A stretch of DNA of 64,000 nucleotides, from NCBI GenBank assembly GCA_004017535.1, contig SAJS01000004.1, forward strand, positions 186,001 to 250,000, read 5' to 3'. The notes under the pieces are model-generated. The model did not search any database. It was not told the DNA's origin and saw only the letters and a list, made by a program, of their open reading frames with translations. Position numbers and translations under genes: made by a program. The stretch is from Mesorhizobium sp. (lineage in GTDB: Bacteria; Pseudomonadota; Alphaproteobacteria; Rhizobiales; Rhizobiaceae). Positions 1-64,000 of the stretch are shown piece by piece (position 1 is the first letter of the stretch; every line of letters starts with the position of its first letter).

Positions 1-1370
1 GGGGAACGCTGCCGCTGATCGAACGCCATTTCAAGTTCGACAAGTCGCGCATGACGGTCATCGACCCTCTCGACACCGACCGCAAGCTGCTCGACGAGCG
101 CGGCATCACCTTCATGCAGGATGCTGTGACCGAGAAGAATTACAAGAAGCTGCTGACGCCGCTCCTGACCAATGGCGGCGGCCAGGGCTTTTGCGTCAAC
201 CTGTCGGTCGACACCGGGTCGGTGGACCTGATGAAATTGTGCCGCAAGCTCGGCGTGCTTTACATCGACACCGTCGTAGAGCCGTGGCTGGGCTTCTATT
301 TCGACGCCGAGGCCGACAATGCCAGCCGCTCCAACTACGCGCTGCGCGAGGCGATGATCAAGGAAAAGCAGGACAAGCCCGGCGGCTCGACGGCGGTCTC
401 CACCTGCGGTGCCAATCCCGGCATGGTCTCATGGTTCGTCAAGAAGGCGCTGGTCAACCTCGCCACCGATCTCGGGCTCGAGTTTTCGGAGCCCGCGCAG
501 GAAGACCGCGAGGGCTGGGCCAGGCTGATGAAGAAGGCCGGCGTCAAGGGCATCCACATCGCCGAGCGCGACACCCAGCGCACCAAGAAGCCGAAGCCGA
601 TGAATGTGTTCTGGAACACCTGGTCAGTCGAAGGCTTCATCTCGGAAGGCCTGCAGCCGGCCGAGCTCGGTTGGGGCACGCATGAAAACTGGATGCCGAA
701 GAACGGCAAGCAACACAAGCACGGCTCCAAGGCGGCAATCTATCTGGAGCAGCCCGGCGCCAACACGCGCGTGCGCAGTTGGTGCCCTACGCCGGGCGCG
801 CAATACGGCCTCTTGGTGACGCATAACGAGTCGATCTCGATCGCCGACTTCTTCACCGTGCGTTCGAAGAAGGGCAAGGTCCAATACCGTCCGACCTGCC
901 ATTACGCCTATCATCCCTGCAACGACGCCTTGCTGTCGCTGGACGAGATGTTCGGCGCCGCCGGCAAGCCGCAGCCGGTCCACCATGTGCTTGACGAGAA
1001 CGAGCTGGTCGACGGCGTCGACGAGCTCGGCGTGCTGCTCTACGGCCACGACAAGAACGCCTACTGGTACGGCTCGCAATTGTCGCTGGCCGAAGCCCGC
1101 AAGCTCGCCCCCTACCAGAACGCCACCGGCTTGCAGGTCACCTCGGCGGTGCTCGCCGGCATGGTCTGGGCGCTGGAGAACCCGGCGGCCGGCATCGTGG
1201 AAGCCGACGAGATGGACTACCGGCGCTGCCTCGAAGTGCAGTCGCCTTATCTCGGGCCGGTCAGGGGCTACTATACCGACTGGACTCCTCTGGACAATCG
1301 CCCGGGCCTCTTCCCGGAAGACCTGGACAAGGACGACCCGTGGCAGTTCCGCAACATTCTGGTCCGATAG
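1..1370 (+). CDS. hss: Homospermidine synthase, 5'-truncated by the window edge
   Basis: Makes sym-homospermidine from putrescine (or spermidine) by NAD-dependent aminobutyl transfer in the cytoplasm. The reading frame is open from base 3, giving GTLPLIERHF ahead of the first in-window Met at 51, and this matches the N-terminal region of the family. About 456 residues are visible, so I infer that only some 20-25 residues, including the Rossmann glycine motif, are missing. Landmarks are NGGGQGFCVNLSVDTGS, STCGANPGMVSWFV near the middle and a C-terminus ending FRNILVR. The gene stands alone, followed about 85 bp later by a lipoprotein gene. Homospermidine is the typical long polyamine of Rhizobiales. 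The true start lies outside the window. Confidence 0.93.
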   Translation, partial: GTLPLIERHFKFDKSRMTVIDPLDTDRKLLDERGITFMQDAVTEKNYKKLLTPLLTNGGGQGFCVNLSVDTGSVDLMKLCRKLGVLYIDTVVEPWLGFYFDAEADNASRSNYALREAMIKEKQDKPGGSTAVSTCGANPGMVSWFVKKALVNLATDLGLEFSEPAQEDREGWARLMKKAGVKGIHIAERDTQRTKKPKPMNVFWNTWSVEGFISEGLQPAELGWGTHENWMPKNGKQHKHGSKAAIYLEQPGANTRVRSWCPTPGAQYGLLVTHNESISIADFFTVRSKKGKVQYRPTCHYAYHPCNDALLSLDEMFGAAGKPQPVHHVLDENELVDGVDELGVLLYGHDKNAYWYGSQLSLAEARKLAPYQNATGLQVTSAVLAGMVWALENPAAGIVEADEMDYRRCLEVQSPYLGPVRGYYTDWTPLDNRPGLFPEDLDKDDPWQFRNILVR

Positions 1371-1455
1371 CGGTCAGGCCTACCGCCGCCTCCACCTTGC
1401 AATCGCCCGGAAATCGGGCGATTGAGAAGATGCGGACCGAGGAGAGGACCAACAT

Positions 1456-1830
1456 ATGACTATTGCGCGCAAACTGCTTTCGGCGGGTGCCGCGGCAAGC
1501 CTGCTGGCTACGGCCGCCTGCACAACCACCGGCCCGTCGGAACCACCGGGCGCAGCCGCGCCGAAGGGTGTCGAGGGCAATTGGATCGACGCCAAGGGCA
1601 CCGGCCTGTCGACCTTCGCGGCCGGCAACTTCACCACTGTTGCCACCGACACCGGCCAGAAGCTGTCGGAAGGCAGCTACACCATGACTGGACCGACCTC
1701 GGTCGAGATCCACGGCACTTCGCTGATCCGCCAGACGCCGGTCAGTTTCAACTGCCTGATGGTCTCCATCAGCCAGCTCAACTGCACCAGCGCCAGCGGC
1801 CAGAATTTCGTGCTGACGCGTCGGGCCTGA
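1456..1830 (+). CDS. omp10: Omp10-like outer-membrane lipoprotein
   Basis: A 124-residue lipoprotein predicted to be anchored in the outer membrane. The N-terminus has a short basic start, a hydrophobic stretch and a lipobox ending TAAC, with the lipidated Cys at residue 22. The mature part (GVEGNWIDAKG, TDTGQKLSEGSY, QLNCTSASG and a C-terminal LTRRA) follows Brucella Omp10 block by block from memory, including two Cys that probably pair. The start at 1456 has the purine-rich ribosome site GGAGAGGA about 7 bases upstream. The gene is monocistronic and ends at a strong intrinsic terminator. Omp10 is a surface-exposed minor antigen in Brucella, and its molecular role is not known to me. Confidence 0.85.
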   Translation: MTIARKLLSAGAAASLLATAACTTTGPSEPPGAAAPKGVEGNWIDAKGTGLSTFAAGNFTTVATDTGQKLSEGSYTMTGPTSVEIHGTSLIRQTPVSFNCLMVSISQLNCTSASGQNFVLTRRA

Positions 1831-1850
1831 GGCTCGCAGACATGCATCCG

Positions 1851-1883
1851 AAAGGACGGCGGCGCGAGCCGCCGTCCTTTTTT
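1851..1883 (+). terminator. Rho-independent terminator of the omp10-like gene
   Basis: A perfect 13-bp stem (1851-1863 with 1868-1880), a 4-base loop and a run of six T's, 20 bp after the stop codon. The A-rich left flank could also let it act weakly on the other strand. Confidence 0.93.
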
Positions 1884-1987
1884 GTGCCGGCAAACATCTC
1901 CCCCGATTTGTGCTTGCATCGGCCAGGACCCGATGTGAACATGACCCGAGACTGACTGTTATTTTCCAGTCAAGTGAAGGCGTTAAA

Positions 1988-2091
1988 GCATGGCGTCCAG
2001 AAGTGTGCAGCGGTTCTGGGACAACGACATGCATCAAAACAAGAACCTAAAGCGCGTCGCCTGAATCCGTTTCAGCGCGACGCGCTTTAGG
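1988..2091. repeat. Palindromic intergenic repeat, family 1 copy A (two hairpins)
   Basis: The first hairpin spans 1988-2032 (arms GCATG/CATGC around a core containing AAGTGTGCAGCGGTT). A linker ATCAAAACAAGAACC joins it to a second hairpin at 2046-2091, whose 14-bp outer arms are CCTAAAGCGCGTCG and CGACGCGCTTTAGG. The core and linker recur at 5458, 22739, 25058 and 42524, and inverted at 15466. The two-palindrome architecture resembles RIME elements of rhizobia, but membership was not tested. Confidence 0.8.
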
Positions 2092-2124
2092 TACCGTCGA
2101 AGTCAGCTTATCCGAGAGACGCAG

Positions 2125-4194
2125 ATGAAGAAGATTGCCGCCATCCTAGCCCTGTCCGCTTCGACGCTTGGCCTGTCGGCCGGCGTTTCCTTTGCCGACT
2201 ACACGCTGAACATCCTGCATTTCAACGACTGGCACAGCCGCATCGAAGGCAACAACAAATACGAGTCGACCTGTTCCGCCGAAGAGGAGACCAAGGGCGA
2301 ATGCATCGGCGGCGCCGGCCGGCTGATCACCGCAATCGCCGAGGAGCGCAAGAAGCTCGAAGGGCAGAACCTGCTCTTGCTCAATGCCGGCGACAGTTTT
2401 CAGGGGTCACTCTTCTACACCACCTACAAGGGCGCTGCGGAAGAGGAATTCCTCAACCAGATCAAGCCCGACGCGGTGACGCTCGGCAACCACGAATTCG
2501 ACGACGGCGAGACAGCACTGGTGCCTTACCTCGACAAGGCGAAGTTCCCGATCGTCAGCGCGAATGTCATGCCCAACGACAAGTCCGGCGCTAAGGACAA
2601 GATCAAGCCGTCGATCGTCGTCGAGGTCGGCGGCCAGAAGATCGGCATCATCGGCGCCGTCACCAACGACACGCCGGAACTCGCCTCGCCCGGCCCGAAC
2701 ATCGCCATCGCCGACGACGTCAAATCGATCACGGCCGAGGTCGAGAAGCTCAAGGCGCAAGGCATCAACAAGATCATCGTGGTCACCCATATCGGCTACC
2801 GGCGCGAGCGCGACGTGATCGCCAAGATCCCGGGCATCGACGTGGTGGTCGGCGGCCATAGCCACACGCTTCTGTCCAACACCGACCCGAAGGCCGAAGG
2901 CCCCTACCCGACCATGGTCGACAACCCCGACGGCTCCAAGGTGCCGGTGGTGCAGGCGGCGTCCTATTCGAAATATCTCGGCGAGTTCAAGGTCGTGTTC
3001 GACGACAATGGCAACGTCAAGGAGGCCAGCGGCGCCCCGATCTATCTCGACAAGTCGATCACGCCCGATCCTGCTGTCCTTGCCCGCATCAAGGAGCTCG
3101 ACGCGCCGATCGAGGCGCTGAAGAACAAGGAGGTAGCCGAGACCACCAAGGCGATCGACGGCAGCCGCGAGAACTGCCGCGCGCGCGAATGCGAGATGGG
3201 CAATCTCGTCTCCGATGCCATCCTCGACCGCACCAAGGGCCAGGGCGTCGAGATCGTTATCTCAAACGGTGGCGGCCTGCGCGCCTCGATCGACCAGGGC
3301 ACGGTGACTATGGGCGAGGTGCTGACCGTGCTGCCGTTCCAGAACACGCTGGCCACCTTCAAGATCTCGGGCAAGGACCTCGTCGCGGGCCTCGAAAGCG
3401 GCCTCAGCCAGGTCGAGGACGGCGCCGGCCGCTTCCCGCAGGTTGCCGGGCTGAAATATTCCTTCGATAAGTCGGTCGCGCCCAATGCCGGTCGCGTCAA
3501 ATCGGTCGAGGTGATGGAGAACGGCGCCTGGGCGCCAATCAATCCCGACAAACACTATCTGGTCGCCACCAACAACTACGTCCGCCAGGGTGGCGACGGC
3601 TACAAGGTCTTCGCCGAGAAGGCCACGGACGCCTATGACTACGGCCCAGGCCTCGAGCAGGTGGTGGCCGACTATCTCGGCGCGCATCGACCTTACACGC
3701 CGAAGCTCGACGGCCGCATCACCGAGATCGCGGCAACGACGGCGGCGGCTGAGCCAGCCAAGCCTGCGGAACCGGCAAAGCCTGCCGAGACCGCTCCAGC
3801 AGCCACCCAGGCGCCTGCGGCCGAGGCAGCAAAACCGGCCGAGGCTGCGCCGGCAAGCGAGCCGGCGATGCCGGCTATGCCGTCCGGCTCCAGTGACATT
3901 GCCGGCAAACCGCCGGCGGTTCCGGCTGAGACGGCGCCGGCTGCGGAACCGGCAAAGCCGGCCGAGACCGCTCCGGCGGCCTCTGCTCCCGCCGCCGAGC
4001 CGGCCAAACCCGCTGAAACCAAGCCGGCGGAAACCAGGCACACCGTCGCGGCCGGCGATACCTACTGGGACCTGGCCAAGAAAGCCTATGGCGACGCCAC
4101 CAAATGGAAGCTCATCTCAGAGGCCAACAAGGACTTTAAGCCGCGTCGCCTGCCGCTGGGCGCGACGCTGACCATTCCGCCGGCCGCGAAATAG
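2125..4194 (+). CDS. Periplasmic 5'-nucleotidase (UshA/CpdB family) with C-terminal LysM domain
   Basis: Predicted periplasmic metallophosphoesterase that removes phosphate from nucleotides. A signal peptide ends near SFA at residue 24. The N-terminal metal site shows HFNDWHSR, NAGDSFQGS, GNHEFDDG, THIGYRRERD and GGHSHT in the usual order. The 5'-nucleotidase C-terminal domain follows, with ISNGGGLRASI and the substrate-binding stretch NNYVRQGGDGY. After about residue 535 comes an unusual linker of some 100 residues made of Ala/Pro/Glu/Lys repeats (AEPAKPAE units). A LysM domain closes the protein (HTVAAGDTYWDLAKKAYGD to TLTIPPAAK). At 689 residues it is longer than UshA (about 550). LysM suggests tethering to peptidoglycan. 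The start follows GAGACGCAG, and the gene ends at a terminator. Confidence 0.9.
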   Translation: MKKIAAILALSASTLGLSAGVSFADYTLNILHFNDWHSRIEGNNKYESTCSAEEETKGECIGGAGRLITAIAEERKKLEGQNLLLLNAGDSFQGSLFYTTYKGAAEEEFLNQIKPDAVTLGNHEFDDGETALVPYLDKAKFPIVSANVMPNDKSGAKDKIKPSIVVEVGGQKIGIIGAVTNDTPELASPGPNIAIADDVKSITAEVEKLKAQGINKIIVVTHIGYRRERDVIAKIPGIDVVVGGHSHTLLSNTDPKAEGPYPTMVDNPDGSKVPVVQAASYSKYLGEFKVVFDDNGNVKEASGAPIYLDKSITPDPAVLARIKELDAPIEALKNKEVAETTKAIDGSRENCRARECEMGNLVSDAILDRTKGQGVEIVISNGGGLRASIDQGTVTMGEVLTVLPFQNTLATFKISGKDLVAGLESGLSQVEDGAGRFPQVAGLKYSFDKSVAPNAGRVKSVEVMENGAWAPINPDKHYLVATNNYVRQGGDGYKVFAEKATDAYDYGPGLEQVVADYLGAHRPYTPKLDGRITEIAATTAAAEPAKPAEPAKPAETAPAATQAPAAEAAKPAEAAPASEPAMPAMPSGSSDIAGKPPAVPAETAPAAEPAKPAETAPAASAPAAEPAKPAETKPAETRHTVAAGDTYWDLAKKAYGDATKWKLISEANKDFKPRRLPLGATLTIPPAAK

Positions 4195-4215
4195 GCGGCC
4201 ACCCGGAATTCAGGG

Positions 4216-4247
4216 CACCCGCCCGGAAACGGGCGGGTGTTCCTTTT
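4216..4247 (+). terminator. Rho-independent terminator of the 5'-nucleotidase gene
   Basis: A perfect 10-bp GC-rich stem (4216-4225 with 4230-4239), a GAAA tetraloop and a T-rich tail (TTCCTTTT), 21 bp after the stop. Confidence 0.88.
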
Positions 4248-4337
4248 CCGGTGCCAAACTTGATAAGGTGCGGCCAGACGCAGCATTGAAAACCGGCGGG
4301 GCATCACTAGTTTCCGCGGCGCTACCGGAGACCGTTG

Positions 4338-5402
4338 ATGACGCTTGCCCGCCCCACCGATGTCAATACCGCGAGGACCGCTGGTCCGCTGCCCGCCGGC
4401 CACCCGGCGGTTAAGCAGGGCAAGGTCGGCGTCATGCTGATCAATCTCGGCACACCCGACGGTATCGAATTTGCGCCGATGTGGCGGTATCTCAGGGAAT
4501 TCCTCTCCGACCCGCGCGTCATCGAGCTCAACAAGGCGATCTGGTATCCGATCCTCTACGGCCTGGTTTTGACGACCCGGCCGAAAAAGTCCGGCGCCAA
4601 CTATGCCCGGATCTGGAACCGGGAGAAGAACGAGTCGCCGCTGCGCACCTTCACCCGTTCACAGGCAGAAAAGCTCGCCAGAACCCTCGCCGATCAGTCG
4701 AACGTCGTGGTCGATTGGGCGATGCGCTACGGCAATCCGTCGACGGCAAGCGTGGCGCAAAAACTGATCGAGCAGGGCTGCGACCGTATCCTGTCCTTCC
4801 CGGTATATCCGCAGTATTCGGCAACGACCACGGCGACCGCCAACGACCAGCTGTTCCGCGCGCTGATGAAGATCAGAAACGCTCCGACGATCCGCAGCGT
4901 GCCACCCTACTACGATGAACCGGTCTACATCGAGGCTCTCGCTCACTCGATCGAGCGGCATCTTGAGACGTTGGACTTCGAGCCCGAGGTGGTTATCGCG
5001 TCCTATCATGGCATCCCGAAGCCGTATTTCGAGAAGGGCGACCCCTACCATTGCCACTGTCTCAAGACGACGCGGCTGCTGCGGGAAAGGCTCGGCTGGG
5101 ACGAGAAGAAGCTCATCACCGCCTTCCAGTCACGTTTCGGCGCGCAGGAATGGCTGCAGCCCTACACCGACGTCACGGTCGAGAAACTGGCCAAGGAAGG
5201 GGTGAAATCCATCGCCGTCGTCAATCCGGGCTTTTCCGTCGACTGCATCGAGACCCTGGACGAGATCGGCCGCGAGGCGGCCGAAACCTTCCATCACGCC
5301 GGCGGCAGGAACTTCGCCCATATACCCTGTCTCAATGACAGTCCCGAGGGCATGGCGGTCATCGAGGCGCTGGTCCGGCGCGAGCTTTCCGGTTGGGTGT
5401 GA
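4338..5402 (+). CDS. hemH: Ferrochelatase
   Basis: Inserts Fe2+ into protoporphyrin IX, the last step of haem synthesis, at the inner membrane. The protein has 354 residues, which is normal for proteobacteria. Family landmarks are VMLINLGTPDG near the N-terminus, the active-site signature SYHGIPKPYFEKGDPYHCHC with its conserved His, and NPGFSVDCIETLDEI near the C-terminus. ATG at 4338 is preferred over the adjacent TTG at 4335 because CCGGAG lies 7 bases upstream of it. The gene is monocistronic, between a terminator and a repeat element. No iron-response operator was recognised in the short upstream region. Confidence 0.97.
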   Translation: MTLARPTDVNTARTAGPLPAGHPAVKQGKVGVMLINLGTPDGIEFAPMWRYLREFLSDPRVIELNKAIWYPILYGLVLTTRPKKSGANYARIWNREKNESPLRTFTRSQAEKLARTLADQSNVVVDWAMRYGNPSTASVAQKLIEQGCDRILSFPVYPQYSATTTATANDQLFRALMKIRNAPTIRSVPPYYDEPVYIEALAHSIERHLETLDFEPEVVIASYHGIPKPYFEKGDPYHCHCLKTTRLLRERLGWDEKKLITAFQSRFGAQEWLQPYTDVTVEKLAKEGVKSIAVVNPGFSVDCIETLDEIGREAAETFHHAGGRNFAHIPCLNDSPEGMAVIEALVRRELSGWV

Positions 5403-5457
5403 CCGGCTTCACCGACAGACTCGAAACGGTGCGCAAAACCCGCCGCTAACCGATATC

Positions 5458-5566
5458 AGAGCATGATGCCGAAAAGTGTGAGCGGTTTTCGGACCACATC
5501 ATGCTCTTTCTATTGACCCAGAGCCGTATGATTTCAGGTCGATCCGGCCTGAAATCATCCGGCTCT
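5458..5566. repeat. Palindromic intergenic repeat, family 1 copy B (two hairpins)
   Basis: The first hairpin is 5458-5507, with 11-bp arms AGAGCATGATG/CATCATGCTCT around GAAAAGTGTGAGCGGTTTTC. The second is 5520-5566, with outer arms AGAGCCG/CGGCTCT and inner 11-bp arms ATGATTTCAGG/CCTGAAATCAT. The core matches copies A, C, D and E, while the second hairpin differs in sequence from that of copy A. It may also stabilise or end the hemH transcript. Confidence 0.85.
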
Positions 5567-5644
5567 GGCGATCACCTGATTGTAACGTTGCGGAAACACA
5601 CTTAAGTGATTCCGTGAGGTCGCCGCCTTTGAGGGAGAAGCGAA

Positions 5645-6592
5645 ATGGGCTTTAGCGGTTTCGATATTGCCATTATTGTTCTTGTTTTCCTGGTCATCAT
5701 TCTGCTTTTCAAGGGCATCAGGACGGTGCCGCAAGGTTACAATTACACGGTGGAGCGCTTCGGCCGTTACACCAAGACGCTGACCCCCGGCCTCAACATC
5801 ATCAACCCCATCTTCGAGCGCGTCGGCGCCAAGATGAACATGATGGAGCAGGTGCTCGACGTCCCGACGCAGGAGATCATCACCCGCGACAACGCCATCG
5901 TCGGGGTCGACGGCGTCGCCTTCTACCAGGTGCTGAACGCCGCCCAGGCCGCTTACCAGGTGGCCGGGCTGCAGAACGCCATTCTCAACCTCACCATGAC
6001 CAACATCCGTACCGTCATGGGCTCGATGGACCTCGACGAATTGCTTTCCAATCGCGACGCGATCAACGAGCGCCTCCTGCGCGTCGTGGACGAGGCGGCG
6101 CATCCGTGGGGCATCAAGATCACCCGCGTCGAGATCAAGGACATCAACCCGCCGGCCAATCTCGTGGAATCGATGGGCCGCCAGATGATGGCCGAGCGCG
6201 ACAAGCGCGCCCAGATCCTGGCCGCTGAAGGCCTGAAGCAATCGCAGATCCTCGAAGCCGAGGGCCGCAGGGAAGCCGCTTTCCGTGACGCCGAGGCGCG
6301 CGAGCGCTCGGCTGAGGCCGAAGCGAAGGCGACGCAGGTCGTGTCGGAAGCCATCGCCAAGGGCGATGTGCAGGCCATCAACTACTTCGTCGCGCAGAAA
6401 TACACCGAGGCCTTGGCCAAGATCGGCTCGTCGAGCAACAACAAGATCGTGCTGATGCCGTTTGAGGCCTCGTCGCTGATCGGTTCGCTCGGCGGCATCG
6501 GCGAGATCGCCCGCGAAGTCTTCAAGGGCGACAGCCCGTCGGGCACGCGCCAGGGTTCGCGCCCGCCGATCATGCGGCAGAGTGACAGCTGA
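5645..6592 (+). CDS. SPFH/Band-7 membrane protein (stomatin-like, QmcA type)
   Basis: Inner-membrane scaffold of the stomatin/paraslipin group, thought to form large ring assemblies that organise membrane proteins or proteases. One N-terminal membrane helix (residues about 7-24) leads into a Band-7 domain ([33 protein letters not shown]). An Ala/Glu/Arg-rich coiled-coil stretch follows (about 185-250), then a hydrophobic Gly/Ser-rich C-terminal segment. At 315 residues it is typical. The start has GGGAGAAG just upstream. An NfeD-type gene follows 26 bp later, which is the standard operon partner of SPFH proteins, so the two are almost certainly co-transcribed and act as a pair. Confidence 0.93.
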
Positions 6593-6618
6593 TCATCTAA
6601 CTCTGTGGGAGACCGTCA

Positions 6619-7083
6619 ATGATCGACCGCATCGTTTCGGAACTCGGCCCGTGGAACTGGATGGTTCTCGGCATCGTGCTCCTGGTGATGGAAGTCGTGG
6701 CGCCCGGCGTGTTCATGCTGTGGATCGGCATCGCGGCGCTGATCGTAGGCGCTGTTTCGCTGGCGATCTGGGATGCGGCGTTCTGGACCTGGCAGATCCA
6801 GGTCCTAGCCTTCCTCGTGCTGGCCGTGATCTCGGCCTATGTCGGCCGGCAGATCGCCGTCAGCCGGCAAGGCAGCGTCGACCAGCCGCTGCTCAATCGC
6901 CGCGGCGCGCAAATGGTCGGCCGCACGGCGACGCTGGCCGAGCCGATCAAGAACGGCCGCGGCCGCATCCGGCTCGGCGACACGCTATGGCGCGTCTCCG
7001 GACCCGACCTGCCGGCCGGCACGCAGGTGCGCGTGACCGGGGCGGCGGATACCGATCTGGAGCTGACTGTCGAAGCGGTCTGA
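6619..7083 (+). CDS. NfeD-like membrane protein, partner of the SPFH protein
   Basis: A 154-residue protein with two or three hydrophobic segments in the first 80 residues (WNWMVLGIVLLVMEVVAPGV, then FMLWIGIAALIVGAVSLAIW and VLAFLVLAVISAYV). The C-terminal part (about 95-150) fits the soluble OB-fold of short NfeD proteins: MVGRTATLAEPIKNGRGRI, then DTLWRVSGPDLPAGTQVRV. It sits 26 bp behind the stomatin-like gene, which gives the classic SPFH-NfeD pairing, and the start has a GTGGGAGA site. It meets the isomerase gene on the other strand tail to tail with only 6 bp between stop codons. Confidence 0.9.
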   Translation: MIDRIVSELGPWNWMVLGIVLLVMEVVAPGVFMLWIGIAALIVGAVSLAIWDAAFWTWQIQVLAFLVLAVISAYVGRQIAVSRQGSVDQPLLNRRGAQMVGRTATLAEPIKNGRGRIRLGDTLWRVSGPDLPAGTQVRVTGAADTDLELTVEAV

Positions 7084-7089
7084 GTTTCT

Positions 7090-8145
7090 TTAGGCAGCGC
7101 CGATGCGCAGCAGATCGTGCAAATGCACAAGCCCAACCGGCCGCTTGCCCTCGACGACCATCAGGCTGGTGATGGCGGAGGTGTTGATCGTCTGCAGCGC
7201 CGTCGCCACCAGCGTATCCGGACTCGCGGTCTTCGGCTTCTTCGTCATCACCTGATCGACGCTCATGGACAGAAGATCGCTGGCGATGTGGCGGCGGATG
7301 TCGCCGTCGGTGATGATGCCGGTCAGCGCGCCGTCGGGGGCGGTGATCGCGACGCAACCGAAACCCTTGCGCGACAATTCCAGGATCGCTTCGCGCATGC
7401 CGGTGCCCGACGGCACCAGCGGCAGCCTTTCACCGACATGCATGATCTCACGCAGCTGGGTCAGATTGGCGCCGAGCTGGCCGCCCGGGTGGAAGGTGCG
7501 GAAATGGTCCGGCGTGAAGCCGCGCGCCTCGAGCAGCGCGATCGCCAGCGCATCGCCCATGACCAATTGCAGCAGGGCGGAGGTTGTGGGCGCCAGCCCA
7601 TGCGGACAGGCCTCGGGCACGGCCGGCAGCAACAGCACGACATCGGCGGCCCGGGCCAGCGCCGAGTTCTCGCCGGACGTGATGGCGATCAGCGGGATGG
7701 AAAATCGCCTGGAATAAGCGACGATGCCCATCAATTCCTTGCTCTCGCCCGACCAGGACATGGCGATGATGGCGTCGTCCCGGGCGATCATGCCGAGATC
7801 GCCGTGATTGGCCTCCGCCGGATGGACGAAAAAGGCCGGCGTGCCGGTCGAGGCCAGCGTCGCGGCGATCTTGGAACCGATATGGCCGCTCTTGCCGACG
7901 CCGGTGACGATGACGCGGCCGTCGATCCGCGAAATCAGATCGATGGCCGCCGCGAAGGGCTCGGCCAGTCCGTTTGCGAGCCCGGCGGCCAAGGCCGCCA
8001 TGCCGGCCTGCTCCGTCGCCACCGTTCTCAGCGCCGATTCGATCGCAGCCTGCCTGTCCGGCTGCTTTCTTTCTGGGGACCCCGCATGCATGGCCGAAGC
8101 GATTAGCGCTTTGCCGCACCGCTGTCCAACGGAATTGTCCAACAC
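7090..8145 (-). CDS. kdsD: Arabinose-5-phosphate isomerase (KpsF/GutQ family)
   Basis: Interconverts ribulose-5-phosphate and arabinose-5-phosphate, the first step to the Kdo sugar of lipopolysaccharide. It has a sugar-isomerase (SIS) domain with GVGKSGHIGSKIAATLAS, MSWSGES and a TSALLQL segment, followed by two CBS domains (IMHVGERLPLV onward, then VDQVMTKKPKTASPD). The length of 351 residues is slightly long because the GTG start at 8145 was chosen, which has TGAGG 5 bases upstream. An alternative ATG at 8091 would give 333 residues, closer to the family, but has no clear ribosome site. It is transcribed divergently from a beta-barrel gene and lies near galU, consistent with envelope polysaccharide supply. 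Confidence 0.92.
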   Translation of the reverse strand: MLDNSVGQRCGKALIASAMHAGSPERKQPDRQAAIESALRTVATEQAGMAALAAGLANGLAEPFAAAIDLISRIDGRVIVTGVGKSGHIGSKIAATLASTGTPAFFVHPAEANHGDLGMIARDDAIIAMSWSGESKELMGIVAYSRRFSIPLIAITSGENSALARAADVVLLLPAVPEACPHGLAPTTSALLQLVMGDALAIALLEARGFTPDHFRTFHPGGQLGANLTQLREIMHVGERLPLVPSGTGMREAILELSRKGFGCVAITAPDGALTGIITDGDIRRHIASDLLSMSVDQVMTKKPKTASPDTLVATALQTINTSAITSLMVVEGKRPVGLVHLHDLLRIGAA

Positions 8146-8263
8146 AATTGCCTCAAGCCGCCGGTTGGAAGGCTTACGAGGGGCTGTCTCAACCCTCCGT
8201 TAACCATCCGCATTTACGGTTCGGTAAGTATGGCGCAACCGCGCCGCGCAAGCAGTGGTGACG

Positions 8264-10063
8264 ATGTCCGGGGGCCAGCCTGAAACGAAAATCGGTCGGA
8301 AGGGCATTGCCGTTGCAGCACTGCTGTTGACGGCAAGCGCGCTTGCCTTGCTGCGTCCGGCACCGGCATTTTCGCAAGAAACCGAGCTGCGCGGCGAGGT
8401 TTCCGAATCGGCCATACTTGCCGACCAGCAGCGCAAGGCCAGGCAGTTGCGGGCGCAAGGGACGCAAGATCAGAACGCTCCTGCCGCCGCCGTCCAAGAC
8501 ACGGCGCCCACGACCTATCAGCCGGCAAGCCCGGGCGCGGTTCCCGATGACGACCAGACGGCGGGCGCGTCGGACAGCATCTTCGACCAGCCGCCGGCAG
8601 CCAACGACCCGCTGGCCGGCACGACCGCGCCGGCAAAGCTGCGCCGGCCTTCGACGGCTGCTCAACGCGCTCAGGACTCCAAGACCGACACAAAGGCGAA
8701 TACCAAGACCGCCGACAAGAAGAAGGCCAGGAAGAAGGCGGGCGAGGCCACCGACAGCACGACCACCGCCGCGACCGCCTCTACGGGCGACAGGGCTGAT
8801 GCGGCAGCGGCCGGGGATGACGGCAGCAACCGCCGCGCCGTAACTGTCGATGGCGTCGACAAGCAGAAGCTCGACCCGGGCCAGGAGCGCACCGGATCGA
8901 TCGATGGACAGAAGGTCAAGCCGGAGGAAGATCCCTTCGCAGCTCCCGGCGTCAGGATCGGCACCTTTGTCTTCCGGCCGACGCTCGAGCAAGGCTTCAC
9001 CGCGACGTCCAATGCCGATGCCAGCAGCACCGGCAAATCCGCCGTTCTGTCCGAGACGTCGCTGCGGTTCACGGCGACCTCCGACTGGCGCGAGAATTCG
9101 GCTCTGATCACCGGCTACGGCCTGTTCCGCAACACGGTCTCAGGCGAGAAGATCAACGATGCGCAGGGCCGCATCGACGGTCAGCTCAATGTCGATCTCG
9201 ACAACGAGCTGCGCGCCATCGCCAAGCTAGGCTACGAGGCGGCACCGGAATCCGCTTCCTCGCCCGACGCGATCGCCGGCGTCAACCAACAGCCGCTGCG
9301 CCAGACCCTGGACGGCAGCCTCGGTCTCGAAAAGAGTGTCGGCAAGATGCGTTACGCGCTGACCGGCTCGGTCTCCCATGATTTTTACGGCGACGCCGAG
9401 CTCTCGGATGGAACCAGCATTTCGCAGAAGGATCGCGACAACACGCTCTACACGGCCACCTTGCGTACGGGCTACCAGATCTCGCCGGCGCTCACGCCCT
9501 TCACGGAGGTCGAGCTCGGCCGCAGAGTCTACGATCAGCGTCTCGATACGGAAGGGTTTGAGCGCTCCTCGAAGCGGATCGGAGCGCGCGCCGGCGTCGA
9601 GCTCGACATGGGCGAGAAGCTTTCAGGCGAATTCTCCGTCGGCTGGCTGCGCGAAGCGATCGACGACAGCCGCCTGCCCGCGGTGGCAGGGCCGAGCATC
9701 AACGCCGACCTCAAATGGTCGCCCGAGCGCAGCACCACCATCGGGCTCACCGGCAAGACCAGCGTCGAGACGACAACGACGGCCGGCGAGAGCGGCGATA
9801 TCCTCTACTCCGGCCGTTTGACCGGCGAGCGCCAGATCCGCGCCAACCTGACGGCAAACTCGGCGCTTGGCCTCGATTGGCGCGACTATACTGGCTCCGA
9901 CGGCCACGACCTGATCCTGAGCGCCGAAGCCGGACTGACCTGGTGGCTCAATCGCTATGCCGGCCTCACCACGCGGGTGCGGACGGAGAAGCTGACCAGC
10001 AACCTGCCTGGACGCGACTATACGGCCAACAGCGTCTATCTCGGTCTGAAGGTCCAGCGATAG
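8264..10063 (+). CDS. Outer-membrane beta-barrel protein with long low-complexity N-terminal region
   Basis: A 599-residue exported protein. A signal peptide (hydrophobic core VAALLLTASALALL, likely cut after AFSQ) leads to about 180 residues rich in Ala, Asp, Gln, Thr and Lys with no obvious fold (for example TDTKANTKTADKKKARKKAG). From about residue 225 the sequence turns into alternating amphipathic strands and ends in a typical outer-membrane strand (SVYLGLKVQR). This resembles the putative beta-barrel porin 2 family (BBP2), often placed near exopolysaccharide genes. ATG 8264 is a choice; GTG at 8255 or 8258 is also possible, and no site has a strong ribosome signal. The exported substrate, if any, is unknown. 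Confidence 0.75.
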   Translation: MSGGQPETKIGRKGIAVAALLLTASALALLRPAPAFSQETELRGEVSESAILADQQRKARQLRAQGTQDQNAPAAAVQDTAPTTYQPASPGAVPDDDQTAGASDSIFDQPPAANDPLAGTTAPAKLRRPSTAAQRAQDSKTDTKANTKTADKKKARKKAGEATDSTTTAATASTGDRADAAAAGDDGSNRRAVTVDGVDKQKLDPGQERTGSIDGQKVKPEEDPFAAPGVRIGTFVFRPTLEQGFTATSNADASSTGKSAVLSETSLRFTATSDWRENSALITGYGLFRNTVSGEKINDAQGRIDGQLNVDLDNELRAIAKLGYEAAPESASSPDAIAGVNQQPLRQTLDGSLGLEKSVGKMRYALTGSVSHDFYGDAELSDGTSISQKDRDNTLYTATLRTGYQISPALTPFTEVELGRRVYDQRLDTEGFERSSKRIGARAGVELDMGEKLSGEFSVGWLREAIDDSRLPAVAGPSINADLKWSPERSTTIGLTGKTSVETTTTAGESGDILYSGRLTGERQIRANLTANSALGLDWRDYTGSDGHDLILSAEAGLTWWLNRYAGLTTRVRTEKLTSNLPGRDYTANSVYLGLKVQR

Positions 10064-10081
10064 CCTCGCCGACCACGAAGG

Positions 10082-10987
10082 CTAGAATGCCGCGCCGCGG
10101 CGTTCCGCCGGCCGCACCTCGTCCAGCAGCGTGCGGATGACGCCGGCCATGCTTGCGTTCATGTCGCTGCGCCACAGCGCGAAGGCGACATTGGCCTCGA
10201 CGAACCCTTCCGGCGAGCCGCAGTCGAAGGTGCGGCCCTTGTAGTGATAGCCGTAGAAGGGCTGCTTCTTCTCCAGCTTCAGCATCGCGTCGGTCAGCTG
10301 GATCTCGTTGCCGGCGCCGCGTTCCTGGCTTTCCAGGATGCCGAAGATTTCCGGCTGCAGGATGTAGCGGCCGTTGATGAAGAGATTGGAGGGTGCCGTG
10401 CCCTGCTTCGGCTTCTCCACCATGCCGGTGATGCGAAAGCCGTGATGCGTGTCCTCGCCGCGCCCGACAATGCCGTATTTATGCGCCTCGAGGGGGTCGC
10501 ATTCCTGCACGGCGATGATGTTGTTGCCGGTCTCCTCATAAAGCTCGACCATGCCCTTCATGCAGCTCTTTTCCGACTGCATGATCATGTCCGGCAGCAG
10601 CAGCGCGAAGGGCTCGTCGCCGACCAGCTCGCGAGCGCACCAGACGGCGTGGCCGAGGCCCATCGGCACCTGCTGGCGCGTGAAGCTCGTCTGTCCGGGC
10701 GCCGGCTGCAGCCGCTGCAGGCGGGCGAGCTGGTCGTCCTTGCCGCGCTGGGCGAGCGTGTCGTAGAGTTCGAACTGGACGTCGAAATGGTCCTCGATGA
10801 CCGCCTTGTTGCGCCCGGTCACGAAGATGAAATGCTCGATGCCGGCCTCGCGCGCCTCGTCGACCACATATTGGATGACAGGCCGGTCGACGACGGTCAG
10901 CATCTCCTTCGGGATGGCTTTCGTGGCCGGAAGGAACCGCGTGCCGAGGCCGGCCACCGGGAAAACTGCCTTGCGAACGCGCTTCAT
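10082..10987 (-). CDS. galU: UTP-glucose-1-phosphate uridylyltransferase
   Basis: Forms UDP-glucose from UTP and glucose-1-phosphate in the cytoplasm, feeding exopolysaccharide, cyclic glucan and lipopolysaccharide synthesis. The nucleotidyltransferase signature [19 protein letters not shown] is at the N-terminus, followed by [32 protein letters not shown] and LPDMIM. The 301-residue length is normal. The rhizobial homologue is often called exoN. It converges with the beta-barrel gene (18 bp apart) and diverges from a lytic transglycosylase. A purine-rich site lies before the ATG at 10987. Confidence 0.96.
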
Positions 10988-11050
10988 GCTGACACCCCTG
11001 CTTTTCGGCCAATTATCCGCTCGGCGGCACGCTCCGCAATCCCCCCAAAC

Positions 11051-11084
11051 ATTTTCACGCCGGAATCATTTTCACGCCGGAATG
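11051..11084. repeat. Two tandem 17-bp repeats between galU and the transglycosylase gene
   Basis: ATTTTCACGCCGGAATC (11051-11067) is followed directly by ATTTTCACGCCGGAATG (11068-11084), identical in 16 of 17 bases. It lies in the 239-bp divergent intergenic region. It may be a recent slip duplication or paired protein-binding sites. Confidence 0.7.
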
Positions 11085-11226
11085 CTGGGCTACCGAACGT
11101 CCATGTTGAATGTGAGAGCTAAAAGCCGCGACACCTCTTTTCGTTCCCGGCGGCACCTATGGTAAACTAAATACTAACCCGGTTCGGCGTTGAATGATTC
11201 TTCCTGATTTGACGAAGGAGGAAATG

Positions 11227-12447
11227 ATGTCCGTTCGCAACACCGCGAGGCGCCTGACGGCACTGGCGACCGCAGCCGGCCTGACCTTGGCCCTGCTGAT
11301 GCCCGCCGGACCCGCTTTCGCCGATGCCGGGTTCCGCCAGTGGGTCGCGGGCTTCCGCGCTACCGCGGTGGCGGGCGGCGTTTCGGGCGCTGTCTACGAT
11401 CAGTCCATGCGAGGCATCGAGCCCGACCCGGTCGTGCTGGAAAAAGCCCGCACCCAGCCCGAATTCACCGCCCCCGCCTGGGATTATTTCGACAACCGCG
11501 TGCATGATCAGTCGGTGGCCAATGGCCGCGCCATGGCGAAGAAATGGAAGCCTTGGCTGGATCGCATCGAGGCGCGGTTCGGCGTCGACCGCAACATCCT
11601 TCTGGCGATCTGGTCGATGGAGTCGAATTATGGCGAGATCCTCAAGCGCGACGACATCATGCGCAACGTCATCCGTTCGCTGGCCACCCTTGCCTATGGC
11701 GATCCCAAGCGCTCGAAATATGCCCGCACCCAGCTGATCGCGGCGCTGAAGATCCTGCAGACCGGCGACATCGACGAGAGCCATCTGATGGGCTCCTGGG
11801 CCGGTGCGATGGGCCAGACCCAGTTCATTCCGACCAGCTATCAGCGCTATGCGGTCGACATGGACGGCAACGGCAAGCGCGATATCTGGAACTCGATTCC
11901 CGACGCGCTGGCGACTTCCGCCAATCTGCTCAAGAAGAACGGCTGGCAAGCCGGCAAGACGTGGGGCTATGAGGTCACCACCCCGGCCGGCAAGCTGCCC
12001 GGCGGCGCAAAGACGATCGCGCAGTGGCAGGCGCTCGGCGTCGTCAGGGCCAGCGGCAAGCCGTTCAAGAACCTGACCGACAAGGCGACGCTGAAGGTAC
12101 CTGACGGCCGGGGCGGCCCCGCCTTCCTGATGATCCGGAATTTCTCGGTCATCAAGGCCTACAACAATGCCGACAAATACGCTTTGGGTGTCGGCCTTCT
12201 CGCCGATGAGATCGCCGGCGGCTCGGGCCTTGTGCAGGACTGGCAGCGGCCTTTCACCAAGCTCAGCTTCGAGGAGCGGCAGGAGCTGCAGAAGCGGCTT
12301 TCCGAGCACGGCTATTACGACGGCAAGTTCGACGGCAAGATCGGCGACGGCTCGAAGGCCGCCATCATGGCCTACCAGGCCAAGGTCGGCCTGACCCAGG
12401 ATGGCTATCCGAGCCTGGAAGTGCTCAAATGGCTCCGCAAGCGGTAG
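11227..12447 (+). CDS. Lytic murein transglycosylase (MltB family, SLT_2 plus peptidoglycan-binding domain)
   Basis: Cleaves the glycan strand of peptidoglycan in the periplasm, leaving 1,6-anhydro ends. A signal peptide ends near AFA, giving a mature N-terminus DAGFRQW. The SLT_2 domain contains the catalytic Glu in AIWSMESNYGEI, then MGSWAGAMGQTQFIPTSYQRY and DMDGNGKRDIWNSIPDALA. A C-terminal peptidoglycan-binding domain (about 345-406) runs from FTKLSFEERQELQKRLSEHG to YPSLEVLKWLRKR. Among ATGs at 11194, 11224 and 11227 the last is chosen because AAGGAGG ends 5 bases before it; 11224 would be only 2 bases away. No lipobox is visible, so it is probably soluble, unlike E. coli MltB. Confidence 0.93.
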   Translation: MSVRNTARRLTALATAAGLTLALLMPAGPAFADAGFRQWVAGFRATAVAGGVSGAVYDQSMRGIEPDPVVLEKARTQPEFTAPAWDYFDNRVHDQSVANGRAMAKKWKPWLDRIEARFGVDRNILLAIWSMESNYGEILKRDDIMRNVIRSLATLAYGDPKRSKYARTQLIAALKILQTGDIDESHLMGSWAGAMGQTQFIPTSYQRYAVDMDGNGKRDIWNSIPDALATSANLLKKNGWQAGKTWGYEVTTPAGKLPGGAKTIAQWQALGVVRASGKPFKNLTDKATLKVPDGRGGPAFLMIRNFSVIKAYNNADKYALGVGLLADEIAGGSGLVQDWQRPFTKLSFEERQELQKRLSEHGYYDGKFDGKIGDGSKAAIMAYQAKVGLTQDGYPSLEVLKWLRKR

Positions 12448-12538
12448 AGCCCGCGGAAGCGCCAGGCATCCTTTCGAAGACGGCAAGGAATGCGGTAGCG
12501 CTTCGGCTTGCGCATGACTTTCCCGCGTCTGCCTGATC

Positions 12539-13771
12539 ATGCGCCAAGGGATGGAGAGGTGTTTGGTTTTGGTCGCGCGTATCAGGCAGGGCATTCGCCG
12601 GGCGCCGATTCTGATTCTTGCCCTTGCCGTGCTTGTCGTCACCGCCGCCGGCGCTTTCCACGCTCCTGCGTTCGCGCAGGAGGAAAGCCGCGGCTGGTCG
12701 CTGCGCGACCTTCTTTTTCCGCGCCGCAGCGAACGCATCGAGCCGCCCGTCGAAGTCCAGCCAAGGCCGAAGCCGAAGAAGAAGCCCAAGCCACGCCCGC
12801 CGGCGGAGCCCGAAACGCCGATTGTCGAGAAGACCAGCGACGCTCGCGTCGTTCTGGTGGTCGGCGATTTTCTGGCGGGCGGCCTGGCTGAGGGCCTGGA
12901 CACGGCCTTTGCCGACAATCCCGCCGTCAGGATCGTCGCTCGCTCCAACGGTTCCTCCGGCTTCGTTCGCGACGACGTCTACAATTGGCCAGCCCAGATA
13001 AAATCGCTGATCGAGACCGAGAAACCGGCGGCCGTGATCGTCATGCTGGGTTCCAACGACCGGCAGCAGATGAAGGTTGGCGATGTGCGCGAGCAGCCGC
13101 GCTCGGAGAACTGGACCAAGGAGTATGAACGCCGCACCGATGCGCTCGGCAAGGCCCTTCAGGAGACCAAGGTGCCGTTCCTGTGGGTCGGCATGCCGGC
13201 TTTCGGTGTGTCGAAGATGAACTCCGACATGCTCGCCTTCAACGACATCTATCACTCGGCCGCCCAAAGCCATGGCGGCGAGTTCGTCGATGTCTGGGAC
13301 GGCTTCGTCGACGAGAACGGCGCTTTCGTCACTTCCGGCCCCGACATCAACGGCCAGCCGGTGCGCCTGCGTTCCGACGACGGCATCAACGTCACCAAGG
13401 CCGGCAAGCGCAAGCTCGCCTTCTACACGGAAAAGCCCCTGGCCAAGATCCTCGGATTGGCGGCGCCGGGAAGCATCACCACCGTGTCGGCGCCGGCCGG
13501 CGCTCCGGTCGAGGCGCCCAAGCCGGCCGCCGCGCCCGTCATCGTCGACCGCACCGCGCCGATGCTGCTCGGCGATCCCGCGCTCGATGGCGGCACCGAA
13601 CTGCTGGGCGCAGCCCAGCCGGCCAGGGCCAATCCGAACCTGCCCGGCGAAAAGCTGATCCTGGAAGGCAAGGCGCCGGCCGCCTCGCCCGGCCGTGCCG
13701 ACGATTTTACCTGGCCGCCGAAGCCGACCGCCGCCGCTCAGCCCGATACGGCGGCGGGCGTCAATCAGTAG
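12539..13771 (+). CDS. SGNH-fold (DUF459-like) exported protein lacking the catalytic Ser and His
   Basis: A 410-residue protein with an N-terminal signal or anchor (ILILALAVLVVTAAGA), a basic Pro/Lys linker (PRPKPKKKPKPRPP) and an SGNH-hydrolase-like domain at about 95-310. Block I reads VVGDFLAGGL, with Phe111 where GDSL enzymes have Ser. Block II SNGSSGF and block III GSND are present. Block V reads DDGINVTKAG, with Asn284 where the catalytic His is expected. The C-terminal 100 residues are Ala/Pro-rich. The start is uncertain: ATG 12539 and 12551 lack good sites, while TTG 12563 or 12569 lie behind GGAGAGG (12552-12558). Its role is unknown; a binding or scaffold role in the envelope is an inference. 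Confidence 0.75.
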   Translation: MRQGMERCLVLVARIRQGIRRAPILILALAVLVVTAAGAFHAPAFAQEESRGWSLRDLLFPRRSERIEPPVEVQPRPKPKKKPKPRPPAEPETPIVEKTSDARVVLVVGDFLAGGLAEGLDTAFADNPAVRIVARSNGSSGFVRDDVYNWPAQIKSLIETEKPAAVIVMLGSNDRQQMKVGDVREQPRSENWTKEYERRTDALGKALQETKVPFLWVGMPAFGVSKMNSDMLAFNDIYHSAAQSHGGEFVDVWDGFVDENGAFVTSGPDINGQPVRLRSDDGINVTKAGKRKLAFYTEKPLAKILGLAAPGSITTVSAPAGAPVEAPKPAAAPVIVDRTAPMLLGDPALDGGTELLGAAQPARANPNLPGEKLILEGKAPAASPGRADDFTWPPKPTAAAQPDTAAGVNQ

Positions 13772-13783
13772 CTCATCGGCCCG

Positions 13784-13928
13784 GAGACCGTTTCAGAAAT
13801 TCGCTCCTGCGAGTCAGATGGTGGTGTTTTCGAGAACCGGAGCGGAGCGTACGTTGACGTACGTGAAGCACCGGAAGCGCAGAAAACGCCAGCAGCTGGC
13901 CGCAGGAGTATAATTTCTAAACGGTCTC
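13784..13928. repeat. 145-bp near-perfect palindromic element
   Basis: It begins GAGACCGTTTCAGAAATT and ends AATTTCTAAACGGTCTC. The two halves match along almost their whole length, including CTCCTGCG, GTTTTC and CGTACGT blocks near the centre (GTACGTTGACGTAC). It fills the gap between two convergent genes, and its last two bases overlap the gltD stop codon. It could fold into a long hairpin and serve as a two-way transcript end, though it lacks T-runs. It is unrelated in sequence to family 1. Confidence 0.82.
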
Positions 13929-15381
13929 AGCGCGGCAGCACCGTCGACCCCATCAACGCCTCGTCGATCGAGCGTGCCGCCTGGCGGCCCTCGCGGATCG
14001 CCCAGACCACGAGGGACTGGCCGCGGCGCACGTCGCCCGCTGCATAGAGCTTGTCAACGCTGGTCCTGTAGTCGCGATCATTGGCCTCGACATTCCGCGA
14101 GCGGCGGCTGTCGGTGACGACCTTGATCTTGCCGTCCAGCTCCTTCATCAGGCTGTCGCCCGCCGGGCCGGCAAAGCCGATGGCGATGAAGGCGAGGTCG
14201 GCGCGGATGACGAACTCTGTGCCGGGGATCGGCTTGCGCTTGTCATCGACCTCGCAGCAGCGCACGCCGGTCAACTGGCCGTCCTCGCCGATGAATTCGA
14301 GCGTCGCCACCTGGAATTCGCGCTCGGCGCCCTCGGCTTGCGAGGAGGACGTGCGCATCTTGGTCGCCCAGTAGGGCCATACGGAGAGCTTGTCTTCCTT
14401 CTCCGGCGGCTGCGGCCGGATGTCGAGCTGCGTGACGCGCACCGCACCCTGGCGGAAGGCGGTGCCGATGCAGTCTGACGCGGTATCGCCGCCGCCGACC
14501 ACCACGACATGCTGCCCGCCGGCGATGATCGGGTGCGAAGGCCAAGCCACAGACTGGATCGGCTCGCCCCCGATGCGGCGGTTCTGCTGCACCAGATAAG
14601 GCATGGCGTCGTAGACGCCGCTCAGATCGGCCCCCGGAATGCCAGCCGGACGCGGCGTTTCCGAGCCGCCGCAATAGAGCACCGCGTCGAATTCCTCGAT
14701 GAGGTCGGCCACCTTCATGTCGACGCCGACATTGACGCCGCAATGGAAGGTCACGCCCTCGCCCTGCATCTGCTCGATGCGCCGGTCGATATAGTGCTTC
14801 TCGATCTTGAAGTCGGGGATGCCGTAGCGCATGAGGCCGCCGGGGCGGCTTTCGCGCTCATAGACATGCACGTCATGCCCGGCCCTGCCGAGCTGCTGCG
14901 CCGCCGCCATTCCGGCCGGGCCTGAGCCGATGACGGCGACACGCTTGCCGGTCTTCCTTTCCGGCGGATAGGGCCGGATGTGGCCGGTTTCATAAGCCTT
15001 GTCGGCGATCGCCTGCTCGACTGTCTTGATGGCAACCGGAATATCCTCGAGGTTCAGCGTGCAGGCTTCCTCGCAAGGCGCGGGGCAGATGCGGCCGGTG
15101 AACTCCGGGAAATTGTTGGTCGAATGCAGGTTGCGGATCGCGCTGTCCCAGTCGCCATTGTAGACGAGGTCGTTCCAGTCCGGGATCTGGTTGTGGATCG
15201 GGCAGCCCGTCGGTCCATGGCAATACGGAATGCCGCAATCCATGCAGCGCGCGGCCTGTTTCTCGACCTCCTTGTCCGACATCGGCAGCGTGAATTCGCG
15301 GAAATGCCGGATGCGGTCGGAGGCCGGCTGGTATTTGTGCACCTGCCGGTCGATCTCGAGGAAGCCTGTTACCTTGCCCAT
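13927..15381 (-). CDS. gltD: Glutamate synthase (NADPH) small subunit
   Basis: The beta subunit of NADPH-GOGAT carries electrons from NADPH through FAD and iron-sulfur clusters to the large subunit, in the cytoplasm. The N-terminal half has two cysteine clusters ([19 protein letters not shown] and [16 protein letters not shown]). FAD and NADPH folds follow ([21 protein letters not shown], then [21 protein letters not shown]). [13 protein letters not shown] at 15381 is taken as start, giving 484 residues, with AGGGA 8 bases upstream; an upstream Met at 15423 would add an atypical 14 residues. It follows gltB on the same strand after about 190 bp that contain two hairpins, which may tune the two subunits. 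Confidence 0.96.
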
Positions 15382-15465
15382 AGTCCAGTCCCTGCTGTCC
15401 GAAGGCACGCTTTTGTCGCGCACCCGTTAACCCCATAAGGCCGCCATGGCAACCGCACCTTGCTG

Positions 15466-15508
15466 GAGCATGACCTTCGCCGAGTTCCCACTTTGCGGGG
15501 TCATGCTC
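15466..15508 (-). repeat. Palindromic intergenic repeat, family 1 copy F (inverted)
   Basis: Perfect 10-bp arms GAGCATGACC/GGTCATGCTC enclose a 23-base core. Read on the minus strand, the core contains CCGCAAAGTGGGAACTCGG, related to the GAAAAGTG cores of the other copies. It lies within the gltB-gltD transcript. Confidence 0.7.
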
Positions 15509-15537
15509 TCGGGGTCAGGATTGTTGGTGAGGATGCC

Positions 15538-15561
15538 GGCCGGAAAGTCATCTTTCCGGCC
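15538..15561 (-). other. Intercistronic hairpin between gltB and gltD
   Basis: A perfect 10-bp stem GGCCGGAAAG/CTTTCCGGCC with a 4-base loop, 11 bp after the gltB stop in the direction of transcription. It has no T-run, so it is more likely an mRNA-stability or attenuating hairpin than a full terminator. Confidence 0.6.
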
Positions 15562-15572
15562 ATGGCCGATGC

Positions 15573-20309
<4,737 letters not shown>

Positions 20310-20798
20310 CGTCCTATCCTCCGTTCTCCACCTTGGCCCCGACTGTCTGAGGGCGCTGGTTTGCCTTGGGAAGCACAAGGCTTCCCCTTGATCCTTGCTG
20401 CACGTCTCGCGAAATCCATCGAACCATACGGCTATACGCCCGGTTCGCATCCGGTATCGTACAGGCCAGAGCCGGGCCGTCTACCCGCCGCTCGCGACAA
20501 TGGCCGGAATGGCAGCAATGATACGCCAGTCCAGCCTGTTTTGTGCGACAAAATAAGACAGCACTACTGTCCTAAATTTTTTATGGCAGAAATCAGGGAC
20601 CTATACAAGACCGATTCACAAAAAACTTGGGCGCGACGCGACACAAAATTTCGTCCCGGATACTGGAAACGCAAGCTTTGGTCGGGCTTTCGAGGCGATG
20701 CGCTGGCTTCACCGCTTTGCCGGCGATTGGCCCTTGCGCTTCTCCCGCCGAAGCGGTCAAGTCCCGCCGCTTCTGCCAATCACGATACGGACCTCTTG
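20310..20798. other. 489-bp divergent intergenic region gltB / threonine aldolase
   Basis: This must hold the promoters of both genes. It contains an AT-rich segment near 20530-20640 and a short inverted repeat GACAG-N5-CTGTC at 20551-20565. The aldolase frame is open upstream, and an ATG at 20583 would add 72 residues, but that stretch is basic and unlike the family. No repeat copy or RNA gene was recognised. Confidence 0.5.
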
Positions 20799-21848
20799 AT
20801 GTTCTTTGCTTCCGACAACTGGGCGGGCGTCCATCCCGACATTTCGGCCAACCTGGCGCGCCACGCCGACGGCGTTGCGACCGCCTATGGCGACGGCGAT
20901 CTGGACCGGGCCGTCTATCACCGCTTCAACGAGATTTTCGAGCGGGAGGTGCAAGTCTTCTTCGCCGCGACTGGCACGGCGGCGAACGCGCTTTCGATGG
21001 CCGCGTTGAACCGTATCGGTGGCATCGCGCTTTGCCACTCCGAAGCGCATATGAACGTCGACGAGTTCGGCGCGATGGGTTTCTACACGGGCGGTGCGCG
21101 CATGGCGCCGGTTCCCGGGCCGTTGGGGCGCATCAATCTCGAAGCTCTCGACCGGGCTGTAAAGCGCTATTCGCAGGATCTGGCTCCCGCCGGTCAGCCC
21201 ATGGCAGTCACCATCACCCAGGCGACCGAGGTCGGCACGATCTACAGCGTCGACGACGTCAAGGCGATCGCCGAGGTCAGCCGCCGCCACAAGCTGCCGC
21301 TGCACATGGACGGCGCGCGCTTCGCCAATGCGATTGCCGCGACCGGCGTCAGCCCGGCCGAAATGACCTGGAAGAGCGGCGTCGACCTCATCTCCTTCGG
21401 CGCCACCAAGAATGGCTGCTGGATGGCCGACGCTGTGGTGATCCTCAATCCGGATGTCGGTAAGGACCTGCGCCTGCAGCGTCAGCGCGCCGGGCAGACC
21501 TTCTCCAAGGCGCGCTTCATCTCGGCCCAGTTCGAAGCCTATTTCACCGACGATCTGTGGCTGAGGATGGCCGGGCACGCCAATCAAATGGCAGCGCATC
21601 TTGCCGAGGCGATCGAAGACGCACCGACGGGCAGGCTCGCCTGGCTGCCGCAGGCCAACGAGGTCTTCGCGATCCTGGACCGCGCCACGGCTGAAAGGCT
21701 GCGGGCGGCCGGCGCCAAATTCCATGAATGGGGCGTGCCTTCAGGATTCGACGGCCATCTCGGCGACAATGAAGCGATCTACCGCTTCGTCGCTAGCTTC
21801 GCGACCACGACCGGGGAGATCGACCGCCTCGGCCAGTTGCTCGGCTGA
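20799..21848 (+). CDS. ltaE: Low-specificity L-threonine aldolase (beta-eliminating lyase family)
   Basis: A pyridoxal-phosphate enzyme that splits threonine or allo-threonine into glycine and acetaldehyde. It has 349 residues. The start MFFASDNWAGVHP is the conserved N-terminal block. The chain then shows AYGDGDLDRAVYHRFNEIF, FFAATGTAANALSMAALN, the cofactor Asp region LPLHMDGARFANA and the Schiff-base Lys in LISFGATKNGCWMADAVV. The ATG at 20799 overlaps the region of a TTG at 20796, and the ribosome site is weak (ACGGACC). The gene stands alone, divergent from gltB, and its tail faces the Hsp20 gene on the other strand. Confidence 0.92.
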   Translation: MFFASDNWAGVHPDISANLARHADGVATAYGDGDLDRAVYHRFNEIFEREVQVFFAATGTAANALSMAALNRIGGIALCHSEAHMNVDEFGAMGFYTGGARMAPVPGPLGRINLEALDRAVKRYSQDLAPAGQPMAVTITQATEVGTIYSVDDVKAIAEVSRRHKLPLHMDGARFANAIAATGVSPAEMTWKSGVDLISFGATKNGCWMADAVVILNPDVGKDLRLQRQRAGQTFSKARFISAQFEAYFTDDLWLRMAGHANQMAAHLAEAIEDAPTGRLAWLPQANEVFAILDRATAERLRAAGAKFHEWGVPSGFDGHLGDNEAIYRFVASFATTTGEIDRLGQLLG

Positions 21849-21966
21849 GCGTCCTGCCATGACTAAGCCGCCGCTCGGCTCGACGACGTAGCTGGTCAAT
21901 CAGGAGAGTCCTTCACGCTCCGCCGCGCTTCAAAAGAGATCAGAAAGGCCCGTAGCCGGGAGCACC

Positions 21967-21997
21967 AATAAAAAGCGGCGCCTCGCGGCGCCGCTTT
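21967..21997 (-). terminator. Rho-independent terminator of the Hsp20 gene
   Basis: A perfect 11-bp stem AAAGCGGCGCC/GGCGCCGCTTT (21972-21982 with 21987-21997) with a 4-base loop. Read on the minus strand it is followed by TTTTTATT, some 40 bp beyond the hsp20 stop. On the plus strand it could also help end the aldolase transcript, but the T-run is only three. Confidence 0.85.
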
Positions 21998-22037
21998 CGT
22001 CTCGGGAGGGAGACGTCGTCTGGAAAAAGTCCACGGA

Positions 22038-22505
22038 TTACGCGGCCGCTTTCGCCTCGATCTGCTTGGCCTTGTCCGAGGACTGGGTAATCGCGATCTT
22101 GCGCGGCTTCAGCTCCTCGGGAATGTTGCGCTTGAGGTCGACGAAGAGCAGGCCGTTCTTCAGCGTGGCGCCCTCGACCTCGACATGGTCGGCGAGCTGG
22201 AAGCGGCGCTCGAAAGCGCGCGAGGCAATGCCGCGATAGAGCAGCTCGGAACCCTCGCCATTACCCTCTTCCTTGCGCTCGCCCTTGACGGTCAGCACAT
22301 TGAGGTGGGCTTCGATCGAGATCTCGTCTTCCGAGAAGCCCGCAACAGCCATCGAGATGCGATAGGCGTTCTCGCCGGTACGCTCGATGTTATAGGGCGG
22401 ATAGGTCTGCGCGGTCTCGGGCTGGCCGAGCGAATCGAGCATGGTGAACAGCCGGTCGAAGCCGACGGTCGAACGATAAAGCGGGGAAAAATCAACGTGA
22501 CGCAT
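22038..22505 (-). CDS. Small heat-shock protein Hsp20 (IbpA type)
   Basis: An ATP-independent chaperone that holds unfolding proteins in large oligomers in the cytoplasm. It has 155 residues. The N-terminus MRHVDFSPLYRSTVGFDRLF is typical of class A rhizobial small heat-shock proteins. The alpha-crystallin domain runs from YPPYNIERTGENAYRIS to LLFVDLKRNIPEE, with the conserved GVL-like segment reading GLLFVDL, and the tail includes PRKIAI. The ATG at 22505 has AGGAGA 7 bases upstream; the longer open frame to 22628 is 5' leader. That leader carries ROSE-type features, so translation is probably temperature-controlled. Confidence 0.94.
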   Translation of the reverse strand: MRHVDFSPLYRSTVGFDRLFTMLDSLGQPETAQTYPPYNIERTGENAYRISMAVAGFSEDEISIEAHLNVLTVKGERKEEGNGEGSELLYRGIASRAFERRFQLADHVEVEGATLKNGLLFVDLKRNIPEELKPRKIAITQSSDKAKQIEAKAAA

Positions 22506-22605
22506 GAGGTGTTCTCCTGTTGAGCAACATAATTTGCGTGTGACCCGGTGCGAAACCCTCGAAAGGCGTTCCGGATAGGCCAGCGACCCCGACAAGCGGC
22601 GGCCG
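22506..22605 (-). promoter_or_regulatory. ROSE-like RNA thermometer in the hsp20 leader
   Basis: In the last 40 bases of the leader the transcript reads TTGCT (22527-22523), CAAC, then the ribosome site AGGAG (22518-22514). TTGCT can pair with AGGAG through U-A, C-G, a central G-G, U-A and U-G. That is the UYGCU/anti-Shine-Dalgarno arrangement known for ROSE elements of rhizobial heat-shock genes. GC-rich hairpins lie upstream (GGCC near 22597 pairing with GGCC near 22580). The assignment rests on this motif and the gene context; no covariance model was run. Confidence 0.72.
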
Positions 22606-22738
22606 CAACCTTCATTTGGGAAGCTCAAAAACCCATTTCAAGGTTTTTTCGGCGCCGCAATGCGGCCAAGTTGATGAATGGCGGATGAACCGCAGCTTCG
22701 GCATCCGTTCAGCCGCTCGACGCTAGGCTTTGGTCAAG

Positions 22739-22791
22739 TTGGAGCAATTCCAGGAGAAGCGCGAGGCGCTTTCCGACCGGAATTGCGTCAA
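22739..22791. repeat. Palindromic intergenic repeat, family 1 copy D
   Basis: Arms GCAATTCC (22744-22751) and GGAATTGC (22779-22786) enclose a degenerate core AGGAGAAGCGCGAGGCGCTTT. It matches copy E in arms and flanks (GGAGCAATTCCAGGA, ATTGCGTCAA). It lies between the divergent hsp20 and hydrolase genes. Confidence 0.78.
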
Positions 22792-23015
22792 GACAAGGAG
22801 ACAAGCGGTGCCTTGATCCCGGCGCCGCCGAAGCCGAACCGGGTGCAACGTCCCTTCCTCCCGGATCGACAGAGGCCGGAAGTGCGCCGCAGGCACTTCC
22901 GGCCTTCCCATTTCAAGGCGGTTGCGCTGCGGCGCCTTTGCTTTTGCCGCCTGGCCGTCTATCACCATGCCGACGCCTTGCCCGCTCGGGCAAAGAACAA
23001 CCAGCGACTCGCCGA
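22792..23015. other. Upstream region of the lipase gene with a GC-rich hairpin
   Basis: Contains a perfect 12-bp stem GGCCGGAAGTGC/GCACTTCCGGCC (22874-22885 with 22893-22904) with a 7-base loop and a weak TTCCC tail. It could be a terminator for an unseen transcript or part of the leader of the following gene. A reading frame open across 22938-23015 joins the lipase frame but is Arg/Pro-rich and not family-like. Confidence 0.5.
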
Positions 23016-23972
23016 ATGACGGATCTTTTCCATCTGACCGAGGACAATCCCGCGCCGTGGAATGCCGCGGGCGGCTTCTTCACCACGCCCGACGGCAAGA
23101 AGATCCGCTACGGCGTCTTTGCCGCCGTCGCCCGCCCGCTGCTGGGCACGGTGGTTCTGCTGACCGGGCGCAACGAGTGCATCGAGAAATATTTCGAGAC
23201 CATCCGCGATCTCGCCGATCGCGGCTTCGGCGTCGCTATCCTCGACTGGCGCGGCCAGGGCGATTCCAGCCGCCTGCTGCGCGACCGCCAACGCGGCCAT
23301 GTCCGCAGCTTCCGCGACTATGCGCGCGACCTCGAGCAATTCTTCGAGGAGATCGTGCTGCCCGACTGTCGCGGCCCCTATTATATCCTCGCCCACTCGA
23401 CCGGGGCGGTGATTGCGCTGCTTGCCTCGCCGTCGATGGTCAACCGCGTGCGGCGCATGGTGCTGCTCGCGCCTTTTCTGGAGGTGCCGGACATGCCGGT
23501 CTCGATCGCCACGGTGCGGCGCGTATGCGCGATCTTCTGCGCGCTGGGCCTCGGCTGGCTTTACGCGGCGATCGGTCCGCGGCCGAAAGTGCCGCCGGCT
23601 TTTGAGGTGAACAAGGTGACCTCGGACCCGGCGCGCTACCGCCGCAATGTCGGGATCTACGAGGCCTGGCCGCAGCTCGCGCTCGGCGGCCCGACCATCC
23701 GCTGGCTGCAGGCCGCAGCCGCGGCCGCGCAAGCCGTCAGCGATCCGGATTTCATGGCAAGGGTCAAGGTTCCGATGCTGATCGTCGCCGCCGGCGCCGA
23801 CCGGGTGGTCTCGACCAAGGCCGTGGAAGCCTATGCCAGGAAATTGCGTGTCGGCTCGCTGTTGATGATCGACGGCGCCGAGCACGAAATCCTGCAGGAG
23901 AGGGATATCTATCGCGAGCAGCTGCTCGCCGCCTTTGATGCCTTCATTCCAGGCACCGGCGATGCTCCCTGA
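23016..23972 (+). CDS. Alpha/beta hydrolase, lysophospholipase / monoacylglycerol lipase family
   Basis: Predicted serine hydrolase of 318 residues acting on lipid esters (Hydrolase_4, PldB-like). Visible elements are the oxyanion region VVLLTGRNECIEKY, then ILDWRGQGDSSRLL. The nucleophile elbow is ILAHSTGAVIAL, with Ser in HSTG. The catalytic acid is probably in AAGADRVVS and the His in DGAEHEILQE. The start MTDLFHLTEDNPAP at 23016 matches family N-termini better than the upstream Met at 22938, whose extension is low-complexity. No signal peptide is present, so it is likely cytoplasmic. It stands alone, convergent with hisN 33 bp away. Its natural substrate cannot be read from sequence. Confidence 0.85.
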   Translation: MTDLFHLTEDNPAPWNAAGGFFTTPDGKKIRYGVFAAVARPLLGTVVLLTGRNECIEKYFETIRDLADRGFGVAILDWRGQGDSSRLLRDRQRGHVRSFRDYARDLEQFFEEIVLPDCRGPYYILAHSTGAVIALLASPSMVNRVRRMVLLAPFLEVPDMPVSIATVRRVCAIFCALGLGWLYAAIGPRPKVPPAFEVNKVTSDPARYRRNVGIYEAWPQLALGGPTIRWLQAAAAAAQAVSDPDFMARVKVPMLIVAAGADRVVSTKAVEAYARKLRVGSLLMIDGAEHEILQERDIYREQLLAAFDAFIPGTGDAP

Positions 23973-24005
23973 TCGCGGTCGAAATCAGGCCGCGGCGGGG
24001 ATGAA

Positions 24006-24779
24006 TCAACCGCGCAGCGCCGCCATTGCCGCGGCATGCAGCTCCGGCGTCGCCGCAGCCAATATATCGCCGCCCTTCTCCGCCGGCCCGCCTTCGAAAG
24101 TGGTGACGACGCCGCCGGCCTTCTCGATGATCGGGATCAGCGCGACGATGTCGTAGGGCTTCAAGCCCGGATCGGCGACGATGTCGACACAGCCCGCGGC
24201 CACCATGGCGAAGGCGTAGCAGTCGGTTCCGTAGCGGGCGAGTTGGACCTTCGTCTCGAACTGGTCGTAGCGCTTGCGCGCTTCGCCCTTGAACAGGGCG
24301 GGTGTGGTCGTGAACAGCGTCGCTTGCGCGAGGTCGGTCGTCTTGCGGGTCGAGAGCCTGCGCGGACCGCCCGGTCCTTCATAGTGCGAGCCGGACGCGT
24401 TGGCATAGAACAGCTCGCCGGTGAAGGGTTGCGACATCATGCCGGCTACCGCGTCGCCGTCGGCGGTCAACCCGACCAGCGTTCCCCAGACCGGAAGGCC
24501 GGAAATGAAGGCACGGGTGCCGTCGATCGGGTCGATCACCCAGACATGCCGGTTGGTGATGTTCTGGCTGCCATGTTCTTCGCCGAGAATGCCGTGTTCG
24601 GGATATTCGGCGGAGATCAGCGCCCGGATCGCGCGCTCGGCTTCGCGATCGGCCTCCGTGACCGGGTCGAAGCTTCCCGCCTCCTTGTTGGCGACCACCC
24701 CCTGGCTGCGGAAGCGCGGCAAGGTTTCCGCTGCGGCGGCATGCGCTATGCGCCGCATGAAATCGGTGCTGATATCCAA
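24006..24779 (-). CDS. hisN: Histidinol-phosphatase, inositol-monophosphatase family
   Basis: Removes phosphate from histidinol-phosphate, the penultimate step of histidine synthesis in organisms without HisB-type phosphatase. It has 257 residues with the Mg/Li-sensitive phosphatase signatures GEEHGS, WVIDPIDGTRAFISGLPVWGT and LKPYDIVALIPIIEKAGG. The phrase PVWGTLVGL and the C-terminal AAATPELHAAA fit the HisN subgroup rather than inositol phosphatase, but that split is by resemblance only. The ATG at 24779 is preceded by GGGAGAGC. The gene is isolated and does not sit in a his operon here. Confidence 0.88.
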   Translation of the reverse strand: MDISTDFMRRIAHAAAAETLPRFRSQGVVANKEAGSFDPVTEADREAERAIRALISAEYPEHGILGEEHGSQNITNRHVWVIDPIDGTRAFISGLPVWGTLVGLTADGDAVAGMMSQPFTGELFYANASGSHYEGPGGPRRLSTRKTTDLAQATLFTTTPALFKGEARKRYDQFETKVQLARYGTDCYAFAMVAAGCVDIVADPGLKPYDIVALIPIIEKAGGVVTTFEGGPAEKGGDILAAATPELHAAAMAALRG

Positions 24780-25125
24780 GTCGCTCTCCCCATAGCGGCT
24801 CTTGCCAGCCGCTCTTTGTCGCAGAACAGGCGCCCTGAAGACCGGTCAGACGCCCGCCTTCTGTTGCCGTAATGCCACAACTGAACCGCCGAAGCGGAAT
24901 TTCCACATCATATTGAATTAAAAAACCCAGCTGTCGATTGACATTTGTGCGCCGCACAATAATTTTGTCATCGGACAGGTTTTCCTGTCCATGCCCTCCT
25001 TGGGCGTTTCCTCCCTAGACTTCGACCGTGTCGTGAAAACGATGCGGTCTTTTTTTCGAGCAATTCCAGGAAAGTGTGAAGCGGTTTTCCGTCCGGGATT
25101 GCTTTATCAAGAACTCGGCGCGCCG
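24780..25125. other. 346-bp intergenic region with an AT-rich promoter-like segment and hairpin
   Basis: The hisN leader lies at the left. TTGACA at 24938 is followed by AT-rich TAATTT/AATAAT 14-16 bases on, resembling a plus-strand promoter. A perfect hairpin GGACAGG-TTTT-CCTGTCC then occupies 24974-24991 approximately. Repeat copy E follows at 25058. No plus-strand gene lies downstream before 26230. Confidence 0.45.
25058..25110. repeat. Palindromic intergenic repeat, family 1 copy E
   Basis: Arms GCAATTCC (25060-25067) and GGGATTGC (25095-25102, one mismatch) enclose a core AGGAAAGTGTGAAGCGGTTT. This core is almost the same as in copy B. It lies just beyond the stop codon of the N-formylglutamate amidohydrolase gene. 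Confidence 0.82.
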
Positions 25126-26019
25126 TCATTCCGCCGCGAGCGGCAAATCGACGAAATGATGATCGGGCATCGACATCAGATCGGCCGAGAAGCGGGTCAG
25201 GTCGCAAGCCAGGGCGTCGAAGCCGGCCGATTTCTGGAACGTCCGCTCGTCCATGTAAAGCCCGCGATTGACCTCGATCTGCAGCGCATGCAGATGCCGC
25301 GCCGGTCTGCCGTAATGCTCGGTGATGAACCCGCCGGCATAGGGCTTGTTGTGCGCGACCGTGTAGCCCATGCCGACAAGCAGGCTGATCGCCATCTCGG
25401 TGAGCGCCGGCGAGGCCGAGATGCCGAACCGGTCGCCGATGATGAAGTCGGGCCGAACGCCATTGTCGCCGACGCGGATCGAGGCCGGCATCGAATGGCA
25501 GTCGATCAGCACGGCATAGCCGAACCTGGCATGCGTCCTGGTCAGGAGCCGCTTCAGCGTCTCGTGATAAGGCTTGTACACCGCTTCGATGCGCGCCACG
25601 GCTTCGGCCAAAGGCAGCCGTCCAGGATAGATGTCGAGCCCCTCGCCGACCAGTTTCGGCACCGTGCCCAGCCCTCCGGCGACGCGCGCCGAGCGGATGT
25701 TGCAGAAGGACGGCACCGGCTCCGCGAACATGCGCGGATCGAGTTCCCAGGGCTCGCGGTTGACGTCGAGATAAGCGCGCGGAAAGTTCGCCGCCAGCAA
25801 CGGCGCGCCGAGCGGCACGGCGCCGCCGAACAACTCCTCGACATAGCAGTCCTCCGACCGGCGGATGGCGTTGCGGTCGAGCCGCGCCATGGCCAGGAAC
25901 CGCTCCGGATAGTGGCGGCCGCTATGCGGTGAGTTGAACAGGAAAGGGACGCGCTGCTCGGCGCCCGATCGGATTTCGAAGGGTGGAACGACCGAAAAAT
26001 CCTCGGCTGCCGTCTTCAA
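25126..26019 (-). CDS. N-formylglutamate amidohydrolase family protein (paralogue 1)
   Basis: Predicted zinc hydrolase that splits N-formylglutamate to formate and glutamate, or acts on a related N-acyl glutamate. It has 297 residues. The family blocks are FLFNSPHSGRHYPE, RSEDCYVEELF, NFPRAYLDVNREPWELDP, YHETLKRLLTR and the metal-binding VLIDCHSMP. No histidine-utilisation (hut) genes lie nearby, so a hutG role is not supported by context. A perfect 14-bp palindrome sits 24 bp upstream of the ATG at 26019. A second, shorter family member is at 61809 in an amine-catabolism cluster. Confidence 0.88.
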   Translation of the reverse strand: MKTAAEDFSVVPPFEIRSGAEQRVPFLFNSPHSGRHYPERFLAMARLDRNAIRRSEDCYVEELFGGAVPLGAPLLAANFPRAYLDVNREPWELDPRMFAEPVPSFCNIRSARVAGGLGTVPKLVGEGLDIYPGRLPLAEAVARIEAVYKPYHETLKRLLTRTHARFGYAVLIDCHSMPASIRVGDNGVRPDFIIGDRFGISASPALTEMAISLLVGMGYTVAHNKPYAGGFITEHYGRPARHLHALQIEVNRGLYMDERTFQKSAGFDALACDLTRFSADLMSMPDHHFVDLPLAAE

Positions 26020-26043
26020 TTTTTACGAACCAGGATGAAGCAC

Positions 26044-26057
26044 TGCGTCATGACGCA
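26044..26057. promoter_or_regulatory. 14-bp perfect palindrome upstream of paralogue 1
   Basis: TGCGTCATGACGCA is a perfect inverted repeat without spacer, 24 bp upstream of the start codon of the amidohydrolase gene. It has the size and place of a dimeric repressor site. No regulator is encoded beside it. Confidence 0.4.
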
Positions 26058-26229
26058 AAACTTGCCACCTTGCGTGCGGCATGTCCAGCATTTCAGGCGG
26101 CAAAACGGTGCTGCGAACCGCATCCGGCATGCCCTTCATTCACTTGATGTTTACCGGCTCCATCTCATATACAGGATGGTTAACGGCCTAGCCCGGCGGC
26201 AGGCTTGGGGCGGGTGATTCGGACGGGAC

Positions 26230-26595
26230 ATGATGGCACGCATTCTGCTGGCGGAAGACGATGACGATATGCGCCGCTTCCTCGTCAAGGCGCTGGAACG
26301 CGCCGGCTACCAGGTAAGCGATTTCGACAATGGCGCCAGCGCCTATGAGCGGCTGCGCGAAGAGCCCTTCTCCCTGCTCCTGACCGACATCGTCATGCCG
26401 GAGATGGACGGCATCGAGCTTGCCCGCCGCGCCACCGAGATCGACCCGGACCTCAAGGTGATGTTCATCACCGGCTTCGCCGCCGTCGCGCTCAATCCCG
26501 ATTCCAAGGCGCCCAAGGACGCCAAGGTGCTGTCGAAGCCCTTCCACCTGCGCGATCTCGTCAACGAGGTCGAGAAGATGCTGCAGGCCGCCTGA
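26230..26595 (+). CDS. cpdR: Single-domain response regulator CpdR
   Basis: In alphaproteobacteria CpdR receives phosphate through the CckA-ChpT relay. Its unphosphorylated form sends the ClpXP protease to the cell pole to destroy cell-cycle regulators such as CtrA. The 121 residues form one receiver domain: acidic pocket EDDDD at 9-13, phosphoacceptor Asp53 in LLLTDIVMPEMDG, FITGF for the Thr position and the Lys in VLSKPFH. The N-terminus RILLAEDDDDMRRFLVKALERAGY closely matches S. meliloti and Caulobacter CpdR from memory. Two ATGs (26230 and 26233) are adjacent; the second gives the more usual MARILLAEDD start. Confidence 0.93.
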   Translation: MMARILLAEDDDDMRRFLVKALERAGYQVSDFDNGASAYERLREEPFSLLLTDIVMPEMDGIELARRATEIDPDLKVMFITGFAAVALNPDSKAPKDAKVLSKPFHLRDLVNEVEKMLQAA

Positions 26596-26722
26596 GCCGC
26601 CTCCGGCCCGTATCGGGCCCTGTGTCGGCGGCCACTTCGCCGATGCGACAAACGGAAGCCGTCTTTCCACATTCCCGCTATTGACGTGCCGGATCAAAAG
26701 TGGTGTATGCGCGGCGTCGGAT

Positions 26723-26797
26723 GGGCGTGTAGCTCAGCGGGAGAGCACTGCATTGACATTGCAGGGGTCACAAGTTCAATCCTTGTCACGCCCACCA
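26723..26797 (+). tRNA. tRNA-Val (anticodon GAC)
   Basis: A complete 75-base cloverleaf. The acceptor GGGCGTG pairs with CACGCCC, the D arm contains AGCTCAGCGGGAGAGC, the anticodon stem is CTGCA/TGCAG with loop TTGACAT (anticodon GAC), and the T arm is ACAAG-TTCAATC-CTTGT. CCA is encoded. It reads GUC and GUU valine codons. Confidence 0.97.
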
Positions 26798-26850
26798 TCC
26801 TTCCAATAACTTAGTCGAGCCGTCTGGCGCAGAACGCTCCAGCCGCACCG

Positions 26851-27047
26851 CTATCCGAGATCCCCTTCGAACATCACCAGCACGCGATTCGACGCCTTGA
26901 GCGCGAAGCGCATGGCTTCCGCATAGGCCGGGTCGGCCTAGCAGGTCTTGGCGATCTCCAGCGACGGAAATTCCACAAGCACCATGCGCTTGGCATCGCG
27001 CGCCTCGACCAGCAGCGGCGGCTGTTTCGTCGTGTTGGTTCGTGCCT
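26851..27047 (-). pseudogene. Decayed DUF1330-family gene
   Basis: Reading the minus strand gives QPPLLVEARDAKRMVLVEFP, then SLEIAKTC-stop-ADPAYAEAMRFALKASNRVL and VMFEGDLG-stop. The phrase RMVLVEFPSLEIAK followed by DPAYAEAMRFALKASNR is the core of DUF1330 proteins, where AKAWYxDP is normal. An in-frame TAG replaces the Tyr codon region, and another stop (TAA) lies about 20 codons upstream. The N-terminal third is missing. It lies 54 bp after the tRNA on the opposite strand. Confidence 0.75.
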
Positions 27048-27050
27048 GTT

Positions 27051-27164
27051 ATTTTTCGCCGATCGGCTTCCAGAGCCGGGTGTACTCGGCCTGCGCTTCC
27101 TGATCCGAAATCCCCGGTTCCGACGATCCCTTCACGCCGACGCGCTCCCCTGCCGATTGCGGTC
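27051..27164 (-). other. Short gene-like remnant between the SDR and the DUF1330 pseudogene
   Basis: A minus-strand frame reads VGVKGSSEPGISDQEAQAEY followed by TRLWKPIGEK and a stop at 27049-27051. Its composition is protein-like and it ends cleanly. It has no start of its own and is not in frame with the SDR, so it looks like the tail of a deleted gene. I do not recognise the family. Confidence 0.35.
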
Positions 27165-27929
27165 CTATACCATGAACTCGCCGCCGTTGACGTGCAACAA
27201 ATGTCCGGTGACGAACTTGCCCATGTCCGATGCGAGATAGAGGCAGGCATTGGCGACGTCTTCGGCCGTTCCCAATGTCCTGAGCGGCACGGTAGCTCTC
27301 ACATGCTCGTAGGTTTCCGCGAGATCGGGATACCACGCCGCGTTTCTGTCCGTATCCAGCCATCCAGGCGCGATGCTGTTGGCGGTGATCCCGTCCGGCC
27401 CGCATTCCAGCGCCACGGCTTTCGCTAGGCCATGCATGCCGTGCTTCGCGGCGACGACATGCGCCCTGTTTGCCAGCGGGAAAAGCGCATCCGTGCCCGC
27501 CATATAAAGCAGGCGGCCATACTTCCTCCTGCGCATGTGCGGAAGCACCGCCTGGGTCAGGCTGAAAGCCGATCCGAGATTGGTGTTGATCACCCTCTGC
27601 CAGTCTTGCAGGCTAATCTCCTCGATCGGCTGATGCGGTCTTATCCCAACGCAGGATACCGCGATGTCGACGCCGCCGAGTTCCGCAACCGCCCTTTCGA
27701 TCAAGGCGTTCATGGCAGTCTCGTCGGCGCCGTCGCAGATCGACGCCATCGCCTCGACGCCGAAGGATCGTGCCTCCTCCGCCACGGCCTCGATCTTGGT
27801 CAGATCGCTGCCGCCGGTAATCACGATGTGCGCCCCTGCTCGAGCGAAGGCCAGGGCGACGGCCTTGCCGATGTTTTGACCGGCCGCGGTGATGACCGCT
27901 ACCCGTCCTTTCAAACCTGGAACGTCCAT
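27165..27929 (-). CDS. SDR-family protein lacking the catalytic Ser and Tyr
   Basis: A 254-residue classical short-chain dehydrogenase fold. The cofactor loop TAAGQNIG is at residues 14-21, NTNLGSAF carries the structural Asn, and the C-terminus has the usual APGWLDTD and GHLLHVNGGEF. The active site is altered. In the segment RAHVVAAKHGMHGL the Lys162 is kept but the position four residues earlier, normally Tyr, is Val158. Thirteen residues before that, where Ser is expected, the sequence is AGTD. It may bind NAD(P) without ordinary SDR catalysis. It lies 176 bp downstream of the glycosyltransferase gene on the same strand, beside two gene remnants. Confidence 0.85.
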   Translation of the reverse strand: MDVPGLKGRVAVITAAGQNIGKAVALAFARAGAHIVITGGSDLTKIEAVAEEARSFGVEAMASICDGADETAMNALIERAVAELGGVDIAVSCVGIRPHQPIEEISLQDWQRVINTNLGSAFSLTQAVLPHMRRRKYGRLLYMAGTDALFPLANRAHVVAAKHGMHGLAKAVALECGPDGITANSIAPGWLDTDRNAAWYPDLAETYEHVRATVPLRTLGTAEDVANACLYLASDMGKFVTGHLLHVNGGEFMV

Positions 27930-28105
27930 TTGCCCACCTTGGTCGAGACGGCGTCGATAGAGCGCGTCCTGTCCGACTTTGTAGATCGGGAAGTCAAGGA
28001 GGACGCTCTGCCAGGAAGCCAGTCGCCGCTCGGCCAGCGATCGGGCTCAAGCATTTCGCTCCCACAGAAAGGCCATCGGGGGAACCCGGTCTTGGCCGCA
28101 GCCCC

Positions 28106-29563
28106 CTAGATTCGGATCCCGGCCTTCCAGAGGCGCAGCCGCGCTTTCGCCAGGAGACCGGACTGAGGCGTCGTCAACGGTCGGATGTGGCGTTTGATTC
28201 TCTTGAACAGGGCGTTGTTCGGTTCCGCCTCCAGCGACATCGCAATCATCCGCCGGGCCGGTTTCAGTTTCCCGAACACGACATGCAGGATATGCGCCGA
28301 GCATGCCGCGGCGTAGGGATGCCCATCAGCGGCCGCCGCGAAGAAGGATTCGAAATCCTTCGACATGACATGGCCGCCGCGCCACGACCGGCGGACCAGA
28401 ACGCCAATCGCGCGCAATGGCATTGCGGAGGAGGCCTCGAACTGCGTGGTCATGAGCGCTTTCAAGACGACCTCGCCGGACCGGTAATGACGGTCGCGAA
28501 AGTACGCCGCCGCGATCTTGAGCGGATAGACGTCGTTCTCGGGATCCAACGCGTGAGCCTTTTCGAGGATGTCTTTTGCCCGCGCGGAACCGATCTGGCC
28601 TTCGAGGTCGAGAAATGCGGTCTGATAGCCGAAGGCGGCCTCGAGCGGGTGGTAATCGCCCTGATGACGGCTCAGTTCGGCCAGGATCATTTCCGCGGCT
28701 CTCGAACCGCCGAACAAGGTTTTCGGGTGGACGAGGGCAATATCGCCCATCGTCGATGCCACGGACGCATAGACGCTGTTGCCAGCATAGATTGTCCGGC
28801 AGCGCGCCATCAGCCTCATTTCAAAGAACGCCCTGAGCGTCTCGTCCTCGAACTCCGCCGAGCCCAGATCATCGCTCTGCAATGCGCCGGTTTGCGACCG
28901 CAGATAATCGAGCGTCGCGCGGTCCTGACCGATCAGAAGGGTTGTCAGGCCTTTCGACGCAAGCTCCGAGACGATGGACTTGACCAGGGTCGACGCCACC
29001 ACCTTGTCGCTGAAATCCGGCATGAAGCGATATTTGCCGCGGACGATGTCGCCGCTGCGAAGATGCAAAGCCGCGGTCGGCCCTGGAAAGGGGCACCTGT
29101 CGGCGGCATCGAGCGCCCGATTCACGGCCTGGGAAAAGCCGAAACCTCGCAATGTCTCCGATCGCCGGACGAGTTCGGGTCCTCCGTGAAAAAAATCCGG
29201 TAGCCGAAACTCGTTGCAGATCCAGCCGCGCAGACTTCGCCGTCCCGCCGCGGCATCGAGACTGGCACGGGTAAAGGCCACCTCCTCGAGGACATCGAAG
29301 CCCGATGGTTCGACCCTTTCCCCCAGCCAGTGCTTCTCGACAAAATCGGTGGAGAATATCTGGTCGACCTTCTCGACCGAGTGAAATTTGTCGTCATGCA
29401 TCGGCCGCCAGGTGAAGCCGAAGCGATAGCCCAGCGTGTCGGCCAGGGACTTCGCGTTGACCATGGCCAGGAGACGGCCGCCCAGACCGTCCTCCCTCGT
29501 CGCCGCTATGAGTTTCGATTGAGGATCATGCCGGGCCAAGACGGATGTCGCCTCCCTCGACAT
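28106..29563 (-). CDS. Putative fucosyltransferase-like glycosyltransferase with C-terminal helical repeats
   Basis: A 485-residue protein starting MSREATSVLARHDP at 29563, which overlaps the 3' end of the GDP-L-fucose synthase gene by 38 bp, so the two are translationally linked. Residues 25-31 read DGLGGRL, a glycine-rich loop near the N-terminus. Residues 166-172 read LHLRSGD, resembling motif I (HxRRGD) of alpha-1,2- and alpha-1,6-fucosyltransferases. AGNSVYASVASTMG at about 265 resembles the second donor-binding region. From about 330 on, helices resemble TPR repeats (AKDILEKAHALDPENDVYPL). No signal or membrane segment is seen. Fucosyl donor use is inferred from the motif and the neighbour, not shown. 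Confidence 0.6.
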   Translation of the reverse strand: MSREATSVLARHDPQSKLIAATREDGLGGRLLAMVNAKSLADTLGYRFGFTWRPMHDDKFHSVEKVDQIFSTDFVEKHWLGERVEPSGFDVLEEVAFTRASLDAAAGRRSLRGWICNEFRLPDFFHGGPELVRRSETLRGFGFSQAVNRALDAADRCPFPGPTAALHLRSGDIVRGKYRFMPDFSDKVVASTLVKSIVSELASKGLTTLLIGQDRATLDYLRSQTGALQSDDLGSAEFEDETLRAFFEMRLMARCRTIYAGNSVYASVASTMGDIALVHPKTLFGGSRAAEMILAELSRHQGDYHPLEAAFGYQTAFLDLEGQIGSARAKDILEKAHALDPENDVYPLKIAAAYFRDRHYRSGEVVLKALMTTQFEASSAMPLRAIGVLVRRSWRGGHVMSKDFESFFAAAADGHPYAAACSAHILHVVFGKLKPARRMIAMSLEAEPNNALFKRIKRHIRPLTTPQSGLLAKARLRLWKAGIRI

Positions 29564-30494
29564 GTTCAAGGAACCACGCATAAGTCTGTTCCAATCCACG
29601 TCGAAGCGAATATGCCGGTCTCCAGCCGGTTGCGAACAGGCGCGACACATCCATCAGCTTGCGCGGCGTGCCGTCGGGCTTCGTCGGATCGAACGCGATC
29701 GAGGCGCCTGTGCCGACGACCGATACGACAGTGCTGGCGAGCTCGGCGATGGTGACGTCCTCGCCGCTCCCGACATTGACGTGGCCGTCGCCGGAATAAT
29801 TCTTCAAAAGCCAGACGAAGGCGTCGGCAGCATCGTCGACATGCAGGAATTCCCGCATCGGCCGGCCCGATCCCCACACCTGCAAGGTCTGTTGGCCGGT
29901 GCGCTTGGCCTCATGCGCCTTGCGCATCAGCGCCGGAATGACATGGCTGCCGCCCAGGTCGAAATTGTCGCCCGGACCGTAGAGATTGGTCGGCATGGCC
30001 GAGATGTAGTTGGCGCCATATTGCCGTCGGTAAGCCTGGCAAAGCTTCAATCCGGCGATCTTGGCGACGGCATACCATTCGTTGGTGGGTTCGAGCGGAC
30101 CGGTGAGCAGGGCGTCTTCCGGGATCGGCTGCGGCGCGAGTTTTGGATAGATGCAGGACGAGCCGAGGAACAGGAGTTTCCGCACCTCGCTGCGAAAGGC
30201 GGCTTCGATCACGTTGGTCTGCACGACGAGGTTTTCGTAAAGAAAATCCACCGGGAAGCTGTCATTGGCGAGTATGCCGCCGACCTTGGCGGCGGCCATG
30301 ATCACTGCGTCCGGCCGGCGGTCCTCCATCCATCGGCGCACGCCGGCCTGGTCGAGAAGATCAAGCTCGCTGCGCGCGACGGTCACGATCTCGCAATCCT
30401 CGCTTGCTAGGCGGCGCACCAGCGCCGAGCCGACCATGCCGCGGTGACCGGCGACGAAAATGCGCTTTCCTTTGAGGTCGAAGCTCTTGTCCAT
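29526..30494 (-). CDS. fcl: GDP-L-fucose synthase
   Basis: An epimerase-reductase that turns GDP-4-keto-6-deoxymannose into GDP-L-fucose with NADPH in the cytoplasm. It has 322 residues. The Rossmann loop is VAGHRGMVGSALVRRL. The active-site Ser is in LFLGSSCIYPKLAPQ, and the Tyr and Lys are in TNEWYAVAKIAGLKLCQAYR. NLYGPGDNFD and the SGRPMREFLHVDDAADAF segment complete the family picture. MDKSFDLKGKR at 30494 is the chosen start; a Met three codons upstream lacks spacing to the AGGA site. The enzyme that supplies its substrate, GDP-mannose 4,6-dehydratase, is not in the window. The next gene is a fucosyltransferase-like protein. Confidence 0.95.
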   Translation of the reverse strand: MDKSFDLKGKRIFVAGHRGMVGSALVRRLASEDCEIVTVARSELDLLDQAGVRRWMEDRRPDAVIMAAAKVGGILANDSFPVDFLYENLVVQTNVIEAAFRSEVRKLLFLGSSCIYPKLAPQPIPEDALLTGPLEPTNEWYAVAKIAGLKLCQAYRRQYGANYISAMPTNLYGPGDNFDLGGSHVIPALMRKAHEAKRTGQQTLQVWGSGRPMREFLHVDDAADAFVWLLKNYSGDGHVNVGSGEDVTIAELASTVVSVVGTGASIAFDPTKPDGTPRKLMDVSRLFATGWRPAYSLRRGLEQTYAWFLEHVEGGDIRLGPA

Positions 30495-30710
30495 GGCGCG
30501 CATTCCTAGGTGGACGGTCGTTACGCCGCGCGTGGCCGGCGGCGCGCCCTGGGTCGGTCTTCGACCCGAAGTCCGGCCGGACAAACCTGTCCTGCCCGGT
30601 CGCCCCGTTAATCAGAGCCGCTTTGCCGGCCATTGCCGCGTTCATCCCTGAATTCGGCTAGCGAATACAGATTTGCCGGCGGAACGCAAATCCTCCGTGC
30701 GGGGATCGGC

Positions 30711-31865
30711 TCAGATGCCGGCCGTCGCCAGTAGGCTCTTCATCCGGGCCACGGCGAGCTCAGGGTCGGCCAGCAGGCCTGCCTGGTCGGAGAGGCGGAA
30801 CACGTCCGCATAATGGCATATGCCGCGCGCCGACTGCATGCCGCCGACCATGGTGAAATGGTCCTGATGCCCGTTCAGCCAGGCCATGAAGACGATGCCG
30901 GCCTTGTAGTATTCGGTCGGCGCCTCGAAGATCTTTCGCGACAGCGGCACGGTCGGCGCCATCAGCGCGTCGTAACCGGCCTTGTCGCCTTCCGCCAGCT
31001 TCGCCAGCGCGGCATTGGCCACGGGCGCGATCGCGTCGAAGATGCCGAGCAGCGCATGCGAATGCCGCCTGCCGTCGCCGGCGATCAGCTCCGGATAGTT
31101 GAAATCGTCGCCGGTGAACATCACCACGCCCTCGGGCAGCCGGTCGCGCAACGCGACCTCCTTGCCGGCGTCCAGCAGCGATATCTTGATGCCTTCGACC
31201 TTGCTCGCATGGCGCTCGATGATCGCCACGACCGTATCTACGGCCGCGTCGAAATCGCTGCTGCCCCAATAGCCCCTCAGCGCCGGGTCGAACATGTCGC
31301 CCAGCCAGTGCAGGATCACTTTGCCGGAGGCCTGCGACAGGATGCGGTCGTAGACCCGGGCGTAGTCGTCCGGCCCTTTTGCCACCGCCGCCAGCGCCCG
31401 GCTCGCCATCATGATCGCCTTGCCGCCCTCGCCTTCGATGAAGGCGAACTGCTCCTCATAGGCGCCGACGAGGTCGTCCAGCGTCTTGGCCGCCGCCGGC
31501 GCCAGGTGATCGGTTCCCGCCCCCGAAGCAAGGTCGGCGCCCGGCACCGTCTTTGCCTCCGCGATCGAGCGGCGGATCAACTCCTTGGCGCTCGCCCAGT
31601 CGAAACCCATGCCGCGCTGAGAGGTGTCCATGGCCTCCGCGATGCGGAAGCCGAGCCGCCACAGATGATGGCGGAACGCCATGGTCTTGTCCCAGTCGAC
31701 CGCCGGCCGCAACCACGGATTGGTCATGGCGATGGGGTCGGCGACGACATGGGCGGCGGCATAGGCGATGCGCGAAAAATGCGCTTTTTTGCTCGGCTCT
31801 ACCGGCTTGCCGACAAGCCGGTGGCTGATCCGGGCGCCGTTTGCCGCAGGCAAGATGATGTCCAT
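30711..31865 (-). CDS. DUF993 family, dihydrodipicolinate-synthase-like aldolase
   Basis: A 384-residue TIM-barrel protein of the class I aldolase/DHDPS superfamily. The Schiff-base Lys is likely in VEGIKISLLDAG, followed by MFTGDDFNYPELIAGDG, which aligns with the GIK and SGDD segments of DHDPS enzymes. Members of this group usually cleave or form 2-keto-3-deoxy acids; the reaction of DUF993 proteins is not known to me. It is divergent from a LacI-type regulator, and a perfect operator palindrome lies 29 bp upstream of its ATG. This ties it to the sugar-type catabolic operon on the other side. The ATG at 31865 is preceded by GGGAGAG. Confidence 0.82.
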   Translation of the reverse strand: MDIILPAANGARISHRLVGKPVEPSKKAHFSRIAYAAAHVVADPIAMTNPWLRPAVDWDKTMAFRHHLWRLGFRIAEAMDTSQRGMGFDWASAKELIRRSIAEAKTVPGADLASGAGTDHLAPAAAKTLDDLVGAYEEQFAFIEGEGGKAIMMASRALAAVAKGPDDYARVYDRILSQASGKVILHWLGDMFDPALRGYWGSSDFDAAVDTVVAIIERHASKVEGIKISLLDAGKEVALRDRLPEGVVMFTGDDFNYPELIAGDGRRHSHALLGIFDAIAPVANAALAKLAEGDKAGYDALMAPTVPLSRKIFEAPTEYYKAGIVFMAWLNGHQDHFTMVGGMQSARGICHYADVFRLSDQAGLLADPELAVARMKSLLATAGI

Positions 31866-31891
31866 GGAACTCTCCCGTTCCGGCTCCTATA

Positions 31892-31907
31892 AATGGAACG
31901 TTCCAAT
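31892..31907. promoter_or_regulatory. LacI-type operator 1 (upstream of DUF993 gene)
   Basis: Contains the perfect 12-bp palindrome TGGAACGTTCCA at 31894-31905, with the flank AATAA. It shares GAACGTTCCAATAA with operator 2, 166 bp away. The CG-centred inverted repeat is the usual form of LacI-family sites. Confidence 0.78.
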
Positions 31908-32057
31908 AAATCAAGAAGCTTTATGATTCTTAGGATTCTAGCCGGCAGGGCATAGTCCCGCCGTCAAGAAATGGCTGCATTGACGGGCGTTTTCATTCGC
32001 ATCGATCAAGTTTTCAGATCTCGCGGGAATCGCGATTGACTCTGGCTTGGAATGGTG

Positions 32058-32073
32058 ATTAGAACGTTCCAAT
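32058..32073. promoter_or_regulatory. LacI-type operator 2 (upstream of the lacI-type gene)
   Basis: ATTAGAACGTTCCAAT, an imperfect 16-bp palindrome with the core GAACGTTC, 36 bp before the regulator's ATG. With operator 1 it frames the divergent promoter region. A DNA loop between the two sites is possible. Confidence 0.78.
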
Positions 32074-32108
32074 AAGATTTGCTCAAAAACGTGGAGGACG
32101 GAACGAGG

Positions 32109-35755
<3,647 letters not shown>

Positions 35756-35763
<8 letters not shown>

Positions 35764-36529
35764 ACTCGTAACTTTCGAGCAGGATAGCGCGATCGGCATC
35801 GTCACCTTGCGCCGGCCGGACAAATTCAACGCGCTCGATATCCCGATGCTGCGCGCGCTGGAAGCGGCGCTTGACGACGCGGAACTGGCCGAGGGCGTCC
35901 GCGTCGTGCTCATCCGTGGCGAAGGCAAGGGCTTTTGCGCCGGCGGCGATGTCGAGGCCTGGGGCGCGATGAGCGCCGCCGATTTCCAGGTGCAATGGGT
36001 TCGCTACGGCCACCGCGTCTTCGACCGGCTGGCACGCCTGCGTCAGCCGACCATTGCGGTTCTGTCCGGCCATGCGCTGGGTGGCGGGCTGGAACTGGCG
36101 GCCGCCTGCGATTTCCGCGTCGCTGAAACGCAGATTAAACTCGGCTTCCCCGAAACCTCGATCGGCGTCGTACCCGGATGGTCGGGCACGCAGCGCGCCG
36201 TGCGCCGCTTCGGCGCACAGATCGTGCGCCGGATGGCGATTGGCGGCGAGGTTTTCCTCGCGTCCGACGCACTTAAGCACGGCATCGTCGACCGGCTGGT
36301 CGAAACCGGCAAGGCGTTCGACGAAGCCAGGACCTGGGCCGAAAAGATCGCCGAGCGCGGCCCGCTGGCGACCGAGGCCGCTAAGCTGATGATCGGCGTT
36401 GCCGAGGGCGAGGAAGACGCAGCCGCGACCGAAGCGCTGGCCAGCGGCTTCATTGCGCTGACGGGCGACCTCAAAGCCGGCGTCGGCGCCTTCAAGGCCA
36501 AGCAGAAGCCGGCCTTTTCGAGATCCTAG
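35756..36529 (+). CDS. Enoyl-CoA hydratase/isomerase (crotonase superfamily)
   Basis: A 257-residue crotonase fold enzyme. Both glutamates of true hydratases are kept: Glu113 in HALGGGLELAAACDF and Glu133 in LGFPETSIGVVPGWSGTQR. The oxyanion-hole segment GKGFCAGGDVEAWG is also intact. Hydration of an enoyl-CoA is therefore likely, though some crotonases with this set act as C-C bond hydrolases. The ATG overlaps the CoA-transferase stop by 8 bp, which implies coupled translation and action on the CoA ester made by that enzyme. The aldehyde dehydrogenase start is 7 bp downstream. Confidence 0.92.
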
Positions 36530-36536
36530 AGAAGAG

Positions 36537-38051
36537 ATGATGAACGCACCGCTCAATATCGCCATGCCGGCCGAGGCGTCCCAGGCGCCGAAGGCCTACA
36601 AGCTCTTGATCGACGGCAAGCATGTCGACGCCCGCGATGGCCGCTCGATCGAGCGCGCCAGCCCCGGCCACGGCTTCGTCGTGTCCCGCTACGCGCAGGC
36701 CGGTGCAGCGGAGGTCGAGGCGGCGGTGCAGGCCGCGCGGAAAGCATTCGAGACCGGCCCATGGCCGCGCATGAAGGCGTCGGAACGCGCGGCGGTCCTG
36801 CTGAAGGCTGCCGACCTGATCGAGACCCGGCTTGACGAGATCGCCCGGCTCGATGCGCTGGAATCCGGGAAGCCGATCGCCCAAGCGCGCGGCGAGATCG
36901 GCGGCGCGATCGACATCTGGCGCTACGCCGCTTCGCTTGCCCGCACGCTGCATGGCGAGAGCTACGCCAATCTCGGCGAAGATATGTTGGGCGTCGTGCT
37001 GCGCGAACCGATCGGCGTGGTCTCGATCATCACGCCGTGGAACTTCCCCTTCCTGATCGTCAGCCAGAAGCTGCCCTTCGCGCTTGCCGCCGGCTGCACG
37101 GCGGTGGTCAAGCCGAGCGAGATGACGTCGGCCTCGACATTCGTGCTTGGCGACATCCTGCTCGAAGCCGGGTTGCCGGCCGGCGTGGTCAACATCCTCG
37201 CCGGCTTCGGCGCCGATGTCGGCGCGCCGATGGTCAGCCATCCGCTGGTCGAGATGGTGTCCTTCACCGGCTCCACTCGCGTCGGCAAGACGACCATGGC
37301 CACGGCGTCCAATTCGCTGAAGAAGGTGTCGATGGAACTCGGCGGCAAGAACGGCCAGATCGTCTTCCCTGATGCCGACCTCGAAGCGGCAGCGGATGCC
37401 GCGGTGTTCGGCGGCTTCTTCAACGCCGGCGAATGCTGCAATGCCGGCAGCCGGCTGATCGTGCATGAGGCGATCGCCGACGACTTCCTGAACGCGGTCA
37501 AGACGCTGGCTGAAAAGGTCCGCGTCGGCGATCCGCTCGACGACCGCACCAAGGTCGGCGCCATGATCTCGGCCGATCATATGGAAAAGGTAGCCGGCTA
37601 TGTTGCGGCGGCGCAAATCGACGGCGGCAGCGTTTTCAGCGGCGGCGCCCGGCTTGCCTCCAATGCGGGCCAATATCTCGATCCCACCATCGTCCGTAAC
37701 GTCACGGACGACATGGCGATCGCGCGCGAGGAAGTGTTCGGTCCGGTGCTGTCCGTGCTCACTTTTGAAACGATTGAAAAGGCATTGCACACTGCCAACA
37801 ACACGCCCTATGGTTTGTCTGCAGGGGTGTGGAGCGCCAGCATCGATACATGCATGTCGGTGGCGCGCGGTGTGCGTTCGGGGACGGTTTGGGTGAACAC
37901 GTTCATGGAAGGTTACCCCGAGCTGCCTTTCGGGGGTTACAAGCAGTCCGGTCTGGGACGCGAACTCGGCAAACGCGCCGTCGAGGATTATACCGAGGAA
38001 AAGACCATCCAGTTTCATCGCGGCCAGCGCACCGGTTGGTGGGTCGGCTGA
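36537..38051 (+). CDS. Aldehyde dehydrogenase (NAD(P)-dependent) of the sugar-type operon
   Basis: A 504-residue enzyme of the ALDH superfamily. ITPWNFPF begins the cofactor site, and VVKPSEMTSAS, then FTGSTRVGK follow. The general-base Glu is in SMELGGKNGQIV and the nucleophile Cys in NAGECCNAGSR. VREEVFGPVL-type sequence reads AREEVFGPVLSVL, and the C-terminus has LPFGGYKQSGLGRELG. ATG codons at 36537 and 36540 are adjacent behind GAGAAGAG. It is close to betaine- and 4-hydroxymuconic-type dehydrogenases in general look, but the substrate cannot be told. It ends 56 bp before the importer's binding-protein gene. Confidence 0.93.
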   Translation: MMNAPLNIAMPAEASQAPKAYKLLIDGKHVDARDGRSIERASPGHGFVVSRYAQAGAAEVEAAVQAARKAFETGPWPRMKASERAAVLLKAADLIETRLDEIARLDALESGKPIAQARGEIGGAIDIWRYAASLARTLHGESYANLGEDMLGVVLREPIGVVSIITPWNFPFLIVSQKLPFALAAGCTAVVKPSEMTSASTFVLGDILLEAGLPAGVVNILAGFGADVGAPMVSHPLVEMVSFTGSTRVGKTTMATASNSLKKVSMELGGKNGQIVFPDADLEAAADAAVFGGFFNAGECCNAGSRLIVHEAIADDFLNAVKTLAEKVRVGDPLDDRTKVGAMISADHMEKVAGYVAAAQIDGGSVFSGGARLASNAGQYLDPTIVRNVTDDMAIAREEVFGPVLSVLTFETIEKALHTANNTPYGLSAGVWSASIDTCMSVARGVRSGTVWVNTFMEGYPELPFGGYKQSGLGRELGKRAVEDYTEEKTIQFHRGQRTGWWVG

Positions 38052-38062
38052 GTTGGGAGACC

Positions 38063-38080
38063 CCGGCGGACCCCCGCCGG
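38063..38080 (+). other. GC hairpin between aldehyde dehydrogenase and binding-protein genes
   Basis: A 7-bp stem CCGGCGG/CCGCCGG with a 4-base loop, 11 bp after the stop and 27 bp before the next start. There is no T-run. It probably shapes RNA stability or processing ahead of the highly expressed binding protein. Confidence 0.5.
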
Positions 38081-38107
38081 TTGTGAATGCAACAAGGGAG
38101 GTAGTAC

Positions 38108-39361
38108 ATGTTGCGCAAACTGCTTATCGGAACGGCTCTTGCGACGAGCTTTGCGTTCTCGGCACATGCCGCGGACGTCAAGGAAGTGCAGATGCTGCAT
38201 TGGTGGACGTCGGGCGGCGAAGCGGCTGCCCTGAACGTGCTGAAGCAGGATCTCGCCAAGGAAGGTTATGCCTGGAAGGACGTGCCGGTGGCCGGCGGCG
38301 GCGGCGACGCTGCCATGACCGCGCTGAAGGCGATGGTCGCGGCCGGCAACTACCCGACTGCCTCGCAGATGCTCGGCTACACCGTGCTCGACTATGCCGC
38401 CGCCGGCGTCATGGGCGACCTGACGGAAACCGCGAAGAAGGAAGGCTGGGACAAGTCGGTTCCGGCTGCCCTGCAGAAGTTCTCCGTCTATGACGGCAAG
38501 TGGGTCGCCGCTCCGGTCAACGTCCACTCGGTCAACTGGCTGTGGATCAACAAGGCGGTGATGGACAAGATCGGCGGCACCGAGCCGAAGACCTTCGACG
38601 ACTTCGTGGCATTGCTCGACAAGGCCAAGGCCGCGGGCGTCATCCCGCTCGCCCTCGGCGGTCAGAACTGGCAGGAAGCCACCATGTTCGACTCCGTCGT
38701 GCTGTCGACCGGCGGGCCGGAATTCTACAAGAAGGCGATGAACGACCTCGATGAGGAGTCGCTCAAGTCCGACACGATGAAGAAGTCGTTCGACAATCTC
38801 GCCAAGCTCGTCAAATATGTGGACCCGAACTTCTCGGGCCGCGACTGGAACCTCGCCACCGCCATGGTCATCAAGGGCGACGCGCTGGTTCAGGTGATGG
38901 GCGACTGGGCCAAGGGCGAGTTCCACGCCGCCAACAAGACCCCGGGCACCGACTTCCTCTGCTACCGCTTCCCCGGCACCGACGGCTCGGTGATCTACAA
39001 CTCCGACATGTTCGGCATGTTCAACGTCCCGGACGACCGCAAGGCCGCCCAGGTCGCGCTGGCCACCGCCACTTTGTCGAAGAGCTTCCAGTCGGCCTTC
39101 AACGTGGTGAAGGGTTCGGTTCCCGCCCGCACCGACGTGCCGGACACCGACTTCGACGCATGCGGCAAGAAGGGCATCGCCGACCTGAAGAAGGCCAATG
39201 AAGGCGGCACGCTGTTCGGCTCGCTGGCGCAGGGCTACGGCGCTCCGCCCGCCGTCGCCAACGCCTACAAGGACGTCGTGTCGAAATTCGTCCATGGTCA
39301 GATCAAGAGCTCCGACGAGGCCGTGACCGAACTGGTCAAGGCGATCGACGACGCCAAGTAA
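38108..39361 (+). CDS. Sugar ABC transporter substrate-binding protein (family 1)
   Basis: Periplasmic binding protein of the carbohydrate uptake-1 (CUT1) group, 417 residues. A signal peptide ([21 protein letters not shown]) is cut before [12 protein letters not shown]. The mature start [20 protein letters not shown] is typical of glucose/glycerol-phosphate-type CUT1 binding proteins. [24 protein letters not shown] and [12 protein letters not shown] are further family blocks. Two Cys (in DFLCYRFPG and DFDACGKKG) could form a disulfide. GGGAGG lies 8 bases before the ATG. It is followed by a strong hairpin, then the two permeases and the ATPase, so the importer is complete. Confidence 0.94.
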
Positions 39362-39380
39362 GGGTCGCTTGAACTCAGGT

Positions 39381-39402
39381 CTCCCCCGCTTCGGCGGGGG
39401 AG
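39381..39402 (+). other. Intercistronic hairpin behind the binding-protein gene
   Basis: A perfect 9-bp stem CTCCCCCGC/GCGGGGGAG with a TTCG tetraloop and no T-run, 19 bp after the stop. Hairpins of this kind commonly protect the upstream binding-protein mRNA and lower expression of the permeases. Confidence 0.7.
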
Positions 39403-39486
39403 GTCTCCTGTCGACAAAAGGTGTGGGAGAACCCTGGTGCGTTTTCGCACCGGGCGGTTTCCGACCAACCGGAACTGGACAAGCCG

Positions 39487-40446
39487 ATGAGCACAGTTGC
39501 CGAAACCCAGATCAAGCTGACACCGGAGCACGACGCCCGTCCCGGCGCGTCGGTACGGTCGCGGCTGCAGGACCTGTTGCCGAAGATCGTTCTGGCGCCG
39601 AGCTTCGCGGCGACGATCGTCTTCGTCTACGGCTTCATCCTCTGGACGATCTATCTGTCCTTCACCAATTCCAAAACCTTCCCGTCCTACGCCATCACCG
39701 GCGCCCGGGCTTATCAGCGGCTGTGGCGCTGGACCTTCGAGAGCGACCCGCCATCGAGCTGGTACACCTCGATCACCAATATGGGCATTTTTGGCTTCCT
39801 CTATATCCTGATCTGCCTGGCGCTCGGGCTGTTCCTGGCCATATTGCTGGACCAGAAGATCCGAGGCGAAGGCGTGCTCAGGCCAATCTACCTCTACCCG
39901 ATGGCGCTCTCCTTCATCGTCACCGGCGTCGCCTGGAAGTGGTTCCTCGATCCCGGTCTCGGCCTGGAGCAGACGCTGCATCAATGGGGCTGGACGAGCT
40001 TCCATTTCGACTGGATCAAGAACAAGGATTTCGTCATCTACACGGTGGTGATCGCCGGCGTCTGGCAGGCTTCCGGCTTCATCATGGCGATGTTCCTTGC
40101 CGGCCTGCGCGGTATCGACGGCGAGATCATGAAGGCGGCGCAGATCGACGGCGCTTCCACCTTCCAGCTCTACCGCCGCATCGTCATTCCGCTGCTGCGG
40201 CCCGTCTTCCTGTCGGCCTTCATCGTGCTCGCGCACCTCGCCATCAAGTCCTATGACTTGGTCGTCGCGCTGACCAGCGGCGGCCCCGGCGGCTCGGCCT
40301 GGCTGCCGTCGAATTTCATGTATGAGTTCACCTTCAAGCGCAACGAGATGGCGGTCGGGTCGGCCAGCGCCGTGATCATGCTGATGACCATAACGGCCAT
40401 CATTGTTCCGTATCTCTATTCCGAGCTCCGGGAGAAGTCGCGATGA
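39487..40446 (+). CDS. Sugar ABC transporter permease 1 (MalF type)
   Basis: A 319-residue inner-membrane permease with six predicted helices (for example ATIVFVYGFILWTIYLSF and FGFLYILICLALGLFLAILL). The EAA loop that contacts the ATPase reads EIMKAAQIDGASTFQLYRRI. MSTVAETQIKL at 39487 is the chosen start because GGACAAGCCG precedes it; an in-frame ATG at 39421 would add a non-membrane leader. Its stop overlaps the start of the second permease by 4 bp. It forms the channel with permease 2. Confidence 0.93.
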   Translation: MSTVAETQIKLTPEHDARPGASVRSRLQDLLPKIVLAPSFAATIVFVYGFILWTIYLSFTNSKTFPSYAITGARAYQRLWRWTFESDPPSSWYTSITNMGIFGFLYILICLALGLFLAILLDQKIRGEGVLRPIYLYPMALSFIVTGVAWKWFLDPGLGLEQTLHQWGWTSFHFDWIKNKDFVIYTVVIAGVWQASGFIMAMFLAGLRGIDGEIMKAAQIDGASTFQLYRRIVIPLLRPVFLSAFIVLAHLAIKSYDLVVALTSGGPGGSAWLPSNFMYEFTFKRNEMAVGSASAVIMLMTITAIIVPYLYSELREKSR

Positions 40447-41387
40447 GCGCCGTCACTTCACCCGCCCGCCAGGCTTCGAGCGGCATGAGCGCCAGGACAA
40501 TCAACCGCATCGTCATCTACGGCTTGCTCGCGCTGTTCGCGATCTTCTACCTGATGCCGCTGTTCGTCATGCTGGTGACCTCGTTCAAGACCATGGACGA
40601 GATCCAGAATGGCAACATGCTGGCGCTGCCGCATGCGCCGACTTTCGCACCATGGATAAAGGCGTGGAGCGAAGTTTGCTCGGGTCTGACCTGCGTCGGC
40701 ATGAAGGGCTATTTCTGGAACTCCATCAAGATGGTCGTGCCGGCGGTACTGATCTCGACGCTGCTTGGCGCGCTGAACGGCTACGTGTTGACCAAATGGC
40801 GCTTCCGTGGCCACACGCTGGTCTTCGCGATGATGCTGTTCGCCTGCTTCATCCCGTTCCAGTCGGTGCTGTTGCCGATGGCGACCATTCTCGGCAGCCT
40901 CGGACGCTTCGGCGTCACCTTGCAGAACGCCACCGGCTTCAATTTTGGCTTTGGCAATTCGACCGTCAATCTCGTCTTCGTTCACGTGGTCTACGGCCTT
41001 GGCTTTACCACGCTTTTCTTCCGCAACTATTACGAAGCTTTCCCGACCGAGTTGATCAAGGCGGCACAGGTCGACGGCGCCTCCTTCTTCCAGATATTTC
41101 GGCGCATCATGCTGCCCAATTCGCTGCCGATAATCGTGGTGACGGTCATCTACCAGTTCACCAACATTTGGAATGATTTCCTGTTCGCTTCCGCCTATGC
41201 CGGCTCCGGCGACGTGATGCCGATGACGGTGGCGCTGAACAATGTCGTCAACACTTCGACCGGTGTCGTCGAATACAACGTCAACATGGCCGCGGCGATG
41301 ATCGCCGCGCTCCCCACCCTTATCGTCTATGTCGTCGCCGGCCGCTATTTCGTGCGCGGGCTGATGGCCGGCGCGGTCAAGGGCTGA
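40443..41387 (+). CDS. Sugar ABC transporter permease 2 (MalG type)
   Basis: A 314-residue inner-membrane permease with six predicted helices, beginning near VIYGLLALFAIFYLMPLFVM. The EAA loop reads ELIKAAQVDGASFFQIFRRI, followed by the MLPNSLP helix start. The start codon overlaps the preceding stop (ATGA). The C-terminus FVRGLMAGAVKG is the usual MalG-type ending. The ATPase gene starts 22 bp later. Confidence 0.94.
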   Translation: MSAVTSPARQASSGMSARTINRIVIYGLLALFAIFYLMPLFVMLVTSFKTMDEIQNGNMLALPHAPTFAPWIKAWSEVCSGLTCVGMKGYFWNSIKMVVPAVLISTLLGALNGYVLTKWRFRGHTLVFAMMLFACFIPFQSVLLPMATILGSLGRFGVTLQNATGFNFGFGNSTVNLVFVHVVYGLGFTTLFFRNYYEAFPTELIKAAQVDGASFFQIFRRIMLPNSLPIIVVTVIYQFTNIWNDFLFASAYAGSGDVMPMTVALNNVVNTSTGVVEYNVNMAAAMIAALPTLIVYVVAGRYFVRGLMAGAVKG

Positions 41388-41409
41388 TCTCTTTCTGAAG
41401 GAACCGACC

Positions 41410-42525
41410 ATGGCTTTTCTGGAAATTGATGGGCTGAAGAAGCGCTTCGGGAGCGTCGAGATCCTGAAGGGCATCAATGTCGAGCTCGAAAAGGGCGGCT
41501 TCCTGGTGCTGGTCGGCCCGTCCGGCTGCGGCAAGTCCACCTTGCTCAACACCATCGCCGGGCTAGAGCAGATCACCGAGGGCGAGATCCGCGTCGATGG
41601 TCGCGCCATCAACGATCTGCACCCTTCGAAGCGCGACATCGCCATGGTGTTCCAGAGCTACGCGCTCTACCCCAACATGACGGTTGCCGGAAACATCGCC
41701 TTCGGTATGGAAATGCGCGGCGTGCCTGCAGCGGAGCGCCAGGCGGCGATCGACAAGGTCGCCAAGATCCTGCAGATCGGCCACCTGCTCAACCGCAAGC
41801 CTAGCCAGCTCTCCGGCGGTCAGCGCCAGCGCGTCGCCATGGGCCGGGCGCTGGTGCGCGACCCGAAACTCTTCTTGTTCGACGAGCCGCTTTCCAACCT
41901 CGACGCCAAGCTGCGGGTCGACATGCGCATCGAGATCAAGCGCCTGCATGCCACTACCGGCACCACGATCGTCTATGTCACACACGACCAGATCGAGGCT
42001 ATGACGCTGGCGACCAAGATCGCGGTGATGCGCGACGGCGAGGTGCAGCAATTCGGCACGCCGGCCGAGATCTACAACAACCCGATCAACATCTTCGTCG
42101 CCGACTTCATGGGCTCGCCGGCGATGAACCTGATCCCGGCCAAGATCGACGGCAATGGCGCCGGGCTTTCGGTGGTGCTGGACCGCGAGTCGCGCCAGCC
42201 GATCGTGCTGCCGATGCCAGGCGCCCCCGCCGGCCTTGCGGCCTTCAAGGACAAGCAGGTCATCTTCGGCGTCCGCCCCGAAGCGCTGACCGACCCGGAA
42301 GGTGCCGAGCGCAACGGATCCGAGATCGCCACCGCCGACTGTCACATCGAGGTGGTGGAGCCGGCCGGCTCCGACACGTTCGCGGTCACCAATCTCGGCG
42401 GCAAGGGTGTCGTCGCTCGGCTCAGGGCCGATGCCAGGATCCAGCCCGGCACCAGCACGCCCTTGGCCTTCAACCTCAGCAAGGCGGTGTTCTTCGACCC
42501 GGCGACCGAGAAGCGCATCCTCTGA
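41410..42525 (+). CDS. Sugar ABC transporter ATP-binding protein (UgpC/MsmX type)
   Basis: A 371-residue ATPase driving the importer. Walker A is GPSGCGKST, the Q-loop is VFQSYALYPNMTV, the signature is QLSGGQRQRVAMGRALV and Walker B is LFLFDEPLSNLDAKLR, with the switch His in YVTHDQIEAMTLA. The C-terminal TOBE/MalK regulatory domain covers about 235-371 (GVRPEALTDPEG, IEVVEPAGSDTFAV). Its TGA stop lies inside the left arm of repeat copy C. The importer's four genes are contiguous and sit inside the catabolic operon. Confidence 0.95.
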   Translation: MAFLEIDGLKKRFGSVEILKGINVELEKGGFLVLVGPSGCGKSTLLNTIAGLEQITEGEIRVDGRAINDLHPSKRDIAMVFQSYALYPNMTVAGNIAFGMEMRGVPAAERQAAIDKVAKILQIGHLLNRKPSQLSGGQRQRVAMGRALVRDPKLFLFDEPLSNLDAKLRVDMRIEIKRLHATTGTTIVYVTHDQIEAMTLATKIAVMRDGEVQQFGTPAEIYNNPINIFVADFMGSPAMNLIPAKIDGNGAGLSVVLDRESRQPIVLPMPGAPAGLAAFKDKQVIFGVRPEALTDPEGAERNGSEIATADCHIEVVEPAGSDTFAVTNLGGKGVVARLRADARIQPGTSTPLAFNLSKAVFFDPATEKRIL

Positions 42526-42586
42526 TGCATGTCACCCAAAAGTGGGTCCGGTTTTGGGGCAACGACATGCATCAAAACAAAGAACC
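42524..42586. repeat. Palindromic intergenic repeat, family 1 copy C, bridging two genes exactly
   Basis: 10-bp arms GATGCATGTC (42524-42533) and GACATGCATC (42564-42573) enclose the core ACCCAAAAGTGGGTCCGGTT. The tail AAAACAAAGAACC (42574-42586) matches the linker of copy A. The left arm uses the last two bases of the ATPase stop codon, and the tail ends at the base before the next ATG. The leader of the next gene is therefore made of repeat sequence. Confidence 0.88.
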
Positions 42587-44089
42587 ATGACAAACCCGGA
42601 TATCGTCATCATCGGCTCCGGCATCGGCGGCGCCACGATCGCCTCCGGCTTGGCCGGCTGCGGCGCCTCCATCCTGATCCTGGAGCGCGGCGAGCCGCTG
42701 CCCGCGACACCGCATGCGCGCTCGACGCGCTCGATCTTCCTCGACGAGCATTACCGGCCAAAGGAGATGTGGCGCGAGGCCGGCGGTGCTGCCTTCAACC
42801 CCGGCAATTACTACTATGTCGGCGGCAATTCGAAATTCTTCGGCGCGGTGCTGATCCGCTATCGCAAGGAGGATTTCTCCGAGCTCGAGCATTTCGGCGG
42901 CGTCTCGCCGGCCTGGCCATTTTCCTATGACGAATTCGAGCCGTGGTACTCGAAGGCCGAGCAGTTGTTTCGCGTGCGCGGCAGCCTCGGCGAGGACCCG
43001 ACCGAGCCGTTCCATTCGGTCCCCTACGCCTTCAAGCCGGTGCCCGACGAGCCGCCGATCGCGCGTGCCCGCGCCGAGTTGAAAGGTCTCGGTTTGCATC
43101 CCGCTTCGCTGCCGCTCGGCGTCGACATTGAGACCTGGCTGAAGGAAGGCAGGACCGGCTGGGACGCCTTTCCCAACACCGGCCAGGGCAAGATCGACGC
43201 GCAGACCGGCCCGCTGGCCGAGGCGCTGACGGATCCGAACATCCGCCTCGAAACCGGCGCCCATGTCGACTGGCTCGAAACCGCGCCGGACGGCAAGTCG
43301 ATCGCCGCCATCCACTACACCCAGAACGGCGCGCAGATGACGTTGTCGCCGAAGCTCGTCATCCTCTCCGCCGGCGCGATCAACTCGGCCGCCATCCTGC
43401 TGCGCTCGCCCTCGGCGAAAGGCAAAGGCCTCGCCAACAGCTCCGACCAGGTCGGGCGCAATTTCATGAATCACAATTCGAGCGCCATGCTGGCGATCGA
43501 TCCGCGCCGCCGCAACGACAGCGTCTACCAGAAGACGCTGATGCTCAACGATTACTATCTGTCGGACGGCAAGGGCGGCAAGCCGCTCGGCAATGTGCAG
43601 TTGCTCGGCAAGATCGACGGCAACATGCTCAAGGCCAATGTGAAGACGATGCCGAAGTTCGTGCTCGACTTCATGGCCAGCCATGCCGTCGACTGGTACC
43701 TGATGTGCGAGGACCTGCCCGATCCCGAAAGCCGCATCATGGTCGACGGTAAGGAGATCGTCATGCAGTGGCGGCGCTCCAACATGCAGTCGCTGGAAGG
43801 CCTCACGAAAGTAATGCGTGAGAACCTGCGCGCCTGCGGCTATCCGATCGTTCTGTCGCGCCCCTTCGACAAACGCACGCCCTCGCATCAATGCGGCACG
43901 GTGAAGATGGGCAACGATCCGGCCACCTCGCCGCTCGATCCCTTGTGCCGCGCCTGGGATCATCAAAACCTGTTCGTCGTCGACGGCGGCTTCCTGCCGA
44001 CCTCCGCCGCGGTCAATCCGGCCTTGTCGATCGCGGCGCAGGCGCTGCGCGTGGCTGACCACATCCGCAAGACGGAGCTTGCGGCATGA
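42587..44089 (+). CDS. GMC-family flavoprotein dehydrogenase 1 (sugar/glucoside type)
   Basis: A 500-residue FAD-dependent oxidoreductase. The FAD motif is DIVIIGSGIGGATIASGLAG at the N-terminus, followed by YYVGGNSKFFGAVLIRYR. The C-terminal active-site region has HQCGTVKMGNDP and VVDGGFLPTSAAVNPALSIAAQAL. It resembles members that oxidise a sugar or polyol hydroxyl to a ketone (pyranose- or glucoside-3-dehydrogenase-like) more than choline dehydrogenase. No export signal is seen. ATG 42587 gives the right N-terminus, but the only ribosome-site candidate is the weak AAAGAA at the end of the repeat. Its stop overlaps the SDR start by 4 bp. Confidence 0.88.
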   Translation: MTNPDIVIIGSGIGGATIASGLAGCGASILILERGEPLPATPHARSTRSIFLDEHYRPKEMWREAGGAAFNPGNYYYVGGNSKFFGAVLIRYRKEDFSELEHFGGVSPAWPFSYDEFEPWYSKAEQLFRVRGSLGEDPTEPFHSVPYAFKPVPDEPPIARARAELKGLGLHPASLPLGVDIETWLKEGRTGWDAFPNTGQGKIDAQTGPLAEALTDPNIRLETGAHVDWLETAPDGKSIAAIHYTQNGAQMTLSPKLVILSAGAINSAAILLRSPSAKGKGLANSSDQVGRNFMNHNSSAMLAIDPRRRNDSVYQKTLMLNDYYLSDGKGGKPLGNVQLLGKIDGNMLKANVKTMPKFVLDFMASHAVDWYLMCEDLPDPESRIMVDGKEIVMQWRRSNMQSLEGLTKVMRENLRACGYPIVLSRPFDKRTPSHQCGTVKMGNDPATSPLDPLCRAWDHQNLFVVDGGFLPTSAAVNPALSIAAQALRVADHIRKTELAA

Positions 44090-44847
44090 CTCGCCCGGCA
44101 GCCATCGTCACCGGCGGCGCGCGCGGCATCGGGCTCGCTTGCGCAGAGGCATTGGCGGATGCCGGCTTCGACATTCTGGTAGCCGATCTTACCGAGAAAC
44201 CCGCTGACGGACTGCCTGAAAAGATCACCGCGCACGCCGCGAAATTCGCCTACGCGCGCTGCGATATCGCCGATCTCGCCGACCATTCGAAACTGATCGA
44301 CTCCGCTACGCGCGCCTTCGGTCGCATCGATTGCCTGGTCAACAATGCCGGCATCGGCGCTGTTGTGCGCGGCGACCTGCTGGAGCTGAAGCCGGAGAAT
44401 TTCGACCGCGCGCTGAATATCAATTTGCGCGGCACGGTGTTCCTCAGCCAGGCCGCCGCCAAGGCTATGCTGGCGACACCCGCAACCGTTGCCAGGTCGA
44501 TCATCACCATCACTTCGGTCAGCGCCGAAATGGCTTCGCCGGAGCGCGCCGACTACTGCATTTCCAAAGCCGGCCTTTCGATGTGGATGAAGAATCTGGC
44601 GCTGCGGCTCGCGCCCGAGAACATCGGCGTGTTCGAGGTACGGCCGGGCATCATCCGCACCGATATGACCGCTGGTGTCTCCGCCAAATATGACGCGCTG
44701 ATCGAAGGTGGCCTCGTGCCGGCAAAACGCTGGGGCGAAGCCGCCGACATCGGCGCCGTGGTTGCGGCGCTCGCCTCTGGAAAATTCGGCTTTTCAACCG
44801 GATCGGTCATCGATATCGACGGCGCGCTCTCGGTGCCACGCTTGTGA
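44086..44847 (+). CDS. SDR-family oxidoreductase of the catabolic operon
   Basis: A 253-residue classical short-chain dehydrogenase. The cofactor loop is TGGARGIG (9-16), the NNAG motif is present (LVNNAGIGAVV), and the catalytic set is complete: Ser144 in TITSVSAEM, Tyr157 and Lys161 in DYCISKAG. The C-terminus has RPGIIRTDM and GSVIDIDGALSVPRL. It is annotated in similar genomes as a 3-ketoacyl-ACP reductase, but here it more likely oxidises or reduces a sugar-derived alcohol or keto group. It sits between two GMC dehydrogenase genes, overlapping the first by 4 bp and 6 bp before the second. Confidence 0.92.
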   Translation: MTRPAAIVTGGARGIGLACAEALADAGFDILVADLTEKPADGLPEKITAHAAKFAYARCDIADLADHSKLIDSATRAFGRIDCLVNNAGIGAVVRGDLLELKPENFDRALNINLRGTVFLSQAAAKAMLATPATVARSIITITSVSAEMASPERADYCISKAGLSMWMKNLALRLAPENIGVFEVRPGIIRTDMTAGVSAKYDALIEGGLVPAKRWGEAADIGAVVAALASGKFGFSTGSVIDIDGALSVPRL

Positions 44848-44853
44848 GGAACA

Positions 44854-46482
44854 ATGGCTGACTACATCATTGTTGGCGCCGGTCCGGCCGGCTGCGTTCT
44901 CGCCAACCGGTTGAGCGAGGATCCGGGCAATTCCGTCCTGCTGCTGGAAGCCGGCGGCAAGGATTGGCATCCGCTGATCCACATGCCGGCGGGCTTCGCC
45001 AAGATGACCAAGGGCATCGCCTCCTGGGGCTGGTCGACCGTGCCGCAGAGAAACATGAAGGACCGCGTCTTCTGGTACACGCAAGCCAAGGTCGTCGGCG
45101 GCGGCTCGTCGATCAACGCCCAGATCTACACGCGCGGCAACGCCCGCGACTACGACGCCTGGGAGAAGGAAGAGGGGCTCGCCGGCTGGGGCTATCGCGA
45201 CGTGCTGCCCTATTTCAAGCGCGCCGAGAACAACCAGCGCTTCGCCAACGATTTCCATGGCGACCAGGGTCCGCTCGGCGTCTCCAATCCGATCTCGCCG
45301 CTGCCCATCTGCGAGGCCTATTTCCGCGCTGGCCAGGAAATGGGCATACCCTTCAACCCGGACTTCAATGGCGCCAGCCAGGAGGGCGTCGGCTACTATC
45401 AACTGACCCAAAAGAATGCGCGGCGCTCATCGGCCTCCGTCGCCTATCTGAAGCCGATCGGCGCCCGCAAGAACCTGACGGTCAGGACGGACGTGCTCGT
45501 CACCCGCGTGGTCATCGAGAAAGGCCGGGCCATCGGCGTCGAGATCGTCGACAAGCCAGGTGGCGAAAAGACCATCCTGCGCGCCGAACGCGAGGTGATC
45601 GTCTCGTCAGGCGCGATCGGTTCGCCCAAGCTCCTGATGCAATCGGGCATCGGCCCGGCGGATCACCTGAAATCGGTCGGCGTCACGCCGGTGCATGACT
45701 TGCCAGGCGTCGGCTCCAACATGCAGGACCATCTCGACCTGTTCGTCATCGCCGAATGCACCGGCGACCACACCTACGACAACTACGCAAAGCTGCACCG
45801 CACGCTGTGGGCCGGGCTGCAGTACCTCTTGCTCAAGAAGGGTCCGGTCGCCTCGAGCCTGTTCGAGACCGGCGGCTTCTGGTACGCCGACCCGACCGCC
45901 GCCTCGCCCGACATCCAGTTCCATCTCGGCCTCGGCTCCGGCATTGAGGCCGGCGTCGAGAAGCTGAAGAACCCGGGCGTGACGCTGAACTCCGCCTTCC
46001 TGCGCCCACGTTCGCGCGGCACGGTGCGGTTGAACAGCGCCGATCCGGCCGACCATCCGCTGATCGATCCGAACTACTGGTCCGATCCGTATGACCGCGA
46101 TATGTCGATCAAGGGTCTCAGGCTGGCGCGCGAGATCATGCGGCAGAAGGCGCTGCAGCCCTATGTGTTGCGCGAGGTGCTTCCGGGTCCAAACCTGCAG
46201 AGCGACGCAGACCTGTTCGACTATGCCTGCCGCACCTCGAAAACCGATCATCATCCTGTCGGCACCTGCCGCATGGGCCATGATGCGATGGCGGTAGTGA
46301 AGCCCGATCTCAGGCTGCGCGGCATCGAGGGCCTGCGCGTCTGCGACGCCTCCGTGATGCCGCGCGTCCCCTCCTCAAACACCAATGCGCCGACCATCAT
46401 GGTTGGCGAAAAGGGCGCCGATCTCATCCTAGGCCGCGAGCCGCTACCGCCGGCCGTGTTCAAGGGCAATCAGGCGGCTTGA
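44854..46482 (+). CDS. GMC-family flavoprotein dehydrogenase 2 (choline-dehydrogenase/AlkJ type)
   Basis: A 542-residue FAD-dependent alcohol dehydrogenase. The FAD loop is DYIIVGAGPAGCVLANRLSE. The GMC signature 1 region reads AKVVGGGSSINAQIYTRGN and signature 2 reads GAIGSPKLLMQSGIGPADHL. The active-site His is in KTDHHPVGTCRMGHD, with Asn in VPSSNTNAPTIMVGEKGADLI. It is the long, classical form, unlike GMC 1 in the same operon. The start has GAGGAACA just upstream and lies 6 bp after the SDR stop. Substrate is unknown; the betA name is avoided because no betaine genes are near. Confidence 0.92.
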   Translation: MADYIIVGAGPAGCVLANRLSEDPGNSVLLLEAGGKDWHPLIHMPAGFAKMTKGIASWGWSTVPQRNMKDRVFWYTQAKVVGGGSSINAQIYTRGNARDYDAWEKEEGLAGWGYRDVLPYFKRAENNQRFANDFHGDQGPLGVSNPISPLPICEAYFRAGQEMGIPFNPDFNGASQEGVGYYQLTQKNARRSSASVAYLKPIGARKNLTVRTDVLVTRVVIEKGRAIGVEIVDKPGGEKTILRAEREVIVSSGAIGSPKLLMQSGIGPADHLKSVGVTPVHDLPGVGSNMQDHLDLFVIAECTGDHTYDNYAKLHRTLWAGLQYLLLKKGPVASSLFETGGFWYADPTAASPDIQFHLGLGSGIEAGVEKLKNPGVTLNSAFLRPRSRGTVRLNSADPADHPLIDPNYWSDPYDRDMSIKGLRLAREIMRQKALQPYVLREVLPGPNLQSDADLFDYACRTSKTDHHPVGTCRMGHDAMAVVKPDLRLRGIEGLRVCDASVMPRVPSSNTNAPTIMVGEKGADLILGREPLPPAVFKGNQAA

Positions 46483-46492
46483 GGAGAAAACG

Positions 46493-46810
46493 ATGATCCG
46501 GCATTGCGTCTTTGTCCGCTTTCGCGACGACGTTCCTGAAACCGAGCGCGCGGCGATCCATACCGACCTCGAAGCGCTGCGCGCCGTCATCGACGGCATG
46601 GGCAAGGTGCATTTTAGCGCCAATGTCAGCCCCGAGCCGTTCTCGCGCGGCTTCACGCATGGCTTCACCATCGATTTCCGCGATGCCGCCCGCCGGGATG
46701 CCTATCTCGTGCATGAAGCGCATCAGCGCGCCGGCGCCCGCCTTGTCGCCGCGCTTGAAGGCGGCACCGAGGGGCTGATGGTCATCGATCTCGAGGTGAC
46801 GCAAATGTGA
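46493..46810 (+). CDS. Dabb-domain (stress-responsive A/B barrel) small protein
   Basis: A 105-residue dimeric alpha/beta-barrel protein. The opening MIRHCVFVRFRDDVPETER, the middle GFTHGFTIDFRDAARRDAYL and VHEAHQRAGARL are characteristic of Dabb domains. GAGGAGA lies 6 bases before the ATG, 10 bp behind the GMC 2 stop, so it is the last gene of the operon. Dabb proteins have been linked to stress, and relatives act as small cyclases or hydrolases. Its fixed place behind oxidoreductases suggests an enzymatic step or protection against a reactive intermediate, which is inference. Confidence 0.88.
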   Translation: MIRHCVFVRFRDDVPETERAAIHTDLEALRAVIDGMGKVHFSANVSPEPFSRGFTHGFTIDFRDAARRDAYLVHEAHQRAGARLVAALEGGTEGLMVIDLEVTQM

Positions 46811-46903
46811 CCGCTTACCGGCTTAAAACCGGCAGCCGTCCCGTTCTCTTTTGCCCGCCGTGGAACATATCGCTCCTTTTGGGGATACAAAAGGAGCACC
46901 GCC

Positions 46904-48121
46904 TTGAATCTCACCAGCGAGCAGAAGAAAACCGTAGTCGCGTCCTTTCTGGGCTGGACGCTCGACGCATTTGATTTCTTCCTTCTGACTTTCCTGCTCA
47001 CCGATATTGCCGCTGAATTCCAGACTGATGTCCCGGCCGTCTCCAAGGCGCTGTTCTTGACCTTGGCCACACGCTTTATCGGCGCGTTCTTCTTCGGCAT
47101 GCTTGCCGATAGATATGGCCGCAAGCCAATCCTGATGCTGAACATCGTCAGCTATTCGGTGATCGGCGCCTTGGCCGCCTTCTCGCCCAACCTCGGCATA
47201 TTCCTGGCGTTGCGCGCCCTGTTCGGCATCGCCATGGGCGGCGAATGGGGCTTGGGCAGCTCGCTTGCCATGGAGTCCATCCCGCCCGGCGCGCGCGGCA
47301 TGATCTCCGGGATCCTGCAATGCGGCTATCCCGCCGGCTACCTCCTGGCCGCTGTGGTCTACGGTCTGCTCTATGGGCAGAAGATCGGCGATTTCACCTT
47401 CGGCTGGCGCGCCATGTTCCTCTTGAGCTTCATGCCGGCGCTGATCGTGCTGTTCATCCGTTCGCATGTGCCGGAATCGCCTGCTTTCGTCGAAGGCCGT
47501 TCGCAGGCACGGCCCGGTCTTCTCGAAACGCTGCGGAAGCACTGGGGCATCGCCCTCTATGCCGTGGTGCTGATGATGTTCTTCAACTTCTTCAGCCATG
47601 GCACGCAGGACCTCTACCCGACCTTCCTGAAGAAGCAGCACGGCTTCGATCCGCACACGGTGAGTTGGATAACCATCGTCGCCAACATCGGCGCCATTGT
47701 CGGCGGCCTGGCCTTCGGCGCGCTGTCGGAGAAGATCGGTCGCATCAACGCCATCACGTTGGCCTGCGTGATCGCCCTCCCGGCGATCCCGCTCTGGGCC
47801 TATACGACCACGCCCTTCATGCTGGCGATCGGCGCCTTCATCATGCAGGTGGCCGTGCAAGGCGCCTGGGGCGTCATCCCCGTGCATCTCAACGAATTGT
47901 CGCCGGGCTCCGTGCGGGCGACGCTGCCCGGCTTCATCTATCAGGCCGGCAATCTGGCTGCTTCCTATGGCGGCCCCTATCAGGCCGGCATCGCCGAAGC
48001 GCCGGGCGGCAGCTACGGTTACGCGCTGGCGCTGTTTGCCGGCGTGGTTGCAGTCTGCATCATCGTGGTCATCCGCTTCAGCCCCGAGAAGCGCGGCGAG
48101 GTGATGACCGTGTTCGGGTGA
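46904..48121 (+). CDS. MFS transporter, sialate/lactate:H+ symporter type (SHS family)
   Basis: A 405-residue permease with about 12 membrane helices. The N-terminus KKTVVASFLGWTLDAFDFFL and the loop FFGMLADRYGRKPILML (MFS motif A) are typical of SHS and aromatic-acid symporters. RALFGIAMGGEWGLGSSLAME is another hallmark. The start is TTG at 46904, supported by AAGGAG 7 bases upstream; there is no ATG nearby. It begins 93 bp after the Dabb gene on the same strand and could be read through from the operon or have its own promoter. The substrate is probably a small organic acid. Confidence 0.88.
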   Translation: MNLTSEQKKTVVASFLGWTLDAFDFFLLTFLLTDIAAEFQTDVPAVSKALFLTLATRFIGAFFFGMLADRYGRKPILMLNIVSYSVIGALAAFSPNLGIFLALRALFGIAMGGEWGLGSSLAMESIPPGARGMISGILQCGYPAGYLLAAVVYGLLYGQKIGDFTFGWRAMFLLSFMPALIVLFIRSHVPESPAFVEGRSQARPGLLETLRKHWGIALYAVVLMMFFNFFSHGTQDLYPTFLKKQHGFDPHTVSWITIVANIGAIVGGLAFGALSEKIGRINAITLACVIALPAIPLWAYTTTPFMLAIGAFIMQVAVQGAWGVIPVHLNELSPGSVRATLPGFIYQAGNLAASYGGPYQAGIAEAPGGSYGYALALFAGVVAVCIIVVIRFSPEKRGEVMTVFG

Positions 48122-48128
48122 ATGGCAA

Positions 48129-48974
48129 TCAACCCATTCTCAGCGCGACGACGCCGGCGACGATGCCGAGCGCGGCCGTGGCGCGCCAGGCCGTCATCTT
48201 CTCGCCCAGCGCCAGCACCGAGATCAGCATGGCGAACAAGATCGAGGTTTCGCGCAGCGACGCGACAGAGGCGATCGGCGCCTTGGTCATCGCCCACATC
48301 ACGATCCAGTAGGCCGCGCCGCTGAGCACGCCGGTGAACAGGCCCGCCTTCCAATCGCGGGCCAGCACCTGAAGCGATTGCGGTCCGCGAAAGGCAATGC
48401 ACAGCACGAGCGCCCACGCCGCATCGCAGACGAACAGCCAGGCGGCGTAGCTCGTCGCGGTCGCCGCAAGCCGCGCGCCGCTGCCGTCGGACAGCGTGTA
48501 GCTGGCGATGAAGATCGATGTGCCAAGCGCGAAGCCGACGGCGCGCAGATTGAACTTTTCCAGATGCGCGCCGCCGCGAAACGACATGACCAGCGTACCT
48601 GCCGACAAAAGCACGATGCCGAGTATGGCGAACGGGGCAGGCACCTCGCCGACGAGCACGATGCCGCCGAGCGCCGAGAGCAGCGGTGCGGTGCCGCGCG
48701 CCAGCGGATAGGTTTGGGCGAAATCGCCCGCTTTGTAGGCGCCGATCAGGAATGTCCGGTAGCCCATGTGGAAGAAGACCGAGGCGAGGATGAATGGCCA
48801 GACCTCGGCCTTCGGCACTTCGACGAATGGCAGCACCACGAGCGCCGCGGCGCCCATGCCGAGCGTCATCAGCGTGATCGACAGGAAGCGGTCGAGATGC
48901 ACCTTGACCAGCGCGTTCCAGATCGCGTGCATGGCAGCCGCCGAGAGCACCGCCAGGAAGACGAAAAGCGTCAT
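48129..48974 (-). CDS. EamA/DMT-family transporter
   Basis: A 281-residue inner-membrane protein with ten predicted helices in two EamA repeats (LFVFLAVLSAAAMHAIWNAL opening the first, RAVGFALGTSIFIASYTLSD opening the second). Such proteins export amino acids or other metabolites. MTLFVFL at 48974 is chosen, with GAGGCGGGG just upstream; the open frame up to 49124 is a shadow of the neighbouring gene. It overlaps nothing but lies 8 bp behind the stop of the frameshifted nuclease gene on the same strand, so they were probably one transcript. It converges with the MFS gene, 7 bp away. Confidence 0.9.
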   Translation of the reverse strand: MTLFVFLAVLSAAAMHAIWNALVKVHLDRFLSITLMTLGMGAAALVVLPFVEVPKAEVWPFILASVFFHMGYRTFLIGAYKAGDFAQTYPLARGTAPLLSALGGIVLVGEVPAPFAILGIVLLSAGTLVMSFRGGAHLEKFNLRAVGFALGTSIFIASYTLSDGSGARLAATATSYAAWLFVCDAAWALVLCIAFRGPQSLQVLARDWKAGLFTGVLSGAAYWIVMWAMTKAPIASVASLRETSILFAMLISVLALGEKMTAWRATAALGIVAGVVALRMG

Positions 48975-48982
48975 GCCCCGCC

Positions 48983-49899
48983 TCACCTGCCCGCCAGACT
49001 TGGGCCGATGCCCGGCGTTTCCAGGTCGATATCGATGCTCAGCGGAAAATGGTCGGATGCCACCTCGCCGACATCCGCCGTTACCGAACGCACACGCCCG
49101 GCCAGCATGCCGCCGACGAAGCAATGGTCGAGCCGGCGTTTTGCCAGTCTGCCGTCGAGAATCTTTTCATGCGTATGGAAATCCGGTCCGGGCTCCCTGG
49201 CGACGGCAGCAGCATCGACGAACCCGTCGATATAAGCGGCGCCGGGATGATACGGTATGCTGCCGGTAATACGCCGGTATTCGACGCTGCCCGCCTCCAT
49301 GTTGAAATCGCCAAGCCAGATCGCCGCCTGGGGGTTTTCGGGCTCCGCCTGGCCGTTCGACCAGTTGCGCTGGGGCTCGTCGTCGGCGCCGCTCCACGGG
49401 CCGCCGTCGGATGGCGCTCGACGATGCTCGCCAAGCAGATAGTCGATTTGCTCCAGCCGCTCCTCGGCCGCGATATGCGCCAGATGCAGGGAAAGCACCC
49501 GCACTGGCCCAGCCGGCGTGCGGATCATGCATTCCAGCGCCGCGTTGCGGGTGTGAGCGGTCTCAGCGTGCGGTGCATCGGCAGCGCATGCAGCCGCGAC
49601 CAGACGATCGGCAGCTTCGACAGCACCATCGTGCCGAACTGCCGCCTGCGGTTGACGACGCGACCGTCGCGCTTGTCGCTGGCGTCCATGTCGAAGGCGG
49701 GGCCATAGGCCCAGTAATAGCCGGGCAACAGCCTGGACAGGATCTCGGGCTGGTCGTCCTCATTGGTGCGCAGCCAATGCCGCTCGACCTCCTGCAGCGC
49801 AATGATGTCGGCGCCGTCCACCAGCCTTGCGCACCGCGAAAGATCGTAGCGCCCGTCGCTGCCGTAGCCATACTGGATGTTGTAGCTGATCAGCTTCAT
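48983..49899 (-). pseudogene. Endonuclease/exonuclease/phosphatase (EEP) family gene, frameshifted
   Basis: Two abutting minus-strand frames make one EEP-family protein of about 305 residues. The first (49899 to 49525) has SYNIQYGYG, IALQEVERHW and ends aberrantly RTLRPLTPATRRWNA. The second frame continues TRNAALECMIRTPAG and has LHLAHIAAEERLEQIDYLL, AIWLGDFNMEAGS and VASDHFPLSIDID. All catalytic motifs (Asn, Glu, GDFN, SDH) are present across the two frames. The shift lies at about 49549-49560, where one base appears to be missing. It may be a true mutation or a sequencing error; the intact product would be a Mg-dependent phosphodiesterase or phosphatase. Confidence 0.82.
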
Positions 49900-50127
49900 T
49901 GATTAACCGGCTCACTTATGAGGATCGCAGTAGCCCCTCGCCGTCAGCGTTTCAATGGACCGCGAGGACGAGCGGAATAGTCCAATGGTGCCTGCGAACC
50001 ACGTTCGACACACCGTTTCGCTGTCCCACGGAGGCGAACCGCTCTATCTCCCTGTGCTGACGCAATCCCGGGGCAGGCGCTGCGGTGAATCGCCGACCGC
50101 AACCGCCCACGCTTTCGCTGAAATCCG

Positions 50128-51678
50128 TCAGGTGGTGAGCGGCTGGAAGCTTCCGGCGGGGGCCGCCGCCAGTTCCGACCAGTCGATCTCCTCTTCCAGC
50201 CGGTGATAGGCCTCGTCGCCGATCGTGCCGTTGCTGCGAAGCTCCTCCAGTCTGTCACGCTGCCGCTTGATCGCATAAAGACGCAACCGGTCGTATTCGG
50301 TGGCGGCTTGGGCATCGTCCGGATTTTCGGCGATTCGGCGTTGCGCCTCGTATTGCTCGCGCACGACAGCGGCAGCGGACGAGGTCTTGCGGCTCAGCAC
50401 ATCAAGCGCCGCCTGCATGATGGCTACCCGGGCCTCGGCCACTTCGCGGTCGATCGAGGTATCCCGCTCGAAGTTGAGCCGGCGCAGCAGCGGCTTCAGG
50501 CTCATGCCCTGCAGCACAAGCGTTCCGAGCACGACGGCGAACGCCGCCAGCACGATCGGGTCGCGGCCGGGAAAGTCGGCGGGCAACGCGATCGCCACCA
50601 CCAGCGTCACCAGCCCGCGCATGCCGCACCAGCCGACAAGCACCGCGCCGCGAAACGTCGGCGCATCCCGCTTCTGCCCTTCGCCGTCGAAACGCCTGAA
50701 CTGCCTTATCACCGCAACGTAACCCATCACCCAGACGAGACGCGCAACGATGACGACGCCCAGCACGGTCGCGGCGAAGAGAAAGGCCTCGCCTTGCCCG
50801 TCGCCGGAGAGCCGGCCGACGATCGATCGAGCCTGCAGCCCCATCAGCACGAAAGCCAGGACATTGAGCACGAACACCGCCGATTCCCAGACCGAATAGG
50901 TGCTGACGCGGCGTCTCGCCGACATCCGGCGCGGCGCGGTGCGCGCGATGGTGATGGCATAGACGACGATGGTGATGATCGCCGAGAGGCCGAGCTTGTC
51001 GGCAATGATCCAGACCGCGAAGGTTCCGGCGAACTGCACCACGGTGCTGCTTGCCGCATCCTCGATGCGCGTCAGCGCGAGCAGCGACACTCGGCCGAAC
51101 ACATAGCCGGCGACGACGCTGCCGACCGTCGCAAGCAGGATGACGGGCACTGCGTCCTTAAGCATGACCGAGCCGATGGCCGCCGAAACCGATATCCGGT
51201 AGATCAGCAGCGCGGTGGCGTCGTTGAGCAGGCTCTCGCCCTGCAGGATGGCCGTGATGCGGTGCGGCACCTTGAATTGGCTGAGCACGGCGCTTGCCGC
51301 TACCGCGTCCGGCGGGGCGACGATGGCGCCCAACGCGATCGCCGCGGCGATCGGCAGCCCAGCCATCTTCCAGCCGACAAAGGCCACGACCAAAGTGGTG
51401 AAGACGACTGCGCCGAGCGCCAAAAGCAGCAGCGACAGCCGGTAGCGCTTCAAGTCGCGCAGCGAGGTGTCATAGGCGGCATCGAGAAGCACCGGCGCGA
51501 TGAACAGCGCCAGCGCCAGTTCCGGATCGATCTCGATCGTTGGTGCGCCCGGCACGAAGGCCAGCGCAACGCCTGCAAGCGCCAGCAGCGACGGATAGGG
51601 TATCTCGAGATGGCGCGACAGCGCCGTCAGCGCGACGGCGATCAGAAGCAGGATGAGGGTGAGCTCGAAGAGGGCCAT
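50128..51678 (-). CDS. Na+/H+ antiporter, CPA1 (NhaP/NhaP2-like) family
   Basis: A 516-residue inner-membrane antiporter with about 12 helices and a cytoplasmic tail. The exchanger core shows ALGAIVAPPDAVAASAVL, the essential ND pair in GESLLNDATALLIYR and GWCGMRGLVTLVVAIALP, the conserved late helix. The C-terminal 120 residues (from RRLNFERDTSIDREVAEARV) are hydrophilic and helical. It exports Na+ or K+ in exchange for protons to control pH and salt. The ATG at 51678 is preceded by GGGTGAGC. It is a single gene with unrelated neighbours, and 228 bp without recognisable features lie behind it. Confidence 0.93.
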   Translation of the reverse strand: MALFELTLILLLIAVALTALSRHLEIPYPSLLALAGVALAFVPGAPTIEIDPELALALFIAPVLLDAAYDTSLRDLKRYRLSLLLLALGAVVFTTLVVAFVGWKMAGLPIAAAIALGAIVAPPDAVAASAVLSQFKVPHRITAILQGESLLNDATALLIYRISVSAAIGSVMLKDAVPVILLATVGSVVAGYVFGRVSLLALTRIEDAASSTVVQFAGTFAVWIIADKLGLSAIITIVVYAITIARTAPRRMSARRRVSTYSVWESAVFVLNVLAFVLMGLQARSIVGRLSGDGQGEAFLFAATVLGVVIVARLVWVMGYVAVIRQFRRFDGEGQKRDAPTFRGAVLVGWCGMRGLVTLVVAIALPADFPGRDPIVLAAFAVVLGTLVLQGMSLKPLLRRLNFERDTSIDREVAEARVAIMQAALDVLSRKTSSAAAVVREQYEAQRRIAENPDDAQAATEYDRLRLYAIKRQRDRLEELRSNGTIGDEAYHRLEEEIDWSELAAAPAGSFQPLTT

Positions 51679-51803
51679 GGCTCATCGTAACGATGAAACA
51701 CGAGGCTTGGCAGTACCTCGAGCTAGGATACCTTTGATTTGTCAGGCCAGAAGCGCAGGAGACCGCCATTTGCAGGCCGGCCTCACCTGAATATCGACAC
51801 AGC

Positions 51804-52868
51804 CTAGTGCAGGACCAGCATATCGCCCGACGAAAACGAAATGTCCGCCTTGTCGCCGACGACCGGCGGCGGCGTCGTGGAATTGTTGAAGGTGTCGAGC
51901 GACACCGTGTTGCCGCCGATGCCGACGCGCACGCGGATGACCGAGCCGAGGAAATGCACTTCGGCGATCTCGCCCGACAGGCTGGCGTCATGGCCGGGCT
52001 GCCGCCCCAGCGAAATCGCTTCCGGCCGCAGGGCGAGCGACAGCGTGTCGCCGGACTTAGACCCGTTGAGCTTGCCCTTGAGCGAGACTTCCTGGCTGTT
52101 TACCTGCACCTTGCCCGAGGCGGCGTCCGTGACCTTGCCCTCCAGCACGTTGAGCGTGCCGACGAAATTGGCGACGAACTTGGTTGCCGGCCGGTTGTAG
52201 ATCTCGAACGGCGTGCCGACCTGCTCGGCCCTGCCGCCATACATCACCGCGATGCGGTCTGAGATCGACAGCGCCTCTTCCTGGTCATGTGTGACGAAGA
52301 TGGTGGTGATGCCGAGCTTCTTCTGGATCGAACGGATTTCCTCGCGCAGCGACACGCGTACCTTGGCGTCGAGCGCCGACAGCGGCTCGTCGAGCAGCAA
52401 CAGCTTCGGCTTCGGCGCAATGGCGCGGGCCAATGCGATGCGCTGCTGCTGGCCGCCGGAAAGCTGGTAGGGATAGCGGTCGGCCATTTGCGGCAGCTTT
52501 ATCATGTCAAGCATTTCAGCAACGCGCCTGTCCGCGTCCGGCTTCGCCATGCCGCCCACCTTCAACCCGAAGGCGATGTTCTGCGCCACGGTCAGGTTCG
52601 GGAACAAAGCATAGGCCTGGAACACCATGCCGACATTGCGCTGGTTGGGTTTCAGCCTGGTGATGTCCTTGCCGCCGACGACGATCTTACCGGCCGAGGG
52701 CTCCTCGAAGCCGGCGACCATGCGCAGCACCGTCGTCTTGCCGCAGCCCGATGGGCCAAGGAAGGAGACGAACTCGCCGGGCGCGACATCGAGATTGAAA
52801 TCCTCGACCACAGTCGTGGCGCCGAAGGATTTTCGCACATGCTGAATGGAGAGGAACGGCTCGGCCAT
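51804..52868 (-). CDS. ABC transporter ATP-binding protein (PotA/FbpC-like)
   Basis: A 354-residue importer ATPase. Walker A is GPSGCGKTT, the Q-loop is VFQAYALFPNLTV, the signature is QLSGGQQQRIALARAIA, Walker B is LLLDEPLSALDAKVR and the switch His is in FVTHDQEEALSIS. A TOBE domain occupies the last 110 residues (LALRPEAISLGR, GEIAEVHFLGSVIRVRV). It is the fourth gene of a minus-strand set: binding protein, two permeases, ATPase. The family serves polyamines, iron or 2-aminoethylphosphonate. The nearby amine-catabolism genes favour an amine, by inference. Confidence 0.94.
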   Translation of the reverse strand: MAEPFLSIQHVRKSFGATTVVEDFNLDVAPGEFVSFLGPSGCGKTTVLRMVAGFEEPSAGKIVVGGKDITRLKPNQRNVGMVFQAYALFPNLTVAQNIAFGLKVGGMAKPDADRRVAEMLDMIKLPQMADRYPYQLSGGQQQRIALARAIAPKPKLLLLDEPLSALDAKVRVSLREEIRSIQKKLGITTIFVTHDQEEALSISDRIAVMYGGRAEQVGTPFEIYNRPATKFVANFVGTLNVLEGKVTDAASGKVQVNSQEVSLKGKLNGSKSGDTLSLALRPEAISLGRQPGHDASLSGEIAEVHFLGSVIRVRVGIGGNTVSLDTFNNSTTPPPVVGDKADISFSSGDMLVLH

Positions 52869-52893
52869 GGCTTTTTCTTTCAGTGCTTTTCGC

Positions 52894-53694
52894 TCAATTG
52901 GGGCGGCTCGCCGATTTCGGCGCGAAGCGCGACAGTATCTGAATCAGTGACATGCAGCCCCATGTTATTACGAAGGCGATGATCGACAGCGCTGCCGGTT
53001 CATAGGCGCGGTTGGCGACCAAATTCTGCAGATAGGGGCCGAAAGCCGGGCGGTTGAGTAGGCTGGCCATCGTGAACTCGCCGATGACGATCGCAAAGGT
53101 GAGGAACGCGCCTGACAATACAGCGATCAGCACATTTGGCAGAATGACCCGGGCGATGATCGTGCCCCAGCCGGCGCCCAGGATCTGCGCTGCCTCCGTG
53201 AGCGTGCGCACGTCGATGGTGCGAAGGCCGGTGTCGACGGCGCGGTACATATAAGGCAGCGCAAGCGCGGCGTAGCCGATCACCAGCAACGCGTTCGCTC
53301 CCAAATTCGACCCCAGGAACGGCAGCGGTGAATTCGAGCCGTACATCCGGATATAGCCGAAGACGATGACGATCGCCGGGATCACCAGCGGCAGCAGCGT
53401 AATGAATTCCACGATCGGCCTGAGCTGCGGCAGGCGCAGACGGATCCAATAGGCCGTGGGCACCACGATCAGCACACCGAGCAGGATGGTGAAGACGGCA
53501 ACGATCACCGAGAACATGAAGGTCGCCTGGAACTGGCTGTCGCCCAGCACCACCTTGTAAGCGTCGAAGGAATAGACGCCGCGCCGCATGCGCAGCGAGA
53601 ACTCGATCGTCGCGATCAGCGGGATGAAGAAATAGGCCGCGCCCAAGAGGAAGACGAACCAGGCCCAGAACCTGCCGGATTTCATTTCAGCCAC
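52894..53694 (-). CDS. ABC transporter permease (PotC-like)
   Basis: A 266-residue inner-membrane permease with about six helices, starting FWAWFVFLLGAAYFFIPLIA. The permease loop region reads TLTEAAQILGAGWGTIIARV, followed by ILPNVLIAVLSGAFLTFAIV. The reading frame overlaps the preceding permease by 13 bp, and the ATPase gene starts 25 bp downstream. No signal for substrate is visible. Confidence 0.92.
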   Translation of the reverse strand: MAEMKSGRFWAWFVFLLGAAYFFIPLIATIEFSLRMRRGVYSFDAYKVVLGDSQFQATFMFSVIVAVFTILLGVLIVVPTAYWIRLRLPQLRPIVEFITLLPLVIPAIVIVFGYIRMYGSNSPLPFLGSNLGANALLVIGYAALALPYMYRAVDTGLRTIDVRTLTEAAQILGAGWGTIIARVILPNVLIAVLSGAFLTFAIVIGEFTMASLLNRPAFGPYLQNLVANRAYEPAALSIIAFVITWGCMSLIQILSRFAPKSASRPN

Positions 53695-54596
53695 CTCTCC
53701 GAGCGCGTCCGGAACCAGATGTAGAAGATGTTGGCAAGCCCGGTGATGAAGATCATGCCGAAGGCAATGGCGTAGCCGAGATGGGCATTATGCAGCACGT
53801 CGCCGCGGATCTGCGCATAGAGCAGGATCGGAACGATGTTGAGCGACGAGCCGGTCAGCGCGTAGGCGGTTGCAATCGCTCCGAAGGCGTTGGCGAAGAG
53901 CAGGATGACAGTGCCAAGGAAGCTCGGCCAAAGCACCGGAATGACCACCATGCGCCAATATTGCGCCTGGGTGGCGCCGAGCGTCGCGGCGGCCTCGCCC
54001 CATTCGCGTTTCAAGCCGTCGATGGCCGGCACGATGATGACCACCATCAACGGGATCTGGAAATAGACGTAGGTGATCGTCAATCCCCAGAATGACAGCA
54101 GGTTGAAGCCATGCGCATAGAGGTTCAGGCCAACCAGCGTGTTGAGCAGCACCGTGACGAGACCGAGCCGCCCAAGCGTCGCGATGAAGGCGAAGGCGAG
54201 CGGCACGCCCGCGAAATTGGATGCGACGCCGGAGAAGGTGAGCGTCGCCGAACGTATCCAGTTGGGCAGCCCGCCGCGCACAATGGCGATGGCGATGGCG
54301 AGGCCTGCGAAGGCGCCGATCAGCGATGACGCCAGGCTGACCTTTATCGAGATCCAGTAAGCGGCAACGATGTTGGCCGAGAAGAGCGCTACGATGTTGG
54401 CGAAGGTGAATTCGCCCGCCTCGTTCTGGAAAGCGCCCAGCATCAGATAGAGCGTGGGCAGGATCAGGAACATCACGGCGAAGACGAAGAAAGGCGTGAC
54501 GCCAAGCCACTGCGTCGGCAGCCGCAGGCTTCGCGCCTCGGCTGGCGGCGCGGTGTTTCCCGCAATTGCCTTGTTGGATAGCGAGAGATCGGTCAT
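53682..54596 (-). CDS. ABC transporter permease (PotB-like)
   Basis: A 304-residue inner-membrane permease. After a 28-residue cytoplasmic start comes FFVFAVMFLILPTLYLMLGA and five further helices. The loop that meets the ATPase reads EWGEAAATLGATQAQYWRMV. It has the longer N-terminus usual for the first permease of spermidine- and AEP-type importers. The stop overlaps the start of the second permease. The binding-protein gene ends 62 bp upstream. Confidence 0.92.
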   Translation of the reverse strand: MTDLSLSNKAIAGNTAPPAEARSLRLPTQWLGVTPFFVFAVMFLILPTLYLMLGAFQNEAGEFTFANIVALFSANIVAAYWISIKVSLASSLIGAFAGLAIAIAIVRGGLPNWIRSATLTFSGVASNFAGVPLAFAFIATLGRLGLVTVLLNTLVGLNLYAHGFNLLSFWGLTITYVYFQIPLMVVIIVPAIDGLKREWGEAAATLGATQAQYWRMVVIPVLWPSFLGTVILLFANAFGAIATAYALTGSSLNIVPILLYAQIRGDVLHNAHLGYAIAFGMIFITGLANIFYIWFRTRSERWLK

Positions 54597-54658
54597 GCGC
54601 CGGTTACCGTGCTGGAACGCGGCCGGGCGACCATGGCCGCCCGGCCGATATCACGCTG

Positions 54659-55765
54659 TTACTTCACATTGGCGCCGACGACGGCGTCCCAATTCTTGGT
54701 GATGGTTTCCTTGGCCTTGCCCTGCTCGTCGAGCGTCGGGAACACGGCGGAAGCATAGGATTCCGCCGGCGGCAGCTTGGCCAGCACGTCCGCCGGGATC
54801 TTGCCGTTCTTGGCGAGATCGTTGAAGCGGATAGGATGGCAATAGCCCTTCAGCCAGCCGATCTGGCCTTCGTCGGAGTAGAGGTATTCCATCCACAGCT
54901 TCGCAGCATTCGGATGCGGCGCGAAAGCGCTGATCGCCTGCACGTAGACGCCCGCGACAACGCCCGTCTTCGGCACGATGACGTCGACGGGCGGATTGCC
55001 CTTCAGCGTGTCGCGGCCCGAAAGCGCGTTGTAGTCCCAGGTGACGAGGATCGGCGTCTGGCCTTGGGCCAGCGTCGCCGTCTTGCCGATGACCGGCACG
55101 AAATTGCCGGCGGCGTTGAGCTTCTTGAAGTAATCCAAGCCAGCGGTGCCTGCGGCTTCCCCAGCGGCGGCGCCACCGGAAAGGCCGGCAGCGTAGACCG
55201 CCTGGATGGCCTGGTTCGAAGCGCGCGGATCACCGGCGAGCGCGACCGAGTTGGCGAATTCCGGCTTGAGGAGATCAGCCCAGTCGGTCGGCGATTCCTT
55301 GACCAGATCCTTGTTCACCTGGAAGGAGAGCACGCCGTAATAGTCGCCGTACCAGGCGCCGTCGGCATCCTTAGCGCTGTCCGGGATCGAGTCCCAGGTC
55401 GACACCTTGTAGGGCAACAGCAGCCCGTCTTTCTTGGCGGTCGGGCCGAACGAAAGGCCGACGTCGATGACATCGGGCGCCTGCGGGCCCTTATTGTCCT
55501 TATTGGCCTTGATCGCCTCGACCTCGTCGCCGGAACCGGCGTCCGGATTGAGCTCGTTGATGGTGATCCCCGGATACTTAGCCTTGAAACCGTCGATCAC
55601 TGCCCCATAGCCACACCAGTCATGCGGAAGCGCGATGGTGGTGAGCTGGCCTTCAGCCTTCGCGGCCTTGACGAGATCGTCCAGCGAATCCGCGGACGAA
55701 ATCATCGTCGACGCGAAGAGCGCCGCGGCCGAGAGGGAAAGCACTTTCCCCGTGAACTTGAACAT
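54659..55765 (-). CDS. ABC transporter periplasmic substrate-binding protein (spermidine/AEP/iron type)
   Basis: A 368-residue exported binding protein. A signal peptide (VLSLSAAALFASTMISSADS) precedes LDDLVKAAKAEGQLTTIALP, the usual opening of family 1/6 binding proteins. Further blocks are KAKYPGITINELNPDAGSGD, WYGDYYGVLSFQVNKDLV and WMEYLYSDEGQIGWLKGYCHP. It has two Cys, one early and one late. It is the first gene of its operon, with 244 bp upstream that include a palindrome around GTTAAC. Ligand is not certain; the position next to the alcohol/aldehyde dehydrogenase and gamma-glutamyl ligase genes suggests an amine or amino-alcohol. Confidence 0.9.
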   Translation of the reverse strand: MFKFTGKVLSLSAAALFASTMISSADSLDDLVKAAKAEGQLTTIALPHDWCGYGAVIDGFKAKYPGITINELNPDAGSGDEVEAIKANKDNKGPQAPDVIDVGLSFGPTAKKDGLLLPYKVSTWDSIPDSAKDADGAWYGDYYGVLSFQVNKDLVKESPTDWADLLKPEFANSVALAGDPRASNQAIQAVYAAGLSGGAAAGEAAGTAGLDYFKKLNAAGNFVPVIGKTATLAQGQTPILVTWDYNALSGRDTLKGNPPVDVIVPKTGVVAGVYVQAISAFAPHPNAAKLWMEYLYSDEGQIGWLKGYCHPIRFNDLAKNGKIPADVLAKLPPAESYASAVFPTLDEQGKAKETITKNWDAVVGANVK

Positions 55766-55867
55766 GTGTTCTCTCCGTTGAACTGGCGCGGTTAAGCGCC
55801 TGCGATGCGGGTATCGTTTTCGTGTGACAGCCAGATGAAGGCTTTTTGAAACCGGAGCCCCACAGCG

Positions 55868-55886
55868 AAAAAAGTTAACTCTTTTT
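55868..55886. promoter_or_regulatory. AT-rich palindrome upstream of the binding-protein gene
   Basis: AAAAAAGTTAACTCTTTTT is nearly symmetrical about GTTAAC (55874-55879). It lies about 100 bp upstream of the ATG at 55765, within a promoter-sized gap. It could be an operator, or an upstream gene's weak termination signal. Confidence 0.35.
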
Positions 55887-56009
55887 AAGGGACTGTAGCA
55901 ATTAGCCCGCGCTTAATTTTCCGGCTAATGGTTAGCTGTCTTGATTTTTGACCCTTCTCCCTTTCCTCGAGTGTTCCCTTCTTCAACTTTTGGTCTTGAA
56001 AGCCGGCTC

Positions 56010-57182
56010 TCAGACGGAGCCGGCGATGGCATTTTCGAGCAGCGTCAGCGCCGCTTTCTTGGTGAGCTTCACGGGGTTGCCGCCGGCGGTCGGGTCGACC
56101 AAGGCCATATCGGCGATCAGGGTCTTGCGCTTCTTGTCCATGTCGAGCCCCTTGATCAGGCCGGGCAGCGCGTGCGGCACCTTGAGCTCCTTGCGCAGCT
56201 TGATGATGGCCTTGGCGAAGCCGTCGAAGCCGCCCTTGATGCCGCAATAGGCGGCGAGCCGTGCGATACGATCCTCGATCGCCTCCCGGTTGAAAGCCAG
56301 CACATAGGGCATGAACACCGCATTGGTCATGCCGTGATGGGTGTCGTACAGCGCGCCGATCGGATGCGACAGCGAATGGATGGCCCCCAGCCCCTTCTGG
56401 AAAGCGGTGGCGCCCATGGCCGCCGCGCTCATCATATGGGCGCGCGCGACCAGATCCTTGCCGTTGGCGAAGGCCTTCGGCAGGTTCTCGAACACCAGTC
56501 GGATGCCTTCCACGGCGATGCCGTCGGCCATCGGGTGATAGCCCGGCGCGCAATAAGCTTCGAGGCAGTGCGCCAGCGCGTCCATGCCGGTGCCGGCGGT
56601 GATGAAGGGCGGCATGCCGACAGACAGTTCCGGGTCGGCAATGACGATCGCCGGCAGAAGCTTCGGATGGAAGATGACCTTCTTGGTGTGGGTCTCCTCA
56701 TTGGTGATGACGCCGGCGCGGCCAACCTCGGACCCCGTGCCCGCCGTGGTCGGCACCGCGACGATCGGCGCAATCACGTCCGAATTTGCCCGGGTCCACC
56801 AGTCGCCGATATCCTCGAAATCCCAAACGGGCCGTGTCTGCCCGGCCTGGAAGGCGATGAGCTTGCCGAGGTCGAGCGCGGAGCCGCCGCCGAAGGCGAT
56901 GACGCCGTCATGCTTCCCCTTCTTGAACACCGCGATGCCGGCGGTGAGATTGGACTCGACCGGGTTAGGCCTCACCTCCGAGAAGACGCCGTATGGGATC
57001 TTGGCATCGTCGAGGATCTTCAGCGTCGAGGCGACGACGGGCAGCTTCGCAAGGCCCGGATCGGTGACGAAGAGCGGCCGCTTGATGCCCGTCGCATTGA
57101 GGACATCAGGCAATTCCTTGATGCGCCCGGCGCCGAAGCGGACGGTGGTGGGATAGTTCCATTTGGAGATCAGCTTGGACAT
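56010..57182 (-). CDS. Iron-containing (group III) alcohol dehydrogenase
   Basis: A 390-residue NAD(P)-dependent dehydrogenase of the Fe-ADH family. The nucleotide-binding block is GVIAFGGGSALDLGKLIAFQ. The metal-site His are in GTGMDALAHCLEAYCAPGYHPMADGIA and HPIGALYDTHHGMTNAVFMPYV. The N-terminus KWNYPTTVRFGAGRIKELPDV is typical. ATG 57182 sits 18 bp behind the aldehyde dehydrogenase stop, so both belong to one transcript. An alcohol-to-aldehyde step followed by aldehyde-to-acid oxidation is the natural reading. Specificity (ethanol, hydroxy-butyrate, amino-alcohol) cannot be told from sequence. Confidence 0.93.
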   Translation of the reverse strand: MSKLISKWNYPTTVRFGAGRIKELPDVLNATGIKRPLFVTDPGLAKLPVVASTLKILDDAKIPYGVFSEVRPNPVESNLTAGIAVFKKGKHDGVIAFGGGSALDLGKLIAFQAGQTRPVWDFEDIGDWWTRANSDVIAPIVAVPTTAGTGSEVGRAGVITNEETHTKKVIFHPKLLPAIVIADPELSVGMPPFITAGTGMDALAHCLEAYCAPGYHPMADGIAVEGIRLVFENLPKAFANGKDLVARAHMMSAAAMGATAFQKGLGAIHSLSHPIGALYDTHHGMTNAVFMPYVLAFNREAIEDRIARLAAYCGIKGGFDGFAKAIIKLRKELKVPHALPGLIKGLDMDKKRKTLIADMALVDPTAGGNPVKLTKKAALTLLENAIAGSV

Positions 57183-57200
57183 TTTTTGTCTTTCGAAAGG

Positions 57201-58589
57201 TCAGATCGCTTCGCGCAGGTGGTAGGATTTCGGGCGGGTCAGATTGTCGTAGCCGATGGCCGAGAGCGCCGCGCCCTTGCCCGTGTCCTTGACGCCGGTC
57301 CAGACCAGCGCCGGGTCGAGATAGTCGCAGCGGTTCATGAACACGGTGCCGGTCTCGACGCGGTCGCCGATGGCGATGGCGCGCTCGGTGTCGCGTGTCC
57401 AGATCGACGCGGTCAGCCCATAGGGGCTGTCGTTCATCAGCGCTATCGCCTCCTCGTCGTTGCGCACCTTCATGATGCCGACGATCGGCCCAAAACTCTC
57501 CTCGCGCATGACGCTCATCTGGTGGTCGACATTGGTCAGCACTTCCGGCGCCAGATAGGGCGAGCCGGCCCTATCGTTCTCGACCTTCATGTTGATATGC
57601 GCGGTCGCGCCTTTGCGCAGCGCCTCGGCCTTCTGCTCGCGGATCAGGTCGGCGAAGCGCGCCTGCGCCATCGGGCCCATTGTCGTCGCCTGTTCCAGCG
57701 GATTGCCGACGACATAGTTCTTCGTCTCGGCGACGAAACCTTCGACGAACGCGTCATAGACCTTCTCGTGCACATAGACGCGCTCGATGCCGCAACAGCA
57801 CTGGCCGGAATTGTAGAAGGTGCCGTCGACAAGATTGGCGACCGCATGGTCCAGCTTGGCGTCGGGCAGCACATAGGCCGGATCCTTGCCGCCGAGCTCG
57901 AGACCGAGCGTCATGAAGGTGCCGGCCGCCGCCTTCTCGATGGCGCGGCCGCCGCCCACCGATCCGGTGAAGTTGACATGGTCGATCTTGCCGGAGCCGA
58001 GCAGCTTCTCGGTCTGGGCATGGTTCATGACGAGGTTCTGGAACAGCCCCTTGGGCAACCCCGCTCTGTCGAAAGCCTGCTGCAAGCGTTCGCCGACGAG
58101 CAACGTCTGTGCCGCATGCTTGAGGATGACGGCGCTGCCGGCCATCAACGCCGGCACGATGGTGTTGACGGCGGTGAGATAGGGATAGTTCCAAGGCGCG
58201 ATCACCAACACGACGCCGAGCGGCACTTTCTTTACATAGCGTCGAAAACCCTCCTTCGGGTTCGAGGCCACGACCGGCTTGAGTGCCTGTTCGGCGATCT
58301 CGACCATGTAGTTGGTGCGTTCCTTAACGCCGCCGAACTCGCCGCCATAGCGCACCGGCCGCCCCATCTGCCAGGCGATCTCCGGCACGATCTCGTCGGT
58401 CATGGCGACCAGCGCCTCGAGCATCGCCAGCATGTATTTGCCGCGCTCGATGACCGGCGTCTCGGCCCATTTCTCCTGCGCCGCCCTGGCGCGCTCGACC
58501 GCCGCGTTGATCGCCTGGTCGCTAGCGACCGGCCGCTCGGCATAGATCGAGCCGTCGACGGGGGATTTCAGTTTGACCGTTTCGGTCAT
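57201..58589 (-). CDS. Aldehyde dehydrogenase of the gamma-glutamylation cluster
   Basis: A 462-residue ALDH. APWNYPYLTAVNTIVPALMA begins the cofactor site, VILKHAAQTLLVG follows. The general base is in GLELGGKDPAYVL and the nucleophile Cys in NSGQCCCGIERVYVH. REESFGPIVGI and LDPALVWTGVKDTGKG close the chain. MTETVKLKSPVDGSIY at 58589 is the chosen start, with GAGGA about 10 bases upstream; the open frame to 58805 reads through the repeat and is not coding. It is separate in sequence from the ALDH of the sugar-type operon. It would oxidise the aldehyde made by the neighbouring Fe-ADH. Confidence 0.93.
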   Translation of the reverse strand: MTETVKLKSPVDGSIYAERPVASDQAINAAVERARAAQEKWAETPVIERGKYMLAMLEALVAMTDEIVPEIAWQMGRPVRYGGEFGGVKERTNYMVEIAEQALKPVVASNPKEGFRRYVKKVPLGVVLVIAPWNYPYLTAVNTIVPALMAGSAVILKHAAQTLLVGERLQQAFDRAGLPKGLFQNLVMNHAQTEKLLGSGKIDHVNFTGSVGGGRAIEKAAAGTFMTLGLELGGKDPAYVLPDAKLDHAVANLVDGTFYNSGQCCCGIERVYVHEKVYDAFVEGFVAETKNYVVGNPLEQATTMGPMAQARFADLIREQKAEALRKGATAHINMKVENDRAGSPYLAPEVLTNVDHQMSVMREESFGPIVGIMKVRNDEEAIALMNDSPYGLTASIWTRDTERAIAIGDRVETGTVFMNRCDYLDPALVWTGVKDTGKGAALSAIGYDNLTRPKSYHLREAI

Positions 58590-58633
58590 TTTATAAGTCC
58601 TCGCAATTTTGCAACAATTGATATGCGTATGGC

Positions 58634-58750
58634 CTGCCCTCATCCGCTTGCCGGCACCTTCTCCCTGTGTAGGAACGGGGAAAAGGGAAGCGTTCCAACG
58701 CCGGCTACCCCTCTCCTCGTTCTCACGGGAGAGGTTAGGGTGATGGGCAG
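58634..58750. repeat. Second intergenic palindromic repeat type
   Basis: An imperfect inverted repeat of about 117 bp, with ends CTGCCCTCATCC and GGGTGATGGGCAG. Inside are CCTTCTCCCTGTG/ACGGGGAAAAGGG and CCCCTCTCCTCGT/ACGGGAGAGGTTAGG half-palindromes. Elements with this CTCATCCGCTTGCCGGCACC start are familiar from Mesorhizobium intergenic DNA, by memory. It lies between the glutamine-synthetase-like and ALDH genes of one operon. Confidence 0.7.
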
Positions 58751-58771
58751 CGCCGACGCTAACGCGACACC

Positions 58772-60142
58772 TTAATACCTCTCGAAGCCGCGATGCAGTT
58801 CCCAATCCGTAATGCGGCGGTCGTATTCGAACTGCTCCCAGCGCGCGGTGTGCACATAGTGCTCGATCACCTCCTCGCCGAAGGCCTGCTTCAGCATCTT
58901 CGACTTGGCCAGCGTCTCGGTGGCGTCTCGCAACGTCTTCGGGATCTCCGGCAGCCGCGAAGCCTGGTAGGCGTCGCCGACGAACGGCTTCTGCAATTCC
59001 AGCTTCTCGTCAATGCCGGCCAGGCCGGACGCGATCAGCGCCGCGAAGGCCAGATAAGGGTTCAAATCGGCGCCGCCGATACGGCACTCCATGCGGATGC
59101 CTTTCGTGCCCTCGCCGCAGAGCCGGAAGCCGGCGGTGCGGTTGTCCTCGCTCCACATGATCTTGGTCGGCGCGAAGGTGCCGGCCTGGAAGCGCTTGTA
59201 GGAGTTGATGTAGGGCGCCAGGAACCAAGTGAACTCCTTGGCGTATTTGAGCTGGCCGGCCGCCCATTGCTGGCCGAGGCTCGACAGCGTCCATTCGGCC
59301 TTTTTGTCGAAGAACAGCGGCGTCTTGCCGTCGGCGCTCCACAGCGAATTGTGGATGTGGCTGGAATTGCCGGCGAGCCCGTAATTGTACTTGGCCATGA
59401 AGGAGATGGCCTTGCCTTCGGAATCGGCGATCTCCTTGGCGCCGTTCTTCAGGATGACGTGGCGGTCGGCCATATCGAGCGCTTCGGCGTAGCGCACATT
59501 GATCTCTTCCTGACCGGGGCCCCACTCGCCCTTGGAATTCTCGATCGGGATGCCGGCCGCCTCCATCTCGTTGCGAAGCCGGCGCATGACGCCTTCTTCC
59601 TTGGTGGTGATGCCGATCTGGTAGTCGCCGATATAAGGCGAGGCGCTGTCGAGCCCCTGCCAGTGCTTCTTGCGGGCCGACTCGTAGGTCTCGCTGAACA
59701 GGTAGAATTCGAGCTCGGAGGCGAAATAGCCGATATAGCCGCGCTCCTGCAGGCGCTTGACCTGCTTCTTCAGGATCGCGCGCGGCGAGTGCCCGAGATC
59801 CTCATGCGTGTGATGGTCGAGCACGTCGCAGATGACCAGCGCCGTCTTTTCCAGCCACGGAATGCGCCGCAGCGTCGACAGGTCCGGCTTCATGACGAAG
59901 TCGCCATAGCCCTTCGACCAGCTCGCCGCCTTGTAGCCCGGCACCGGCTCCATATCGATGTCGCAGGCGAGCAGATAGTTGCAGCCATGCGTCTCGCCAT
60001 GCGCGGAATCGACGAAATACTGGGCCAGGAAGCGCTTTCCCGCGAGCCGGCCCTGCATGTCGACGATGCAGGCCAGCACTGTGTCGATCTCGCCGTTCGA
60101 GACCGCTTTCTTCAACTGATCGAACGAGAAATTCCCGGCCAT
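58772..60142 (-). CDS. Glutamine-synthetase-family gamma-glutamyl-amine ligase (PuuA/GlnA4-like)
   Basis: A 456-residue member of the GS superfamily that probably ligates glutamate to an amine with ATP rather than to ammonia. Metal- and nucleotide-site blocks are FASELEFYLFS (Glu143, Glu145), GPGQEEINVRYAEALDMAD, then AGNSSHIHNSLW in place of the NGSGMHxHxS of true GS. ECRIGGADLNPYLAFAALIA is the signature shared with PuuA and GlnA3/GlnA4. It lacks the adenylylation Tyr context of GlnA by inspection. It lies 88 bp downstream of the permease gene and upstream of the ALDH. It would activate the imported amine as a gamma-glutamyl amide. Confidence 0.88.
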   Translation of the reverse strand: MAGNFSFDQLKKAVSNGEIDTVLACIVDMQGRLAGKRFLAQYFVDSAHGETHGCNYLLACDIDMEPVPGYKAASWSKGYGDFVMKPDLSTLRRIPWLEKTALVICDVLDHHTHEDLGHSPRAILKKQVKRLQERGYIGYFASELEFYLFSETYESARKKHWQGLDSASPYIGDYQIGITTKEEGVMRRLRNEMEAAGIPIENSKGEWGPGQEEINVRYAEALDMADRHVILKNGAKEIADSEGKAISFMAKYNYGLAGNSSHIHNSLWSADGKTPLFFDKKAEWTLSSLGQQWAAGQLKYAKEFTWFLAPYINSYKRFQAGTFAPTKIMWSEDNRTAGFRLCGEGTKGIRMECRIGGADLNPYLAFAALIASGLAGIDEKLELQKPFVGDAYQASRLPEIPKTLRDATETLAKSKMLKQAFGEEVIEHYVHTARWEQFEYDRRITDWELHRGFERY

Positions 60143-60230
60143 TCCTTTGGCGCTCCAGTGCTAGTCGATTTGAAGGGAGAAACGAGAGCCATGGCCGGCG
60201 TTACGCCGGCCATGGCCAGGAAGCGAAGGT

Positions 60231-61787
60231 TCAGTGGCCGGTCTCGCCGACCGCCTGTTCGGCCGCCTTGATCGCCGCCTGGCGCGCCGCGATGATGTCG
60301 CCCAGCGGCGGACCCTGGAAGCGGTTACGCTCGAAAGCGAACCAGACGATCGCCGTCAGGATGAAGAAGCCGACGGTGATGTAGAGCGCCCAGTCGTTCG
60401 GCGGCTGGATGCCGATGACGAAGATCAGGATCATCGACACGATCGACAGGAAGGCGAACAGCATGAAGACGCCGCGCCCCATGTTCCACGGCCCCATCTT
60501 GTCCCACTTCGGCGTTCCCCAGGCCATCATGCCGAGCACGATAGGCACGATGAAGGAGAGGAACAGGAAGATGACGGTGCAGGACACCACGATGGTGTAG
60601 GCCGAGGTGCCGGCGACCGAAACCACCGACGAGCCCCATACGAACAGCACCGACAGGATCGAGGCCGTCCAGATCGCGGCCACCGGCGTGCGGTAGGTCG
60701 GGCTGACCTTGGAAAGCGCCGATGAACCGGGCAGGCCGCCGTCACGCGAGAAGGCGAAGATCATGCGCGAGGCCGAGGTGACGGTGGCGAGCCCACACAG
60801 GAGCTGCGCCAGGAACACGACGAGGTAGACGAACTCCTTGATGCCGGGGCTGACGCGCTGGTCGAAAGCCCAGAAGAACACGTTCCAGCCCTGCTTGGCG
60901 GCGTCATCCATGTTCGGGATCATCAACACGAAGGCGGCCAAGAACAGGTAGCCGAACAGCGCCGACCAGATGACCGACATGACCATCGCGCGCGGCACGG
61001 AAGAAGCCGCCTTGATGGTCTCTTCCGAGGTATGGGCGGAAGCGTCATAGCCGGTGATCGTGTAGATCGGCAGCAGCAGGCCGAGCGCGAAAACCCAGGC
61101 ATTCGACACCTGCGGCCAGACACCGCCGCCGGCGTCACCCGAGTAGTTGTGGAAGGTGAAGAGACGGCTGAAATCCCACGTCTCGGCGGAGATCAGGCAG
61201 ACGATGGCAATCAGGATCGAGCCGAAGAAGATGAGGTAGCCCGAGAAGTCGGTCAGTTTCGCCGTCAGCTTGATGCCGAGGTGGTTGATCAGCGCTTGGG
61301 CGCCGGTGATGATGACCAGGAAGATCATCTGGTTGGTCAGCGTGCCCTCGATCCCGAGCGCCGGTCCGAAAGCACCGAGGAAGAACGTCCAGGTGCCGAC
61401 ATTGATGGCGCCGAGCACGGTGATCAGGCCGAGCAGATTGAGCCAGGCCGTCACCCAGCCGGTGCCGCGATTGCCCAGGATCGAACCCCAGTGATAGAGG
61501 CCGCCGGCCGTCGGATAGGCCGAGCTGATCTGCGACATGGCGACGGCAAAGGTGAGTGAGATGAAGCAGCCGACGAGCCAGCCGATGCCGACGCCGATGC
61601 CGCCGGCGCCCGAGGTCGCCTGCGCCAGCGAGTTGATGCCGCCGGACAGGATGCAGATGATCGAGAAGGAAACCGCGAAATTCGAAAAGCGGCTGAGCCG
61701 CCGCTCCAGTTCTTGGGCATAGCCCATGCTGTGAAGGACCTGAATATCCTTCGCCTTATCGACTTCGGTATAGTCGTCTGCTGCCAT
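60231..61787 (-). CDS. APC-superfamily amino acid/amine permease (GABA/ethanolamine-type)
   Basis: A 518-residue inner-membrane transporter with about 12 helices. The opening FSNFAVSFSIICILSGGINS is characteristic of the amino acid/choline family. SQISSAYPTAGGLYHWGSIL, then GYDASAHTSEETIKAASSVPRAM and ASRMIFAFSRDGGLPGS are family landmarks. The C-terminal 25 residues are cytoplasmic. Relatives carry GABA, ethanolamine or choline. The gene begins 21 bp after the amidohydrolase-like gene and belongs with it. A separate ABC importer in the same cluster suggests that the substrate has a high- and a low-affinity route. Confidence 0.92.
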   Translation of the reverse strand: MAADDYTEVDKAKDIQVLHSMGYAQELERRLSRFSNFAVSFSIICILSGGINSLAQATSGAGGIGVGIGWLVGCFISLTFAVAMSQISSAYPTAGGLYHWGSILGNRGTGWVTAWLNLLGLITVLGAINVGTWTFFLGAFGPALGIEGTLTNQMIFLVIITGAQALINHLGIKLTAKLTDFSGYLIFFGSILIAIVCLISAETWDFSRLFTFHNYSGDAGGGVWPQVSNAWVFALGLLLPIYTITGYDASAHTSEETIKAASSVPRAMVMSVIWSALFGYLFLAAFVLMIPNMDDAAKQGWNVFFWAFDQRVSPGIKEFVYLVVFLAQLLCGLATVTSASRMIFAFSRDGGLPGSSALSKVSPTYRTPVAAIWTASILSVLFVWGSSVVSVAGTSAYTIVVSCTVIFLFLSFIVPIVLGMMAWGTPKWDKMGPWNMGRGVFMLFAFLSIVSMILIFVIGIQPPNDWALYITVGFFILTAIVWFAFERNRFQGPPLGDIIAARQAAIKAAEQAVGETGH

Positions 61788-61808
61788 TTGGAAGTCCCCT
61801 GTTGGTTC

Positions 61809-62627
61809 TTAGCTGGCCGATTGTACTGACTTACCCATTGCGCGTTGTCGGGAGCCCCTGGCCTCCTCGGGCTCCAGATTCGAAAATATGCCCGTGAGCA
61901 GATCCGCCCATTTCCGCTGCCCGGTCTCGCCGGCGATTTCGTCGTTGCGGATTTCGATCATCGCGCAGGCAAGGCCGCGCGGGCGCGCATGCCGCTCCAG
62001 CGTGAAGTAGACGCGGTCGGTCGGCGAATAAGGTTCGTTGATGCCGACGGTGACGCCCGAGAGCCGCCGCAGCGCCGCCACCAGGGGCGTCGCCAGGCGC
62101 CGGTCGTCATCATGGATGATGCCGATATGCCAGGGCCGGCTCTTGCCCTTGTAGACCGGCGTGAAGGAATGCACCGAGACCAGCCGCGTCTCCTGCCCAC
62201 GCGCCAGCCGCCGGTCGACGATCTGGGAGATGGCGTCATGAAACGGACGCCAGGCAAGGTCGATCCGCGCGGCGCGCTGCTTCTCGGAAAGACCGGCATT
62301 GCCGGGAATGACTGTGGTCTCGCTGACCGGCGGCACGAGGTCGGGCGCGTCGAGCGGCCGGTTGCAGTCGATGACGAGACGCGACACACGGGTCTCAACC
62401 AGGGTGGCGTCAAGCGCCTCGGCCATGCGGCTGGCAACAGGCAGCGCGCCCGGATCCCATGCGATGTGGCGCGAAAGGTCTTCGGCCGGCAAGCCGAGCG
62501 TTCCGAATTCGGCGGGCAGGAAGTTCGAGGCGTGGTCGCAGGTGAAGACGAAGGGGCTCAAGCCGCCAGGGTTGGTCACCCTTACGGTCTCCGACGGTGC
62601 AAGGCTGGCGGGCCGTGCTTTCTCCAT
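61809..62627 (-). CDS. N-formylglutamate amidohydrolase family protein (paralogue 2, amine cluster)
   Basis: A 272-residue predicted zinc amidohydrolase. The blocks are PFVFTCDHASNFLPAEFG, LSRHIAWDPGA, VSRLVIDCNRPLDAPDLVPP, VSVHSFTPVYKGKSRPWHIG and MIEIRNDEIAGETGQRKWAD. It differs from paralogue 1 in length and in its N-terminal zinc-site wording (DHASNFLP rather than PHSGRHYP), so it is probably a distinct subfamily. As the promoter-proximal gene of the amine cluster, it is a good candidate to split gamma-glutamyl or N-acyl amide bonds of intermediates. This is inference from context. It is divergent from an RpiR regulator. Confidence 0.86.
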   Translation of the reverse strand: MEKARPASLAPSETVRVTNPGGLSPFVFTCDHASNFLPAEFGTLGLPAEDLSRHIAWDPGALPVASRMAEALDATLVETRVSRLVIDCNRPLDAPDLVPPVSETTVIPGNAGLSEKQRAARIDLAWRPFHDAISQIVDRRLARGQETRLVSVHSFTPVYKGKSRPWHIGIIHDDDRRLATPLVAALRRLSGVTVGINEPYSPTDRVYFTLERHARPRGLACAMIEIRNDEIAGETGQRKWADLLTGIFSNLEPEEARGSRQRAMGKSVQSAS

Positions 62628-62773
62628 ACTGCCGTCCCCTGGGGAGCGCTGTATCTTATGTTACGTATTTTGCCTCATTGCGTCCCGGTGAATGATTTCA
62701 TACAGTTTAAACGGCTTTGTCAAACGCGAATTCGGGAAAACGGCGGGGGCGGGTCAACGGATGGGGGAAAACG

Positions 62774-63598
62774 ATGATTTCCAGCATTGCCGAACTGATC
62801 TCCGACCGCATCGGCGCGATGCCGGCCGGCGAGCGCCGCGCCGCCCAGACACTGATTGCCAACTATCCTTTGACCGGGCTGAAGACGGTCGCCGAATTCT
62901 CGGCCGCGGCGGGCGTGTCCTCGCCGACTATCCTGCGTTTCGTCGCCAGGCTGGGTTTCCAGAACTACCCCGAATTCCAGTCGGCGCTGCAGGATGAGCT
63001 GGCGGCGCAATTGCAGTCGCCCGCTTCGCGCACGCTCGATCCAGGCTCGGCCGGCGGCGCCGTCTCGCCGATGCTGGAGGCAACGCTCGACAATTTGCGC
63101 GAGACCTTCCGACACCTCACCGACAAACAGTTGGCCGACATCGCGGCGCGGCTTGCCGAGCGGCGCGGCAAGACCTTCCTCATCGGCGGCCGCTTCACCG
63201 ATCCGCTGGCGCGCTACATGGCCGCCCATCTCGCCATCATCCAGCCGGATGTCTATCACCTCGCAGGCCAGGAGAGCATCTGGCGCGACCGCCTGATCGA
63301 CATGGGCAAGCGTGACGTGCTGGTGATCTTCGACATCCGCCGCTACCAGGAAAGCCTCGTCCGCTTCGCCGAGAAAGCGCATCACCGCGGCGTGCAGATC
63401 ATCCTCTTTACCGACCAATGGCTGTCGCCGATCGCCCGCTTCGCTCGCCATGTGATCGCCGGACGCACTGCCGTGCCTTCGGCCTGGGATTCGTCCGCCG
63501 CTCTCTTCGTCGTCGCCGAAACCCTGATCGGCGCCGTGACGAGGCAATTGGAAGCCGCCGGCGCCAAGCGCATCCGCGATCTCGAAAGCTTGCGCTGA
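62774..63598 (+). CDS. RpiR-family transcriptional regulator
   Basis: A 274-residue regulator with an N-terminal helix-turn-helix of the RpiR type (FSAAAGVSSPTILRFVARLGF) and a C-terminal SIS domain (GKTFLIGGRFTDPLARYMAAHL). In many members SIS binds a sugar phosphate; members in amine clusters exist too. MISSIAELISDRIG at 62774 is chosen, with GGGGGAAA upstream; a Met at 62717 would add a basic leader. It stands divergent from the amidohydrolase-like gene, 146 bp apart, and is the likely regulator of the amine cluster. Its effector is not evident. Confidence 0.9.
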   Translation: MISSIAELISDRIGAMPAGERRAAQTLIANYPLTGLKTVAEFSAAAGVSSPTILRFVARLGFQNYPEFQSALQDELAAQLQSPASRTLDPGSAGGAVSPMLEATLDNLRETFRHLTDKQLADIAARLAERRGKTFLIGGRFTDPLARYMAAHLAIIQPDVYHLAGQESIWRDRLIDMGKRDVLVIFDIRRYQESLVRFAEKAHHRGVQIILFTDQWLSPIARFARHVIAGRTAVPSAWDSSAALFVVAETLIGAVTRQLEAAGAKRIRDLESLR

Positions 63599-63778
63599 GA
63601 TCTTCGGCCTTCGCGGAAATACCGTAGGGATCAGGCCGAGACGGCAGTCCGGTTTCTCGATTATCTCGACATCACCGGGCTCGCTGACGGGAACTCCCTG
63701 CGCCACCTTTGCGCCGTCGTTTCCGGCATGAGCAGATCATGGATTAGGTCCTGACATCCAGCCGGCCGGGCGAAATCC

Positions 63779-64000
63779 TTACAGACGCCCCTCGATCGAC
63801 CAGCGCGCTGCCAGGAAATTCAGCACGGCCGCGACCACGACGCCGATGATCTTGGCTGGCCACACGCCGATGGCCCCTGCCAGTGCCGCGATGGAGAGAC
63901 TGGAAACACCTAGCGAAATCAGTGCGCCCAGCGAGACGAAGCGCAGAAAGGAATGGTGAAGCTGGATGTCCGGGTCCCGCTCGAACGACCAGAAGCGGTT
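63779..64000 (-). CDS. GtrA-family membrane protein, 5' end outside the window
   Basis: The minus strand is open from base 64000 to a stop at 63779, giving 73 residues from NRFWSFERDPDIQLHHSFLR to RWSIEGRL. NRFWSFE and two hydrophobic helices (FVSLGALISLGVSSLSIAAL and IIGVVVAAVLNFLAARWS) fit the second half of GtrA-like proteins, small four-helix proteins that move or flip polyprenol-linked sugars. About half of the protein is visible. The 180 bp between this and the RpiR gene contain no recognised gene; an open stretch of about 40 codons at 63630-63749 on the plus strand has no clear start. Confidence 0.82.
   Translation of the reverse strand, partial: NRFWSFERDPDIQLHHSFLRFVSLGALISLGVSSLSIAALAGAIGVWPAKIIGVVVAAVLNFLAARWSIEGRL

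Follow-up and report, generated by a model that had tools for sequence, protein, structure and literature searches.

A conserved set of genes for an RpiR-family regulator, an FGase-family amidohydrolase (FGase), a permease, a GS-fold ligase, an aldehyde dehydrogenase (ALDH) and an iron-type alcohol dehydrogenase (Fe-ADH) in this Mesorhizobium very probably forms an operon for ethanolamine use via gamma-glutamyl intermediates, its reactions, substrate and regulation all being deduced from sequence comparison. The set belongs to a run of ten genes that fills positions 51804-63598 of the window, as we call the whole stretch of 64,000 nucleotides analysed, with intergenic gaps of at most 244 bases (ORF positions and Pfam). 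The run comprises two units, the genes named above, which are conserved together, and a separate ABC importer. All ten genes of the cluster reported by the initial annotation are present, each in the family named there according to Pfam, and neither an FAD amine oxidase nor a class I amidotransferase is found by Pfam among them, in agreement with the absence of both enzyme types noted at that stage. The RpiR gene lies on the plus strand, and the FGase, APC permease, ligase, ALDH, Fe-ADH and importer genes lie on the minus strand:

62717..63598, plus strand: divergent RpiR-family regulator (Pfam HTH_6 and SIS above cut-off), with a likely true start at the ATG at 62774 rather than at 62717
61809..62627, minus strand: FGase-family amidohydrolase, putative gamma-glutamylglycine hydrolase (PF05013, 170.5 bits)
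60231..61787, minus strand: APC permease, putative ethanolamine permease (PF13520 and PF00324)
58772..60142, minus strand: GS-fold ligase, putative ethanolamine gamma-glutamylase (PF00120)
57201..58598, minus strand: aldehyde dehydrogenase, predicted to oxidise the gamma-glutamyl aldehyde (PF00171, 399.6 bits)
56010..57182, minus strand: iron-type alcohol dehydrogenase, predicted to oxidise gamma-glutamylethanolamide (PF00465 and ADH_Fe_C)
55824..55852, minus strand: Pho-box-like repeats upstream of the importer, three 7-base half-sites at 11-base spacing (weight matrix 16.99)
54659..55765, minus strand: ABC importer binding protein (SBP_bac_6, PF13343), probably for a phosphorus compound
53682..54596, minus strand: ABC importer permease 1 (PF00528, 27.1 bits, cut-off 26.4)
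52894..53694, minus strand: ABC importer permease 2 (PF00528, 41.1 bits)
51804..52868, minus strand: ABC importer ATPase (PF00005 and TOBE_2)

In the proposed pathway, ethanolamine would enter through the APC permease and be coupled to glutamate by the GS-fold ligase with ATP. Fe-ADH would then oxidise the alcohol to the aldehyde and ALDH the aldehyde to gamma-glutamylglycine, which the FGase-family enzyme would split into glycine and glutamate, the latter thus being recycled. Local regulation probably falls to the RpiR protein, and the neighbouring ABC importer would be a separate, probably PhoB-controlled unit.

The gene arrangement is more than chance, because FGase, ligase, ALDH and Fe-ADH keep the same order on one strand in every one of the 80 best genus-level loci out of 304, as well as in 46 of the 63 other-genus loci (78 were found and 63 of them fetched, the orthologues L189-L191 included). 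The RpiR gene is divergent and less than 1.5 kb from FGase in 78 of the same best 80 of 304 genus-level loci and in 45/63 of the others. In the other-genus set, 17/63 loci are short of one or more of the three partners and 5 have none of them, as counted with neighbour thresholds that were chosen after the scores were known. No partner enzymes are found in eight loci of more distant GS relatives. Six loci fall at 30-35% ligase identity: four are partnerless controls, and two (L184 and L185), which have partners, were counted as a second ligase type and not as controls.

The pathway arrangement itself is not new, as the gamma-glutamyl ethanolamine route is already in print. In the operon description of PMC10132767, the order in Phaeobacter MED193 is RpiR, FGase, transporter, ligase, ALDH and Fe-ADH, so that the six families from RpiR to Fe-ADH occur in the same order as in the window, with RpiR adjoining FGase; the agreement is one of gene order, as the account gives no strand for RpiR. 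According to the same description, growth on phosphorylethanolamine raises the levels of the FGase, of the binding protein and of three further enzymes, the binding protein binds ethanolamine, and the route is cited for Chromohalobacter (C. salexigens) and Agrobacterium (A. tumefaciens C58), with reference to Vetting 2015. The transporter position of MED193 is occupied by the TRAP importer EtoVWX, whereas the window has an APC permease; moreover, that operon description names no ABC importer, whereas one adjoins the cluster in the window. Table 2 of PMC9397018 lists PF00120, PF00465, PF00171 and PF05013. The GlnA4 cluster of S. coelicolor, as proposed in PMC6529630, likewise starts with a gamma-glutamylethanolamide synthetase, followed by two oxidations and hydrolysis. 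The figure legend of that paper gives a short-chain dehydrogenase and a glutamine amidotransferase, whereas its discussion names a member of the formylglutamate amidohydrolase family instead; our comparison with this system is by published description. The order suggested by the initial annotation (ligase, Fe-ADH, ALDH and amidohydrolase, turning ethanolamine into glycine and glutamate) matches the published pathway as far as these accounts describe it, and the transporter exchange discussed below points to ethanolamine. What is added here is the conservation of gene order across loci, the exchange of transporters and the finding that FGase and amidotransferase are never together in the 19 loci with the second ligase type.

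The ABC importer falls outside the conserved part of the predicted ethanolamine pathway. The initial annotation included it in the pathway cluster, which it does adjoin, but its relatives mostly occur apart from the pathway genes, and it is preceded by Pho-box-like repeats. Binding-protein relatives are found in 43 of 199 genomes and are linked to the ligase cluster in seven. In the 20 unlinked loci examined, out of 36 genomes, the importer genes form an operon of four with no pathway orthologues beside it, although six of these loci have nearby genes that weakly match ALDH or ligase (28-32%). A search for a substrate clue among the neighbours of these 20 operons, in a listing that includes antisense reading frames, revealed no catabolic gene recurring in most. 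A rival reading, in which the importer is a dedicated high-affinity ethanolamine importer of the pathway, draws on its position downstream of Fe-ADH on the same strand in 79/80 genus-level loci (the best 80 of 304), on two loci in a second genus of the family where it lies near the cluster, on the other side of RpiR, and on co-occurrence: the ligase is present in 31/43 importer genomes versus 52/156 others (Fisher p 8e-6 by genome and 0.011 by genus, uncorrected for relatedness and genome size). However, 12/43 importer genomes lack the window ligase type and 7/43 lack both types, and together with the unlinked operons and the upstream repeats this makes a dedicated ethanolamine importer unlikely. 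By model score, the importer falls outside the 2-aminoethylphosphonate ABC importers (PhnSTUV/PhnS2-type): the ATPase is close to PhnT2 (437.4 bits), but below the cut-off of 457.7, and the binding protein is only distantly related to PhnS (63.5 bits, cut-off 395.3); furthermore, no phosphonate gene occurs among the ten genes. The AlphaFold2 model of the binding protein, based on a 16-row genus-level alignment, was uninformative (mean pLDDT 34.5).

A 244-base gap divides the importer from the enzyme genes, and its importer-proximal part is conserved. The region of the Pho-box-like repeats is conserved among 80 aligned sequences, and the two nearest half-sites match at 12/14 positions in the window. 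This level is reached by 12/38 importer relatives outside the genus, compared with 3/248 other-genus upstream regions and 5/760 shuffles used as controls. At the looser level of 11/14, the figures are 21/38 for the importer outside the genus, 15/50 for ALDH, 6/53 for FGase and 40/760 for shuffles. The weight matrix alone is too unspecific, because the FGase/RpiR gap of the window also scored 16.07; however, its half-site count is 9/14 versus 12/14 for the importer, and thus the stricter count separates the two regions. A scan for sigma-70 promoters found none versus 2.7 expected by chance, and terminator-like sites numbered 15 versus 8.5 expected. Judged from the repeats, the importer unit is probably PhoB-controlled, and because of these repeats and of the unlinked loci without orthologous pathway genes, it probably takes up a phosphorus compound.

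The window ligase is 74% identical to PDB 11zs over the aligned stretch and matches PDB 5dm3, which we take to be the C. salexigens ethanolamine ligase, with 552 bits and 55% identity over the aligned stretch. Among the 199 genomes, the orthologue group of the window ligase shows at least 51% identity and is separated by a gap from the next relatives, at most 46% identical. An ordinary glutamine synthetase was rejected: the score to the GlnA model TIGR00653 is 247.7 bits, below the cut-off of 429.15, and D51, S54, Y180 and E328 of E. coli GlnA, presumably the ammonia-site residues, are replaced by P, K, D and F. In the same alignment, the metal, ATP and glutamate residues are retained. Fe-ADH matches five PDB sequences at 1e-50, all of them alcohol, methanol or propanediol dehydrogenases; ALDH has no PDB sequence match at 1e-80.

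The FGase was rejected as a HutG N-formylglutamate deformylase, as it scores 31.8 bits to TIGR02017, far under the cut-off of 278.75. It is 48% identical to PDB 2odf (Atu2144) over the aligned stretch. Since the aligned cluster FGases are 46-57% identical to that of the window, a single substrate for all of them is an assumption. Among 19 loci with the distant second ligase type, FGase is found in seven, a class I amidotransferase in five, both in none and neither in seven. Outside this type the exchange is not absolute: two of the 63 other-genus loci (L149 and L150) have FGase and, about 6.6 kb off, a weak amidotransferase match (30-34% identity). The AlphaFold2 model of FGase from a 16-row genus-level alignment was uninformative (mean pLDDT 41.1).

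The position between FGase and ligase is informative about the substrate. Among the best 80 of 304 genus-level loci, it is occupied by an APC permease in 73, by an ethanolamine-permease type in six and by a TRAP transporter in one. Two scanned members of the ethanolamine-permease type scored 373.2 and 369.4 bits to TIGR00908, slightly under the cut-off of 381.75, and the TRAP binding protein matches PDB 4uab, presumably the C. salexigens ethanolamine protein, with 492 bits as its sole match at 1e-20. Therefore, the substrate reading favours ethanolamine, to which this exchange within the genus points. The same chemistry would be compatible with other primary amino-alcohols (isopropanolamine, propanolamine or alaninol), and the APC permease of the window belongs to another subfamily, outside the ethanolamine permease family (best NCBIfam match 214 bits, cut-off 598). 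However, the seven sibling loci without the window-type APC carry a ligase, an ALDH and an Fe-ADH that share 92-96% identity with those of the window and accompany the ethanolamine-permease type (six) or the 4uab-like TRAP (one), which makes another amino-alcohol quite improbable.

As in the E. coli Puu pathway, where puuD is an amidotransferase-type hydrolase, a ligase, an aldehyde dehydrogenase and a hydrolase would act on gamma-glutamyl intermediates, but the oxidase puuB and puuD are replaced in the window by an alcohol dehydrogenase and FGase. A Puu-like route acting on putrescine or a similar amine, despite the ligase family resemblance and an importer ATPase that all but reaches the cut-off of the PotA subfamily model (355 bits against 355.6), is hardly credible and was rejected, given a ligase that scores 190.7 bits with the model for gamma-glutamylputrescine synthetase (cut-off 650) and has 26% identity to PuuA, a cluster without FAD oxidase or PuuD-type hydrolase, and six genome-wide Peptidase_C26 matches of which none lies on the window's contig and the strong one sits on another contig.

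Overall, the locus represents a published, little-noticed route, predicted to use ethanolamine, that is built from exchangeable parts: three kinds of transporter alternate at one position in loci of the same genus, and there are two types each of ligase and of hydrolase. Such exchangeable parts make the hydrolase assignment testable, and genes now called glutamine synthetase or N-formylglutamate amidohydrolase could be renamed. We tentatively suggest, as a possible though doubtful extension, that Mesorhizobium has joined the ethanolamine pathway to a PhoB-controlled importer for an amine that carries phosphorus (phosphoethanolamine, glycerophosphoethanolamine or 2-aminoethylphosphonate); the locus would then harvest phosphorus in shortage and afterwards consume the remaining ethanolamine as carbon and nitrogen. 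If the importer is indeed phosphate-controlled, it may link membrane-lipid phosphorus and nitrogen use in rhizobia.

All ten genes reported by the initial annotation were found at 51804-63598. On the minus strand they run in the order FGase, APC permease, GS-type ligase, ALDH and Fe-ADH, followed by the ABC importer genes (binding protein, two permeases, ATPase), and the RpiR regulator is encoded on the plus strand, opposite to the other nine:

51804-55765, minus strand, ABC importer: ATPase, two permeases and binding protein (SBP_bac_6)
56010-57182, minus strand, Fe-alcohol dehydrogenase (Fe-ADH)
57201-58598, minus strand, aldehyde dehydrogenase (ALDH)
58772-60142, minus strand, ligase of the GS fold
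60231-61787, minus strand, APC permease
61809-62627, minus strand, N-formylglutamate amidohydrolase-family protein (FGase, PF05013), putative gamma-glutamylglycine hydrolase
62717-63598, plus strand, RpiR regulator

As that annotation had stated, neither an amine oxidase nor a class I amidotransferase is present among these ten genes. Elsewhere in the window, a second FGase-family gene (25126-26019) is 23% identical to the cluster FGase, and its HutG-model score of 118.6 bits is below the cut-off of 278.75; the whole genome has five FGase matches. At 48983-49528 lies a possibly broken gene: the open stretch covers no more than the C-terminal end of an endonuclease/exonuclease/phosphatase-family protein (24.4 bits against a Pfam cut-off of 24.5; model positions 138-225 of 225), and stops precede it in the one frame read.

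The initially proposed gamma-glutamyl pathway is right in outline but not new as an arrangement, since a published Phaeobacter operon, a four-family list and an S. coelicolor proposal agree with it. According to the available text of PMC10132767, the operon of Phaeobacter MED193 encodes RpiR, gamma-glutamylglycine amidohydrolase, the TRAP importer EtoVWX, ethanolamine gamma-glutamylase, aldehyde dehydrogenase and gamma-glutamylethanolamide dehydrogenase; growth on phosphorylethanolamine raises five of its products, including the hydrolase, and the Kd of EtoX for ethanolamine is 7.9 uM. The same text names C. salexigens and A. tumefaciens C58, citing Vetting and others 2015. PF00120, PF00465, PF00171 and PF05013 are listed together in the part of PMC9397018 available, and the corresponding part of PMC6529630 assigns the hydrolysis step in S. 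coelicolor to a formylglutamate amidohydrolase family member. A literature search without most subscription journals found no paper joining Mesorhizobium, ethanolamine, glutamine synthetase and amidohydrolase.

The window ligase matches PDB entry 11zs at 802 bits and 5dm3, presumably the C. salexigens ligase encoded beside an ethanolamine TRAP gene, at 552 bits (74% and 55% identical, respectively, where aligned); its identity to E. coli GlnA and PuuA is 27% and 26%. Among the GlnA positions that we take to be metal, substrate and ammonia sites, E130, E132, E213, E221, H270, R322, R340, R345, E358 and R360 are kept, and D51, S54, Y180 and E328 are replaced by P, K, D and F, respectively. Close relatives (51-100% identity) occur in 83 of 199 genomes of the order, the next best matches being at most 46% identical. 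The window's genome is Mesorhizobium-like: searching genome contigs with the ligase gave 304 confirmed stretches, the best 80 of which (93-100% identity) were kept as genus-level loci; 77 of these 80 titles say Mesorhizobium, and those of L008, L031 and L083 name only an order or a strain. FGase, ALDH and Fe-ADH stand in the window's order in all of these best 80 of 304, accompanied by RpiR in 78. Extra DNA separates ligase from ALDH in L024 and L040 (~750-810 bases), ALDH from Fe-ADH in L032, L064 and L080 (~540-555 bases) and FGase from the permease in L040 (~1.75 kb). Outside the genus, 63 loci were fetched of 78 close ligase relatives, and within 9 kb of the ligase, at bit thresholds chosen by us, RpiR was counted in 49, FGase in 53, ALDH in 50 and Fe-ADH in 55. 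The three partner enzymes are all present in 46 of the 63 and all missing from five; the one-strand order FGase, ligase, ALDH, Fe-ADH is likewise seen in 46, and RpiR is divergent and no more than 1.5 kb from FGase in 45. In L130, L132, L134 and L151, which have ligase, FGase and Fe-ADH, the fetched stretch gave no ALDH match at 1e-8. None of RpiR, FGase, ALDH and Fe-ADH was found at eight loci of more distant ligases (four at 40-46% and four at 30-35% identity).

Two loci with ligases of ~33% identity, L184 and L185, do have partner genes and were grouped as a second ligase type, defined by matches to the L185 ligase at 1e-120 (19 of 199 genomes, L185's own counted; L184, L185 and L200-L216). 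The L185 ligase is ~32% identical to that of the window, compared with 70% for ALDH, 59% for Fe-ADH, 73% for APC and 43% for RpiR, and the ALDH, Fe-ADH, permease and regulator of the second-type loci are mostly of the kinds seen in the window. Their putative hydrolase is FGase in seven loci and a relative of the class I amidotransferase that follows the L185 Fe-ADH in five; none has both, and seven, three of them on short contigs, have neither. By family, the exchange amounts to just two lineages versus three, so this mutual exclusion is suggestive and not proof. The two amidotransferase-type proteins of L185 each have GATase and Peptidase_C26 matches, and E. coli PuuD, presumably of the same class I type, is annotated as a gamma-glutamyl hydrolase; the alternation thus supports FGase as the putative hydrolase of the pathway. 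In the first ligase type, two of 63 loci (L149, L150) combine FGase with a weak amidotransferase match ~6.6 kb away.

The ABC importer had been counted as a member of the cluster. Its adjacency holds, but it probably belongs to phosphate scavenging and not to the pathway. Relatives of its binding protein at 1e-60 occur in 43 of 199 genomes and lie near the ligase cluster in seven: five belong to this genus and two to a single other genus of the family, in which the importer is on the other side of RpiR. In 20 loci taken from the other 36 genomes it forms a four-gene operon; no other pathway protein was matched nearby at 1e-6 in 14 of these, and the remaining six gave only weak matches (28-32% identity to ALDH or ligase). 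The ligase is present in 31 of the 43 importer genomes versus 52 of the 156 others (Fisher p 8e-6 by genome and 0.011 by genus, ignoring relatedness and genome size), and seven of the 43 have neither ligase type. The names given to the binding protein's weaker PDB relatives include binding of 2-aminoethylphosphonate and of pyridoxal phosphate, but also of iron, sulfate and spermidine/putrescine.

Upstream of the importer, where the proximal part of the gap is conserved within the genus, three 7-base half-sites spaced 11 bases apart (55824-55852) resemble the boxes matched by the Pho consensus before E. coli pstS, ugpB, phoB and phoA. A weight matrix built from these boxes scored at least 12 in 68% of 38 importer upstream regions outside the genus, a level reached by 2% of 760 shuffles and by 0-15% of the sequences in each of nine control sets; the motif was tried after the sequence was seen, the consensus itself having been set beforehand. 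The importer relatives concerned, many of which share the repeats, are L217-L236, L244-L259, L131 and L133. At least 12 of 14 half-site matches were reached by 79 of 79 importer upstream regions in the genus and 12 of 38 outside it, the other 26 falling below; the corresponding controls were FGase 0/78 and Fe-ADH 0/80 in the genus, FGase 0/53, RpiR 0/49, DctP 1/33, ligase 0/63 and ALDH 2/50 in other genera, and 5 of 760 shuffles. In the genome itself pstS reaches 13, phnG 12 and phnC 11, and the window's enzyme promoter 9. Such repeats, common to many importer relatives across genera, had not been anticipated by the initial annotation. Another rhizobial operon, predicted to serve iron transport, has a Pho box and strong phosphate-stress induction, as reported in the available part of PMC8829014. 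The simplest reading is that the importer would carry a phosphorus-containing compound.

Of the genus-level loci (best 80 of 304), 73 have APC in the slot between FGase and ligase, six an ethanolamine-permease-type gene and one a TRAP importer; the corresponding counts for the 63 other-genus loci are six, four and 33, and 19 of these 63 have none of the three nearby; one further APC precedes the ligase in a locus without FGase. Of the ten ethanolamine-permease-type genes, four were scanned and reach 335-373 bits for TIGR00908 (cut-off 381.75). In L060, a locus of the genus, and in L117 the TRAP binding protein has PDB entry 4uab, which we take to be the C. salexigens ethanolamine-binding protein, as sole match at 1e-20 (492 and 459 bits). 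The seven genus loci that lack APC encode a ligase, ALDH and Fe-ADH sharing 92-96% identity with those of the window. This exchange of transporters argues that the window APC may carry ethanolamine too. Within the genus the APC genes range from 47 to 98% identity; in L048, L064, L072 and L080 APC is 64% identical to the window's versus 92-95% for ligase, ALDH and Fe-ADH, as if the permease had been swapped. Overall, judged by its genes and their relatives, the window cluster is a well-defined member of the published pathway, with predicted enzyme activities and a flexible transporter slot.
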